Shown here one piece after another: positions 1-64,000 of a DNA stretch of 64,000 nucleotides. Source of the DNA: Pohlia nutans. Lineage: Eukaryota > Streptophyta > Bryopsida > Bryales > Mniaceae. Below the pieces are notes generated by a model. It worked only from the letters and a program-made list of their open reading frames with translations, was not told the origin of the DNA and did not search any database. Position 1 is the first letter of the stretch. The number at the start of each line of letters is the position of its first letter. The position numbers and the translations under genes were made by a program. The stretch spans positions 9,301,501 through 9,365,500 of the forward strand of contig CM040096.1 in the NCBI GenBank assembly GCA_022496805.1, written 5' to 3'.

Positions 1-86
1 GTTGCACACTACGTCAATTCCTTGGCAATCCCAATGGTGTAAGCAAACAGTCCGTTTGCATCCTTTTGTAGGCTCTAATTTATTTG

Positions 87-445
87 TTAACCCTTAAACG
101 TCAAAGCAAGCCCCACGGGCTTCTTGTGAAAGAATAATCTAGGAAAAAAGTAGTTTTCCTCAACCAAAACAAGCGAGAATTGGTGCATTGGAAAGCTAAA
201 AAAGCGAGTTAGATTCTTGACTTGCGCCTCATTTGGGAGATTGTGGAATCATCCACAAGCAATCAAAGTAACCGATTTGAACAGGAGTTCAGGTTGGGCA
301 ACTGAGGTCGTTTTTAAAAAAGTGCCGTAGTGCAACAATGTTGCAGCAGTGGCTGGCCAGGAGAGCTGTTTTTTGTTTTTTTTCCCAAAAATTTAGATGC
401 CTTCCAGGCTGCCCCGCCCAGGCCCTCTTGAAGTTTAAGGGTTAA
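87..445. mobile_element. TTAA-bounded element T5, copy 1
   Basis: Starts TTAACCCTTAAACGTCAAAG; the right end read inward is TTAACCCTTAAACTTCAAGA. An inverted, near-identical copy is at 22471-22830. It has no coding capacity. It forms the left part of an 820-base block (87-906) that is shared as a whole. Confidence 0.88.
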
Positions 446-906
446 ATGCTGACAGCAAGCTCTGCTTTATAATCGCATAGTTCTGCTCCATCAACTTACA
501 TTGCAGAGAGTAGAGTAAATAGACTTCGTCATGTTTCGTTACTATCTCCATTTCTCATGCAGTGAATTCATATGTGAAATGCGCATCTGATGTGCTGATA
601 ATGTAATTAAAACATATGAGAGAGGCCCTATCATGCGTGTTGCACACCACATGATCTTGAATTCCTTGGAAATCACAACATTTGGTGTGAGCAGACGGTC
701 CGTTTGCATCCTTTTGGTAGGCTCTAGTTTATTCTTTAATTTTTTTCTTTGACAATGGCATATCAAATAAGGTCCATGAATGACGTGGCTGCTTGAACTC
801 CATACGCCGACACAAGTAGTTAGGGAAGTCGTGCTCATCCAGTTGGAAAAAACATGCGAACCTTGAAACCATGTCCTGCATGGTGCACGCTTGAGTCCTT
901 GGTTAA
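446..906. repeat. Segment between two TTAA sites, duplicated with T5
   Basis: About 460 bases between T5 and the TTAA at 903-906. Its inverted copy is 22010-22470, with matching ORF-like shadows on both. A partial third copy of its inner part (about 637-735) lies at 1-86. No product is recognised in the shared frame. Confidence 0.75.
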
Positions 907-1137
907 TTGTCACAACAACACTTAGGTCGGCAAGCCATTTGACTCATTCTTTCTAATTAATAGTTTATAGCATCATTGGAGCTACATAATTGGATAATAT
1001 ATATCATCTGGAGGTTCACAACATTCTGCACTCTGACCAAAATAATGGTTTGGCACAACCGCACAATTGGCCCAGCTGGGTTGCATTCATAAGTCTGTAT
1101 TTCCCAAGTTGCTTATATATAACCACCTCCGTACACA

Positions 1138-1465
1138 CACTAGTAGAAAAGCCTAATATGAGAGGAAATCTGAGGCCTCTGGAAGTTTGCATGCAATTTA
1201 TTTAATCATTATTAAAAAAAATCGAATAAAAATCAAATAAAATAATAAAATCTTAAATCTCACGTGGATTTGATGTGGTAGAAGTTCAAATGGTCATGTC
1301 AAAAAATTGATTTTTTAATAATTTTTTAATAAATTTAAAATATGTAAATAAATACTTTTTAAAAAATATTTAAGGATTTTTATTTTAAAAAAAAACTAAT
1401 TTCTTTGCATGAGGTTGAAACGGCTGTCTTTAGAGGCTTCAAATCTCTTCTAATGGTAGTTTGTG
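1138..1465. mobile_element. Possible CACTA-type element
   Basis: Begins CACTAGTAGAAAAGCCTAAT. An inverted, imperfect match to the first 45 bases ends near 1465 (GCCTC...AAATCTC...GTTTGTG). The right terminus and its duplication are not clear. The AT-rich core has no frame. Confidence 0.45.
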
Positions 1466-1589
1466 AACACCAATGAATAGTATCACAATGTGGTGCCCAA
1501 GGCGCATATTGGCACCAAACTAAGATCAATATGAACCTACGGCATCATGCTTTGATACTATAGTTTGGTATCCAAAGGCCTCCCTTTCT

Positions 1590-1970
1590 ACTACACTAAA
1601 TAGTATATTTAGTGTGAGGCACATTAATTGCGAACATCACTCTAAATATCAAAAAACCTACTTTTGTAAAAACACTAATTGTGAATTCTCACACTATTTA
1701 TGAAGAATAGTAACATTTTGACATTGTGATCTTTTGAGATATGGATATTTAGTGTGAGTAAGGAATGAAACTTGAGATGAAAGTTTAGATGGAAAAACTG
1801 AAATTTTAGAAATGGAATGAATCGAATTGGATGATAACTAAAATTGGATGATAAGTATGATTATCATCCAACACTAATTACCCACAAATTGACAATTAGT
1901 GTTAGACAAGGAGTAGGGGTAAGCACATTATTCATCACCTCACACTAAATATACTATTTAGTGTAGTGAC
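1590..1970. mobile_element. MITE with CTACACTAAATAG ends
   Basis: Inverted ends of 29 bases (CTACACTAAATAGTATATTT then AGTGTGAGG) at about 1592-1620 and 1939-1967. The end motif repeats a smaller palindrome, ACTAAATAGTATATTTAGT. Related ends occur at 34652. Confidence 0.7.
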
Positions 1971-2275
1971 TTATTGACGTATTGAATTCTTACGTAAAGG
2001 GTGTTAATTGTGATTAGGGGTTATATGTGGACAAAATCCCTGAATAAGGGGAACACTATATATTTCACTATAATGTAGGAGCACCCCTCCCCCTCCTAAT
2101 GAGGTGCTTGTGCCCGCGCTGACAGTTGGTACCAACAAGTCTGCGGCCCACCTCATGCGTCAACTACTCTACCAGGTCTTGCTTTGCTCCGTTGGCGTGT
2201 CTGCTCTCAAAACGGCCTTGATACCACTGCTAGCTAGCCAAACCTGCCTTTGAGAGTGGGTTCACTCCCAACTCC

Positions 2276-2449
2276 CACTACAATGAGAAGGCGTCGCTTT
2301 TTCACTCGGTAGATGAGTCAAATGTCGCCACTTTGCACTCACTGCCTAGGCGCTCAAAACTTGGTGAGTACACTTTGTCATGTAGAACAAATGTGTGCAA
2401 TGAACTCTGACATTGTTCTGAGTGAGAAGCGACGTTTTTGCTAGTAGTG
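2276..2449. mobile_element. Short CACTA-type MITE
   Basis: 174 bases from CACTACAATGAGAAGGCGTC to GACGTTTTTGCTAGTAGTG, flanked by the 3-base duplication TCC. CACTA ends plus a 3-base duplication define the CACTA/CMC superfamily. Internal blocks CGTCGCTT and TCACTC are repeated in inverse orientation. Confidence 0.8.
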
Positions 2450-3433
2450 TCCATAGCTGTTGCCACATGGCAGTATTTGACAATTTGCAGTATGTAATGA
2501 GTAGTTGCTGCCACATTTGGCTGTATCTAATGAGTAGTAATACACACTTTGTTTAAATTAGCTTCCTTCTCTCAAAGGATCAGTCTTCATGGGGACATAC
2601 ACCACTTTGTCATATAGACCCCTATAATGAGATGTTCAAATGTTTGAAATAATAAGCCAAAGAGGAAAAGAAGGCTTACACGTTTGTCAAGCTAAAAATA
2701 AAAGAGGAATGTGAAAAAACAACGTACCCCAATACTTGGACTTTTCAACTTGGGGGTGCACTCCCTCTTATATTTTGCATATACGTGCGCTCATAACCTA
2801 TTTTTTGGGGGGCTATTTACCTTGTAAAAAAGATTATATTAAGGTATGGTATTTTCCAAAATAAAGGTAAATGCTTGTATTTTAATACATCCTATCCATA
2901 ATTATAATTTTTTGGGAGAATCATTTAAAAATACCCTATTTTACTTATACTGCATTTTTTCCTTATACCTCAAGTAACCAATTCTTTTGACTATACCCAA
3001 TTTTTTTTCTTGGGAGTCCAACTGTTGTCCATTTTTTTCTTACACCGCATTTTTTTCTTCTTACACCCCGTTTTTCCCTCCCAGCATGTAGGTAGAGGAC
3101 ATGAACTCCACATTGGATATGTTGATTCAATAACGTTCAAGTTAGCTAGCCTCCGAAGTCATCCATCCAAGCTTTTTCAACATAAAATGACCTCTTTTCA
3201 TCTACTAGCACAGACCCTATCCTAGACCCGCTACCCCTAGTAATTGTTTCCACGCTATTTTCTATGTGCTGGATAGATAAAATAAACCATTATATGTGAT
3301 GGTATTTTACATGTAAACATGTTTCACTATTTTAAAACCCCTTATATTATATGTACGTTTTTTGCAAAATTTATCTACAATGAATATATTAGACCCTATT
3401 TTTTATTGCTCGTTGTTTCTACGATTTTCGCCA

Positions 3434-3435
<2 letters not shown>

Positions 3436-3467
<32 letters not shown>
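3436..3467. repeat. Poly-C tract
   Basis: An uninterrupted run of about 30 C. A similar run lies at 46327-46357. Length may be affected by sequencing error. Confidence 0.85.
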
Positions 3468-3469
<2 letters not shown>

Positions 3470-3624
3470 GCTTTTCAATTACAATGGTCGTTAGGCCAAC
3501 GTTGTTAATAACAATAATAATAATAATATTATTATCATCATTAATTGGAGCTCCAAGAGGCAAGGAATCAAGGATATCATGTTAGGTATGCAAACAATCT
3601 CTAAAGATGGTATAAAGAGTGGTA

Positions 3625-4438
3625 TTAACTCCTAAGTGTCCCTAGTTTTTTTCTTAATTATCATTGCTTTTGAAGTCTTATAGGTCTAAATGTCAATGAG
3701 GTATAAAAATCTCAATCATACAATCTTGTAGTATACATGTTGTAGATGATGTGAATCAAATTTGGAGTCATTTGGCCACATAGATTATAAGACCGTAATG
3801 TTTTAGTGTTGAAAAAGGATGCTAAAATTTTCCTAGCAACACATCAGAGGTGAAATTTGATTTCTAAACCTACTCAAATGAAACAAATTTGAACTATAAA
3901 CTGGTTCAAAACCATCATATAAACACATTGGTAGAATTTCTTTTTCAATAAATATCTTTTATATGTCCAAAAATGGCTTTGAAATGGCAAAAAGTAGCCC
4001 AAGAAGTGACCCATTAGACCCAAAAAGGAAAAAGTGTCCAAAATAGACTTGTGCACTAAAATGATTCAGACCAAACATTCAGAACAACTTGGATCGACAT
4101 GAAAAATTTACCATGATAACTAGACTTCAAGGGGATTCTAACCCAACAATTTTTTATTTATTGAAAACGGACACTGAATGAAGAAGAAACAAGCCCCGAT
4201 GTTGCAGTCATCAAAATGCACTTTGGTGAACCAAAATTAAGACCAAAATAATTCCCCAAAATTAACTGCATCTTGGATTGATCTGAAATTTTTACCACAC
4301 AAACTACACATTAAGACAAATATTTTTAGAAAATTTCATTAAAATCAGACACTGTATGCAAAAGTTACAGTTTCTTCGAAGATGAAAGTAACCACTGAAA
4401 AACGTTCAAAATATGGACGTTAGGACAGTTAGGGTTAA
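3625..4438. mobile_element. TTAA-bounded element T3, copy 1
   Basis: Begins TTAACTCCTAAGTGTCCCTA and ends GGACAGTTAGGGTTAA. It is inverted relative to the T3 copy at 44872-45455, with which it shares the blocks around CTTGTGCACTAAAATGATTC and ATATGGACGT. It carries about 130 bases near its left end that the other copy lacks. Confidence 0.75.
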
Positions 4439-4445
4439 GAGACCC

Positions 4446-5562
4446 TTAACCCCTAAATGCCTAGAGCCCTCTCCAAATTCGACAATTTTGCAAAGATGCA
4501 TTGTAAATCATCCCCTTTTTAATCGGTTCATACAGTGGCGGACAAAACTGAGTATTGATTTGAAACTTTTCCATTCAAACAACCATACCATGAGCATCAA
4601 TGGGCAAAGTCCAAAAGTGAATATACAAAAGTTGTAGTGTGCGACATATAACACATTACTACAGAAGTTTGAAGAAAAACTCAATTGTGATTTGAAAGAA
4701 AATGGATTTCAAAGTTAGCCATGTCTAAAACTCAATTTTGTGCGATATAATTTGGAACTACTTTAAATTTTGTCAAATTTTTCTTAGAGCTTCAAAAAAA
4801 CTTTTTGTGCCTTGGCATGTTGGTATACATTATTTAAGATTGTTGTACACAAAAATTGAAGGAAGTTGATATTTATAGAATTTAAAATATTCACAATTTG
4901 ACAAACATGCAAATGATGTTGGTTCTCACGATATTTGAATTATTTTTTGGAATTGAAAGCATGGGACTACATTGGCCATTGTATAGAGAGCATAGGTTGC
5001 AACATGAACCATTGTTACATCTTAATGCCCTTGCATTTGAAATAGTTGTTGAATAGGCCAATGCATTCAATTTATATATTAGAGCTATATGATGCAGTTT
5101 TTTGGTTTAGGTTTTTTGTTCAAAAACTAGAGTTCATTATACCAACATGCCAAGGCATAGAAAGTTTTTTTGAAGCTCTAAGAAAAAATTGACAAAATTT
5201 AAAGTAGCTCCAAATTATATCGCACAAAACCGAGTTTTAGACATGGCTAACTTTGAAATCCATTTTCTTCCAAATCACAATTATGTTTTCTTCAAACTTC
5301 TGTAGTAATGTGTTATATGTCGCACACTACAACTTTTGTATATTCACTTTTGGACTTTGCCCATTGATACTCATGGTATGGTTATTTGAATGGAAAAGTT
5401 TCAAATCGATACTCAGTTTTGTCCGTCACTGTATATGCATGGTTAACTCCCCATAAAATCTACTAACAGTAAAAAAATCCACTCTGCTAAAAGTACATGA
5501 CGGATGAGAAAACATGAATGAAATCTGTACATCGTCCAAAAAATTAACGCTCAGGCAGTTAA
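4446..5562. mobile_element. TTAA-bounded element T1, deleted copy carrying a Tc1-like insertion
   Basis: Begins TTAACCCCTAAATGCCTAGA and ends CGCTCAGGCAGTTAA. Its own sequence is only about 220 bases because the centre was lost (join near 4505); 4533-5431 is the inserted Tc1-like element. It is separated from T3 (3625-4438) by only GAGACCC. Confidence 0.8.
4533..5431. mobile_element. Tc1-like non-autonomous element with 300-base inverted ends
   Basis: 899 bases flanked by TA (4531-4532 and 5432-5433). The ends begin CAGTGGCGGACAAAACTGAG, the usual Tc1 start. Inverted arms of about 300 bases (4533-4834 and 5137-5431) pair almost throughout; the 300-base centre has no transposase. It sits inside a TTAA-bounded T1 element (4446-5562), whose uninterrupted relatives give the empty site. 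Confidence 0.9.
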
Positions 5563-7140
5563 GCCAGACTCTTAAAAAGTGAAAGTGGACATATTTTCAA
5601 ATCAACCAGTCCAAATACATCGCTTAAGATCGAACTGCCGGCCAAACCCCAAAATCATTCATTAGAATTACATCCACGGCCACACTGAGGAATTGGGAGT
5701 GGAAATCATGTAGCCCCAGTTTAGTGAAGAATCTAAAATTACAGCAGTAAGTTAGTTTGACGCAAGAACCGCCCAACTCATTCACAGTGAGCCAGTAACG
5801 CAGCTTATATACGTCAAACGACCCCACAACGACGAGTTCAACAAGCAGGCCGCATGCAGGCGGACTTGACAGGTCAATATAATTCCTTAATACAGTTTAG
5901 GTTGTAACTCAAGAATTCAGTGCATTTCTTTCAATTCTGCTGACCCCAGCCAGATTCTCCCTACAATCCTCCCTGAAAAGTATCATATATGAAGAGCTAG
6001 GAGTTCAACTACCCTTAAAAAACAAATGCACTACTGAAGATGGGATTGTCACACTTATAGAAGAACTTTTTCTTTGACTCATGATCAAGGTTCTATTACT
6101 ATACATGTATGGAAAATATTTTAAGCTGTAGTACATTTAACCCTCTCCAATTGTATCTCAAGAATCTTTCATGTGGTATTACTGGTATACAAATATGATT
6201 ACGACTTCTACGTGTTAAAAAGTACATTTAGAAGTCCATAATTTGTCTCTCCCAAGATAGTGCGATTAGAAAGGGTTTAATGTAACAACTGAGAAGGTAC
6301 TGAAGAAAATGAATGCTCAACTTGCAAGAGCACGGCCACTCTTCAACACAGAGGGTCTTATACAGGGAGGATCTGACTAATAACCAAAATAGATAAGCAA
6401 TTATACTCTCAGGCTCATAAACATTCTACTTATGATTGGCTCATAAACTATTTGGACACAATTGATGTATGTATGTATGTAGGCGGAGAAATATTAAAAG
6501 TTGAAGTGCTCTTCGATTGGAATTTCAACGAGTGTAGATTTGGAGAGCACGGTTAACCATTCTCTAAGTTCCAATTATACAGACTTCCAGAGACAAGGTG
6601 ATCAATATTACGTCCATATTGAATAAAAAGCAAACAATTGATGCTACAGAGAATGAGATAGACACGCCTGATCATGAGCACAAAACAGGAACTGCAGATT
6701 TATTTCTTCACAAACAGAGTCTTTAAAAAAAGGGTCACCCACTTCCTCACAGACTGACAGGATGGTACCAGTCAGGAGTAATCAAGCTAACCTTGTTCGT
6801 TTCAACCAATCAGTTCCTAAAGTCTACCACTACAAGTATAAAAACACAAGTGCACTTAGAGATTCATACAAATATCCAGTATTATTGAACTTGCACTAGC
6901 TAGCTGCAATGGTACATTAATTTAATGTGGGCAGGAGAAAACATGAGGTACCAGTTTTACACGCCAAGAGATTCTATCTTCTGCTCAAAAGAGAACAGGA
7001 TCTCATGCCCCTAGAACCACACTCTGGAAAAAACACCCTGCCATGAAATCGCTTCCACTTTCCAATCAACACTAAAAAAGAAAAAAAAAACTGCACTAAA
7101 GTAACTGATATTAACCGTAGTTAATTATTAACCGACCTCA
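5563..7140. other. Downstream flank of PIP2
   Basis: No gene or clear transposon is seen. It should include the PIP2 3' untranslated region near 7140. A (TGTA)n run is at 6467-6481. Confidence 0.5.
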
Positions 7141-10100
7141 TTACACGTGGCTGGGTACACTTCGGAATGAACCCAGTGCTTTGAACGGGCGTGCTCTCAA
7201 TACATATTGGTGGTAAGCGGCAGCCAAAGCAGCTCCTAGAAGTGGACCCACCCAGAAGATCCACTGCACATCATCCAGCAATTCATTTTGTAAAGTAAGT
7301 TCAAGGACGTACTGTAACGCACTCAAATATTATTCCAATCGTACTAAAGTGAGAAAGAAAAAAAGGCCCAATCGAGAAAAAGGTTCAGTAAAATAAAAAC
7401 ATAATAGGACATATGCGCATGAATGCATAGCCTTCATTGCCACTTACATGATCATCCCAAGATTTGCTGCGGTTGTAAATCACCGCTGCACCAAAGCTCC
7501 GGGCGGGGTTGATGCCCGTTCCCGTGATGGGAATGGTTGCCAGATGCACCATAAACACTGCAAAGCCAATGGGAAGTGGAGCCAACACCTGGAGAAACAC
7601 AACACAACACGGAGCATAATATAAATAATAAACGTAGGACTTTTCATGTCTTGGTTTTAATTATAATTTTTAACTTTAACTATAATTTTTTAATTAGCTA
7701 GTACACGGGCTAAGTAGCTCTTCAGTTGTATTAAAAACTACTTACAGGTAATGCCAGCTAGGCGGTGGATTTCGTCTTATTAATCATGGCACAAGTTTCC
7801 AGTACCGAAATGGTCGTTGTGGAATCTGAAGCAACTTGGACTCCAACTTGGACTCCAGCTTGGAGAGATGAGCGAGCACTAAGGAGGCCGGGTCCCGCTC
7901 ATAATTATGTTGATATATTACAAAGCACGTGCCGAACGTTGCATTTGCATGAATCAGTCTAACTAACCTCGTCGGTACGTTAGAATAGTAAATACTCGTA
8001 GTTTTCAGTGAAACTGGTGCAGTTTTAGTTGCCCAACTGAAACCTCAGATGTACACCCGTCCTAACTTTTTGGAGCTCTAGGCACTTGAACGTCACAATT
8101 TAGCTCTCTAAACATGAAACTGGGGCAGTTTCATTCGCCAACCGTAACCTCGATAAGCTCTATATCAGTCCTAGTTTTCAGAGCTCTATGCACTTTGAAC
8201 ATCACTATTTTGGTCCTATACAATATGCCATTTTTAAGAAGACTTGTGCAAGTTGGACTGATGAAGCATCTTTCTACAATGAAACCTTGGACAATGGTTC
8301 ATTCTAAATGCATGCTTGAGGTCCACTACTCATAACGACTCTAATTCATTCCTTTGACTGAGAACCGTGTAAAATACACTGGTTTAGTCGCCCAGACTGA
8401 AACCTTAGATCTTTACCAGTCCGAGTTCTCAGAGCTAGAGACACTTGAACCGCTCATTGTTGGCGCACTGATCGAAACAGGCCATTTTTACGAATTAGAA
8501 TATTCGATGACCATGCATCCTGTTAGCAATTGTTAGTGGAATCATTTCATTTGAATGCGTGCACCAAAATAAAATAAAAGAAGCTCTGATCAATCGAGTG
8601 ATTGGGGCTAGCTGCCGGTCTAGCTAGCTATAGCCTGCAGGATGAATAGAATGAAGACTGTACCGGCACATGAGAGTCTCGGGCATTGCGCTTGGGATCG
8701 GTGGCAGAGAAGACGGTGTAGACGAGAACGAAGGTGCCGATGATCTCCGCGGCCAGGCCCGTGCCCAGGCTGTAGCCGGCCGCCACGGAGTTGGCCCCTC
8801 CGCCGTTGTTCATGTAGAACGAATGCTGGAACGCCTTCACGAGGCCGGCACCGCAGATGGCCCCCAAGCACTGCGCCACCATGTACGCCAGCGTTCGCGG
8901 CAGCGAGATCTTGCGCGCCAACAGCAACCCGAACGTCACCGCCGGATTAATATGCCCCCCTGCATGCACCCCCACAGTCCTGTAAATACAATCCTCCCAT
9001 CCTTACTGTGCATGCAGTTCCAGTATTCTCACAGCTACAAATTTATGCTTGCAGCTCCAAATCACCATTCCAGCAACGATTCTGATACTACTGGCTTAAC
9101 TTTCGAGACAATAACTAACTTCATCTACAACGGAGAACTCGTTATTCAAGCCCACAGCAGGCACGTCTTCACTCTCATATTTGTAGCTCAGTAAACAGCC
9201 CTTAATCTATCTCAGGAGAGGATTTCAGTAACACTCACCAATCACCGTTCCAGCAACGATTCTGATACTACTGGGTTAACTTTCGAGACAGTCAGCAAGT
9301 GTTATTCTAGGAGTTCGAGTGTTATTAACTAACTTCATCTACAACGGAGAACTCATAACGTACTTCTAGCCCACCGCAGGCACGCCTTCACTGTCATTTT
9401 TGTAACGCAGTAAACAGCCCTTACTCTATCTCAGAAGAGGATTTCAGTAATACTCTTCTTATGAATCTTATGAGGATCTCAGTCTAGCTAAATCTTATGA
9501 ATGCTCCAAATTCCTATTCTCACTACTAGGATCATACTGACTGATTGCTACGTAGGGGAGTACTATATATAACAACGTTACGGTTCCTAAACGTTGCTTG
9601 AGTTACTCCACAGTGTACATATGATCTGATATTACTAGCTACTGGTTTAATTTTCGAGACGACAACTACAACGGTGAAAGAAATAACTCTAGCATACAGT
9701 TAAGTCTGTGAAATAAATGTAGTTGAATAGGAAGCCATTGTGCCTCCAGAGCCTTAAAATCACAAGCCATTTGAGTCGCAACGAGAGGATTTCAAGTCCA
9801 ATGACCGACTCATGCATGAGGCTGTGTACGTAGGGCGGCGTCGGTGGAATAATATTGTCAAAGTATTGATTGATATTTGAGGTTTGAAGCGCCAAATTCG
9901 AAGTGAACCATGACATAAATTCAAGAGCACTACCTGAGATACCGGCGGTGCAATAGACGAGCACGAAGATCATGCCGCCAAAGGCCCAGGCGATGCCCAG
10001 AAGGCCCACGCCTGCACAGCCCGGGTTGTTGCTGGCGCCCACGACGGTGGCGATGGTGATGTACAGGAACAGCAATGTGGCCACGAACTCCGCGATGATG

Positions 10101-10210
10101 GCTCTGTAGAACGACCATTTCCCGAACTCTGCGGCGTCGATCAGCGGTGCCGGCGGCGGGTCCGTGTAGTCTTTCAGCCGCGGCTTCACGCCCACATCCC
10201 CTGTCGCCAT
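7141..10210 (-). CDS. PIP2: PIP2-type plasma-membrane aquaporin, four exons
   Basis: Water channel of the plasma membrane (MIP family, PIP2 subgroup). Exons on the minus strand are 10210-9934, 8959-8664, 7588-7448 and 7263-7141; all introns are GT-AG and phases fit, giving 278 residues, normal for PIP2. Seen: PIP2 N-terminus with [20 protein letters not shown], loop B motif [12 protein letters not shown], loop E motif [11 protein letters not shown], the PIP signature [20 protein letters not shown], and C-terminus [12 protein letters not shown]. The selectivity-filter positions read F, H, T, R, as expected for a water-selective channel. The first NPA motif is split by intron 1 at the codons before GGH; the alternative upstream acceptor at about 8990 breaks the frame. 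ATG 10210 is chosen because it begins the family-typical [10 protein letters not shown]. The frame stays open 62 codons upstream, but that stretch does not look like a PIP. The short N-terminus argues against PIP1. Confidence 0.97.
7990..8470. repeat. Diverged tandem repeat in PIP2 intron 2
   Basis: Three degenerate direct copies of about 100-130 bases begin near 8008, 8113 and 8367. Each runs through the blocks GAAACTGGKGCAGTTT, AACCTYAGATSTWYACC and AGAGCTCTAKGCACTTGAAC. They lie wholly in intron 2. Short reading frames across them are not conserved between copies, so they are not exons. Confidence 0.65.
9045..9470. repeat. Tandem duplication inside PIP2 intron 1
   Basis: Two diverged direct copies, about 9050-9225 and 9236-9455, share the blocks AATCACCRTTCCAGCAACG, CTAACTTCATCTACAACGG and GTAAACAGCCCTTA. 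The second copy carries about 35 extra bases. A third fragment with the ATACTACTGG / TTCGAGAC blocks lies near 9630-9680. No transposon ends are seen, so this looks like local duplication. Confidence 0.8.
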
Positions 10211-10476
10211 CGCTGGTCCCTCCCTCACAATCAACGGTAAGTTACAGTCTGTTCTAGATCGATACAGTGCCTGCAAGTTAAGAAACTCGAGGTAGTGAGT
10301 GCGAGAGAGAGAGAGAGACAGTGTAATGAGTCTTAAGAGATGGTGCGTTAAAGGCAGACCTCTGACAGAACTAGAAGGACGGAAAGCAAACTGCAACTGA
10401 GCACAGACAGACAGCGAGATTGTTCAGCTTGCTAGACGAGCAGGTGCAGATTAATTTGATGCCTTGACGTCGCTGG

Positions 10477-10483
10477 TTATATA
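10477..10483 (-). promoter_or_regulatory. TATA box of the PIP2 gene
   Basis: Read on the minus strand this is TATATAA within GGTATATAACC, about 270 bases upstream of the PIP2 ATG. A CT-dinucleotide run (minus strand, 10303-10319) lies between it and the start codon and resembles the pyrimidine patches of plant leaders. Transcription probably starts near 10450, giving a leader of about 240 bases. Position and sequence are seen; use as promoter is inferred. Confidence 0.6.
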
Positions 10484-10830
10484 CCAGGACGAGTACGAAG
10501 TGCTTATTATATATTCTACTCCATGTAGATTGTAGGTTCAGGGTCTGTATATCATTCTCAAGCTCTGGTAAATCAGTTATTGATTTATTCCACTGCAGGC
10601 TCCATAGATTCTGAGGTAGGCCTGCATTAGCCTTGGATTTGATGATTTTAATTGAACTTTTGTGATTTTTCTCCCCCTTGCAATCCTTGCCTATTGTATA
10701 TAAATCACATTTGACTTATACGGGGAGCCTGGACAAGCCATATCCCGGGTAGATCGATAATATCGACTCTTAGTCTATATCATAGAAGCGACTACTTGGT
10801 TACCTGCATTCCCTGCAACTATCTAAGGAG

Positions 10831-11908
10831 TTAACCCTTAGAGCATGGCCACCCATGGCCACCCATGCCCTCCCAGAGTCTCTCATACTCAAGAACTAGA
10901 TGAAACGTGCCAACAGCCCTTCAGAAGTGTCTCTTGATCCTCAATCTTAGCGTGTTAAAAAATGATCATTTAAATCACTATTTAGTTGACTATATCCCCA
11001 CATTCTACTTGTGATTGGTCCATTGACTATTTAATGTGCACTTTTGATGTGTGAGGGGCGTGCAAGGGTGGGGGAGTGTAAGTGCAAGAAGGCCATATTC
11101 ATTATATTGAGACTTTTCGCCGTTTTATCTCTTTACTAGTAATTTTTTTATAAATAGGTAGCAACATCAATTTTCAGAATTTCATTATAGAATCACTATT
11201 TGAGCATTATTATGTTTTGGTTTCACTCACTATTTTGAAAATGAATTTTTGAATAACTAGCATTTCGTCTCAAAATCTGCTAAAAGTCTCAATATAACAA
11301 AAATGGCCTTCAAGGGCTTTTCAAATGTAGATGAATAATTTCACTGAGTCAGCTCTAGCGCGCATGGGTATGAATGCTCTTAAAGAACATACTAAATCCT
11401 TTGGGCGTAGTTTTGAGGGAATAAAGGAGAAAATTTTAGATTTTCTCAACTATAAATTAAATGGATTGGTGCTTTGGAAAGCTACTAAAAATGCGACACT
11501 AGATTCCTTGGTTGCACCTAATTTGGGGAATTGTGGAGCTAATGGTGATCAAAATAGTGCATCGGAGGAGAGGAGGGGGGAGCTTTGGGCAATTGTGGGA
11601 GTGGAAGGCAACTAGAGATCATAACCGCTTCGGGATCAAAATGGGTTGTGCAGCCAAAATATTGCGGGATCAAGCAATTAAGTGCATGCGGGGGCCTGGC
11701 AAGCTTGGCCATGCTCACATTTTGATTTATTTTTATTTTTTTACAAGCTTGCTAAGAATGCTAGTTTCGCCCTGCATACTTTTATGTATTTTATTTTGTC
11801 AGACATATTAGCCTTGCATACTTTTTTATTTTTTGGAAATGGGTGGATACACCAAATCCCTCTAGTGAAAAATGCCCCCCATTTCCTTCCATTTCCTTTA
11901 AGGGTTAA
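10831..11908. mobile_element. Probable TTAA-bounded element T9
   Basis: 1078 bases between TTAACCCTTAGAGCATGGCC and an end that reads inward TTAACCCTTAAAGGAAATGG. Only the outer ten or so bases are inverted repeats, so pairing of these two ends is less certain. A 94-codon frame (11331-11615) has no recognisable domain. Confidence 0.5.
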
Positions 11909-13077
11909 AGATAACCTGCCTGCGATTGATGGTCACAGTCACAAAAACCTATGACAATGAACAAAATGACACTACAAGTGTTTTTACCAAGTGGATTTAA
12001 CAAAACTATCTACATATAGAAGTCGAGCTATCTCTCACGCCATAAAAAGAGAATTCAAGAGTGTTACTAGTGTCAAAATAAAAAAACCCTAAGCGTTACT
12101 CAAAAGTAAACTGCCGTGACCGAGCAAACCCTCACAATAAAGGCTCTCTCTAAAAACACTCACAAGACTCGACTTGGCAAAGAATGCCAAACCAAGGAAG
12201 CCTCTCCATTTTGTATTCCAAAACTCTAATGGGATGCAATACTAAATGAATGAAAGCCCCCTAAACTAAAGTAGACTACATATAATCTAACATATTCTAC
12301 AAAATACATTCATCCGACGTGGCTTGGCCCCCTAATATACTAAATCACATCACACACCTATTGTTGCTTGTAGACTGACATTGAGTAGAGACAAGATCTT
12401 TTAAGATGGTATCATGGCGCCTCAAAAATGAGAACACTACATGTCTAAAAACCCAAGCATATTCTTCCCTTTTTTTACCTAGTTACTAGTTCTTGGTTAT
12501 CTTTGTTACTTGGCTACTGGCTACTTTAGTGTTTGCCTTTAAAAGGGTGGAGTAGTCCTACAACACTAGTTCTTTGTCTGGTGAACATTGTACCTCAAAA
12601 GAGGACCTGAGTTCCTATCTATCTAATCAAATTTCATATTATATCACTGGAATCGATAAAAAAAAACATTGCATTCATGTGTTGATCAAAAGACAAAGGT
12701 TAGTGACTAGGTCTAGTACGAGAATACAGTCACTGTGGACGGTGTGTACATTCTTTGAGTACAAGATTCTAAGAATACGTCCAAAATGGTCCACAAAGGG
12801 AAATAAATTCTAATTGCATTGACAAGAATTATAAATATGAACAATGCTATCAAAGGGATGAAGGAGCATATGAATCACCATGGATCCTTCCCATGTGTGG
12901 TGTACGAAATATGCTCATGGAGTAGTAATAGTACTGCTTGAGTACAAACAAATCAATTTCTTTAATTTACCTACTGAGATGCTAGTGTTGAATGATCAGT
13001 GCTAGGCTTTTTCCAACTCGATCATCACATCATCGGTCTCGATAACTTAGAGACGGAGTCTGTCTGTGTAGTATCAT
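11909..13077. other. Intergenic, nothing supported
   Basis: AT-rich; frames such as 12574-12813 have no domain or codon pattern. No transposon ends recognised. Confidence 0.5.
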
Positions 13078-13215
13078 CACTACAAGCAAACCCGTTGCTA
13101 GCTTTTCACTGACTGCAATCGAGAAAACCCTTGTCCTATGTGACCAAAAGCACTCACCAGCTCTGGAATGGCTCAAAATAGCAGTGAGAAGCGACCAGTT
13201 TCCTTGTTAGGAGTG
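13078..13215. mobile_element. Short CACTA-type MITE
   Basis: 138 bases from CACTACAAGCAAACCCG to TTTCCTTGTTAGGAGTG, flanked by CAT. The interior (GGAATGGCTCAAAATAGCAG) recurs inverted at 23698-23800, next to another CACTACAAGGAAATTGGTCG end. Confidence 0.78.
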
Positions 13216-13704
13216 CATAGAAAGTGTTGATGAAGGTGAGCAGTAATGTTCACGGGTACAATTACTACCATCCAGTCGGTCGCCTTTCATGCCAACTAAC
13301 TTAACTCAATTGAGTGTAATTTCTGTCACTTCAGTTGTACCACAAAAAGCACACTTCTGCTGCTGCTGCTGCTGCTGTGCAATCCCTTTGCTGTACAAGC
13401 AAAATCCTCACTGCTACACTCTGGTATTTGATTCTAGGTTATCCCAAATTCTGTGTGAAACGTGCATGGCTATTTCTTTTTCTTTTTCTTTTCCATTAGC
13501 ATTTTTTTTTTTCATTTTTTTCATTTTTTATTCGCTGGGGGTGGATTCCAACTTATGGTTCATGGTGAATTTTGCATAATTTTCTTGTAGTTTAGTAGCT
13601 TCAATACAAAGTTTGGCTAAAAATTTACATCTCAACTACTTTTTTTTAAGTTGGAAATGTGGATAAATGATTGTATTTTCTTCTTGTACGCTTTGAATGC
13701 CATA

Positions 13705-13848
13705 TTCGTTTAATTGGGACTTTCCACCATAGTGAGACTCTTTGAAATCTACAACTGGCATAGATTCATTGGAAAATTGCCCACTGGATCTATACCAATT
13801 GTAAATTTCAAAAAGTCCCAATATGGTGTAAAGTCCCAATTAAACGAA
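13705..13848. mobile_element. Short fold-back MITE
   Basis: 144 bases with inverted ends TTCGTTTAATTGGGACTTT, followed by a CACCATA block and an imperfect TTTGAAAT block on both sides. Confidence 0.72.
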
Positions 13849-14918
13849 CACGGCGATTTTGGAGCAAGATGTACTCGATAAAAAAAATTGTTGAAATCTG
13901 GAAATGTTTAGTCAAAACGATACCATTGATAAGCTAGAATGCTCTATAATTGGCCATCTTCTTACTATGAACCTCACATTTTGTGTATGTTATATGTATG
14001 AGCTCAGAATAAAATCCACGTTGATTGTAGTTTGTATAGCAATATTCATTAAGTTGGTGCCTTTTACAAGTTTTGCACAATTTTGCATATAGCAATTAAA
14101 CATGTATTACAATTTGTTTGCATAAAATAGAATTCACATTAAAATGCGCCAAAATAATGAATATGAGGTTTTGTTTAAGAATGTGCTTAAGATAGTAAAA
14201 TTGCTTTCATTCCGATATTGGAATAATTCATTCGAGGGAATACATTTTAAAACAAAAATATAAGCCCGCAATATATGCACTTACTCTTGTTCACTCAAAA
14301 GCTTGTGTACATATTAAAGGCATTAAGTTTCATTCTCAAATGTACTCCATGGATACATCTAGCGGAACTAGGTCAATGTTAAGTCACCATAACTTACCGT
14401 AATAATTAATTGGTGCAATTCATTTTCAATCTTTGTCATGTCTTTATTTATGTATTACCCTTTTAAATTACAAATACCACACTGATTGTACATATCCAAT
14501 GCTACAAGTACAAAAACTTGGTTGGTTTTTCTAAATCATATTTGTAAAGAAATAAGTTTCATTCAGAAAAAGATAAATCTATTGAGATTAATGACTTTTG
14601 AAATTCACCTCAAAACATGTATTCAAATTATGATAATTTATGTATACAAGACAAAATGAATGACCAAAAAATCCAATCATCAAATGATAAACTTATGTGT
14701 AGCTTTCCTAATTGTACTCCAATTCCATATTAATAGCCTAATATCCTTTATAAAACATGCTATACCATAGGTTGATAGCACCTTGGGCACCTTAATGCCC
14801 AATAATTAATACAAGTTGGAAAAAAATGTTGGGCCACATAAAAGGGAGGTATTTCTTACATTTGGACAGTTTCAAATTTAATTAAAAAAAATTGGGCACA
14901 TGTGTCATAGTGTAAATG

Positions 14919-15245
14919 TTAACCCCTAAACGTACCGACCCTTTGAATAGTAGATACTAGCCTTAATAGTAGATATTAGCATGGCTCAGATGTACATGAG
15001 GTGTACATGAGAGGTCCATTGCAAACATGAAATCTACCCAACAAATTTGACATACTTGCATTTGGAGGCCTCTCCAATATTATCAACATCTCAACATCAC
15101 AAGAGATTAACTTTAATTGGTAAAGAACCTAATAGACTTGCAAATATGACTTGGATGAAAGTCATCCGAGATTGTATGAGAAAGTTACCAAGCTTTGAAT
15201 CTGTTCGTAATCCAGTTTCTGGACGCTGGGACGTTTAGGGGTTAA
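14919..15245. mobile_element. TTAA-bounded element T8
   Basis: 327 bases. Both ends read inward as TTAACCCCTAAACGTMCC. A single copy in this window with no coding content. Confidence 0.8.
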
Positions 15246-15453
15246 AGATGATGAATAACTTGAAAACTTTCATTCATTACTGGCGGCTACTAACCGTCCT
15301 CTTTCAATCCTTAATTTGTCTTATTTGTCTAATTTATCTATGATAATTCCAAGTTGTGTGGTTTGGAGGCGCTTTATGAAGTAAAAACTCTCAATAAATT
15401 CCATGATTTTCAAAAAATTAAGTTTGGAAATCTTAACATGGCGTTTGTATGGT

Positions 15454-16052
15454 ACGGTCCACCAACTCCTCTTAGTGCACTAACTACGTTTTGGTGCACA
15501 TTTGTGCACTTTGAGCATTTTGTCTGAAAAGCTGACTTTCAAATCAATTTGAAAATTATGTAGCAATGATTCAATGTAAAATGAGAGAACCAACTTCTAG
15601 ATTCATGTACATATTATCCAAAAAATAAAATTTAGAATGTTAAAATGATTTTACGTTAAAGATTTTGAGTATCAAAACTCCCATTTTAATGACAGCTTTA
15701 CCAATTTATAATCAAACTTTGAATGTAAATATAGTTCATGTTTGATTCTACATTAAAAAATCTGAAAATAACCAAACCTACAAAATTTCATTCTCAAGTA
15801 CATTCAAAAAAGAAATCCATCAAAAAGGTTTTTTAAATAGAGAAACAATTAATCCCTCCCAAAAAAAAACACATTTTGAAATTAAAACTTTAATCAATTC
15901 AAAAAAAATTGAAAAAATTGGAAGATATTTTTCTTCACATATTTGGACACTTGAAAATTTCATAGCTCAAAATTCCATCCACAACCCTATGTTCTCTCTT
16001 TTGGAATTTAGAGTGCATATTATGCACTATGACAATGCATTAGTTCACGCTT
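15454..16052. repeat. Dispersed repeat, copy 1 (inverted partner at 54276)
   Basis: About 600 bases matching the reverse complement of 54276-54870 with moderate divergence (blocks ATGTAGCAATGAT, ATGTACATATT, AAAGTTTGAT). GTGCAC motifs cluster at its outer end in both copies. Confidence 0.7.
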
Positions 16053-16413
16053 TGTTTCATCCTCCAGTAAAATATAATGCCAAATTTTTAATTTTCTATC
16101 ATTTTTTTTTTCTCTTTTACTAGTATAGTCCATCCTACCACTTTAGGTTTCACAAAAATATTTTTCTCTCTTTGAAATGGATTTTACAAATTCTTAATAT
16201 CCTCAAAAGAGTGCATAGGGACAAGAATTCTAGTGGACCAACATACTTTCAAATTAAGATTTCCAAATTCAATTATTGTTTATTGGAGCAAGTATGTGCT
16301 AGAATTTCCTAAAAATTTGGGCATGAATTTTAGCAATTGAGTTTTGCCCAAAGTGCTACCAACTTACTAAAGTGTGAGATTATCATTTTGAAACAACTTG
16401 CGTAGCCTCTGCC

Positions 16414-17224
16414 TTAACCCTTTAGTGCCTAGCAAACCACATTATGGTCACTACAATGTCCGAAATGCAAATAGCAGAGAATCCGTGAAGAATTGGAATT
16501 TCGGTTTTGAAGTTCAGATTTGCGCACATACATTACGCACCTTCCAGAAAAAGATATTTTCAATTTGGAATTGCACAACTATCAAAATACCTATCAACAG
16601 AACGCAAAAATACTGCAAATACTTGAAAATACAGTAAATACTTACAAATACAACATATGTATTGTGTAGTATTTCTTGTGTTTGGAAGTTTGTTATCTTG
16701 TTTTATTTTTTTGGATTGTGTTCTCTTCTTCATCTTCCATTAGTGTGTGTAATCCGATCTTGACTAATGTACCCACTCCTGTCAATTTTCAACGTATAAA
16801 ATTTTGTCCTAAACTGTACATGGACAAGTCACTTTCACTTATAAATCTCACATTAATTATGTGTGAGTCTATTTTTGATATGAAAGATTGCAACGGAGAG
16901 GTGTTGACATAGGGCATAGCTGAACTTCTTTGCTTTTATTTTTGAAAATTTACCTCAAATTCTATTTAACTTTGAAGTCACACACCCCCCAAAATCTCGT
17001 TTTTGAGCGTGCAGTATACAGTTCAAATACATACTATAATCTTCCGATCCCACCATTGGATGATTCTCAAATTTTAATAAAATGTGTGCTCTCGAGTTGA
17101 GAATAGAATTGTACGGTTACTTTCTAATTTAACCCATTCTATTTTTGGTAGTCTCAACCACAGTGGAAAAACCCACTGAAATCCAGAGCTGTCTGCTACA
17201 GTACCCTGGGCACTAAAGGGTTAA
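16414..17224. mobile_element. TTAA-bounded element T4, copy 1
   Basis: 811 bases. Begins TTAACCCTTTAGTGCCTAGC and ends GGGCACTAAAGGGTTAA. It matches T4 copy 2 (50819-51621) in the same orientation along its length, including GAATCCGTGAAGAATTG and TATTTCTTGTGTTTGGAAGT. Confidence 0.88.
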
Positions 17225-18464
17225 TGTTCACCCCAAAATTTACTTTTATGGCTTGTTTTTATTGTCCAATCGTGAAACTCTTGAAATTGAAACTTTTCAT
17301 GGTCTCTCCCCTTGTAGAGTAGAGACAACAAAAGGAAGTATATGATGAGAAGAATGTCAACTATTTGAGTTAACCGAAAACAAGACATGAGTTTCAAGGC
17401 CCAATATTCATGGGAGTGTTTGTCTACGCTCTTATTGAGTGTAACCGAAATCAAAATTGAAGTTGAAAACTGGAGCTTTTCTTTGGCCTTCGGGGTTGCT
17501 CCCATCCCAAAATGGGGAAGATCCGCATGTGGCAAGGAGGGCATGGTCCGTTGACTTGATGTCGAATGCAACTTGTGAGCGAACCCTAAAAACTTGTTTG
17601 GCTCGTGAGGTGCTTTTCTACGGGCTCTGACAGCAAACTCACTACAGTCTCTATTTTTGCCGTTTTTGTGACGGCAAAACTAATTCAAGTTGTTTTTTTT
17701 TTTTGAATCTATTGAATGCTACCAGTCCACTCGGTTGTCCTTCACTCGGGTCAGACTCACCTCGCCTAAGATGACTTCAGTCTTCTTTTTGATTAACCCA
17801 ATTACTTCTTCAAATAGTTAAAAATATGTCGAATAAATTATCACGGTAAACATCATGACGGCATGGGAAGTGGAATCACAATCCCTTTTTTGGAAACCTT
17901 CACCAGCAATCTATGAGTCAAGGCATCATACTTTTGGTAGAGCATCCTACTTACCACTCAAATGAAAAGATGATGAAACACATAAAGCATAAAAAATAAA
18001 AAATAAAAGGGACAGAAATTATTCCATATTGCACATATCATTCATGGTGCAGAAAGTGAATGCAGAAAGTTAATATTTGGTGTCATCATCCTGTCCCCTC
18101 CTGAAGGACGCTATCCATGCGCAGCTGGTTCTTACAAATTGCATGTGCCTTACGTGGGCAAAAAAGTGGATCATGGAGTTGTCAAAGTCCTCTCCAAAAA
18201 AAATTCTAAAATCGTCAATATTTGGATGAAAGTGCTTTGTAATAGTTAATTTTATGGATGAACATATATGTACGATTGATTCTATTCAATTTTTTTTCCC
18301 CTACCTACATGGCTGCATTCCAAGGTGAGTGTCGCTCTACCAACAGAGAAACAATATAATTGTCTGTGTGGAAGGCAAGGTTGATAGAAAATATTACTGA
18401 AACTAAATGTCAAATTTTTAGGGCTCATATTTCTAATTTATTTTGTGTTGTACGATCTTGAAGA
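17225..18464. other. Intergenic, nothing supported
   Basis: The frame at 17571-17221 (minus) partly overlaps a repeat and is not family-like. The GGAAGGCAAGGTT block at 18370 resembles the end of the 31384 MITE but has no clear partner. Confidence 0.45.
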
Positions 18465-18694
18465 CTACATAGCGTAATAGAGCAATGGGAGCCAACACCC
18501 TTTTGCAATGAGACCACAATCTAGTTACAATTAAAAACTAAGTTTACGTGGCAATGACATGGTACTAGTCCCAAACTTCATGGAATACAAACGGCATTTC
18601 TTCATTACTTAGAAAAGTGGATCTCGGTGAAGATTCTCTTTCGATCTAGTTTTCAAAAGGGTGCTCCATTGCACTGCTCTATTATGCTATGTAG
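18465..18694. mobile_element. MITE with CTACATAGCGTAATAGAGCA ends
   Basis: 230 bases with 20-base inverted ends, one mismatch. A partial copy of its interior (ACGTAAACTTAGTTTTTAAT, inverted) lies at about 52555-52690. Confidence 0.78.
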
Positions 18695-19441
18695 AGCAAT
18701 TATTTTATTTGTTGAACCTCATGTTTTTAGAAGTAATTAACTATTTGGCACAAATGTGCGGATCCTGCCATCCACATTCGGTAATCATGTACTAAAGGAT
18801 ACCTTTGTCATTCGGAAATTGTCGTTACTGCTTAGTTAGTGATAGACTTGAACCAAAGCCTGCCGGGAAATGTAAGGGCCACCTGATCTTGTTGTATGGT
18901 TGACAGTGACAAATTTTTTGGTTCAAGGCAGGGTCTGCGGAAAATATTTCTTAAAATAGATGCCAAAAATTTTGGGAAATTTTTTTCTTTCAATTTTTCA
19001 ATTTTTTTTATGGCAAAAAGGGACCTAAGATATTATGCATTATCAATATGGTAGCGACCAAAGGGACCTATTACTATGACTTTCAATTTTTTTTAGTTTT
19101 ACTTTATTTTATTAAAATAGAATAACCCTAAGAGTCCTCACCCTTTTTCACCGCAGTTTTTGTCAATTTTTTACTGCATTTTTCAAACTCATTTCTTTGA
19201 GAGAATAATTAATTATTTTGAAATTTCAACTGTAAGATCTTGTGAGTAGGATCATGCATCGTAAGTAGAATCTTTTTTAAAGTGATTTGGAACCTCTAGC
19301 AAGAAGATTACACCATTTGATAAGAACATTTGGGCAAAAAAAACACGGGCAGTTGTGGTTGTTTTGGGTCTTTACCATTGAAAATTTGTGTAATGTTTTT
19401 CTTTTCAAAAATCATGGAAATTTTACTTGTGGGGGTTTAGG

Positions 19442-19675
19442 CCCGGGGTGCATTGTACTAAACTTGTACAAGTATACGTGAGTGCACAGAAGGGGTATTA
19501 ATTTGGACATTGTTGTATTACATATATATTCAATAAACATATTTAGAGCTAAAAATATTGACACACTTACATTATACATATACTTAGGACAAAATAGAGT
19601 TGTATACAAAGATTTTTAGACATATAACCCCTCGTGTACAGGGTTTTGTTAGAAGGGGTCATGAACGTCATGTTA
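19442..19675. mobile_element. hAT-like MITE, copy 3, right end missing
   Basis: Begins CCCGGGGTGCATTGTACTAA and follows copy 1 to GGGGTCATGAACG. The expected terminal 45 bases are absent and replaced by a poly-A stretch. Confidence 0.7.
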
Positions 19676-20058
19676 AAAAAAAAAATTGTTAAGCCTACCT
19701 TGTATCTCTGATAATAAATGAGTTACATGGATGAGATAAATAAATAAGTGGCCCATCCTCGAAATCCAACAAGACTTGATGGAGTTGATGACGTCAATGT
19801 GAATTGACGTGTATTAAGAGGGTATTTGAATGGGGGCTATCACATAATTAGAATATTTGAGGTATATTATAGAATATTCTAAGATTATTGTTGATATATT
19901 CTCCAATTATTCCTTACTTGAATTTAAAGCATCCTATATTACATCTAAAATTTTCTAATTAGGTAGAAATTTTACCTTCAGATGAATAAAACACACCTTA
20001 TATTTTAACGCACGATGTTTACTAATTTCCTAAGTGACCCCCCCAGGTCAAGTTGCAT

Positions 20059-20145
20059 AGTTCGATGAAGATGCACGAGTTTCACGGTTCGATGAAGTTG
20101 CACGAGTTCGATGAAGTTGCACGAGTTGCATGGTTTGATGACGTT
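20059..20145. repeat. Short tandem repeat (GATGAAGTTGCACGAGTT type)
   Basis: Four to five irregular units of 18-27 bases, each containing TTCGATGAAGWTGCACGAGT. Confidence 0.8.
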
Positions 20146-20555
20146 TTCTTGCACCGGTGGACGGATGCTCTAAGCACCAATGGGGGATGTATATTGGGAC
20201 TGTAGAAAATTTATACAAGTTCCAAGCATAATCAATGTGGGGAGTTGGGACTTTAGAACACTCTGGAGTGGAGGAAACGTGATATCCCTGTGCCTTTGTA
20301 CAAAGGACCATCATTTGTCAAAAGAAAAATGTACGTACATTTTGGAGCTTTGCCCATGGGGTGATTCTCGGATGATCACATCGACGCAATATTCACTGTT
20401 GTTATGCACCTCCTTTCCATGACACATAAAAAGAAAAAACAAAAAAAAAAATCTACCACCCAAGGTCAACAATTCCAGAACTATTGGCCTTCCCATTTGC
20501 CGGTTTCACGGCAAGATTTTGACTCTTATGCTACCATTCCATGTCAATCCCATTT

Positions 20556-20756
20556 AGGGTTGTCTTACTCGACCACTAGATAAAGTGTCAAACACCACAT
20601 TGAAGATGTCTAATAGATCTCCCCGACTATCAGACAAGCATATTCTTAGAATTTTAATTAGAATATTTTAAAATATTCGGGAATATTTCATTGAAGTTGT
20701 TTATCATATTAGACACTCGATGTCCGACGACTAACTCGACGTCAAGTTGGAAAAAG
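20556..20756. repeat. Dispersed repeat, copy 1 (partner at 24050)
   Basis: About 200 bases from AGGGTTGTCTTACTCGACCA to GACGTCAAGTTG, matching 24050-24260 in the same orientation. Confidence 0.7.
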
Positions 20757-20894
20757 GTATCACACACTCAGATATGATAACCCATTCAATGAACGGGGAG
20801 AACTAACCTCTGGTTACAAATTGACTAATTATCAAAATTGACACCTAACCCATTGAATATCAAAACCTCAAGGCCAAAAATTGATAAATTCTTA

Positions 20895-21432
20895 TTAACC
20901 CTTTGACGTGCATATAATGGACAATGAACAGATTGTAAGCCTTCTCATTACTACATGTCGTACAATTTTTCATCCATCCAAATTTCCTAGGTTCTTGTGC
21001 GAGTTGACTACCATTTGTACAGTATGAATCTTCAAAATAAGATATTGTGATTTTTTTTTAAATGGCAAAATTGGTTGATGTCAAGTTTCATTCTTAGTTC
21101 AAAACGTGAGACCTTAACAATGATTTTCCAAAATAAGTAGAATCAAATTATAGAAATTATACCATCTCATAGTGCATGTTATTCCAAATTCGATATAATT
21201 TTTTTAATAAAAATTTGTTAATTTGGGATTTTAAAGTGAATTTCAAAAGAAAACCTTGCAAAATGAATTTAAAAATATTAATTATTTTTTTGATAAATCC
21301 AACTGAACAAATGTGATCTACACATTGAGATTTACAACTTTTCTTTATGTATGAACTTCATTTTTGTGATTCATCAAACATTTTATAACACATCTTTGAA
21401 ATCGATGGTGAATCTGGTCGTTAAAGGGTTAA
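20895..21432. mobile_element. TTAA-bounded element T7
   Basis: 538 bases. Ends read inward TTAACCCTTTGACGTGCATA and TTAACCCTTTAACGACCAGA. A single copy here, non-coding and AT-rich. Confidence 0.75.
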
Positions 21433-22009
21433 AAGTGACATGTGTGGTGTCTTAATCTCTAAAGGATCAAAAATTCACACCTTTGAAATGACTAATTTGA
21501 TTGATCGTATTGTGAAAGACGTATTTCAAATGGGCCCAAATTTTATATTGCCAGAATCAATGAAGAACATTGCATATGTTGGTAAAAACAAATAAAATTG
21601 AAAATGTAAAAGTTCCTAATTACATAATCAGCCCAAAAGTGCTAAGAAAAACATGAGGCTCAATTGGGGCTTCTTGGACCTTCAGAGGTTGATTGGTTGG
21701 GATCTGTAAAATAGAGATATCAACCGAGCCCATGACCGAATCGAATGCTTTCAAAAAAGGGTGGACTATTGTTGGTTCTTCCCCAAATCCAGTTCCTTTC
21801 TGATTTGTGTAGAATAGACCTCCACATTTTTCCAAATGAAAACATAGAGAACAAGTGGCTAGTCGCATAGTCTCTACCTTAGTATATTGTTTAGACATGT
21901 AATTCTTTGAAAACAAAGCATTTTCGTAGTCTCTCCCCTGGTAGGGCTGAGACAACAAAATCTCACATTCCATGAAAACTTGTAGGTTTCCCATTCCTGT
22001 GGCTTTCAG

Positions 22010-22470
22010 TTAACCAAGGACTCAAGCGTGCACCATGCGGGACATGGTTTCAAGGTTCGCATGTTTTTTCCAACTGGATGAGCACGACTTCCCTAACTAC
22101 TTGTGTCGGCGTATGGAGTTCAAGCAGCCACGTCATTCATGGACCTTATTTGATATGCCATTGTCAAAGAAAAAAATTAAAGAATAAACTAGAGCCTACC
22201 AAAAGGATGCAAACGGACCGTCTGCTCACACCAAATGTTGTGATTTCCAAGGAATTCAAGATCATGTGGTGTGCAACACGCATGATAGGGCCTCTCTCAT
22301 ATGTTTTAATTACATTATCAGCACATCAGATGCGCATTTCACATATGAATTCGCTGCATGAGAAATGGAGATAGTAACGAAACATGACGAAGTCTATTTA
22401 CTCTACTCTCTGCAATGTAAGTTGATGGAGCAGAACTATGCGATTATAAAGCAGAGCTTGCTGTCAGCAT
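22010..22470. repeat. Inverted copy of the 446-906 segment
   Basis: Matches the reverse complement of 446-906 closely, starting TTAACCAAGGACTCAAGCGT. Similarity stops on its outer side exactly at the TTAA. Confidence 0.75.
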
Positions 22471-22830
22471 TTAACCCTTAAACTTCAAGAGGGCCTGAGC
22501 GGGGCAGTTCGGAAGGCATCTAAATTTTTGGGAAAAAAAACAAAAAAACGGCTCTCTTGGCCAGCCACTGCTGCAACATTGTTGCACTACAGCACTTTTT
22601 TAAAAACGACCTCAACTACCCAACCTGATCTCCTGTTCAAATCGGTTACTTTGATTGCTTGTGGATGATTCCACAATCTCCCAAATGAGGCGCAAGTCAA
22701 GAATCTAACTCGCTTTTTTAGCTTTCCAATGCACCAATCCTCGCTTGTTTTGGTTGAGGAAAACTACTTTTTTCCTAGATTATTCTTTCACAAGAAGCCC
22801 GTGGGGCTTGCTTTGACGTTTAAGGGTTAA
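22471..22830. mobile_element. TTAA-bounded element T5, copy 2 (inverted)
   Basis: 360 bases, near-identical to the reverse complement of 87-445. Ends are TTAACCCTTAAACTTCAAGA and GCTTTGACGTTTAAGGGTTAA minus its first base. The shared block continues to a further TTAA at 22010-22013. Confidence 0.88.
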
Positions 22831-22856
22831 TGAGTGTGTTTCCAATATGTTGGCCC

Positions 22857-23088
22857 TTAACCCTTGAACGGCCCGAGAGCCCTTTGCGGCCATATAATAT
22901 ATTCTGTATTAGTTGGTATTTTATCAAAACAACAATGACCAAATACATTTCAGTACAAAGTAAAATCAATAATCATGATAATATGTATATAACAATATAT
23001 CACAATTCATGTATTAAATCACAATTGAACAATTATAAGGCTAAATACGGGTCGTAGAGAGGGACCCCAAGGACCTTTTAAGGGTTAA
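22857..23088. mobile_element. TTAA-bounded element T6
   Basis: 232 bases. Ends read inward TTAACCCTTGAACGGCCCGA and TTAACCCTTAAAAGGTCCTT. Only 26 bases separate it from T5 copy 2. Confidence 0.7.
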
Positions 23089-23697
23089 TCATCCAAACCA
23101 CCTTTCACGAGATTGATGAGCCCCTCTAATTTACAGGTGATTTTTTGGACAATTTGAGACAAAATTTTGAAGACCAAAACCAAAAATTGGTCAGGAACAA
23201 CTGTTACTTTCCTAAATTCACTAGTAGCATACTTGTCGTTTTTCATTCCCACCCGAAAAAGGGAACAATGATTGAATATGCAAATATTTCTATCATCTTG
23301 TGACCAAAACCACTCACCAACACTGACACAACCCTTAATCGGGACTCGCCTGGCGCAGTTTCATTTCTTTTTTCAATTACAGTAAGTGAAAAACGACAAA
23401 TTTCCAACTGGTGATTTATCTTACAGTACACATGATGCACTTTCTGATGGAAAAAAAATCAATACTACGGCTGTGCTTGTCATGCCTAGTCTCTTTCTTC
23501 AAATTGTGCAACTAACAGATGCACTTGGCTAACCAACTTGTAAGTACACAACAACCTTCAGCCGGCCTACTACCCATGTACTTTACTTGTATGCTATAGA
23601 ACAAGTTAGCCTGCACGGAAGGATAAATTTCATAGAACAATTTTATTTCACCTTTGACTCGACAGTGAACACACAAATAGTCAATACTTTCTGCTTC

Positions 23698-23810
23698 CAC
23701 TACAAGGAAATTGGTCGCTTCTCACTGCTATTTTGAGCCATTCCAGAGTTGGTGAGTGGTTTTGGTCACATATGACAAGGGTTTTCTTCGATTGCAGTCA
23801 ATTTTGAGAA
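23698..23810. mobile_element. One-ended CACTA-type MITE relative of 13078-13215
   Basis: Begins CACTACAAGGAAATTGGTCG and matches the reverse complement of 13078-13215 down to GATTGCAGTCA. The other end is missing. Confidence 0.6.
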
Positions 23811-24049
23811 TTTTGAGAAAATTGATTACAAGAATAAAAATGAGAATAATTGTTCTTGAAATATTACTAATTATAGTGCAAATTACTTTTATTTTATATG
23901 GTACTTTTAAATACCCTTTTTTCACACATGATACTTAAAAGATACAAAGAGTGACCTCCCCGAGAACCACATGCATCAAGGGTAGGAAGTTGCATTTGGA
24001 TCCACTCCCATTGTCTATGACAAGCATGTGAAGAGCTATACTTGGAGAT

Positions 24050-24260
24050 TAGGGTTGCCTTACTCGACCACTAAACAAAGTGTCGAACATGACGTCCAAG
24101 ACATCTAGTAGACCTCCCCATCTATCAAACAAATATATTCTTAAAATATACCTGAAATATCTTAGAATATTCAAAAATATTTCATCGAAGTTGTCTAACA
24201 TATTTGACACTCATCTAATTAGACAGCCGACATCAATGACATCTAATACGACGTCAAGTT
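24050..24260. repeat. Dispersed repeat, copy 2
   Basis: From AGGGTTGCCTTACTCGACCA to ACGACGTCAAGTTG; partner of 20556-20756. Ends are not inverted repeats. Confidence 0.7.
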
Positions 24261-24510
24261 GAAAAATAGTGTGAGAAATGACAACCGTGTGGGGATCTCT
24301 TTCTCAAGACAGACTTCATTTGTGAGCATACTTTTCAGAAATCTATCCATTCAACAAACCACAAGCAAGTCAAGTGTCAAATATTCAGCAGAGAAACGGA
24401 GTCTTGTGTCAAAACTTTGTACGGTAGATGAGCCCTTTCCCGTGGTTGAAAGGTGAACCTAAATTCATTTTTAAGATCCTCACTAACACCACATCAAGTG
24501 AGAACATACC

Positions 24511-25034
24511 TTAACCCCTAAATGCTCAAATCTAACGGGCTGCCTGGAACAAAAAATATGTTTTTGAAAAAAAAAAAAAACTAAAAAAAATACTACATCA
24601 TGTTTACTTTTCAACGCAATTTGAATTATGTCAATCCAAGTTAAACTCCACCTGGGAGAATTTTTCAAGTGGATCACCTCAACATTGTCTTAGTGTTATA
24701 AAATTTGCTATTTGGAGAAAGTAATGATGTTCCCTCCATCATTTCTTTTGCTTTTTTGAAGTTTACAATAGATAAACCAAATTTAACCAATCATGCTAAA
24801 TTTTAAACTCTAAAAGCAAAAATTTATAATTTATACAAATTTTCAAAGGTTAATGCTTTTAAATTCATTAAAAAAATATCTAAAGTTATTTTTGGAAGTT
24901 TGACCATACGGATAATTTGTAGAGATGATGCCCTACATTTTGTCCATTGAACCAAACTTCATCAAATATATGGAAGGCACACATTATAATACATCTATGT
25001 TTTGTCCCATACTCCTTAGACTTTTAGGGGTTAA
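24511..25034. mobile_element. TTAA-bounded element T2, copy 1
   Basis: Begins TTAACCCCTAAATGCTCAAA and ends GACTTTTAGGGGTTAA. Its last TTAA is also the first TTAA of T1 copy 25031-25605. It retains the intact site AAGTTAAACTCCACC (TTAA at 24641-24644) that is interrupted by T4 in T2 copy 2. Confidence 0.85.
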
Positions 25035-25605
25035 CCCCTAACTGCCCAACCGTTCATTTTTTGGACAATGTACAGATTTCATCCACGTTTTCTCATCCAT
25101 CATGCACTTTGTTGCTAGGAATAAAAATACTACAAAATTCTATGGCAAGATAGCTTCATGCATATGTGATCTGATTAGAAAGGGGATGATTTGTGAAAAA
25201 ATTATGCCTCATTTCATGTTGCAATGATTCACCAAAAAAATTGAAGATTTTAGTCTAAATGTGCTCTTGAAAAAATTAACTCATAAAATTAAGCAACCAA
25301 AAAATCTCCAAAAATCACTACACTTAGAGTATTACATTTCAACCCATCACAACAAATCTCATCCATAGATTGTCAATATCTTATTCGTAATTGAATTTCA
25401 AAATTTTTGAATTTCAAGTTTCAAAATTTATACAAAAACATTAGTGATAGCAATCGTAGATCTAACCGTATGGATAGAATCTAAAATTTACAATGTACAA
25501 CTTTTATTCATACCTCAAGTTCAAAATATCCATCTTGGTTGCAATTTAGGATTCATCTTTTCAAACTACCCAAACTGGACAAGGGTGAGGACGTTTAGGG
25601 GTTAA
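25031..25605. mobile_element. TTAA-bounded element T1, copy abutting T2
   Basis: Begins TTAACCCCTAACTGCCCAAC and ends TGAGGACGTTTAGGGGTTAA. It shares one TTAA with the T2 element on its left. Same orientation as 40717-41293, opposite to 52831-53365. Confidence 0.88.
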
Positions 25606-25949
25606 AATAAGAAATTGGGCACTGAGATCAATTGTCTCCAGATCTGCAAGCTAGGATTGTTGTTATTTCTCCTTAGAAAGAACAACCAATTGGCCTTGGG
25701 ACCTTGGCTTGTAGATCCATTTTTACTCCATATTCTATTAAGATCAGAAATCACATGAGGTTTGTACCTAAAATCTCAAAAATTCAGGAACTACAACACC
25801 TAGAATCTCAAAAATTACTCCATTTTCAATCAACAATATGTAGAAGTGTGATTTTTTGGAGATAACTATGGAGGGATCACAAGATCAAAAAATATTATCA
25901 TGTCTGCATATGAATTTTGTATGAAAGGGGTGCACTATGTTAAATCAAC

Positions 25950-26218
25950 CCCAGGGGTGCACTATGTTAAATTTGTGAAAGTATACACGAATGCACAAAA
26001 AGGGTATTTAATTTGAACATCACCGTACAAAGTATAGATACAATGGACATATCTAGAGCTGAAAAATATTGACGTATACTTACATTAAACATATATTCAG
26101 GACAAAATATATCTATATACAAAGGTTTTTAGACATATAAACCCTCATATACAAGGGACATTTAGAGGGGGTCATGAACACAAGTGATTCTCAAACACAA
26201 TGTAGAGTGCACCCCGGG
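25950..26218. mobile_element. hAT-like MITE, copy 1
   Basis: 269 bases, ends CCCAGGGGTGCACTATG and AGAGTGCACCCCGGG, flanked by AAATCAAC and AGATCAAC, an 8-base duplication with one change. A stray extra copy of the left end lies at 25927-25945. Confidence 0.78.
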
Positions 26219-26739
26219 AGATCAACATTTGGTCAAGTCATGCTTACACCACCAAGTGCATTAGAAGAAAGGAATTGGTGTTGGTATCAAAGGTCAGTAT
26301 AGGAGGTCCCTAATGGTTTTAGTATCCTCTACCTTATAATGGCTGCCTACAAAATTTCTATTCGCACATCATGGACTCAATGTCCGTTTGCAGGATCAAT
26401 GTTGTTTTCAAGGCAACTTGTGATGCAACTTCTAAACTGGTTATAAACTAGATAATGATCAGTCCTGAGCATTATGGTACATAATGTCAAGGTTTTCTAC
26501 TCAATTAAGAATGTTCAGATTTACATTTTTTGACTACATAATGCTCAAGAACATTATGGTACATAATGTCAAGTTATTCGACTCAACTAAGAATGTCCAA
26601 ATTTGTACCTTTTGGTTGATTGATCTAAGGGTTAAAAGTGAAAAAGATTATGGATCATAATCCTATTCTGACTAACAGTGACACAGTTGCCACATATATA
26701 ATGGAATTTACATCAATGGCATAAAATAAACTACAGTAC

Positions 26740-27502
26740 CTGGATATTGTTGAGAGGCTCTAGAGGACGAATCTCGGTGTCGAAGTGCTGAATAATATCA
26801 CAAGATTCCGGAGCTGCCTCAGTGTTCTCTGGAGGAAGCAATAATAATAAAGAACTACCAGGAGGAACTTGAATTAACTCCGCTTCAGGGATGGTCTCGT
26901 GCTCGACTAGATCCTCGGACGATGCCAATGGAACATGATCCATCACTGCATGCCAAAGCGAGCTGAGTGAGAATTTGAGCGCTCACACCTCGAAGTTATT
27001 GTAGCAGACCTTCGCTACAATGACATCCTACACACTTGCCACACTGTAGCACACTCTTCACACATTCAAACTGTAAACTACATGCACACTAGAGCACACT
27101 CGCCACATTCAAACTGTCTGCATACTGTGGCAAACTCGTCACACATTCAAACTGTAAACTACATGCACACTAGAGCACACTCGCCACACATTCAAACTGT
27201 AAACTATATGCACACTAGAGCACACTCGTCACACGTTCAAACTGTCTGCATACTGTAGCACACTCGTCACACATTCAAACTGTATGCACAGTAGAGCACA
27301 CTCGTCACACATTCAAACTGTCTGCACACTAGGGCACACTCGTCACACATTCAAACTGCGAAAAAATAAAGTTAGAAGCCCAGGTGTTAAGATTGAAGAG
27401 GTTTGAGTATTATACCTAATAGATTAGGAGTCTGAACTTGAGAATCAGGCTGCTCTTTGATCTGTTCATGCCAATCTTGGCTAAGAAACTGGGATTCGAA
27501 TG
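26740..27502 (-). CDS. Unrecognised gene, two compatible internal exons
   Basis: Two minus-strand segments have the look of exons. 27502-27416 has an acceptor (TTGCAG) and donor (TTAG|GTATAA) and encodes FESQFLSQDWHEQIKEQPDS and eight more residues. 26945-26740 has an acceptor (GCATGCAG) and donor (CCAG|GTACTG) and encodes a 68-residue segment rich in Glu and Pro with PPGSSLLLLLPP. Phases match (one base plus two bases make a Val codon), and the join gives about 97 open residues of varied, non-low-complexity composition. No family is recognised. First and last exons are not identified; a frame at 27693-27481 starting MMMPSGLG could be a 5' exon but its splice to the rest is unclear. It could be a decayed gene. 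Confidence 0.4.
27030..27358. repeat. Minisatellite in the intron of the unrecognised gene
   Basis: About eight irregular direct units of 35-48 bases are built from CACACTCGTCACACATTCAA, ACTGTAAACTACATGCACAC and TAGAG, with a shorter variant containing CTGCATACTGTAG. Units differ by whole-block gain or loss. It lies between the putative splice sites at 27415 and 26946. Confidence 0.88.
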
Positions 27503-28256
27503 CTGCAACAGTGTGTAGAACTACACACAGCTAGCCAGCTCCTGTTGATCGGCCTCTGACTCCGATCCAAGACTCCAAAACCAGCCATTTCTCTCATGCG
27601 CTGCAAGCATGAAAGTCTTCCCAGCAGCTGCTCATCACATCGGCCACTGTGCACTCTGCTTTCTTCTTTCCCAAGGCCGGACGGCATCATCATTCCGGGT
27701 ACTAGAGTACTAAAGAACGTTGGGAATCACGACAAGGCTATGTTTATTGCGTCAGAATCGTAAGGAAAACAGTGAAGAAAAATGTTTACAACTCAATGAT
27801 TGTGTGAAATGCAAACATTGTGATTTTCTTAAACCACAAATGTTTTCATGGCCAATCTCCCCGCAAACCCTAAAAACTTGTAGGACAATTGATGCTCAGT
27901 AGCCTTACAAAATGATGAAGTCCGGATTTCGGGAGCCATCCCGTCACACTCTAAACAAATGCTATCAAAATTTGAAAACTCGGAACAAGCAAACTACTTC
28001 CCACTCCCAAACCCTAAAACTCAAGAAACTCATTCGGGAAGGTGAAATTACTCACACTCGCATCTGCATTCTAAGGAAAGTTTGTCACATAGCGAAGACT
28101 AAAACAAAGAGCAACCTCCGTCCATGGCAATGACAGTCCCAACCTAACGCCCAAGTTGTTGAACAAACCTTGGAAGCTACGAGAGCACAGTGAAAAGCAA
28201 TCATAACCAGATTTGGGAAAACAATTTGCGGAAAAAACTGAAGGGCGATTACACTA

Positions 28257-28587
28257 GGGGGGTGTCACACCTCTTTTTTCCCATTCTCAATCTTCATAAA
28301 ATGCGTACGTGGCACTTTCTCCTTGAATTGTGGAGGACCCATTCTCTGAAGATTAAGAAGTTTCATTCTTCTCCTCGAGAACTGAAGAATGAGCGTGAAA
28401 CCATGAAGATTGAGAAGTTGTGGAGAAGATTACAGTAACAAATTGTGTCCATTCTCAATCTTCACACGGTGTGAAGGAGAGTCACACCACCTTCTTCATA
28501 GAGAATGGTCACGTCTGACTCTACGTTTCTCTCCCAAGGTTCTCAATCTCCAGAGAATCAAACTTCTCGGAAGAGGTGTGAACCCTT
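28257..28587. repeat. Possible MITE with GGGTGTCACACCTCTT ends
   Basis: Right end AAGAGGTGTGAACCCTT mirrors the left. The interior repeats TTCTCAATCTTCA several times in both orientations. Confidence 0.5.
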
Positions 28588-28676
28588 ATTTGTTCAAGAG
28601 CAAAGGAATGTAGAATGTAGAGAGCAAAGGACCATCTCCCTCATAAATAAGAGGAGCCTTGTTGTGAAAAATAACA

Positions 28677-28995
28677 CATAACATTTAGTAGCGTCTGTGA
28701 CTACTACCTTCCCCCAACATAATGATGCGGAATATTCCACATCATTTCATCCCCAATGAAATGATGTGGAATATTCTACATCACATCAGTAGTTATGGGG
28801 GGCACGTGGCATTAAGCAAGAGCAACTAACCATGGTTAACAGTAATCGAAAGCACTCATTTAGTCACAATTCAATAGTGTCCTGTAGTTGTTTATTTGAT
28901 TCAATAGCCCATTCAATTACAGATCACTGGTCACTCCATTTATAAAGGTAGATGAAACTAAAAATCAACCTTCTCGAAAGCTACTGAATGTTATG
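28677..28995. repeat. Three-copy TIR repeat, copy A
   Basis: Ends CATAACATTTAGTAGC and GCTACTGAATGTTATG. It contains a palindrome (ATGATGTGGAATATTCCACA type), TTTATAAA and the ATTGAATCAAATAAAC block. Inverted relative to copies B and C. The target duplication is not clear. Confidence 0.78.
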
Positions 28996-29049
28996 CATGT
29001 TGAGCCATGGAGGTGGTAAAATATACAAACGGAAATACAACCAAAATGT

Positions 29050-29230
29050 GTGAATGAGGGTATTAAAGTGCAAGTATTCACTCCAACCTTTTGCCCGCAT
29101 TTTTGCAACAAGCTTTCAAAGAAAGACATGGCCCATGCCTCCTTAACCTGCGATGGCAAAACCCCACAATTTCAATTCACAAGTAAAAAACAATTGTTTT
29201 GATGAGAGTCTCGCAATTGCAAATGTGAAT
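29050..29230. repeat. Dispersed repeat, copy 1 (partner at 30340)
   Basis: About 170 bases with blocks TATTCRCTCCA, GCAACAAGCTTT and AAAACAAYTRTTTTG shared with 30340-30510. A weak frame on the minus strand is not conserved between copies. Confidence 0.55.
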
Positions 29231-29942
29231 TACAAGATGCACCACATCACAGAGTCAAGTTTAACAAGCTCATAGCCTAGCACCACCTAATGTAATAGAA
29301 TACATTAGAATACAATAGAGGTTATCAAACCTTTGTCATATAATCCAACTGAAATGACTTCACAAAAGTGTTGAAAAGTAGTATCAAAAGTCAAGATTAT
29401 CTTAGAAAGTTTGATACCTCTTTATTCTGTCAAGTTTCCAATGAATGTACAACTCAAATCAAGTGAAGTTGGTGATTGGTTGGACTTTGTGAAGCACCAA
29501 GGATTATGTCTCCATTCACAAACTTTTCATAATCATCTCAAGGATTGTGTTGCGACTTGCCCAAAGGGTGGGCCAGTAGAGATAAACAAGATTATCGTTC
29601 TCATTTTCTTTCTTTTTGATTTTTTGTCCCAGAAGTGTAGTAAGACATAATCTTCTTGTAGGTGAAGGTTTCATCCAAGGTTGATAATCCTAACTAGCAA
29701 CATTAGGAATTTTTATTTTTAGATCAAGTCTTCTTGTACTTGTGTTGCTTTGGATAACCGATCTAAATGCATTGAACTAGTACGTCATATGAATGTTGTA
29801 AAAACTCTTTGAAATTGTTTAGTCATGAAGCTTTGAACCTCTGAAATGATTGTCATGGTACAATACACATGAGGTGTAAGTTGTTGGAAAGCTATTGGAG
29901 GCAAGGAACTTTAGAACTCCAAAATAATTGTTGTGGTACACA

Positions 29943-30213
29943 CTCGGAGGGTGCACTCTACATTATTTTTGAGAATCGCGTGCGTTCATGACCCCTTTTA
30001 AAAAACCCCTTGTATACGAGAGGTCATATGTCTAAATACCTTTGTATACAGATATATTCCGTTTTAAATATATGTTTAGTGTAAGTATACGTGAAATTTT
30101 TTAGTTCTAAATGTGTTTATTGTATGTATACGTAATACAACATTGTTCAAATTAATACCCCTTTTGTACACTCACGTATACTTGTACATGTTTAGTACAG
30201 TGCACCCCCCGAG
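29943..30213. mobile_element. hAT-like MITE, copy 2 (inverted)
   Basis: 271 bases, ends CTCGGAGGGTGCACTCTAC and GTACAGTGCACCCCCCGAG, flanked by an exact 8-base duplication GGTACACA. The interior matches copy 1 in reverse. Confidence 0.85.
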
Positions 30214-30339
30214 GGTACACATGAGGTGTTGTAAGGTAACTATACCTTAGTATACTATATTCTATCATATCTTCAAATCTGACTTGTCATATTTTCAAGC
30301 CTATCCATATCTTCAATTGGTTGTTGTCTTGGGGGTATT

Positions 30340-30510
30340 TGGAAATTGCAAGAGGGGTGATCAGAGTGAGAGTATTCGCTCCAGTTTTTACAATAGCCGT
30401 TGCAACAAGCTTTTGAGGGAGGACATGGCCTATCTCCTTGAAGGTGATCATGGAACCCCACAGTTTCAATTCGCGTGTAGAAAACAACTATTTTGGTGAG
30501 AGTCTTGCAA
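30340..30510. repeat. Dispersed repeat, copy 2
   Basis: Partner of 29050-29230; possibly a fragment of an old coding element, but no domain is recognised. Confidence 0.55.
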
Positions 30511-31383
30511 TTGTGTGTATAGATTAAAGTAGAAGTATCCATAGTTGATAAATAAGGTTTTGAGCATGAAAATGTTGAAGTTTCATTGATGAGATTCTTT
30601 TTTTTCCATAGAGAAACAAAGATATTGTAGAATGGTCATTTTTTTGAATTTTTTTTTCAAAATTATTATTATTATTATTTTATTTTATTTTTAATTTTTA
30701 AGTGAAATATTCTTTGAAACCTATGACTAATATATAGGTTCACCTATAACCAACAATAATGAGATCAATTCCCAAACATAATGTTGTTTTGTGTTGGTTG
30801 CTCTATATTGGCTTTTGGGTTCATGAAACGCGGCCTCTATGTCTACAGATTAGTTCTGGGGTACTTATCGGCGATAGATACCTTTACCTTGCGAGATGCT
30901 AACATGTAGGAATTTTGTCATAGAGTCACTCTTCCAAGCTATGACATCCATAAGAAAAAAATTGAGGCATTCAAGAGGCCCCAATCCTTCAGCAGCAGAA
31001 ATCAGACTGAAAAAATAAAATAATAATTTAATTTAAATTTTTTTGTCCAATGTAGACAGGCGCCTATCCACGTTGGACAACAATTTTATTTTTATTTTAT
31101 TTTTACTTTATTTTATTTATTTTTTAAATTATATAATATCATTATTATAAATTTTCAATCTTATTTCTACTGCTAAAGGAGTGAGGGCCTCTTAAAGGCC
31201 TCAAATATTTTCTAAGGCGTGATGAGAAGTTCTATGTCTGTAATTTGATCTCCTTGCAGTTGTGTACTGTACAACAACATCTATGCCTAATATTTTTAAT
31301 ATGGACGTGGTGCTTGATGCCAATATGGGCCTTGAACACCATGCTTTAACACTATTCCTTATTGCACAAGTATGGCTTTTCTA

Positions 31384-31702
31384 CCGTACGTGGAAGGCAG
31401 GGTCGGCAGAAAATAATTCCCCAAAAAAATGCCGAAAAAAAATAAAAAATTATTAAGTATTTTGTCAAAATCAACAAAAATAAAGTCGACAAAAAGCCGA
31501 AAAAAATTAGAATAAAAACATAACACTCAACGAAAATCGTAGACAAAAAAATAAAATAAAACGTTTAGCTATCGGATTTTTTTTAATGTTAGCTATTAAT
31601 AGCCGATTTCTTAATAATTACTTTTGAAAGTGCCGACCTCCACTGTTTCAACTTTTATTAATTATTCGACATGAAAGTGCCGACCTTGCCTTCCACGTAC
31701 GG
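31384..31702. mobile_element. TA-flanked MITE with CCGTACGTGGAAGGCA ends
   Basis: 319 bases, flanked by TA. Inverted ends CCGTACGTGGAAGGCARGGT. Taking it out restores GGCTTTTCTATTAGTG, a CACTA-type terminus, so it too sits in the end of another element. Confidence 0.8.
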
Positions 31703-32104
31703 TATTAGTGTTCTCAATAGGGATTTTTGAATGAAAGGTACACAATGCTATTGTAGAAGCATCATTCTTCACTTTGATCAAGTCAAGGCAACTCAAAAAT
31801 GTTGTCCAACTATTGATATGTACAAGCAACTTTTAAGGCCTTATTCACATGTAAGTCCCATTCCAACCTATTGATATGATGAGCGAAAAACAAGTCATAC
31901 TAGGCTGACTTAGACATTTAAATGGAAATGTGGGCAGGGACAAGTCTCACATGAAATCAGGTTTTTAACACAATTTTTCCATTTGAAATCGATTGATGAG
32001 ATTCTGACGTGTATGAAGAAAATTAAATTAGGGGTGAATTGTTTGGTGTCGGAACCTTATCTTCTGAAGAGATATTTTACATTGTGTTTTTTTAATATGT
32101 GTTA

Positions 32105-32324
32105 AGGTAGACGTACCTTAAACCACCACGATACCTAAAACCACCAACTTCTACACCCCTCTTTCATTTCAGGAAGGAAATGTAGGCTTTCATTACATGA
32201 CTTATGCATCAATTGCTCAAAAGTTAAGTCATGTACCGACAACGTACATTTCCTCCCTAAAATGAAGAAAGGGTGTAGAAGTTGGTGGTTTTAGGTGTCA
32301 TGGTGGTTTAAGGTACGTCTACCT
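32105..32324. mobile_element. TA-flanked fold-back MITE, relative of 46294-46736
   Basis: 220 bases, flanked by TA, ends AGGTAGACGTACC followed by AAACCACCA. It is almost a perfect hairpin: arms of about 90 bases run toward a short centre near 32200. It shares the AAACCACCAACTT block with the copy at 46294. Confidence 0.85.
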
Positions 32325-32334
32325 TATTTCTAAC

Positions 32335-32609
32335 CCCAACTATAAATCCCCTCGACAATAATGCAAGAGGACAAAAACTGCCCCCTATTCTGTGTATGTA
32401 GGAGCCCACCTTAAAAAACAACCCTCTCTTCCAAAGGTTTAAAATTCTTGAGGGGGTCCTCCTAGTCTACTTTGGGGCCATAGGTTGCAATTTAGCCAAA
32501 AAAATTGCCAAAAAAAGACCCTAGGATGCTCAAAATGGAAATTTCAAAAAATGGGGCTCATTAGTGAATAGTGCTTGCATTAATGTCGAGGGGGGATTTA
32601 GAGTCGGGG
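32335..32609. mobile_element. Mutator-like MITE, copy 1
   Basis: 275 bases flanked by the 9-base direct repeat ATTTCTAAC (32326-32334 and 32610-32618). Inverted ends contain TAAATCCCC and ATGCAAG. The 9-base duplication is typical of the Mutator superfamily. It landed one base from the right TA of the MITE ending at 32324. Confidence 0.85.
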
Positions 32610-32655
32610 ATTTCTAACTGTTTGACCGTAGGCAAGAGAGTTGCAATAGGACATG

Positions 32656-32974
32656 CATAACATTCACTAGCCTTCCAAGAGGCTGCCTTTTAGTTTCATC
32701 TACCTTTATATATAGAATGACGAGTGATTTGTAATTTAATGGACTATTGAATCAAATAAACAATTACAAAACACTGTTGAGTGTGATTGAGTGAGTGCTT
32801 TGGATTACTGTTCACCATGGTTGATTGCTCTTGCTTAATGCCACCTGCCCCCAAAGCTACTGATGTGATGTGGAATATCCCACATCATTTCATTGGGGGG
32901 ATGAAATGATGTGGGATATTCCACATCATTCTGTTGGGGGAAGGCAGCAGTCACAGAGGCTACTGAATGTTATG
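32656..32974. repeat. Three-copy TIR repeat, copy B
   Basis: 319 bases, ends CATAACATTCACTAGCC and GGCTACTGAATGTTATG, near-identical in layout to copy A, with the GGGATATTCCACATCATT hairpin on the right. Confidence 0.8.
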
Positions 32975-33118
32975 TGCATGATCCTAAGGAGGGACAGGTA
33001 CATTAACTTTTTTTAATCTGGATCATTGGAATGCTTTTCTCTTGTGTCAGTTTAAGATTCATGGAAAGGAAATAATGTTGGAAGTTGGAACCACTGTAAA
33101 GCGCCATATGTACTACTG

Positions 33119-33241
33119 CACTAGTGGAAAAGGAGGCATTGTGAAGGGAGGTGCATGTCCATGTAAGTGCATGTAAGTGCTGCCCAGTTCGACGCATGTT
33201 CAGATCATTTGCTAGGGCACCTCCATCGGCAGTGCCTAGTG
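33119..33241. mobile_element. CACTA-type MITE, diverged copy 4
   Basis: Begins CACTAGTGGAAAAGGAGGCA and ends GGCAGTGCCTAGTG. Flanks are CTG and TTG, an imperfect duplication. Interior similarity to copies 1-3 is weak but includes the GGGCA-CTCC block. Confidence 0.6.
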
Positions 33242-33630
33242 TTGGCTCTAGAGTCTAGAATTGTAATTGTTTAAAAAACATTGTATCATTGTTATGGGTG
33301 AAATTAAAGGTGTTGGTATTGAGGCACTGTTGAATTCACAATTGGGGCACTTATAGCATCCACAGCCCTTAACAATTTTCACTCCATATACAGCCATTTG
33401 CTGGTTATGTACAGTACCCACCAACAAGTTTACGTTCACAGCAGTTATTCTTCAGAAACAAGGCACATATCTCCAATTTCAAATTGCCACCATTTGCTCA
33501 AAAATGATCCAAATCACAAACCGCAAAGTGCGTTGGAGAGATAATGAAATCTACTTTACTAATATATTGGGCATTTGCAAAAAAACTTATAGATTTATAT
33601 GTAAATATAGCGGATTTTTTGACAAACTAT

Positions 33631-33834
33631 CTACCATCTACTGCTACCACCATTAGCTTTTATTATAGCCTTCATATGGTGAGACATGCTAGCAAGGAGA
33701 ACTTCAATCATCTCTAAAGACACCTCTTCCCATGTCCTTTGAATGGTGTTGACTAATTCTTCTTTGTTTTGCGGTAGCTCTTCCTTTTGAATAATATCTT
33801 TCAAACTCTTCCTTTTTGACAAACTATCTACCAT
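33631..33834 (-). pseudogene. C-terminal fragment of a second Tc1-like transposase
   Basis: 67 open codons end in the Tc1-type C-terminus: EELVNTIQRTWEEVS, LLASMSHHMKAIIKANGG and a final W. It belongs to a different lineage from the copy at 35690-37327. A 22-base direct repeat (TTTTTGACAAACTATCTACC plus AT) brackets it at 33615-33636 and 33813-33834. The N-terminal two thirds are absent. Confidence 0.75.
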
Positions 33835-34651
33835 TTGAATTGAGAATTAGAGCATCAACACTTACAAATTTGAGTGAATTCTTTTCTCCCAGTTGATGTT
33901 ATGCCCACCAAAATCCTAAAGAAGCAATGAATCCTTCCAATTTTACTATTTGTACAAAGTTGCAAGCTCAAGAAACAAAACCACTAGCATTGCAACTACT
34001 CACCAAAAACACTCACACAATGTATCCACAAGCTACCACATTGCTTGAACGAAGTATGTTTTTTGTTGAAAGGTTGTTGGAGATCCATATATGAAGCTCA
34101 AACTCACAAAAATCTAAAGTGTGTTGGCTCAAGAAGAATGGATGTTGTCTTCACGGTGTAGGAGCTACAAACACAACTTGGAGTGCAATTAATGCAATCA
34201 GATTTTTCTTAGACACATGGCTCAAATTTGCATACTAATGACATCTAGAATGTAGTTAACTTGTTTCTAAACAAACATGTGGCAGTTTCTTGAAGTTTGG
34301 AGTGGTAAATTGGGAGATATGATTTTTCAAAGTTGCACTTTTTTTTCACTGGCACTTGGAGTTCGAAAATTTGAACGTAAACTTGTTGGTGGGTACTGTA
34401 CATGCAAATGTGCCAGCGTGATGCAAGGGCCAAGACAGACATGCCAAACATGGGGGTTGGCATAGGAGGTCAGCGTGACTTAGTTTGAAGGCCATGGCCG
34501 TGCCCCAAACAATCAAAAGAAACTGCTCACAATCTAGCTTTTTCAACAATGAATCACCTTGTCATTAATTCTCTTCGTGCTTGCAGGAACAATTTGCAGT
34601 ATTCCACCCGAGCTATCAATTGAGAGGTGGGAGCTCCAGGCCTTCAGATTC

Positions 34652-37335
34652 CACTACACTGAATAGCGTATTTAGTGTCCTGGGACACTATTTCTAAACC
34701 TGAACACTATTTAATTTTAGGGAGATATACTGATATAGTGTCCTCATGAGCAAAAAAATGAATGTAGTGTTTCAATGACATATGGCAACTTTATAATAAA
34801 TTTGGCATGCCACCTCATGTTACTCTCATTACTTAAAAAGAACATGACACTTTCAAAGAAAGTAGGAATGACAAGTGGCAAACTCCTATGTAGTGTCAAG
34901 GGACACTATTTCTCTTCACCTTTGAACGAATTGTGGTAAAAGACATCAATTCTCCTTGGACACTAAATACGCCTTTTAGTGTACACTAAATTGTGATTTA
35001 GTGTTCAGGACACTATTTCTCAACAATCACTATTTTATTTGTTGGAGATATAGTGTCTCTGTGAAAAAATTACTGTAAACTTTAAAATGACGAAAACTTC
35101 AAGTAAACCTTTTGGATGTCGTGCTCCCATGACGAATGGAAATTTTATAATAAACAAGGCATGCTAGTTCATGTCACTCTCATCACCTGGAAAGAACATG
35201 GCACTCTACGTGGAAGTGGGAATGAGAAGTGACAAACTACGTAGTAGGGACACTATTTTTCCTCACCTTCGAACGAACTTTGGTAAAAGACATCAAGTCT
35301 CGGTTGTCTCATTAGACACTAAATCACACTTTTAGTGCACTAAAAAAGTTGTATTTGGACACCAAGCAATAGCGTTAGAGCATGGTGCCCAAGACCGATT
35401 GACACCAAGCTACACTTAAATTACCATATATTGTGGGTGGGTGAATGGCATGGGTACATTCACCCATTTGGACAAATTATCATCTATTTGAAAAATTCTT
35501 CATCCATTTAAAACAAAATTTCTTCAAATTTGGATGAATTTTCCATAATAATTTGGAAAATAATTATTGGTAAAGCTTCTCGTAAATATTGTGGACTGCA
35601 CTATATGGTAATTTTAGTGTAGTGTCAATATAGGCCTTAGGCACCATGCATTGACACTATTCCTTAGTGCCCAAAGACCACCTTTTCTACAGTGACTGTC
35701 AAAATTGATCAAATGTTTGCAAGCACTTCATTCAATCCTTTTGGACGAAAAATAAACACATGAAATTGGAACTAGTAATTTTATTAACATTCTATGCAAT
35801 ATATAGTACATATTAGAGAAAAGAAGCCTTTGAATTAAAGTTCCACAAAAGACTAAGAAAAATCCAAAGTCCTCCCAAGCATTTGATCAGTTTTTCCAAC
35901 CCATGAAAGATGATCTCTCAATAATTTGTCCACCTCCCTTTTGTTGCTTTTACAACTGCAATTCTATGTAGCATACTTTCTACAGGTCGAGCCTCCTGCA
36001 ATCAACTGGAGTAATAGAGTCAAACTTCTACCACACGGTCCTACAATTCTATCAATCCATTTGGAGGGCTCTCATATCGATTGGGTCTCCCTTTGTGAAT
36101 TGATCAAAGGTATTCCATGGAATTCAAATCAAGCGATTGAGGCATTGAGCACACCAAGGTAGAAGAGTAAAATGTTGTCGTGAGAACCACTCTTGAAGCA
36201 TCTTCGTTATGTGAATGGAAGCATTGTCTTGTTGGAAGATGATACGAGAAGGGTCTAAGTTGAACTTGGAAATTACCATGTGGACGTTTTCCTTTAGAAC
36301 GTCACAATCAATCAATAACAAATTTGATTAGCGTGCCCCTCTACTTTGCATTTCAATTCAAGTCCATGAATGCACATACAAACCATAATCCCCCACATCC
36401 ATGTTTTACTGTTTGATTGATGGTTCGTACCGAAAGCGGCTCCGCCTGTTGTGTCCAACACCAAACCCTTCCATCTGAATTAAAACGGTTGATTTTACTC
36501 TTGTTTGAGAAGATAACCCAGTTTCAATCCTCTACGGTCTAGTGTTTATAGACTCTAGCAAACTCTAAACGTGCCTTTACATATTTGGAAGAAAGATGTG
36601 GCTTTTTCACCTTTGTCTGCAAACGTAAACCGGCTTTTTGAAGTGCACGCTTGATAATATAAGAGCTCACTCTCATTTCCAATACTTGTTGCGCAGACCT
36701 TGTTATATCTGCAGAAGTATCCACTCTTCTCCTGAGCCCCTGACTATTTCTAACACACACCTTTGTTCCTCCGCTCTATTCAACTTTTGAGGTCCACCTC
36801 CACGCAGGCATTCTACATAGGAAACATGTACCTAACGAAGGTTATAGACACTTCCCACACTCACATGTAGAGTATTTGCTATCTCTCTGTGTGAACATTC
36901 TCTCCGGAGCATTGAAACTACATTATCTTGAGTCTGTCGAGATAATGCTTTGGGCATCTTGAAACGCTGAAGAAGAAGGCCTATTCAATAGCGAGAATTA
37001 GTGCACCCAACTATCAGAGACTAGAGAAATCAAAGTTCTCCAAGTGCTAGTGGAAGATCTCTCACAAATATGCGCACATCAATTCATAGGTTTTTGCATT
37101 TCATGGGTTGTCAAAAGTGATCAAATGAGAGAGATGACCACTAGCTAGCCATCCATCTGTCCACACAAATGCATTGCCATCTATACAATTAGCTTTTTAT
37201 TTCAAGAATCTCAGTTTGAAATAGAAGGTGATCAACCTTTGAACTAGAGCATGCTACTTGTCAATTTGCAATCAATGACAATCAGAGTTGTGATTACGCA
37301 ACATTTGATCAATTTTGACAGTCACTGTACTAGTA
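34652..37335. mobile_element. CACTA-like element interrupted by Tc1
   Basis: Left end CACTACACTGAATAGCGTAT. Removing the Tc1 insertion (35690-37327) and one TA restores a right end CCACCTTTTCTACTAGTA, the same terminus as the 120-base CACTA MITEs. The flanking triplets TTC and TTT are an imperfect duplication. The body contains a roughly 335-base unit repeated in tandem (34666-34990 and 34998-35340). No CACTA transposase is seen. Confidence 0.65.
35690..37327 (-). mobile_element. Tc1-like transposon with decayed transposase
   Basis: A full-length element of 1638 bases flanked by TA (35688-35689 and 37328-37329). Its inverted ends are identical for 28 bases, beginning CAGTGACTGTCAAAATTGAT. 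On the minus strand it holds a Tc1-family transposase broken by stops and frameshifts: an N-terminal part about 36970-36540 (with RALQKAGLRLQTKVKKP), a central part 36321-36124 containing FQQDNASIH, which includes the second catalytic Asp, and a C-terminal part about 36120-35930 ending with the usual SM-x-RI-x-AVI-like segment. Subterminal copies of the end motif lie at about 35879-35908 and 37097-37126, inverted relative to the outer ends. It is not expected to be active. Confidence 0.9.
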
Positions 37336-37542
37336 TTTTGACTGTGGCTTATAGGGGTCTCATATGGATTCCTTGTGTTGATTCCCCTGTGAGTGCCACT
37401 TTCCCCTCTGAGCTTCAGAACTCGACACATGTTAAGACTTTCCTTCTACAAATAGATGACTAAGCTTAAGCAGGTGATTTTGTACACATGTCAAAACTCA
37501 AAATCACAGAGGAAAAGTGACACTTACGGGGGAATCAACACA

Positions 37543-37662
37543 CACTAGTAGAAAAGGTAGCACTCCCAAGGGACATGCCCAGGCAAAATCACTGTGCATG
37601 CGTGGAATTGGGCACTACTTGCCTGGGCATCTCCTTCGGCAATGCCACCTTTTCTACTAGTG
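37543..37662. mobile_element. 120-base CACTA-type MITE, copy 1
   Basis: Begins CACTAGTAGAAAAGGTAGCA and ends ACCTTTTCTACTAGTG, flanked by ACA on both sides. The centre is a fold-back (CCCAGGCAA / TTGCCTGGGC). Confidence 0.88.
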
Positions 37663-37669
37663 ACAGGGG

Positions 37670-37930
37670 AACCATATGAGCTCTCTGTGGCTTTGGATCA
37701 ATGTTCGGTCTCACTACTACGGATGCCGATGGTGTGTGACGGTGGGGCGAGACTCGCAGCGCTGGCACAAGGCCCCCGCACATCAACCTCAACCGCCGGC
37801 TGCAGCCGCGGCACCGGTATAAGCAGCACAATGTTCTCGTTGAAGGATTGATGAGATCCTGCAAGATGCCGCTGCGCTCTCAAATGCTCAAAAACCTTGC
37901 AGCCGTTTGCGATCACTGTTCACGGCTATT
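37670..37930. other. GC-rich island, no gene recognised
   Basis: Markedly more GC-rich than its neighbours, with open frames on both strands (for example minus 37916-37698). The frames lack a recognisable domain and codon-consistent exon borders. It could be an exon of an unknown gene, together with 38624-38978. Confidence 0.3.
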
Positions 37931-38619
37931 ACAGCCCTGGCTGAGCTTGTAAGACAATATTAAATGCCTTGCCGAAAATAGCGCGCCACTCTTATGCTTC
38001 CACATGTATTTTCATCAACTGAGGCTGCAACAGCCACAGTGAGGGTGAGTGGCAGACCATTTTGCCTGCAATTAAAGGGCTGTGGATGCTCTTACAGCAC
38101 AGGTCAACAAGCCATTGCAACGGTTAGTTTGTCACTGTATACAGTACTGTACATACAGCGTGTGGCCGGTGCACGCAGTCTGATTACTGCACTAACTTTG
38201 TCCTGCACTTTGTCCTGCACTATGAACCATTGTTTGGACTAATTAAAAACCAAAAAAAATATATAATTTTCCAGCATTTTGATCGTCAGTGGTGCTTTAC
38301 AAGGATCCATAGTGCTCATTTTTAACTTGTTCTATGAGACAGTGCACTCACCTTACAGATCGACAACATATATAAAAAAAACACAGGATATGATCTGGAT
38401 TCAATCAATATGGCTGAGAATAGTGCGCAAGTGACACTTGCTACTCACAAGTGTCAATCCGGGAGCTACTGAAATGATTGATGCAACACACCTCCTTCTC
38501 TTAAATTCTTGTAAGAGCAACTCCACCGCTTCAACTGAATATTGAACGTGAAATTAATGGTTTTCAGAGGGACTCGTCTCCACTTAATTCTTCCGAAGCA
38601 TGCAGTCGCACTGCAGCAA

Positions 38620-38980
38620 CGGATCAACACTCGCCACCACGTACGTTATCGGAGACGTCATCTGCGGTGATATATAGAGCCGATCGACGTACTGCGGTGA
38701 TCGAGGACTCGTACGTCAACTGTAGACAGCAGGAGCTCGATGTAGCGCGGTCTCGAAAGTGCGGAAGAGTACTGGCGGTCTCGGAGCATTGTAGCGTCCG
38801 CCCACGAAGTGCGGAAGGTCGTAGCGCGCGGTGATGCGGTGGACACAGTTGCCGGCGCCTCTCCACCAAAGTAACGGTCACATTCCATATTCAGTTCGCG
38901 GTGGAGTTGCTCTAAAGAATGCATGAATATCATAGCACCTTGGATATCCTGATTCTTCCTTGAGCATATGGAACACACAT
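38620..38980. other. GC-rich island, no gene recognised
   Basis: CpG-rich with overlapping minus-strand frames (38978-38658 and 38881-38624). A TATA-like GATATATAGAGC lies at about 38668 on the plus strand. No domain is recognised; it may be a promoter or 5' exon of an unseen gene. Confidence 0.3.
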
Positions 38981-39213
38981 TTCGTTAAAACTGAACTATT
39001 AAATTGGAAAAGTGATGGGGAGTGTTGCTCTCTTCAATAGAGATAGGTCCCCAATTTTTCTACACTACTCTGATTCGTGGAATAAGAGTGTTGCAGAAAA
39101 ATTGGGGACCTATTTCTATTGAGAAGGGCAACAATCCCTATCACTTTTCCAATTTGGTAGTCCAATTTAATGAAATATGATCCAATTTTAACGAAATGTG
39201 TGCTATGGGCCCA
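38963..39213. mobile_element. Fold-back MITE
   Basis: Outer inverted blocks ACACATTTCGTTAAAA / TTTTAACGAAATGTGT and an inner hairpin of about 60-base arms (AAATTGGAAAAGTGATGGGG ... ATCACTTTTCCAATTT). Exact limits are uncertain by a few bases. Confidence 0.7.
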
Positions 39214-40716
39214 GAGCTTGAGATGAAAGCTGCAAGTACAGATTTACCATCAAAGGAGATAAGGCTGACCTCCCGAGTCTCGTATTTATCATCCATATCA
39301 ACTGAGTGGTTCACTGGAGCTCAGTGATCTCAAAACTGGCTAAAATTAGCTGGATTTCTATCCAAAAAATGGGGCTGCTAAATATACAAAGAAAGAAAAT
39401 GATTTTTTTTTTTAAATGTAGCGAGAATGCTCATCATGTTATAAATATTTAGCAACTTCATGAGGTGATATCTGCGGATATCATCATGGTATCACCTTAA
39501 CATATCAAGGGTATTGCCGGATATTATAGAGGTATCGTGAGTAGTACATTCACAAGGTAGCAAAAGTACCTACCATTTATGTGGGAGGTAGCACCCTATG
39601 CTAAATGTCATAAAATGGTTCTGAGATCACTGCTGGAGCTATATTACTTGCTTTCAAGTTTCAAACCTTGTTCCACAAAGCCTTCATGATGGACTGCACT
39701 GTGCAAAGGACTGATGTATGACAACGCATAGTGACAGGTGTTAATCAGATGGCAGGGCGATAATACATGGGTAGTTGATTTAAACTGAGTAAGATGAACC
39801 TTTTGAGCTTTAAATGTATTGTATAACAAAGATCGTGCACACATGCACGCCACCAGTGATTTATTTTTTTCAATTTTCCCAGGTAGCCAGCTTTTTCCAC
39901 AATACTGCCTGTGGTGATACTTGAGACATTGTCATGATCTTATTCTCAGTCCACAACACAAAAACCCAAAAATGTTTATTCTTTGTATATTTTCTATAAA
40001 AAGATGTCTATTTTGTAATTATTCCATACTATCTTGTATGTTCTATAGTCAAATTTCACTTCTATGTGCCCATGCTCTGCTGTTTTTGCCTATATCTATG
40101 ATGGTTTTGCTTCAATTTGGGTTCGGATATCACTATTTGAACTCTCATTATTAGAGAATTCTCTCATTTTAATGAAAACAATGTTTTGGGTGATACTTGG
40201 TGTTACCTAGGCAAAATTTGACTACTCATCTAACTTTTCTTAAGTATTTGGCTATTTTTCCTTTCATATTTCAAAATCCTTCATTAAAATTAGCCACTGC
40301 ATTTCAAGTGTCACAATTGCGTTATTTTTAGCTGAAAAAAATCATTGCATGTCACAACGGTTCTGCTTAGAAAATACTATCTGTGCTATTTCCGGAACAG
40401 TGCAATCTAGGACACTACTAGGTTGTTCTGTATAGGAGTTCTACACGACAGTTCCATCGGTGGAACCATCTTTGTTGTGCTTGTATGCAAAGCTTGTATT
40501 ATATAATATATAGGATAATTTTGTATAAATGTATTGAACTTCAAATTGACCAAAGTCTGTACTCACAAGTCACAAGTGAAATACTAGAATAGAACAATCA
40601 ACTTACTGACTCAGAACTCTTTTGTATCACCCCTTGATAACCAATGTTTTCAAAAGTATCCATCATCCACCCCGTGGATTGTGTGTTTGAGAATTTAAAC
40701 CCATGTAGGATGTAAT

Positions 40717-41293
40717 TTAGCCCCTAAACGTCCAACCGTCTAGGAAGTGGACGATGTACAGAATCAAACACAGTTTTCTCATCCGTCATTGACTTTTTGC
40801 AGTGTGGACTTTTTACTATATATTTTACGGGAAGTTAACTTCGTGCATTTGTGATCTAATTAAAAAGGGGATGATTTGTGAAAATTTTATGCTTCATTTC
40901 ATGTTGTAGCGATTCACCCAAAATTTTGAAGATTTCAGAGTAAAAGGGCTCTTAAAAAAGTCAATTCATAAAAATAAGCAACCAAAAAATCTCCAAAAAT
41001 CGCTACACTTAGAGTATTACATTTCAACCAATCACAACAAATTTCATCCACAAATTGTCAATATCTTATTCGTAATTGAATTACAAAATATTTTTGAATT
41101 TCAAGTTTCAATTTTTATACAAAAATATTGGTGACAGCAATCGCAATTCTAACTGTATGAATAGAATCTAAAATTGATAATGTACAACTTTTATTCATAC
41201 ATCAAGTTCAAAATACCCCTCTAGGTTGCATTTTATTATGCATCTTTGCAAAACTGCCGAATTTGGAAAGAAATGAGGACGTTTAGGGGTTAA
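40717..41293. mobile_element. TTAA-bounded element T1
   Basis: 577 bases. The left boundary reads TTAG (one change from TTAA) followed by CCCCTAAACGTCCAACCGTC; the right end is GAGGACGTTTAGGGGTTAA. Intact across the site that is interrupted by a MITE in 45898-46928. Confidence 0.88.
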
Positions 41294-41965
41294 AAGATAG
41301 GTAGGTTGCACTTATAAAGTGGAAAAACCTATTCTCGTCACTTTAAGCGAATTAACATATATGAGTTCAGAACTTGGCATGTAGAAAGTGTCCAATCACA
41401 TGAGTATATAACAACACATTTTTTTGTAGATACATGAATGTGATAAAAACAAGTTCAAAGTGTATTTTTTTCACAAGATTTTTTTAATGCATTCGAAAAT
41501 CAAAATCATTAATTTCATTGTTTAAAAAGAATCATAATTTTTCTAAATCCAAACAAAAATATTATGAATTTTTGAAGTTCAACTACGCAATTGAACTAAT
41601 ACATAAGAACTTTATGATTTATGTATTTGCAAGATATACCAGTATTAGAGGGTAGTTTGGAGTTAGAGATAAAAATGGATTTCTCCACCTTACAACAAAA
41701 AAATATCATTCAAAATTTATGACTTACTTATTCATGAACTTCCAATCAAGTGTCTAGATGACATTTAAGGTGGCTTTTGATTGAGCGTGTACACCTTCTG
41801 AAATTGGATGTTCCAATCTTTTCCATTCATGACATATCCGGAATTGGAAAGTTCAACTTTGCTTTCCCAATGAGACAAACGTGAAATCCAAATCGGAACG
41901 TCACCTGTCTGGGCCTACAAATGTGACACGTGAAGAAGCTCCCTATGAATGTGACACGTGAAGAC

Positions 41966-42531
41966 CCCGGGTACGCAACTCCCATATTATATGCCCCTAA
42001 TTATAATCACTTACATTGCATTTTAGTTCAATTAAAAGTGATATAACTTGTTTTAATGTAAGAAACTCTTGTAGTCCTTCTAACAAGGAATTTAAAAATG
42101 TAATTATATACAGGAACCAAATATTCTTTGAAGACAATTTTAGCATTAAAAACCTGATTATATGATTTTTTTAATACATGTAGCATAGGCCAAGCTACCC
42201 AAATTTTTGGGCTTTTTAACAAAATTCAAGATTGTTTTATTATAAATAAATCACTGCAAATGACTTTTAATTTTAATTGGAGGCAACTTCTCGTATGAGT
42301 TTTTAATAATTATACATGGGTGTTTCAATTCTTTATATACAATGTGGAGCTTTTTTTTAATAAGTATGCAACCCAACATTTTCTACATCTCATTTTATTT
42401 AATTTGGTCTTCACCTAACTTTTTTATCTATTTTTTTTTAATATAGTTTGATATAATTTTTACAAAAGCTAAACTCTACGCCGTTTTAATGCCGACGCTC
42501 CCTGCATATAATATAGGAGTTGAGTACCCGG
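41966..42531. mobile_element. MITE with CCCGGGTAC ends and 8-base duplication
   Basis: 566 bases, ends CCCGGGTACGCAACTCCCAT and ATAGGAGTTGAGTACCCGG, flanked by GTGAAGAC (41958-41965 and 42532-42539). The 8-base duplication suggests a hAT relation. AT-rich, non-coding. Confidence 0.82.
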
Positions 42532-42762
42532 GTGAAGACACGATGAGTCGACTTCTCAATGTGGATCATCATTCCTTGTCAACCCAAAAAGAAGCATGGA
42601 AAACATCAAAAGGTACAAGGGTGAAAAAATTCCCATGAGTCAAAGTTTACAATCTGAACCTTCGAGTCCCAATGGAACACCGTCCTCACTATGGATGGCA
42701 TTTTGTAATTAGTATAATTACCAACACTAAATACCATTATTTATTAGTGTGCTGGTGCGAAC

Positions 42763-43042
42763 ATGATTTCTCTAAATCCCCGGTGGTCTTGAATGAATGG
42801 GGACAAAAGTGCCCCCTATTTTTGTCCGGTTCAGGGCCCACCTTAAAAAACAACCCCCTCCTCCAATGGTTTTTTATTCCCAAAAGAGGTCCCCCTAGGG
42901 TAAACTGGGGCCGTAGGCACCATATTTGCAAAAAAAAAATTCCAAAAAAAGCACCGAAGGTGCCCAAAATGGAAATTTCAGAAAAAGGAGGGGTGGATGA
43001 ATAGTGCCCCGCATTCAAGACCACCGGGGATTTAGAGACGGG
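42763..43042. mobile_element. Mutator-like MITE, copy 2
   Basis: 280 bases flanked by the 9-base repeat GGTGCGAAC (42754-42762 and 43043-43051). Inverted ends share CTCTAAATCCCCGGTGGTCT. The centre matches copy 1 at 32335, including CCACCTTAAAAAACAACCC. Confidence 0.88.
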
Positions 43043-43448
43043 GGTGCGAACGCTCAACTCAGTCTCTTGCTTTCATAGACCTGGAGCCTGCAGTGACACC
43101 CATGACTCCTATAAATATTTATTATTATTTTTAAGCAATGGAAAAGACAATTTCATTGCAAGGGACAGGTCAGAGATAGACATGATTTCATTTCAGGATG
43201 ACATCATCATTTAGTAACAGGAAAGGTGAGGTTGAAATGTGATAGCCATGGTTCATATTGGCTGTGAACACTGCATGCACCAAGAGGTCGGGCATTGATG
43301 TAAGAGGCTAACAAACTCTACTGACATCATCGGGTTGGCAGATTCGGCCCTCCAATGATTTTGTAAAATTGTCTTCCATGCTAACAGCATCTCCACTATG
43401 TGTGTAGGAAAAAAAACAAAAAAAAACACACACAAAAAACTGAATTCC

Positions 43449-43568
43449 TACTACTAGAAAAGGTGGCAATGTCGAGGGAGATGTTCAGGCAAGTAGTACT
43501 CAATTCCAAGCATGCACAATGATTTTTCCTGGGCATGTCTTTGGGGAGCGCCACCTTGTCTACTAGTG
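43449..43568. mobile_element. 120-base CACTA-type MITE, copy 2
   Basis: Same length and content as copy 1, flanked by TCC. The left end is mutated to TACTACTAGAAAAGG; the right end ACTAGTG is intact. Confidence 0.85.
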
Positions 43569-43709
43569 TCCTGCAAATAACATATTTTAAGATGCGTTAT
43601 ATGGACACTAGATGTCTGATAAGTTATGAATATTCAAAATATTGAACCACCATATATGATGTAACTATATTTTAATTAGGGACAGTATTCCAGATAAGGT
43701 AACTATGCC

Positions 43710-44629
43710 TTAACCGCTAAAGAACCATGCTTATCCCTAAAATTTTATCATTTTCTCGTGATGCTTTCAAAAAGGCAGTTGTATCTCTTAATTGGTGTTC
43801 ATGTAAAAAACTTCACCGTTGAAGCTCAAAGAAGACTTAGTTGTGAGACTGTATATCAATTTTTAAAACAATCTACCGTATATATTAAATGATTATAACG
43901 TTTGATCATGAGTTTTTTTTTTAAATTTTAAATTGAGCAAAATCAACAAGTCATTCACTGCAAACATTCTCATAAATTCTAGAACCATGATTAGCGTTTG
44001 AAATTTCACAATCATACAAAGATGTAATGTATCTTGGTGCTCACAGAAAATAGTGTTCTAAAACTAAATTCTACAACAATGATTGATTCTCAAAGATTTA
44101 TGTTTAGGTGAAGTGACTTGTTGGTGACTCGTTGAGCCGGTGTTTGTGATTGTTATTAATTGTTATATTGCATAAAATGTGTAAAGATTTCAAAAAAATT
44201 GGGATATTCTAAAAATTCCAAAATAATATAAAATATGTAAAAAAATTCCAAAGATTCTAGAAATATTTTATTTTAAATATGTTTAAACATTTTCCGTAAT
44301 TATTATATAGAATTTATGATGTAGTAATGGCAAATGGTTTATATATTGTACACTTATTTTTGACATATGTGACGCCCTAGTGTGAAAACGCCTTCCAAGT
44401 CATCAACCTCCCTAACTACCATATCCCAAGTTCACATGGGTTAACGTTTTAGTTTTTCCCCAGTGAATCAATCAACGTAATTGCAAATCTTGAAGATTTT
44501 TGTGTTCTCGTAACGGACATTTACAATTCTCTAGTTAACATGGAGTCAAAATTATGAATTCCAAAAAAGTTATTAAAGTAATGAAATTATTCTTGGACAC
44601 ATGAGTTCACCTAGTTCTTTAGGAGTTAA
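43710..44629. mobile_element. Probable TTAA-bounded element T10
   Basis: 920 bases. Ends read inward TTAACCGCTAAAGAACCATG and TTAACTCCTAAAGAACTAGG. A single copy here; its length and lack of a partner lower certainty. Confidence 0.65.
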
Positions 44630-44871
44630 AGGGAGCATTTACCTTAAAACGTGCGTATTTACTACAATGTGACATTTCATATGTGAAATGTCACACTATA
44701 GCAATGTACGGGGAGATCCGGTAGGTAGTGTAAAATCAGCCAAATGGAATTGCCACATTACCGGTTGAAACTCATAGTTTTAGGCTAAAATCTAAATAAA
44801 ATTTTGTGATACTCGTGTGTTACGTAGGTGAAACATGGGTAATAATCATATGGGTTCTTGTTTAACCCCTA

Positions 44872-45455
44872 ACCGTCCCGACGTCCATATTTTGGACGTT
44901 TTTGGGGTAGATTCACCTTTGAAGAGCTGTAACTTTCTCAAAAAGTGTTTGATTTTGATGAAATTTTGGAAAAACAAACCACATGATGTATAATTTTAGT
45001 GGAAAAAATCTCAGATCAATCCAAGATGTATTGAACTTCTGGGGATCATTTTAAAGTAGTTGCATTTGTTTTGGATAGTTTTTGTGCATTTTGATGGCTG
45101 AAACTTTGGAGGCTTGTATCTCCTTCATCCCATGTTCGTTTTCAATAAAAAAAAATCATTGGGTTGGATTTCCCTTGAAGTTTAGTTATCATGGTAAAAA
45201 ATTTCATGTCAATCCATGTTGTTTTGAATGTTTGGGAGTCATTTTAGTGCACAGGTCTAGTTTGGACACATTTTGCCTTTTGGGTCAAATCGGTCACTTT
45301 TCGGGCTACTTTTTGACATTGCAAGGCCATTTTAGGGCACATTAAATTTTTTTCATGAGGCTTTAACTGTGTTGCTCGGAAAATTTCAACATCCTTTTCT
45401 AACACTAAAACACTATGATTTTGTCCCAAAAAAGTTAGGGACGCTCAGGGGTTAA
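44872..45455. mobile_element. TTAA-bounded element T3, copy 2
   Basis: 584 bases. Begins TTAACCCCTAACCGTCCCGA and ends GGACGCTCAGGGGTTAA. Inverted relative to 3625-4438. Confidence 0.82.
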
Positions 45456-45602
45456 AACCGGTTGCTTTTGTAAAATATTGAATTTTAACTAGTTTCCTTG
45501 GAAAATTTCCCGTTTAGTGCAGTGCAGTAGACACGCACGCTTCAAGATAAATACTCCCTTTAAAATATAATTACCTTAGTGGTGATTATTGGTGCACTAA
45601 CC

Positions 45603-45835
45603 TTAACCTCTAAACATCCCAAAGATTCTTTCTGAGTATTGCATTTTTTGGGACAAGCATTTGATTGTTGCCATATTTCACTAGACTAACATATTGAAGT
45701 ACACAAATGTATATGTGTACACAACATGTTTAAGTACATGTCACAAATTACATGAGAAAATTATAATCCTGATTCTACTTTTATATATGTATATGTGTGT
45801 GTGGATGGAGACCTATGGGGATCTTTCAGGGTTGA
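45603..45835. mobile_element. Possible TTAA-bounded element, 233 bases
   Basis: Begins TTAACCTCTAAACATCCCAA; the right end is ATCTTTCAGGGTTGA, with TTGA instead of TTAA. Similar in length to T6 but not clearly similar in sequence. Confidence 0.5.
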
Positions 45836-46293
45836 TGCTTCCTAAAAGATAAAAGTTGATAAGCACAGTTTCACAGTGACAACTGTTTTAGAGTAAGTTA
45901 TCTCCTAAATGCCTACAACCCTCTCCAGATTTGGAGAATTGTAAAGATGTATTATTTAATGCAACTAAGAGGGATATTTTGAACTTGATGTGTGAATAAA
46001 AGTTTTATATTATGAATTTTAGATTCTATTTATACAATTAAATTTATGATAGCAATCACCAATATTTTTGTATAAAATTTGAAACGTAAAACTCAAAACT
46101 CTTTTTTAATTCAAATATGAGTAAGATATTGACAAATTGTGGATGAAATTTGTTGTGATGGGTTGAAATGTAATAATCTAAATGTAGTGATTCTTGGAGA
46201 TTTTTTGGTTGCTTAATTTTATGAGTTGACTTTTTCAAGAGCACTTTTCATCTATTTTGAACTAAGATCTTAGAAATTTTTGGTGAATCACTA

Positions 46294-46323
46294 AGGTAGG
46301 ATGTCCTAAAACCACCACCCCCC

Positions 46324-46360
<37 letters not shown>

Positions 46361-46736
46361 TATGACATGTAGACCTTTCTTGGGACCACCATAGTTGAGA
46401 CTCAAAACCACCACAATTGAGACTCAAAACCGCCAATTTCACTATTCAAGTAGACCAATGGCATGCCAAGCATTGCGAAGAAATAGTTGGTGGTTTTGGG
46501 AGTGAAAATTAGTACCACATGGTGTAGACATGGGGAATCCTAGAGGTCTAATTTGGGTCACAAAGTTCTTTTCACTTCGAAAATTTGTATCAATTTGAAT
46601 ATTGAAAATTAGATTGCGAAAATTTGTGCATTCCGTGAGAAATCTTCTTCCAAGTAACCGAAAAATATTTCTCATAAATAACCTTGTTAAAATGAGGCCA
46701 TATTTCTTAAGTTGGTGGTTTTAGGACATCCTACCT
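46294..46736. mobile_element. TA-flanked MITE (AGGTAGGATGTCC ends)
   Basis: 443 bases with inverted ends AGGTAGGATGTCCTAAAACC, flanked by TA on both sides. It interrupts T1 copy 45898-46928; the related T1 copy at 40717-41293 keeps the intact site with one TA (near 40912). It contains a poly-C tract. It looks like a mariner-type MITE. Confidence 0.85.
46327..46357. repeat. Poly-C tract inside the 46294 MITE
   Basis: About 30 C in a row, directly after ACCACCCCCCAACC. Predicted proline or glycine runs across it are artefacts. Confidence 0.85.
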
Positions 46737-47551
46737 TACAACATGAAATGAGGCATAAAAATTTCACAAAGCATCCCCTTTCTAATCGGTTCACACATGC
46801 ATGAAGCTAACTTCCCATAAAATCTATAGTAAAAATTTCACTCAACAAAAAGTGCATGACGGATGAGAAAACGTGGATGAAACCTGTACATTGTCCAAAA
46901 AATGAACGCCTAGGTAGTTAGGGGTTATACCATACTACTATAGCAAGGTCACCACCCTGCGAGTGAATATCTATTATTTTTTGAAAAATAATGTGCACCC
47001 CTCAAACAATGAATTTCTTGATTTTTGTTTTTTAGCAAAAAAAATGATCAAAAATGACCCAAAATGGCTTAGAAATATAAACATATAGCCCAAAACAATT
47101 TATTCTAGTTTCATTTTTTGTCCTCATAATCCCGATTTTTTATGGTTTTTTTTTTTTTTTTTTTTTTTGGAATTATTTTCACTATCGTTTTTATATCACA
47201 CCTTTGGTAACCACCATACATAAGCAGAAGTTGGCATGTGGAAGGATTAATCCTATAACTCTTTTATACCACCCCTTCAGTGATCAACACACGAGTTCAG
47301 AACTTGACATGTGGAAAGTGCAGACACTAGAAATGTGATATTAGAGAGTGTGATTTCATTACGAGCTCGAAGTGCAACTTAGGTTCGCATGCCATTTTAA
47401 CGCTTCTCATATACCAAACCGTTAAGGTCTCCTGCATCTTGCCATTGCAATCAGACTTTAAAAAGCAAAGAACTCTGGAAATTGCACCAGTATATTTCAG
47501 GTGACACTCACTGCTTCACTCATTCATAGAAATGATAGGATCATATGCCAT

Positions 47552-47646
47552 CACTAGTAGAAAAGGTGGCATTGTCGAGGGAGTTGCCCAAGCATGTGGT
47601 GGGCATCTCCCTAGGGAGTGCCACCTTTTCACCTTTTCTACTAGTT
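47552..47646. mobile_element. CACTA-type MITE, copy 3 (95 bases)
   Basis: Begins CACTAGTAGAAAAGGTGGCA and ends CCTTTTCTACTAGTT, flanked by CAT. It is shorter than copies 1 and 2, and the right arm has a duplicated CACCTTTT. Confidence 0.83.
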
Positions 47647-47649
47647 CAT

Positions 47650-48653
47650 TGAGTTCACGCAATTGAAACCAATGTAAGTGCCAGCCTTGAATGCCACGTG
47701 GTGCAATTTTCACAATCGAATGAATGCCAACTAAGGGGTGCTATTTTTCCTGTCTGTCTCCAATTCAGATAAGCCACTCCATCTCATGACCTCATCAATG
47801 CAAGGCAACTCAAACTCGACTTTTATATCCTTGTGCGGAGCTACCATAATAATACCACTTTGGACTGCTCCCTAGTGTACTTTTAGTACTCCTTATTCAA
47901 GTGAATTTCACTATAAAAAAATGACAACGAGTATGTGCACCGATCGAGAATTGCCACAACTGCATTCATTTCAAGGGATGATTCTGGGTGCCACATACCA
48001 CACTCATAAATGCACAATATGCAACAAATTCTCAATGGTTTATGCTAGGTAAACCATTGTTGCACTTAGACAAACAGTGTCTCAAGGAATGAGGAACTTT
48101 GGACTACATTCACTTTTCTAAGATCATTCCTAACATCAAGTACGAACATACCTTTACACATAAATTGCATATTGCCAAACAAAAATGGCATCATCCAAAA
48201 ACTCACAGCAACAATACACCACAATCTCCGTAACCATATCAGAACTAAGCAAATTCAGCGACAGTCACTCGAAATGATAATCAGATGTTCCATAAAAAAG
48301 ATCTGTGTAATGCAAAAGGCTTTTTGTACAATTGCTGCTTATAGAACTGGAACGACGACGTTACTGCAGACACACAGACGTAACTCTGATCATCGCCATA
48401 AATCACCTATCGTTCTACCTTAAATTCTTATTTAACTAAGATAATTTCTGAGCTCCAATGATGGCTTGGCCAGCTGGAGGACATATTAAAATAAAAGGAA
48501 AGAAAACCATGACAGTACTAGAATAATGTGATCACACTAATTTTCTGCATTCACCGGCCATGACGATGACGCAGATCATCAACCGTGTACTGACAGACTA
48601 CAATAAATCCATCCCAAGAAAGATTTAAAAATCAAAAGCAATATTATTGTTCT
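47650..48653. other. Flank downstream of SPCS1
   Basis: Nothing recognised apart from the probable SPCS1 3' untranslated region next to 48653. Confidence 0.45.
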
Positions 48654-49028
48654 TCACCATTTCTTGAATCTGGGCAGTGGCGATGGCAGTCGCGAGCTGA
48701 TGGTCATCCTGGCCGGGCCGCCACTAAGTGTGATCTGTGCCCGTTGCTGTTGCTGTTGTGCGTTGTAGTTCGTCATGTTTTCGAGTTCCCAGAAACCCGC
48801 AGCGTCCAATAACCTGCCCTCCGCCCAAGAGGTTTGCTCGGAAAACCAGTAACCCCACTCCACAATGTTGATCAACCACGTGAAGAACAAGCCGATGAGA
48901 TACGTGTACCACCCCGTCTTCATGGACTGAAAAAACCAGCCTGCAAGAAGAGCCGCAACCAACGAGGTCGCCATGGAGTATTGGAACATGTCTTGCTGCC
49001 GCTTCTGCCCTGCGAAATCCTCCGCCAT
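48654..49028 (-). CDS. SPCS1: Signal peptidase complex subunit 1 (SPC12 family)
   Basis: A single-exon gene of 124 residues. Residues 4-70 follow the SPC12 pattern: D-F-x-GQK-x4-MFQ at the N-terminus, a first membrane segment (about 19-37), a GW turn with GWYTY, a second membrane segment (about 44-60) and a closing W-x-Y-W. SPC12 is a small two-span ER membrane subunit of the signal peptidase complex, with both ends in the cytosol. Beyond residue 70 there is a 50-residue tail with a glutamine run (QQQQQ) and a basic end (PRFKKW), longer than usual. ATG 49028 is preferred because MAEDFAGQK matches the family start; the frame extends 32 codons further upstream but those residues come from the duplicated leader. 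The family call rests on pattern recognition of a short, divergent protein. Confidence 0.75.
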   Translation of the reverse strand: MAEDFAGQKRQQDMFQYSMATSLVAALLAGWFFQSMKTGWYTYLIGLFFTWLINIVEWGYWFSEQTSWAEGRLLDAAGFWELENMTNYNAQQQQQRAQITLSGGPARMTISSRLPSPLPRFKKW

Positions 49029-49185
49029 CGCAATTGATGCCAAGAGACAAGCCTCTCTCACTAACTTATTAGATGAAGAATCGCTGCAAAACAAAGTTAA
49101 CTGGCAATTGATGCCAAGAAACAAAGCCTCTCACTGTATATTAGATGAAGAATCAAAGTCAACTGGCAATTGATAAAAATAGCGA
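49029..49185. repeat. Duplicated leader segment upstream of SPCS1
   Basis: The block CAATTGATGCCAAGARACAA recurs at about 49030 and 49105, and its first bases (CAATTGAT) again at 49167. Each copy is followed by GCCTCTC, then TTAGATGAAGAATC and an AACTGG end. That makes about 2.2 direct units of 60-75 bases directly in front of the SPCS1 start. Because a unit begins at the start codon, upstream ATGs on the minus strand lie in repeat sequence. Confidence 0.85.
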
Positions 49186-49887
49186 CAAAACCCTGGATTC
49201 TCGCGATACTCCCAACCACTCTCGACCTACAAACCGTACCGACGGAGCAACGCGATCCCGAAATGAACGGCGTCTTGCTCGTTTGTTTGCTAAAAACAGA
49301 GAAAAACACAGAGTGCCTGGTGCAAGGAAGTAACAGAGTGCCTGGAATGAGTGCAATGGTGCGAAGAGAACAAGAAATAAAACTTTGTCAAATGCTGAGT
49401 GTTTCGGGAGGGATTTGGTGCGATGATTGAAGGCAATGTGGGACCTGCGTGACATCTGTGGGTGGTCATGTAACTTATGGAAAGGATGAGGGCGCTGGAT
49501 CATCGCCGCCTGAGTGCCCACCGCCTCAAAAGTCCTGCTACCTCCACGGATCAACACGGTTCTACAACAGCAGGGGAGCAGGCACCCGGAATTCAACACG
49601 AATTCTCGGCCTCAATTTCCACGCAGCGCCCTGACACCAGCTGGCTAACCCCTCTATCTTCCTGTTTCGTGGATTTTACTGCATCGCCGTAGATTTCATT
49701 CCAGATCTATCAAACCCCTCTATCTTCACATTTCGTAGATATTACTGCGTGGTCGTAGGATCTACGCGAGGGCTACAGGTATTTCCCCGCCACCCTGGCC
49801 TGACAATTGAACAAACAACCGCCCGACTCCATCAAAACCGTACCCTACGTCACGGTCCGTATCGACAAAAATCCATTCTGAAAGTGT

Positions 49888-49944
49888 CACGTGTCATCCT
49901 ATGATCGGTTCAGGGTGACGTGGACACGTGGAAATCTGACGTGG
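49888..49944. promoter_or_regulatory. ABRE/G-box cluster
   Basis: Four ACGT-core elements lie within 57 bases: CACGTG at 49888-49893, GACGTGG at 49917-49923, CACGTG at 49925-49930 (in ACACGTGG) and GACGTGG at 49938-49944. In plants such clusters are bound by bZIP factors in abscisic acid and stress responses. The cluster is about 860 bases upstream of the SPCS1 start, in a relatively GC-rich flank. It could instead serve an unseen gene on the other side. Confidence 0.5.
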
Positions 49945-50411
49945 AACTTCAAGTTCGACACTGGCAGTGAGGGGTGATTTTACACGAAGCTTTGGCTTGT
50001 CCCATCATGTCAAAACGTATTAAGCTGGATGGAAAAAAACTGAACACTAAAAATCACTAAACTATTTATTTTTTTAATTAAACAATTAATCTTATTTTTT
50101 TAAATAACGGGCGGTACAAGGAATGCTTGTGATTGTTCTTCAGGATTCTCTTTTTCATCACACCAAATATGTTTATTCAAAAAATTTGGCATTATTATTA
50201 TTTTTAAATTGGCTCATTATGCCTTCAACTTACAATATTTTCTGAAAGAATACATCATAACATGCTTGAGATGCCTTAGTTTGGTTCTTTCACCTCTAAA
50301 GGATTGGGTTTATTTTGCTCAAAAAACACTACAATGTTATCATTTCTAATCCCTAAGACACAATTTTTAAAAAAGTTTTTTTTTCACAATCCAAATATAG
50401 AAACTTGTCTT

Positions 50412-51779
50412 TTAACCCCTAAAAGCCCAAGGGGTATTGGACAAAACGTAGATGTGTTATAATATGTGTCTTCCATATGTTTGATGAAGTTTCATTCAAT
50501 AGACAAAACGTAGGACATCATGTCTACAAATTATCCATACGGTAAAATTTCAAAAAAAAAAGCTTTAAATGTTTGATTCTTTTGATGAATTTAAAAGCAT
50601 TATCCTTTGAAAATTTCTATAAATTATAACTTTCACTTTTAGAGTTTAAAATTTAGCATGATTGGTTAAAGTTGGTTTATCCATTGTAAAATTCAAAAAA
50701 GCAAAAGAAATGATGGAGGGAATACCATTACTTTCTGCAAATAGAAAATTTTATACCACTGATACAATGTTGAGGTGATCCATTTTGAAAATGTCTCCCC
50801 GGTGGAGTTTAACCCTTTAGTGCTCAAATAACCACTTTGTGATCTCTGATGTGTCAGAAACGCGAATAACAAAAAATCCGTGAAGAATTGAATTTTGAAT
50901 TGTGAAGTTCAAATTTGGAGACTTATAATACACATCTTTTAGAAAAATATTTCTTTTCAATTTGGAGTTGTACAACTATCAAAATACCTATTAAAAAAAT
51001 GCAAAATTATTGCAAATATTTGAAAATACAGTAAATAATTACAAATACAGTACATGTACTATGCGGTATTTCTTGTGTTTGGAAGTTTGTTATCTTGTTT
51101 ATTTTTTTTGGATTGTGTTCTCTTGTTCATGTTCCATTAGTGTATGTATTCCAATCTTGATGCATGTACCAACTCCTTTCATATTTTAATGTATAAATTT
51201 TTGTCCTAAACCGTACATGGATAAGTCGCTCTCACTTATAAAATTCACAATAATTACGTGTGAGTCCGTTCTTGACATGAAAGATTGCAACGGAGAGGTG
51301 TTGACATAGGTCATTGCTAAACATCTTCACTTTCATTTTAGAAAATTTAACCCAAATTCTATTTAACTTTGAAGTCACAAACCTTCCAAAATCTCATTTT
51401 TGAGTGTGCATTATACGGTTCAAAGACATACTATGATCTTCCAATTCCACCATCGGATGATTCTCTAATTTTGGAAAAATGTCTCCATTCCAATTGAGAA
51501 TACACTTGTACAGTTAGTTTCTAATTTAATCCATCTTATTTTTGATAGTACCAATCACAGTGGAAAAACCTAGTGAAATTTAGTGAACAGAGCTACAGTA
51601 CCATGAGCAGTAAAGGGTTAACTTGGATTGACATAATTCAAATTGCATTGGAAAGTAGACTTGATGTAGTACTTTAAAATATTTTCTATTTATGCAAAAA
51701 CTTAGTTTTTTTTGTTACGGGCAGCCCATTATAAACGGGCAACGACCAAAAAATGGTCACTTGGGAGCTTAGGGGCTAA
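50412..51779. mobile_element. TTAA-bounded element T2, copy 2, host of a T4 insertion
   Basis: Begins TTAACCCCTAAAAGCCCAAG and ends GAGCTTAGGGGCTAA. Inverted relative to T2 copy 1. It is interrupted at 50819-51621 by T4. Its right boundary (CTAA, 51776-51779) is shared with T2 copy 3, which points the other way. Confidence 0.88.
50819..51621. mobile_element. TTAA-bounded element T4, copy 2, nested in T2
   Basis: 803 bases. Begins TTAACCCTTTAGTGCTCAAA and ends AGCAGTAAAGGGTTAA. Flanks GGTGGAGT and CTTGGATTGA are contiguous around a single TTAA in the T2 copy at 24511-25034, which demonstrates a four-base TTAA target duplication. Confidence 0.92.
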
Positions 51780-52307
51780 CCCTTAAGTGACCAAATGACC
51801 ATTTAATGGTCGTTGCCTTTTATCACGGGGTGCCAAGGATGAGATTTTTTTAATAAAAAATAAAACATTTTCAAATAGGAAATCAAGTCTACTTTCCAAC
51901 ACAATTTGAATCATGGTAATCCGAGTTAAGCTCCACCGAAGAAAAAATTTCAAAAACAAACACCTCAACATTGTCCTTGTGTTATAAACTTACTATTTTA
52001 GGGAAGTGATAATGTTCTCTCCATTAAAAAAAGTTCCTTTTTAAATTTTAAGATAGAATGTCTGGTTTTAACCAATCATACCAAAATTCAAATTCTAAAA
52101 ATAAAAGTGTTAATTTTAGTGAATATTCAATGATAAATGCTTCTAAGTTCATTAAATGAGTGTTTAAAATAGATTGTATTCCCACAGAGCTCTTGAAATT
52201 CCTCACGTTCACTAAAATCCTCTGAATATTAAACTCAAATTGACATTATAGGAACCTACCTAGTTTTGTAAATGTCCTAGTTAGGCACTTGGTACTTTAG
52301 GGGTTAA
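51776..52307. mobile_element. TTAA-bounded element T2, copy 3
   Basis: 532 bases, oriented like copy 1 and forming an inverted pair with copy 2. Begins CTAACCCTTAAGTGACCAAA and ends GGTACTTTAGGGGTTAA. It keeps a second intact version of the T4 target (GAGTTAAGCTCCACC, TTAA at 51926-51929). Confidence 0.82.
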
Positions 52308-52830
52308 AGAAACCAAACTATAGAAGTTCAAGAAAGTTATAGAGGGGTATGTTAAAAATATGAGTTGAAAAATCACCACTTCAAACAAAGTTAGTGCATG
52401 TGTTGCATAAATTAAGGTGCTCGATTAAACATAAAGATCAAATTCATGGAGCTCAAGCATTTCATAAAGACAAAATTTGTTTCTAGATGCATCTCCATGT
52501 ATGAAGTTTGGTAATCTTTTAAAAATTGGATTGAAAGGGAATCTTCACTTAAAGTCACTTCTAAGTAATGAAGGAATGTCATTTGTAGTCCATGAATTTT
52601 GGGAATTGGGACTACTGTGTCATTGCCACGTAAACTTAGTTTTTAATTGTAACTAGTGGGCTCCCATTGCTCTACCTTGTTATGCTATATTTTCAAACCA
52701 CAAATCCCATTGGTCCTTTAGGGGTGGAACAGACGGATAGTTCTAGAACGTCCCAACTGGAGTTTGGTGATATTGTGGGGTTTGACTCTTTTGCCTGTAC
52801 AGGTAGTCATGTCTCACTAACTTGAATGAA

Positions 52831-53365
52831 TTAACCCCTGAACGTCCTCACCTTCTCCACATTTGGCAGTTTTGCAAACAGGCATTATAAAATGCAACTA
52901 AGAGGGATATTTTGAACTTGATGCATAAATAAAAGTTATACATTGTGAATTTTAGATTCTATCTATAAAATTTGAAACTAGAATTCAAAATTCTTTTGTA
53001 ACTCAATTACAAATAAGATATTGACAATCTATGGATGAAATTTGTTGTGATGGGTTGAAATGTAATACTCTAAGTGCAGTGATTTTTGAAGATTTTTTTG
53101 TTGCTTGATTTTATGAGTTGACTTTTTCAAGAGCACTTTTACAGTGAAATCATGAATTTTTTTGGTAGAACAATGTGGCATAAAAGGAGGCATAAAATTT
53201 TCACAAATCATCCCCTTTCTAATCAAATCACACATACATGAAGCTAACTTCCCATAAAAATTTCAGTAAAAAATCCACACTCCATAAAGTGCATGATGGA
53301 TGAAATATCGAAGTTCAAATCTGTTCATTGTTCAAAAACTGAGTGGTTGGATGTTTAGGGATTAA
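52831..53365. mobile_element. TTAA-bounded element T1
   Basis: 535 bases. Begins TTAACCCCTGAACGTCCTCA and ends GGATGTTTAGGGATTAA. The interior matches the other T1 copies over nearly the full length. Confidence 0.88.
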
Positions 53366-53412
53366 ATTATGATGTGGACAGTCACTAATTTCACACCAAA
53401 TCGCTTGCATAG

Positions 53413-53691
53413 CATAACATTTAGTAGCCTTTAAGAAGGCTGCCTTTTAGTTTCATCCACCTTTATATATGGAGTGACCAGTGATTTGTAATTGAATGGG
53501 CTATTGAATCAAATAAACAATTACAAAACACTGTTGAATTGTGATTGAGTGAGTTCTTTCGTTACTATTCACCATGGTTAGTTGCTTTTGCTTAATGCCA
53601 CCTGCCCCCCATAGCTACTGATGCGATGTGGAATATCCCACATCATTTTGTTGGGGGAAGGCAACAACCACAGAGGCTATTGAATGTTATG
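53413..53691. repeat. Three-copy TIR repeat, copy C
   Basis: 279 bases, ends CATAACATTTAGTAGCC and GGCTATTGAATGTTATG, flanked by TAG on both sides. It lacks one arm of the internal hairpin present in A and B. Confidence 0.8.
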
Positions 53692-54059
53692 TAGGAATAT
53701 GATTAGAATGTACTAGTAAATACTAGACCACATCGTTATCTTCAGATACATCAATTTATGGGCTCAAGCCTTCAGTTGATACTACCGGTAGGTTGAATGT
53801 TATTGAATGCATTGACGTTTCAATGTTCCAGTTGAGCTGGCACCCACCTTGCCTCAAAAAAAATATTATTATTATAAATACTACAATTGTTGGTGTTGGT
53901 GCCGGTTGGTGTTGGTAGTGTCACTGTTATTGCTATTTTATTGTGCCCCAATTCGAAATATATGGAATTTTATAACACAACAACAACATTGATTATCCCA
54001 TGTAGGGAGGGGCAAATGCATGCTATTGTCAACTACTTTCCTTATTGCAATGCACTACT

Positions 54060-54125
54060 TTCAGGCCTTACTTTCATGGCCTTACTTTCAGGCCTTACTT
54101 TCAGGCCTTACTTTCATGCACTACT
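54060..54125. repeat. Short tandem repeat (CTTACTTTCAGGC type)
   Basis: About five units of 13-15 bases, GGCCTTACTTTCA, with one ATG variant. Confidence 0.85.
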
Positions 54126-54275
54126 TTGGACATGAAAATTTAAAATAAACCACCATAATGTAAAACGGGTTGAATTTTTTTGTAGAGTATAGTGTTTTTA
54201 GATATGGAGCTAGGAAAAAAAAAAATGAAAATTAAGTGTTATCTATAGATTTAGGGCTACTTAAAAGATGAATTA

Positions 54276-54870
54276 GTGCACCATCGCATTGCACTATTGT
54301 ACTACCACAATTTTTAAAGAGAAGGAAAAAAGAGGGTTGTGGATGGAATTTAAAGCTATAATTTGTTTTGGTGTTCAAATATGTGAAGAAGAATATCATT
54401 CAATTTTTTGAATTTTTTGAATTTTTTGAATTTATGAATTTTAAAATGTGTTGTTTCTAGTAAAGATGAATTGTTTCTCTATTTAAAAAAACTTTTTTGA
54501 TGGATTTCTTTTTTGAATGTGCTTGAGAATGAAATTTTGCAGGGATGCTTCTTTTTTAAAAATCAAATATAGAATCAAACATGAACTATATTTACATTCA
54601 AAGTTTGATCATAAACTAGTCAAGCTATTATTAGAACGAGAGTTTTGATACTCAAAATCTTCAAAATAAAATCATTTTGACAAGCTAAAATTTTATTTTA
54701 TGGTTAATATGTACATAAATTTAAAAGTTGATTCACTTCATCTTTTATTGTATCATTGCTACATATTTTTAAAATCGGTTTAAAGTTAGTCTTTTAGACA
54801 ACATGCACAGTGTGCACACCTAGTGCACAAAGTGAAAACCAAAATTGGAGGCCGATCTAGTAGACCGTAT
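54276..54870. repeat. Dispersed repeat, copy 2
   Basis: Partner of 15454-16052 in the other orientation. It holds a short tandem of GAATTTTTT at 54410-54430. Confidence 0.7.
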
Positions 54871-57800
54871 TGTGCACTATCTGGCGGGGTGTGGGTTTAT
54901 ACTACATGTGAGAAATTAGTGAAGGTGATACTAAATATCATTATGATATAAAATTAGCTTGATATGAAGATTTCAGCCACTCATTAAAGATTTCAGCCCT
55001 TTTGGTAAAATAGTACGTGCTTGAGGAATTAGTACCAAACGCACTAAATGGGATAATCAGTGTGGATTTTTTATTGTAAATTTGAATATATATATAGGTA
55101 AGAATACATTACATAAATAATGTCTATGAGCTTGTTTTGGGTTAGGGTTAAGACATAATATCTTGTCACTTACTTTATGGAAAGCACCCTTGGGGGCTAG
55201 TTTGTAACCTTGTTTAGAAGAAATACTTGTAGATGGCATGGAAGACAAACTTTTTCCTTTTAGAAAGTCGGTAGTCATAGAGACTTGGGTTATTCTATTT
55301 TAGCTTATGAAAATCGTGTATTCTTGCCAACTTTTCATTTAGCTTACAATGACCAATGTCAGCTTGTTTAGTTTTCTATGTATAAGCCCTTTTTAAAATC
55401 AACATACTAATTCAGCTTCTTGTGTGGCCAACACATATTGTGGGATTAGATATCAATGGATGCTTATTTATTGCCTCCTCTTCTAAAAGTCATGGTTGCC
55501 ATCATTCACATAAGATAACCCCCATCAAACGAGTTTTTATTAAATCTTTATTTATTTTTTGTTTATCACATTGAGATGTCACAAATTCTCAAACCTGCAA
55601 TTTTGTATAGAATGCATGTGATAGTGTTCAAAAGCACTCGCCAAAAGAAAGGCGCATTGACTCTATTTTGCTCAAAAATTTGGACTAACACGATATTCCA
55701 TAGGGTGGGAGTTATTGAATTTGAAAATACTTAATATTTTCATAAGTTTATAAAAGTATGAACTATAATAATTATTTTTTATTAAAAAGGAAGTTGGATT
55801 TCTTCACAAGTCACTCTACCTTAGTTGTGCTCAACAATAACCATACGAGTATTTAATTAAGCCTAATAAATAGAGAGTGAGCATATCATTAGAAAAAATC
55901 TCAAGCCACCAAAGGATAGTGGGTTCACCTAAAATATTAAAATTCCATTTTCACTTTTTTTTCACATCTTTCTTAAGGATTCAAACTTTTCTAATATAAA
56001 ATAGAGGATACTACTACTTGATGATTTTTCCAATATTGACTCCTTTTAATGTCACCAACTCATTTACTCATGTATTTAGTTTGAATTATTAACAAATGGT
56101 TTAAGAGCATGTTTAGCTCTCATGATTGGGAATGTTTGGTAATACCCTTTTCTAGGGCCCGCCATTTTTTAGTCTTCATGATTGAAAACTTTTAGAAATA
56201 CCCTATTCTAAAACCCTCTAGTTCTCCGCACCCGCATGATCTATTGTTGTAGGATTCATTATAGATTCGGGTGAAAGCACGAAAAAGTGTACCACCTCTA
56301 ACTATTATGACCATTCAACAATGCATTGTTCAAAAATACATTATAAACTTGAATTCCGTAAAAAATTAAATAACAATAAAATAAAACACCTATAGTTTTA
56401 TAAAGTCTACCAAAAAAAATTGAGAAAATGATCTTCAATAAGTAGTTATAAATTTTTTATTGACCTAGAAGTGGCCAAAATTGAAAAAGTAGTTACGTAC
56501 AATGAACAAAGTTGATATAAAACAAGCAAAATGTATATCAAAACATATTTTTTTCTACTTTCTTTTTGGACAAGGACCTCAATTCTATCATTATCTCAAA
56601 GGTTATAAAAATTATATTTATGTTGAGTGTATTTAAAGCCATCAATTTTGCAACCGAGATTGGATTTAGGCATTCATTTTCAAACACTACTTTTTGTAAA
56701 CTTTTTGGAAGATTTTGTTCTGAAAATTTGGATTCAAGTACCTATAAGAACTCTAGAGGGCTTCATGAAATTAAAACCAAAATACAATATATTTTGATAT
56801 AAATTTATGGCCTTTGACCAAAACAATTATGATTTTAGAATAGCAGACTAACTTTTTGGTACAGTTTTTCGTGCTTTCACCCATTTGAGATATCATTATT
56901 GATGGGTAGGGTATCTAAAATCTAGAAAAGGTCTAGATTTTCAATGTTCACAACTATATACATTCCAACACTAGTTCAAACAATGTAATTATGTCAAGCC
57001 CAAATTTTGGAGTTGCTGAGGCATTTTGGATCCTTTAAAAACAGAAAAAATAATCGAGTACCTAAAGTTCTCAAGCTTGGTCTTCCAATTCTCAAGAGGA
57101 TTGGAGATACTCTCAAGTCTCAACATGATTGCTAAATGCCTCTAACCATCCATCTTTGAATGGAAATGGGATTGTCTAATCACTTCATATAGTAGTCTAC
57201 ATTCAACCTTCTCTGATGACATTGCCTTAGGGCTAACAATGAACTTTTAAATGCACTCACATGTGATCATAACTTGGTATGTCAAATGTAGAAGTTGTTC
57301 ACTCAGATGTCTACATAACATGATAGATTTTGAAGATATACAAAAATGTGTAATTATAGTGTCAATATAGGGTTGAGTGTAGAACCTCCTACTTTGGAAT
57401 TGCATTAAAAACATCATACATAGTGATTAATAGACATTTTCAATATTCAGCTCTTATATCCAATAATTTTTCTATGACTAAAATTTACACATCTCCTAAA
57501 AATCACTTTTATATATAAATATAAAGGCTTCTGTGGCCATATATCTTTGCATACAAGCATGTGATTGGTACCATATTTGATTGTACAACATATTTGAGTA
57601 CAAAGTCATATCAATTTATGAAATGTTTATATGAACAAATATACGATGTTATACATATGGGCCCTAGGGGATAAAGTGATACAAATAATATCTTCTACCT
57701 TAGTGAATGCCATTATAGTTCGCATGAGCAAGTTTTGTTGCATTCCAAATAAATCATAAAAAACCTATAATGATCACAATAATAACCATGATATCCAAAT

Positions 57801-58534
57801 TTCTAAGGCAACCATCTAAGGTAAACAACCCTATTTGTGCCATGTGGCTAAGATACGCTAACCTATTACATTACCACCATGTTTTCAACTTTGTCCTCAT
57901 ATACCAACATTAGACATTTTTGATTTGGAATTTATAACACCAAAACATGAGGGCATAACTGGAAACATGTTGGTTTTTAAGTTGGCGTACTTATTTGTGC
58001 CACTTTGTGGTATATTAACCCTTGACGACCAAGGTTGATTTTCAAATTCGGTGAGCTCAGTGTGGAATGAGTTTTCATCCTAAATTTTTGATATTTGTTG
58101 TGGTGATTCTACTCTTTGAAACGAAGATGAGATGGTAATTTGCATATTTAGGTGACGTATAGATCAAAAGATACAATCATGCAAAAGTAAAAAAAACCTA
58201 TATGCAGGCAACTCTTGAAATTTTGCATGCAACAAGCTATGCATATGAACTTTTGCACACAGTGAGCTTACACCCCCACACACACAACTGTCAAATCTGT
58301 TTTACCAGTTCTAAGACTGAACTTTGCATTCACTAGTAGAAAGATTTGCGACCAAAACAATAGAAAACTATTGTTCGTACTTGTTGTTTTCGTCACGTTG
58401 TTATGGATAAAATTCAACTGAAATATGTTGATTTTTTTTTTGTTGTTTTGGACATATTCAAAAATAATATAATAATATAATAATATAAAATAACTTGTTT
58501 TTGGCTGACCAAATATTTTGTTCATAGTTGCCTA

Positions 58535-58610
58535 CCAGGTTTGAACTCGAGACCTTATACCAAAGAGCACTTATCACTAACCACCTAACCACCACTAAAT
58601 TTCAATATAC
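58535..58610 (-). repeat. tRNA-like SINE head
   Basis: On the minus strand a box A-like TGGTTAGTGATAAG is followed about 35 bases later by a box B-like GAGTTCAAACC, inside GGTCTCGAGTTCAAACCTGG. This spacing and wording match tRNA-derived SINE promoters. A functional tRNA is unlikely because the acceptor stems do not pair. Confidence 0.5.
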
Positions 58611-59621
58611 AATACAATAATTTTTTCTTAATTATTCATTTGCAAGGCAGTGTTTTTTAAACTCAACAAACTTAAGCTGCCATTTTAGCATAGTATATTA
58701 ACTTTTTTTTTTAAACTTTGAACTACAAAAAGTTAATAAATGAAACTAACTTTCACCTCCAAAAATCCGTTTAAGATTATGAATTTTCCAATATGAATTT
58801 ATGAACAAAATTCAAAGAGGATGTTGGAAAATGTCAAAGTAGATTTCTCTTCCAACCCTTCTCTGAACTTTATCCATAACTTTTGATAGGAGACTTAAAA
58901 TCTCAAACAGATTTTTGAAAGTAAGATTTAGCTTCATTTCCCAAGTCTTTATATTTCAAAGGTTTTTGAAAAAAAATATTGTACTATGCCAAAATGGTCG
59001 CCAAAGTCTATTGAGTTTAACCCCAAAAGGACCAAGGCTATTTTTTTTTTGGTCAAAACCACTGAAAACTGTCATTTCTATTGCGTTCATCCAAATAATC
59101 AAAAAAATATTTTTTGGGGGAATTTAATCATAAGATCTTGTACTTCACTATAGCCGTAGAATTAAGGAAGGTTGTTTGTTTTGTTACGTTAACATCTCTA
59201 TGACCGTATGTCCACCGGCCGCATTCTTAGTATTATCAGAAAGCTCTCAAGGAGGAGGGGGTGCATGGAATTTGTTTTGTTGCGTTTAGACCTACGGTGT
59301 GAAAGTTATAGATTTTTAAACAAATTTTGTCACTAAAATTGAATTAAATTATGAAAATCGAATATGGGGTTTTGTTGTCATTCTTGGCATAGTCAAAAAG
59401 CTCTCAACAAGCAGCGGTGCAAGAAAGTTGTTTCATAGTTTTTGGACCTATTGTGTGAAAATTATGGATTTTCAATCGAATTTCGTCACCATACATTGAA
59501 TTAAATTATGCATAAATTATTCTAAAAAGCATGGAACATGGGGAATGCACAACTATAGGGGAAACACACATGTATATGAAGAGCACAAAAGACGGGGAAC
59601 ACTAGGAGAAATCTGTAGTCA

Positions 59622-59895
59622 CAAAGGGGCCCTTGCCTTTGGCACATGCTGAAAAATTTAGGCAAAACCGTGCACTTTATGCGTTGGCACCAATGGTGCC
59701 ACCGTGGTTGCCAGCAGTGCAGTTCCGTGGGTCGCGCCAATCGACGCTGCCAACACTGCAGACACTGCCAGCACTGCCAGCACTGCGGCTTCCGACGCTA
59801 TCAGCGGGCAGCAACCTTCACCAATGGGTTTACAAGGAAAGGCGTGTATGGGCAGCCGGTTCACCTAACACGGGCTGCCTTAGAGGGCCCCTTTG
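59622..59895. mobile_element. GC-rich element with CAAAGGGGCCCT ends
   Basis: 274 bases with 12-base inverted ends (CAAAGGGGCCCT). Much more GC-rich than its surroundings. It contains a 9-base tandem run (CTGCCAGCA type) at about 59748-59790. No clear target duplication. Frames across it look like repeat translation. Confidence 0.6.
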
Positions 59896-60037
59896 AGACC
59901 CCATTTTTCTCCTAATGCATTTGGGCCAATGGTAAAGGACCACACTAGTAGTACATAATGGCACAAATAGGGTGACTTCCTAATCATGGAACAAATAAGG
60001 TGATTTACCTTAACTAGTTACACCTCAATGTGAACAA

Positions 60038-60577
60038 TTAACTCCTAAGTGCCCACACCCTTCTTCATATTTGGAAAGTTGCAAAGATGCATTATAAAAT
60101 GCAACTAAGAGGGATATTTTGAACTTGATGTATAAATAAAAGTTGTACAATATGAATTTTAGGTTCTATCCATACAATTAGATCTGCAATTGCTTAAATT
60201 TCAAAATTCTTTCTTATTTGCTTGAATAAAAAAATTATTTGTAATTTGTTTGTTGGGATGGGTTGAAATGTAATACTCTAAGTGTAATGATTTTTGGGAT
60301 TTTTTGATTGCATAATTTTATGAGTTGATTTTTTCAAGAGCACTTTTGAACTAAGATCTTAGAAACTTTTGGTGAAACACTGCAATATGAAATGAGGCAT
60401 AATTTTCTCACAAATCCCCTTTCTAATTGGTTCACACATGCATGAAGTTAACTTCCCATAAAATCTATACTAGAAAACCCACACTGCAAAAAGTGCATGA
60501 CATATGAGAAAACGGAGTTTGATTCTGTACATCATCCAGAAAATGTATGGTTGGATGGTTGGGCGTTTAGGGGTTAT
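60038..60577. mobile_element. TTAA-bounded element T1
   Basis: 540 bases. Begins TTAACTCCTAAGTGCCCACA and ends GGGCGTTTAGGGGTTAT. Same orientation as 52831-53365. It lies about 275 bases beyond the 3' end of the HAT3.1-like gene. Confidence 0.85.
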
Positions 60578-60852
60578 AAGGAAAAAAAAAAAAAAGTAAA
60601 TTCGATAGGTTGCTCAGTTAGCCAATAACGTAATGGAAGAATATTATGACAGTTTGAAGCTCATACTTCCAAGTTACAAGAGTTTAGACATTTAGACCAG
60701 GTGATGTAGACACCACCGCAGGCTCTTCTATGTAGCAGGAATGGATTCCTCGTATCTTGATTGTTGAGCAGAGCATCTACAAAGAATCGATAAGAAGAAG
60801 TTGAAAACAAAAAGACATTTAGTCACTTTCTTCAGTATGCGCCATATGGGTG

Positions 60853-63829
60853 CTAACAGGTGGCCTTCTCTCTAACTTCAACCGCAGGTACATAGACAAC
60901 ATGATTCCCATTTGCCGGAAGTCCAATTCCTCCAAGTTCAAAATTGTTTTGCACTTCAACACTTCTGCCTTCTGCCTCCTCTACTGTATCCTTAGCGAAA
61001 ACGTCCAAAGTTTCCTTGAGTTCAAGCAGTCGTATCTGAACTTCATCCAATTTCACAGTTAAAATGGTATTTGCACAGTTCAAATGTTGGGGTGCCGTGA
61101 TTTCAGTGGCAGATGCTGGAATTGCTGCACCTGCATTCACACCCTTTGAGCTTGATGCAACCAGATGCGGCCGCTTGGGAGTTACCAAACCTTTTCTGAG
61201 AGCTTGATGCCGCTGGTTCTTAAACCATCCATGAACCTGCACATAGGAGCAGAGAGCTTTCAGTAAATCTGAGTCAAACACTAACTTCATGCAGCTTGCA
61301 AAGTTGTACCATCACAGACAATCGAAACTCGAGGTAATAAAACCCTCAAGTATATACTTAACAAACTCACCTGTGCAAAGCTCAACCCAAGCTCAGCTGC
61401 CAACACTTCCTTCTGAGGCTTTGAGGGCAGTGCATTTACAGCCACAACACGCCGCAATGCCTGCATTCAACACATGATGACTTCAGACGTTGACACAATG
61501 CAAGCAAAACCATGTGCCTCGACAATCACCGTTAGTTTCAAATTAAGACTGAAAATTCTCACATGCCTTGAAGGAATGAGAAACTGCAGGGCTATTGAAT
61601 TGTACTTTCTCAAAACATTAAGTACTAGATAACTGGTCAAGGACCGGGAGGCCTGTGAGGCGATTATCAGACATAACCCTCTCCTCCAGACTAAATCAGG
61701 AACGTACGATCTCGGAGATCTACAGCTCTCTAAGAGCAAGGGGGAGGACGACGGTTGTGACTCTAGACCCTCCTCTTTTCCAACCACAATGCACCATGTG
61801 GCGATGAAGCAACAGGTGAGGGTTATGAGAAACGGTGCAAGAGCTAAATCCAACTACTGAGTTATATATTCTGAGGTTAGCTTCCACTCTTCCAGTTGTT
61901 GCAGAATCAAACGACTCACAATTGTAATCAAACCAAATGTAGTTTGCAGATCACATTGCCAGCCATGATACTCCTGGCACAAACTGTTCAATGCACCAGT
62001 CTATGAGGCTTGTGGTTAGGGTATGCAATACCTCAACCGCAGCGTCGGGCAACCGCCTCCACATTCTCTTCTCCCTATCCACTCCAGGACTATCAGCTGC
62101 TCCATCAACATGTGACCCAGAGGGAAAATCTCTTGGCACACCATTTGTATCAATCCCTTTAGAAACACCTCCACTAGAGGTTTGCACACCATCAGCATCA
62201 ACCCGTTTGGAAGCATCTCCGCCGGAAGTTTGCACAGGCTCTGTATCAACCCCTTTAGAAGCATCTCCACCCAGGGTTTTCACAGCCTCTGTATCAACCC
62301 CTTTAGAAGCATCTCCACCCGGGGTTTGCACGCCATCTGCATCAACCCCTTTAGAAGTATCTCCATTAGAGACTTGCACATTTCTGCGTCGCACTCTTGG
62401 AGGTCTAGGCCGGCTTGGGTCATCAGGAATGGTTCTTCTTCGACGGCGTTTAGGACCAAAATCCTCATCCTCCGAGCTTTCATCGTCATCATCAATGTTG
62501 CCAAACATTTCCTTCAGCAAGACGGAGACATTCATCAACAGAAAGCTCAGAAAAAAACGATATTGATAATATAACGAAAAGACGTGAAATATATTTACAA
62601 CAGAAACATGCCCAAGATCCTAGAAAAACTACATAAATAACAACAAGGCTCCTTAATTTGCCCTCTAAAATACCTGACGTCAGTGTATTCATACAGACCG
62701 GTGTAAGTTCCACATTCATATCCAAGAAAGATCTGAGATGGCATATCTAGTCACATATTGAACGCTGATGAGACCCAATAATTCACTACCAAAATTTGGT
62801 TGCCGGGTATACTCATCAAATGACGATGGGCTAAGCATGATATGAGCATGCACTTCATTAAGACTTACATCGTGTAGCCTCTTGTAGTCCAAAGCTTGTC
62901 GCTGTCTTTTTCCTTCTATCACCAGAGCTTCCTCTTCTGAAGCTGATGGTTGTGCTTGTGAATCCCTACGTCTAGGGCCTAACTTGGGTCCACCGTCCTT
63001 AAACTCGTCAAAGAAGGAGACGTCAGAAGCGTCACTGTCTGACGAGTCGGAACTGGCACTTTCTTCCTTGCTGCTGCTGCTCCTACGACGTTTTCCTTTC
63101 CTTGCAAGTTTCTTCAAATTGGTTATATTACTTGGCTCCTGTTCATCTTTGTCACTTGAACCAGAAGACTCCTTGTTTTCCCTGAAATCGCTTCCTGAAT
63201 CACTATCCTCCTCATTCTCACCACCCTCCCTGTCTTCACCACCCTCCCTGCCCTCACCGTCCTCCATGTAATCACTGTCCTCCTCATCCTCGCTGTCCGG
63301 CCTATCATCATCTCCACCTTCTTTAATTTCATTTTCCTCTTCACTATTTCCCCGCTTCTCCCCTGCTTCAGGGTCATAATCATCATCTTCCGAGTCTGAG
63401 GAAGGCCAGTCACCACCAACTCCCTCTCCAGTTCCACCGCCTGCAGCTACAAGAGCTTCCTTGGAAAAAAAATCCTGCAAGTTGAACGAACAATCAACCC
63501 ACATTACAGTCTAAGCAATGCATCCGCAAACCAAGGTAAACCACTAATTTTCGTACTCTGAGATTCACTTGACTGAGCTACACCTCTCTTTTTTAAGTAA
63601 TTCTCCAATCAACAGCCAACGACTTGTGAAAAGCTAGACATCTTACAGCACCATAAACTCCCATTAATGAAGCAGGATTACTAAACATACAGCGCAGTCA
63701 TCATCATGGCGCTCACCTCCCAGCTATTCTCCACCTCGTAGTTTGTGCCAAATTGTGCGTTAACCAATTCAATGCACTCCATCTTGCATTCACACACAGG
63801 ACACAACCACCCTTCGTCTCCAGGAGGAA
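60853..63829 (-). CDS. HAT3.1: HAT3.1/PRHA-type PHD-finger homeodomain protein, 5' partial
   Basis: A plant nuclear regulator that reads chromatin with a PHD finger and binds DNA with a C-terminal homeodomain. Exons on the minus strand are 63829-63717, 63474-62869, 62511-62032, 61460-61371 and 61236-60853; frames join cleanly and the stop is at 60853. Exon a carries the end of the PHD finger and the family block PPGDEGWLCPVCECKMEC. Exon b has the hallmark DWPSSDSEDDDYDP, a long acidic Ser-rich stretch, a basic nuclear signal (KKLARKGKRRR) and DYKRLHD. Exon c starts EMFGNIDDDDESSEDEDFGP, then KRRRRR, then five 16-residue repeats, and begins the homeodomain (WRRLPDAAVE). Exon d gives ALRRVV...AAELGLSFAQ. 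Exon e gives VHGWFKNQRHQALRKG, the recognition helix with WF-x-N-x-R, then a Leu-rich helix. The N-terminal half, including the first PHD cysteines, lies beyond the window end. The two-domain family call is strong; orthology to Arabidopsis HAT3.1 versus PRHA is not resolved. Confidence 0.93.
62131..62370 (-). repeat. In-frame 48-base tandem repeat in the HAT3.1-like exon
   Basis: Five units of 48 bases encode 16-residue repeats with the consensus GGDASKGVDTExVQT. Variation includes DADGV for DTEPV, and the last unit is the most diverged (SSGGVSKGIDTNGVPR). They lie between the arginine-rich segment and the homeodomain. The reading frame is kept in every unit, so expansion occurred in coding sequence. 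Confidence 0.93.
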
Positions 63830-64000
63830 CTGCACACATCCCAATTGGAGATTAATATCAGTATAGGCAACATGAAAATATCTTATACAGGATAGCACAC
63901 ACCCTACCTCACTGATGCTGAAAGTGTACCAGGTGAACCAGGTGCCACATTCCTTGGTAACTCCGCAACTTCAAACACGACTCTCTTTTGAAATGAACCC
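63830..64000 (-). other. Probable intron of the HAT3.1-like gene
   Basis: Directly upstream of exon a (acceptor AG at 63831-63830). No stretch matches the expected first half of the PHD finger (CDG-x-C-x-RGFHQ), so the upstream exon probably lies beyond the window. An open frame on the minus strand from 64000 to about 63908 was checked and does not resemble the family. Confidence 0.5.

Follow-up and report, generated by a model that had tools for sequence, protein, structure and literature searches.

The window analysed here is a stretch of 64,000 nucleotides of contig CM040096.1 of the moss Pohlia nutans. It carries the exons of a PIP aquaporin gene (7388-10423, minus strand); the protein is 89% identical to that of Physcomitrium patens, 84% to that of Sphagnum jensenii and as much as 93% to JGI proteins; ranked by E-value, a rice protein (65%) comes first. 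Elements of a TTAA-flanked type cover 11,796 bases (18%) of the window, counting incomplete copies and E7, a doubtful element. The positions of these elements, and of transposase-bearing relatives found on other contigs, are given in Table 1.

T4 copy 2 lies inside T2 copy 2 and interrupts it at a duplicated TTAA. The filled site reads GGTGGAGT-TTAA-CCCTTTAGTGCTCA...TGAGCAGTAAAGGG-TTAA-CTTGGATTGACATAATTC. The left end of the element is CCCTTTAGTGCTCA and the right end, reverse-complemented, is CCCTTTACTGCTCA; CCCTTTASTGCTCA is present at both, and the two ends agree at 13 of their outermost 14 bases. The same site is kept uninterrupted, with a single TTAA, in four other T2 copies: copies 1 and 3 in the window and two on other contigs (L040 on C12 and L004 on C1). 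The preliminary description of this stretch had reported the nesting and the two single-TTAA sites in the window, and was right on both; it gave the span of the element as 50819..51621, in which the end is correct and the start is 10 bases late, within the left terminal repeat, the true start being 50809. T4 copy 1 aligns with copy 2 from end to end, TTAA to TTAA, at 82.4% identity over 813 columns. T2 copies 2 and 3 share the site CTAA (TTAG on the other strand), which is taken as a mutated TTAA. The T4-in-T2 arrangement is found again in locus L003 (C11:9.25 Mb; 86% identity over 1,988 columns), where the right target is TTGA; as this is a duplicated copy of the same nested locus, it is not counted as a second insertion.

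Table 1. Elements and target sites in the window (window positions) and delimited transposase-bearing elements elsewhere in the genome (contig and positions)
Feature	Position	Strand	Source or remark
E1 element	87..445	+	left end like that of autonomous element L038 (25/30, best of 20 shuffles 20)
327-bp element	14919..15245		CCCCTAAACGT at both ends, TTAA flanks
T4 copy 1	16414..17224	+	TTAA to TTAA, 811 bp; 98.5% identical to two copies in L060
538-bp element	20895..21432		CCCTTT ends, TTAA flanks
E1, second copy	22471..22830	-	
232-bp element	22857..23088		CCCTT ends, TTAA flanks
T2 copy 1	24511..25034		BLAST self-map
Empty TTAA site in T2 copy 1	24641..24644	-	minus strand reads GGTGGAGT-TTAA-CTTGGATTGACATAATTC
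T1 copy	25031..25605		left TTAA common with end of T2 copy 1; BLAST self-map
T1 copy	40717..41293		left site TTAG; BLAST self-map
T3 copy	44862..45455		CCCC ends, TTAA flanks; BLAST self-map
T1 copy	45898..46930		unrelated insertion inside, outer sites mutated; BLAST self-map
T2 copy 2 (contains T4 copy 2)	50412..51779		BLAST self-map
T4 copy 2 (non-autonomous), including its two TTAA target copies	50809..51621	+	element proper 50813-51617
Left TTAA target copy of T4 copy 2	50809..50812	+	
Right TTAA target copy of T4 copy 2	51618..51621	+	
T2 copy 3, adjoining T2 copy 2	51776..52307		BLAST self-map
Empty TTAA site in T2 copy 3	51926..51929	-	one TTAA; T2 copy more diverged
T1 copy	52831..53365		BLAST self-map
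T1 copy	60038..60577		right site ATAA in element orientation; BLAST self-map
L010	C14:13309059-13314093		5035 bp; 1004-codon frame
L020	C12:13026998-13032034		5037 bp; 1004-codon frame
L027	C5:45080108-45085183		5076 bp; two possible right ends, seven bases apart
L015	C13:7757043-7762597		5555 bp
L011	C6:1197091-1202597		5507 bp
L035	C14:16596648-16603447		6800 bp
L038	C7:11281945-11286680		4736 bp

The window contains 27 sites that fit TTAACCCYTAAACG with at most two mismatches. These are not due to chance, since five first-order Markov resamplings of the window gave 0 or 1 each (mean 0.4). Across the 698-Mb genome, the exact sequence occurs 35,940 times, compared with 12 for the reversed control. 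Many of the related families in the genome begin CCCC, which fits CCY and not a strict CCYT.

Several other repeats accompany the TTAA elements. A unit of about 820 bp, consisting of E1 and about 460 bp of flank, occurs twice in inverted orientation (87-906 and 22010-22830; 98% identical); the outer flanks of the two copies differ, both starting at TTAA, and the outer right end reads CTTGG-TTAA and has no CCC end. This unit may have moved by means of a cryptic end. The insertion within one T1 copy (~46291-46735) has AGGTAGGATGTCCTAAAACCACCA inverted ends and a C run; its AGGTAGG ends and TA-like target rule it out as a second TTAA event, and it is apparently a transposon of another type with a TA target. 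A large foldback (inverted-repeat) element with arms 95% alike lies at 4530-5434; it is perhaps nested in a further T1 copy, for which good alignment was limited to 5435-5561. A further repeat family has copies 87-89% alike at 28675-29000, 32651-32976 and 53412-53657, and the near-palindrome GATGTGG(A/G)ATAT(C/T)CCACATC is found in or beside them.

The piggyBac transposase domain is absent from the window: a Pfam scan of the 122 open frames of at least 70 codons matched nine families, and PF13843 was not among them. A Tc1/mariner-type piece, HTH_Tnp_Tc3_2 (PF01498, 7.2e-12), was found in one of the 122 frames and in none of ten frames that were rechecked. Two frames, 545-943 (133 codons) and 21976-22371 (132 codons), were considered as a transposase remnant and dropped, the first having no Pfam match.

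The rest of the genome is rich in this domain. The preliminary description had proposed that a search of the whole assembly for DDE_Tnp_1_7 (PF13843) might find a transposase with ends matching CCCYTAAACG. Of the 1,305 first-look candidates from a profile search, 116 were scored, and every one of these passed the cut-off (E ≤3.1e-74), so that at least 116 such places exist. The same domain was matched in none of 14 control genomes. Clustering of 30 fetched loci at 60% identity yields ten groups. The frame of L010 matches PF13843 at 1.2e-82 and two solved transposases, piggyBat (9c0f; E 1.1e-26) and Trichoplusia ni piggyBac (6x67; E 7.7e-26). The three catalytic aspartates of the DDD triad are present in 30, 29 and 30 of the 30 loci, respectively, the exception being an N at the second position in L013. 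The C-terminal cysteine-rich domain is also found: 25 of the 30 loci have two CxxC motifs in the C-terminal tail and the remaining five stop at most 57 codons past the domain, while the Pfam zinc finger PF13842 gave no score on L010. The open frame extends more than 400 codons before the domain in eight of the 30 loci. Between the frames of L010 and L027, dN is 0.26 and dS is 1.14 over 878 codons; the lower dN points to selection on the protein. The L010 and L020 frames, with dN 0.006 and dS 0.004, have too few changes to judge selection.

Flanks were extended for 13 of these loci and both ends could be set in seven. These seven elements are 4.7-6.8 kb long and flanked by TTAA, and have open transposase frames of 622-1104 codons; each thus carries a DDE_Tnp_1_7 transposase between piggyBac-type ends. 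Since ends were sought with the pattern TTAACC[CT] and a slightly looser form, the TTAA-CC[CT] start is partly a product of the search; the rest of the motif is not. Four elements have CCCYTAAACG exactly at one end (Y is C in L010, L020 and L027 and T in L038) and two more are within one mismatch of it (L015, CCCCTCAACG; L035, CCCTTTAACG), which makes six of the seven, and the expectation of such ends on piggyBac elements is thereby borne out; the end of L011 is two positions off. L010 and L020, on different contigs, have 99.4% identity over 5 kb, and their flanks diverge from TTAA outwards. No matching end pair was recognised in the stretches fetched for L016, L022, L026, L029, L030 and L032. 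Within L035 (C14:16598296-16598404), 112 alignment columns match an internal part of T4.

The relationship of T4 to these elements was assessed from their ends. The left end of T4 agrees with the end of L020 at 24 of 30 positions, barely above the 22 of the best of 20 shuffles, and eight of the matching bases are the common TTAACCCT. The same score against the L020 end (24 of 30) is reached by the T2 end at 51776. Fourteen autonomous ends, about 12 of them independent as two elements are near-identical, were compared with the window; only those of L038 (25) and L010/L020 (23, 24) are clearly above their own shuffles. The others score 20-22, against shuffle maxima of 20-21, and two of these matches fall outside TTAACC sites. 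A transposase-bearing element with T4's own CCCTTTAGTGC ends does not occur among the seven delimited elements, and a comparison of the transposase regions of the 13 extended loci with ten elements of the window brought up no T4 partner. Three places on C1 with oddly spaced T4 ends were rejected as partners on inspection: one consists of two T4 copies facing apart and the other two are T4 copies with nested elements.

Taken together with the insertion site, these data indicate that T4 is very probably a non-autonomous cut-and-paste element of the piggyBac superfamily in moss, moved by a transposase made elsewhere. Identity as piggyBac is likewise supported for the wider set of elements. The comparison of ends argues strongly that piggyBac enzymes would move the TTAA/CCC class as a whole, and suggests only weakly that any given one of them would move T4.

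The preliminary description had treated TTAA targets with CCY ends as diagnostic of piggyBac. The assignment to the superfamily is supported, on transposases with such ends; the combination does not fully identify piggyBac, since TTAA is also the target of Kolobok and Sola3. T4 could belong to another superfamily of this kind and resemble the piggyBac elements of the genome by chance: TTAA by itself names no superfamily, and T4's own transposase is not among the delimited elements. This is nonetheless improbable, judged from the ends and from PF13843 as the transposase domain sought in the genome. T4 copy 2 has terminal inverted repeats that begin as in the CCYT/CCCT rule given for piggyBac in passages of PMC10175614 and PMC12732532, in which CCCT and CCCTTT are among the reported end motifs. 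Moreover, PF13843 is carried by delimited elements with TTAA flanks and the ends CCCTTTAACG, CCCTTAAACG and CCCCTAAACG, and one such element is the source of the 24-base agreement with T4.

A further alternative turns on the size of the target duplication. This had been put at exactly TTAA on the strength of a natural empty site. The empty site reads GTTTAACTTGG; as the element begins with C and the target is palindromic, one such site fits TTAA, TTAAC, TTA, TAA and TA alike and proves none of them. The size of 4 bp is supported by genome-wide counts of T4-family ends, which decide most of the question, and by a nested site in L062. The 16-bp end CCCTTTAGTGCCCAGG is found on the right of T4 copy 1 and on both sides of the T4 copies in L061 and L062; it has 2738 exact copies in the genome (reversed control, 0). 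TTAA directly precedes 2570 of these (94%) and is missing in exact form from 168. T4 copy 2 differs from the counted 16-mer past CCCTTTAGTGC, diverging after 11 bases on the left and 7 on the right. TTAA is intact at the left in seven of eight fetched T4 loci and at the right in seven of eight.

Three nested insertions were also examined, all into one T4 subfamily whose loci were compared with each other; for two of them, made by two other families in L062 and L061, uninterrupted relatives have a single TTAA. In L062, a 949-bp CCCC-ended element lies in a T4 copy at ACTA-TTAA-TAGT; the corresponding site in L061 and in L040 is a single, uninterrupted TTAA, and the neighbouring bases exclude a longer repeat. 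In L061, T1 is nested in a T4 copy at TTAA; L062 is uninterrupted at this position and L040 is offset by one base. In L040, T2 is nested in a T4 copy at TTAA and the relatives read TTAG and TCAG, which is consistent with the 4-bp size and is not a clean test.

It is therefore highly improbable that these are PIF/Harbinger (TTA/TAA) or Tc1/mariner (TA) MITEs whose targets lie in TTAA by chance: a single empty site is equally compatible with TTA, TAA or TA, but the outermost T and A would vary if they were mere flank, and TTAA rather than a 3-bp TTA or TAA duplication is found on both sides of T4-family ends. Just as improbable is an origin without transposition, in which deletion, conversion or segmental duplication would account for the differences between T2 copies; L003 does show a duplication of the entire nested locus, but T4 copies stop at or beside TTAA in six loci with flanks unlike those of the window copy (L002, L004-L008) and the exact family ends are spread in their thousands across the genome.

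If T4 is a piggyBac-superfamily element, as favoured here, it would be MITE-like, and a piggyBac transposase encoded elsewhere in the genome would cut it out at its CCC...GGG ends. The excised element would be joined into TTAA with a 4-base stagger, and once this was filled in on both sides, the element would be flanked by TTAA left and right. The window families T1, T2 and T3, and several smaller ones, would be of the same type; transposase-bearing relatives with open frames lie on other contigs. The transposases described above, or one of them, would then be the source of T4 mobility. The moss piggyBac elements may also be active at present, as judged from sequence.

Protein searches with the moss transposase returned 83 and 242 proteins; the former scored only the 7,994 candidates with most shared words. 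Among the 83 and the best 120 of the 242, all matches with a named organism are animal, the closest are environmental proteins up to 74% identical, and there is no named plant protein. This absence may reflect the masking of transposons in annotation as well as limits of the searches. A tree was built from 57 chosen sequences: 16 of the 30 moss loci, 31 environmental proteins and 10 animal proteins picked from the matches. All 16 moss and 21 environmental sequences form one clade (100/99), in which the two kinds are interleaved; the other 10 environmental sequences lie outside it. The mixed clade fits a diverse, older lineage rather than a single recent arrival. Some of the environmental sequences could themselves be from mosses.

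The moss elements share with members of the piggyBac superfamily such as T. ni piggyBac (6x67) and piggyBat (9c0f) the TTAA duplication, CCC(T) ends and PF13843 with the DDD triad, and most moss copies also share the C-terminal cysteine-rich tail. They differ in their moss host, in size, being longer than the beetle piggyBac elements of 2.1-3.5 kb described in a passage of PMC12732532, in the long frame ahead of the domain in eight of 30 loci, and in descent, as the transposases are separate from the sampled animal sequences and grouped with environmental ones. The piggyBac-type MITEs of animals are short and non-autonomous, and carry TTAA and CCC at their ends. T4 resembles them in all these respects; the difference lies in the host, a moss, and may lie in the abundance of TTAACCCYTAAACG in its genome.

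According to PMC12732532, piggyBac is a transposon of animals, fungi and protists and occurs in plants only occasionally, red algae being one example. In land plants, parts of published papers mention 1,230 'PiggyBac' repeats in the fern Ceratopteris (PMC6890710), PiggyBac among the MITE superfamilies of angiosperms (PMC10004981, a review) and a single 75-bp piggyBac hit in a grass (PMC8319324). The fern class and the angiosperm MITEs carry the same label as the moss elements; the passages in question give the label without transposase, ends or target, whereas all three occur together in moss. Titles and abstract openings listed by a search largely outside subscription papers contain no description of moss piggyBac elements, and both occurrences of 'piggybac' in the available text of the moss genome paper PMC10619864 are 'piggybacking'. 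The statement that the superfamily is hardly described from land plants thus agrees with the print found, with the reservation that the label appears in a fern repeat table and in an angiosperm MITE review.

A broader reading is that mosses have long kept a deep, plant-resident branch of piggyBac, with at least ten lineages in one genome, several of them with intact frames and one recently mobile, which has seeded tens of thousands of genome-shaping TTAA-ended MITEs; the chances for and against this are about even. A land plant with many diverse open-frame copies would change the accepted range of piggyBac, and the long-term fate of these elements in plants would become open to study. Unclassified moss repeats would merit re-examination, and plant-native piggyBac systems could serve as genetic tools.
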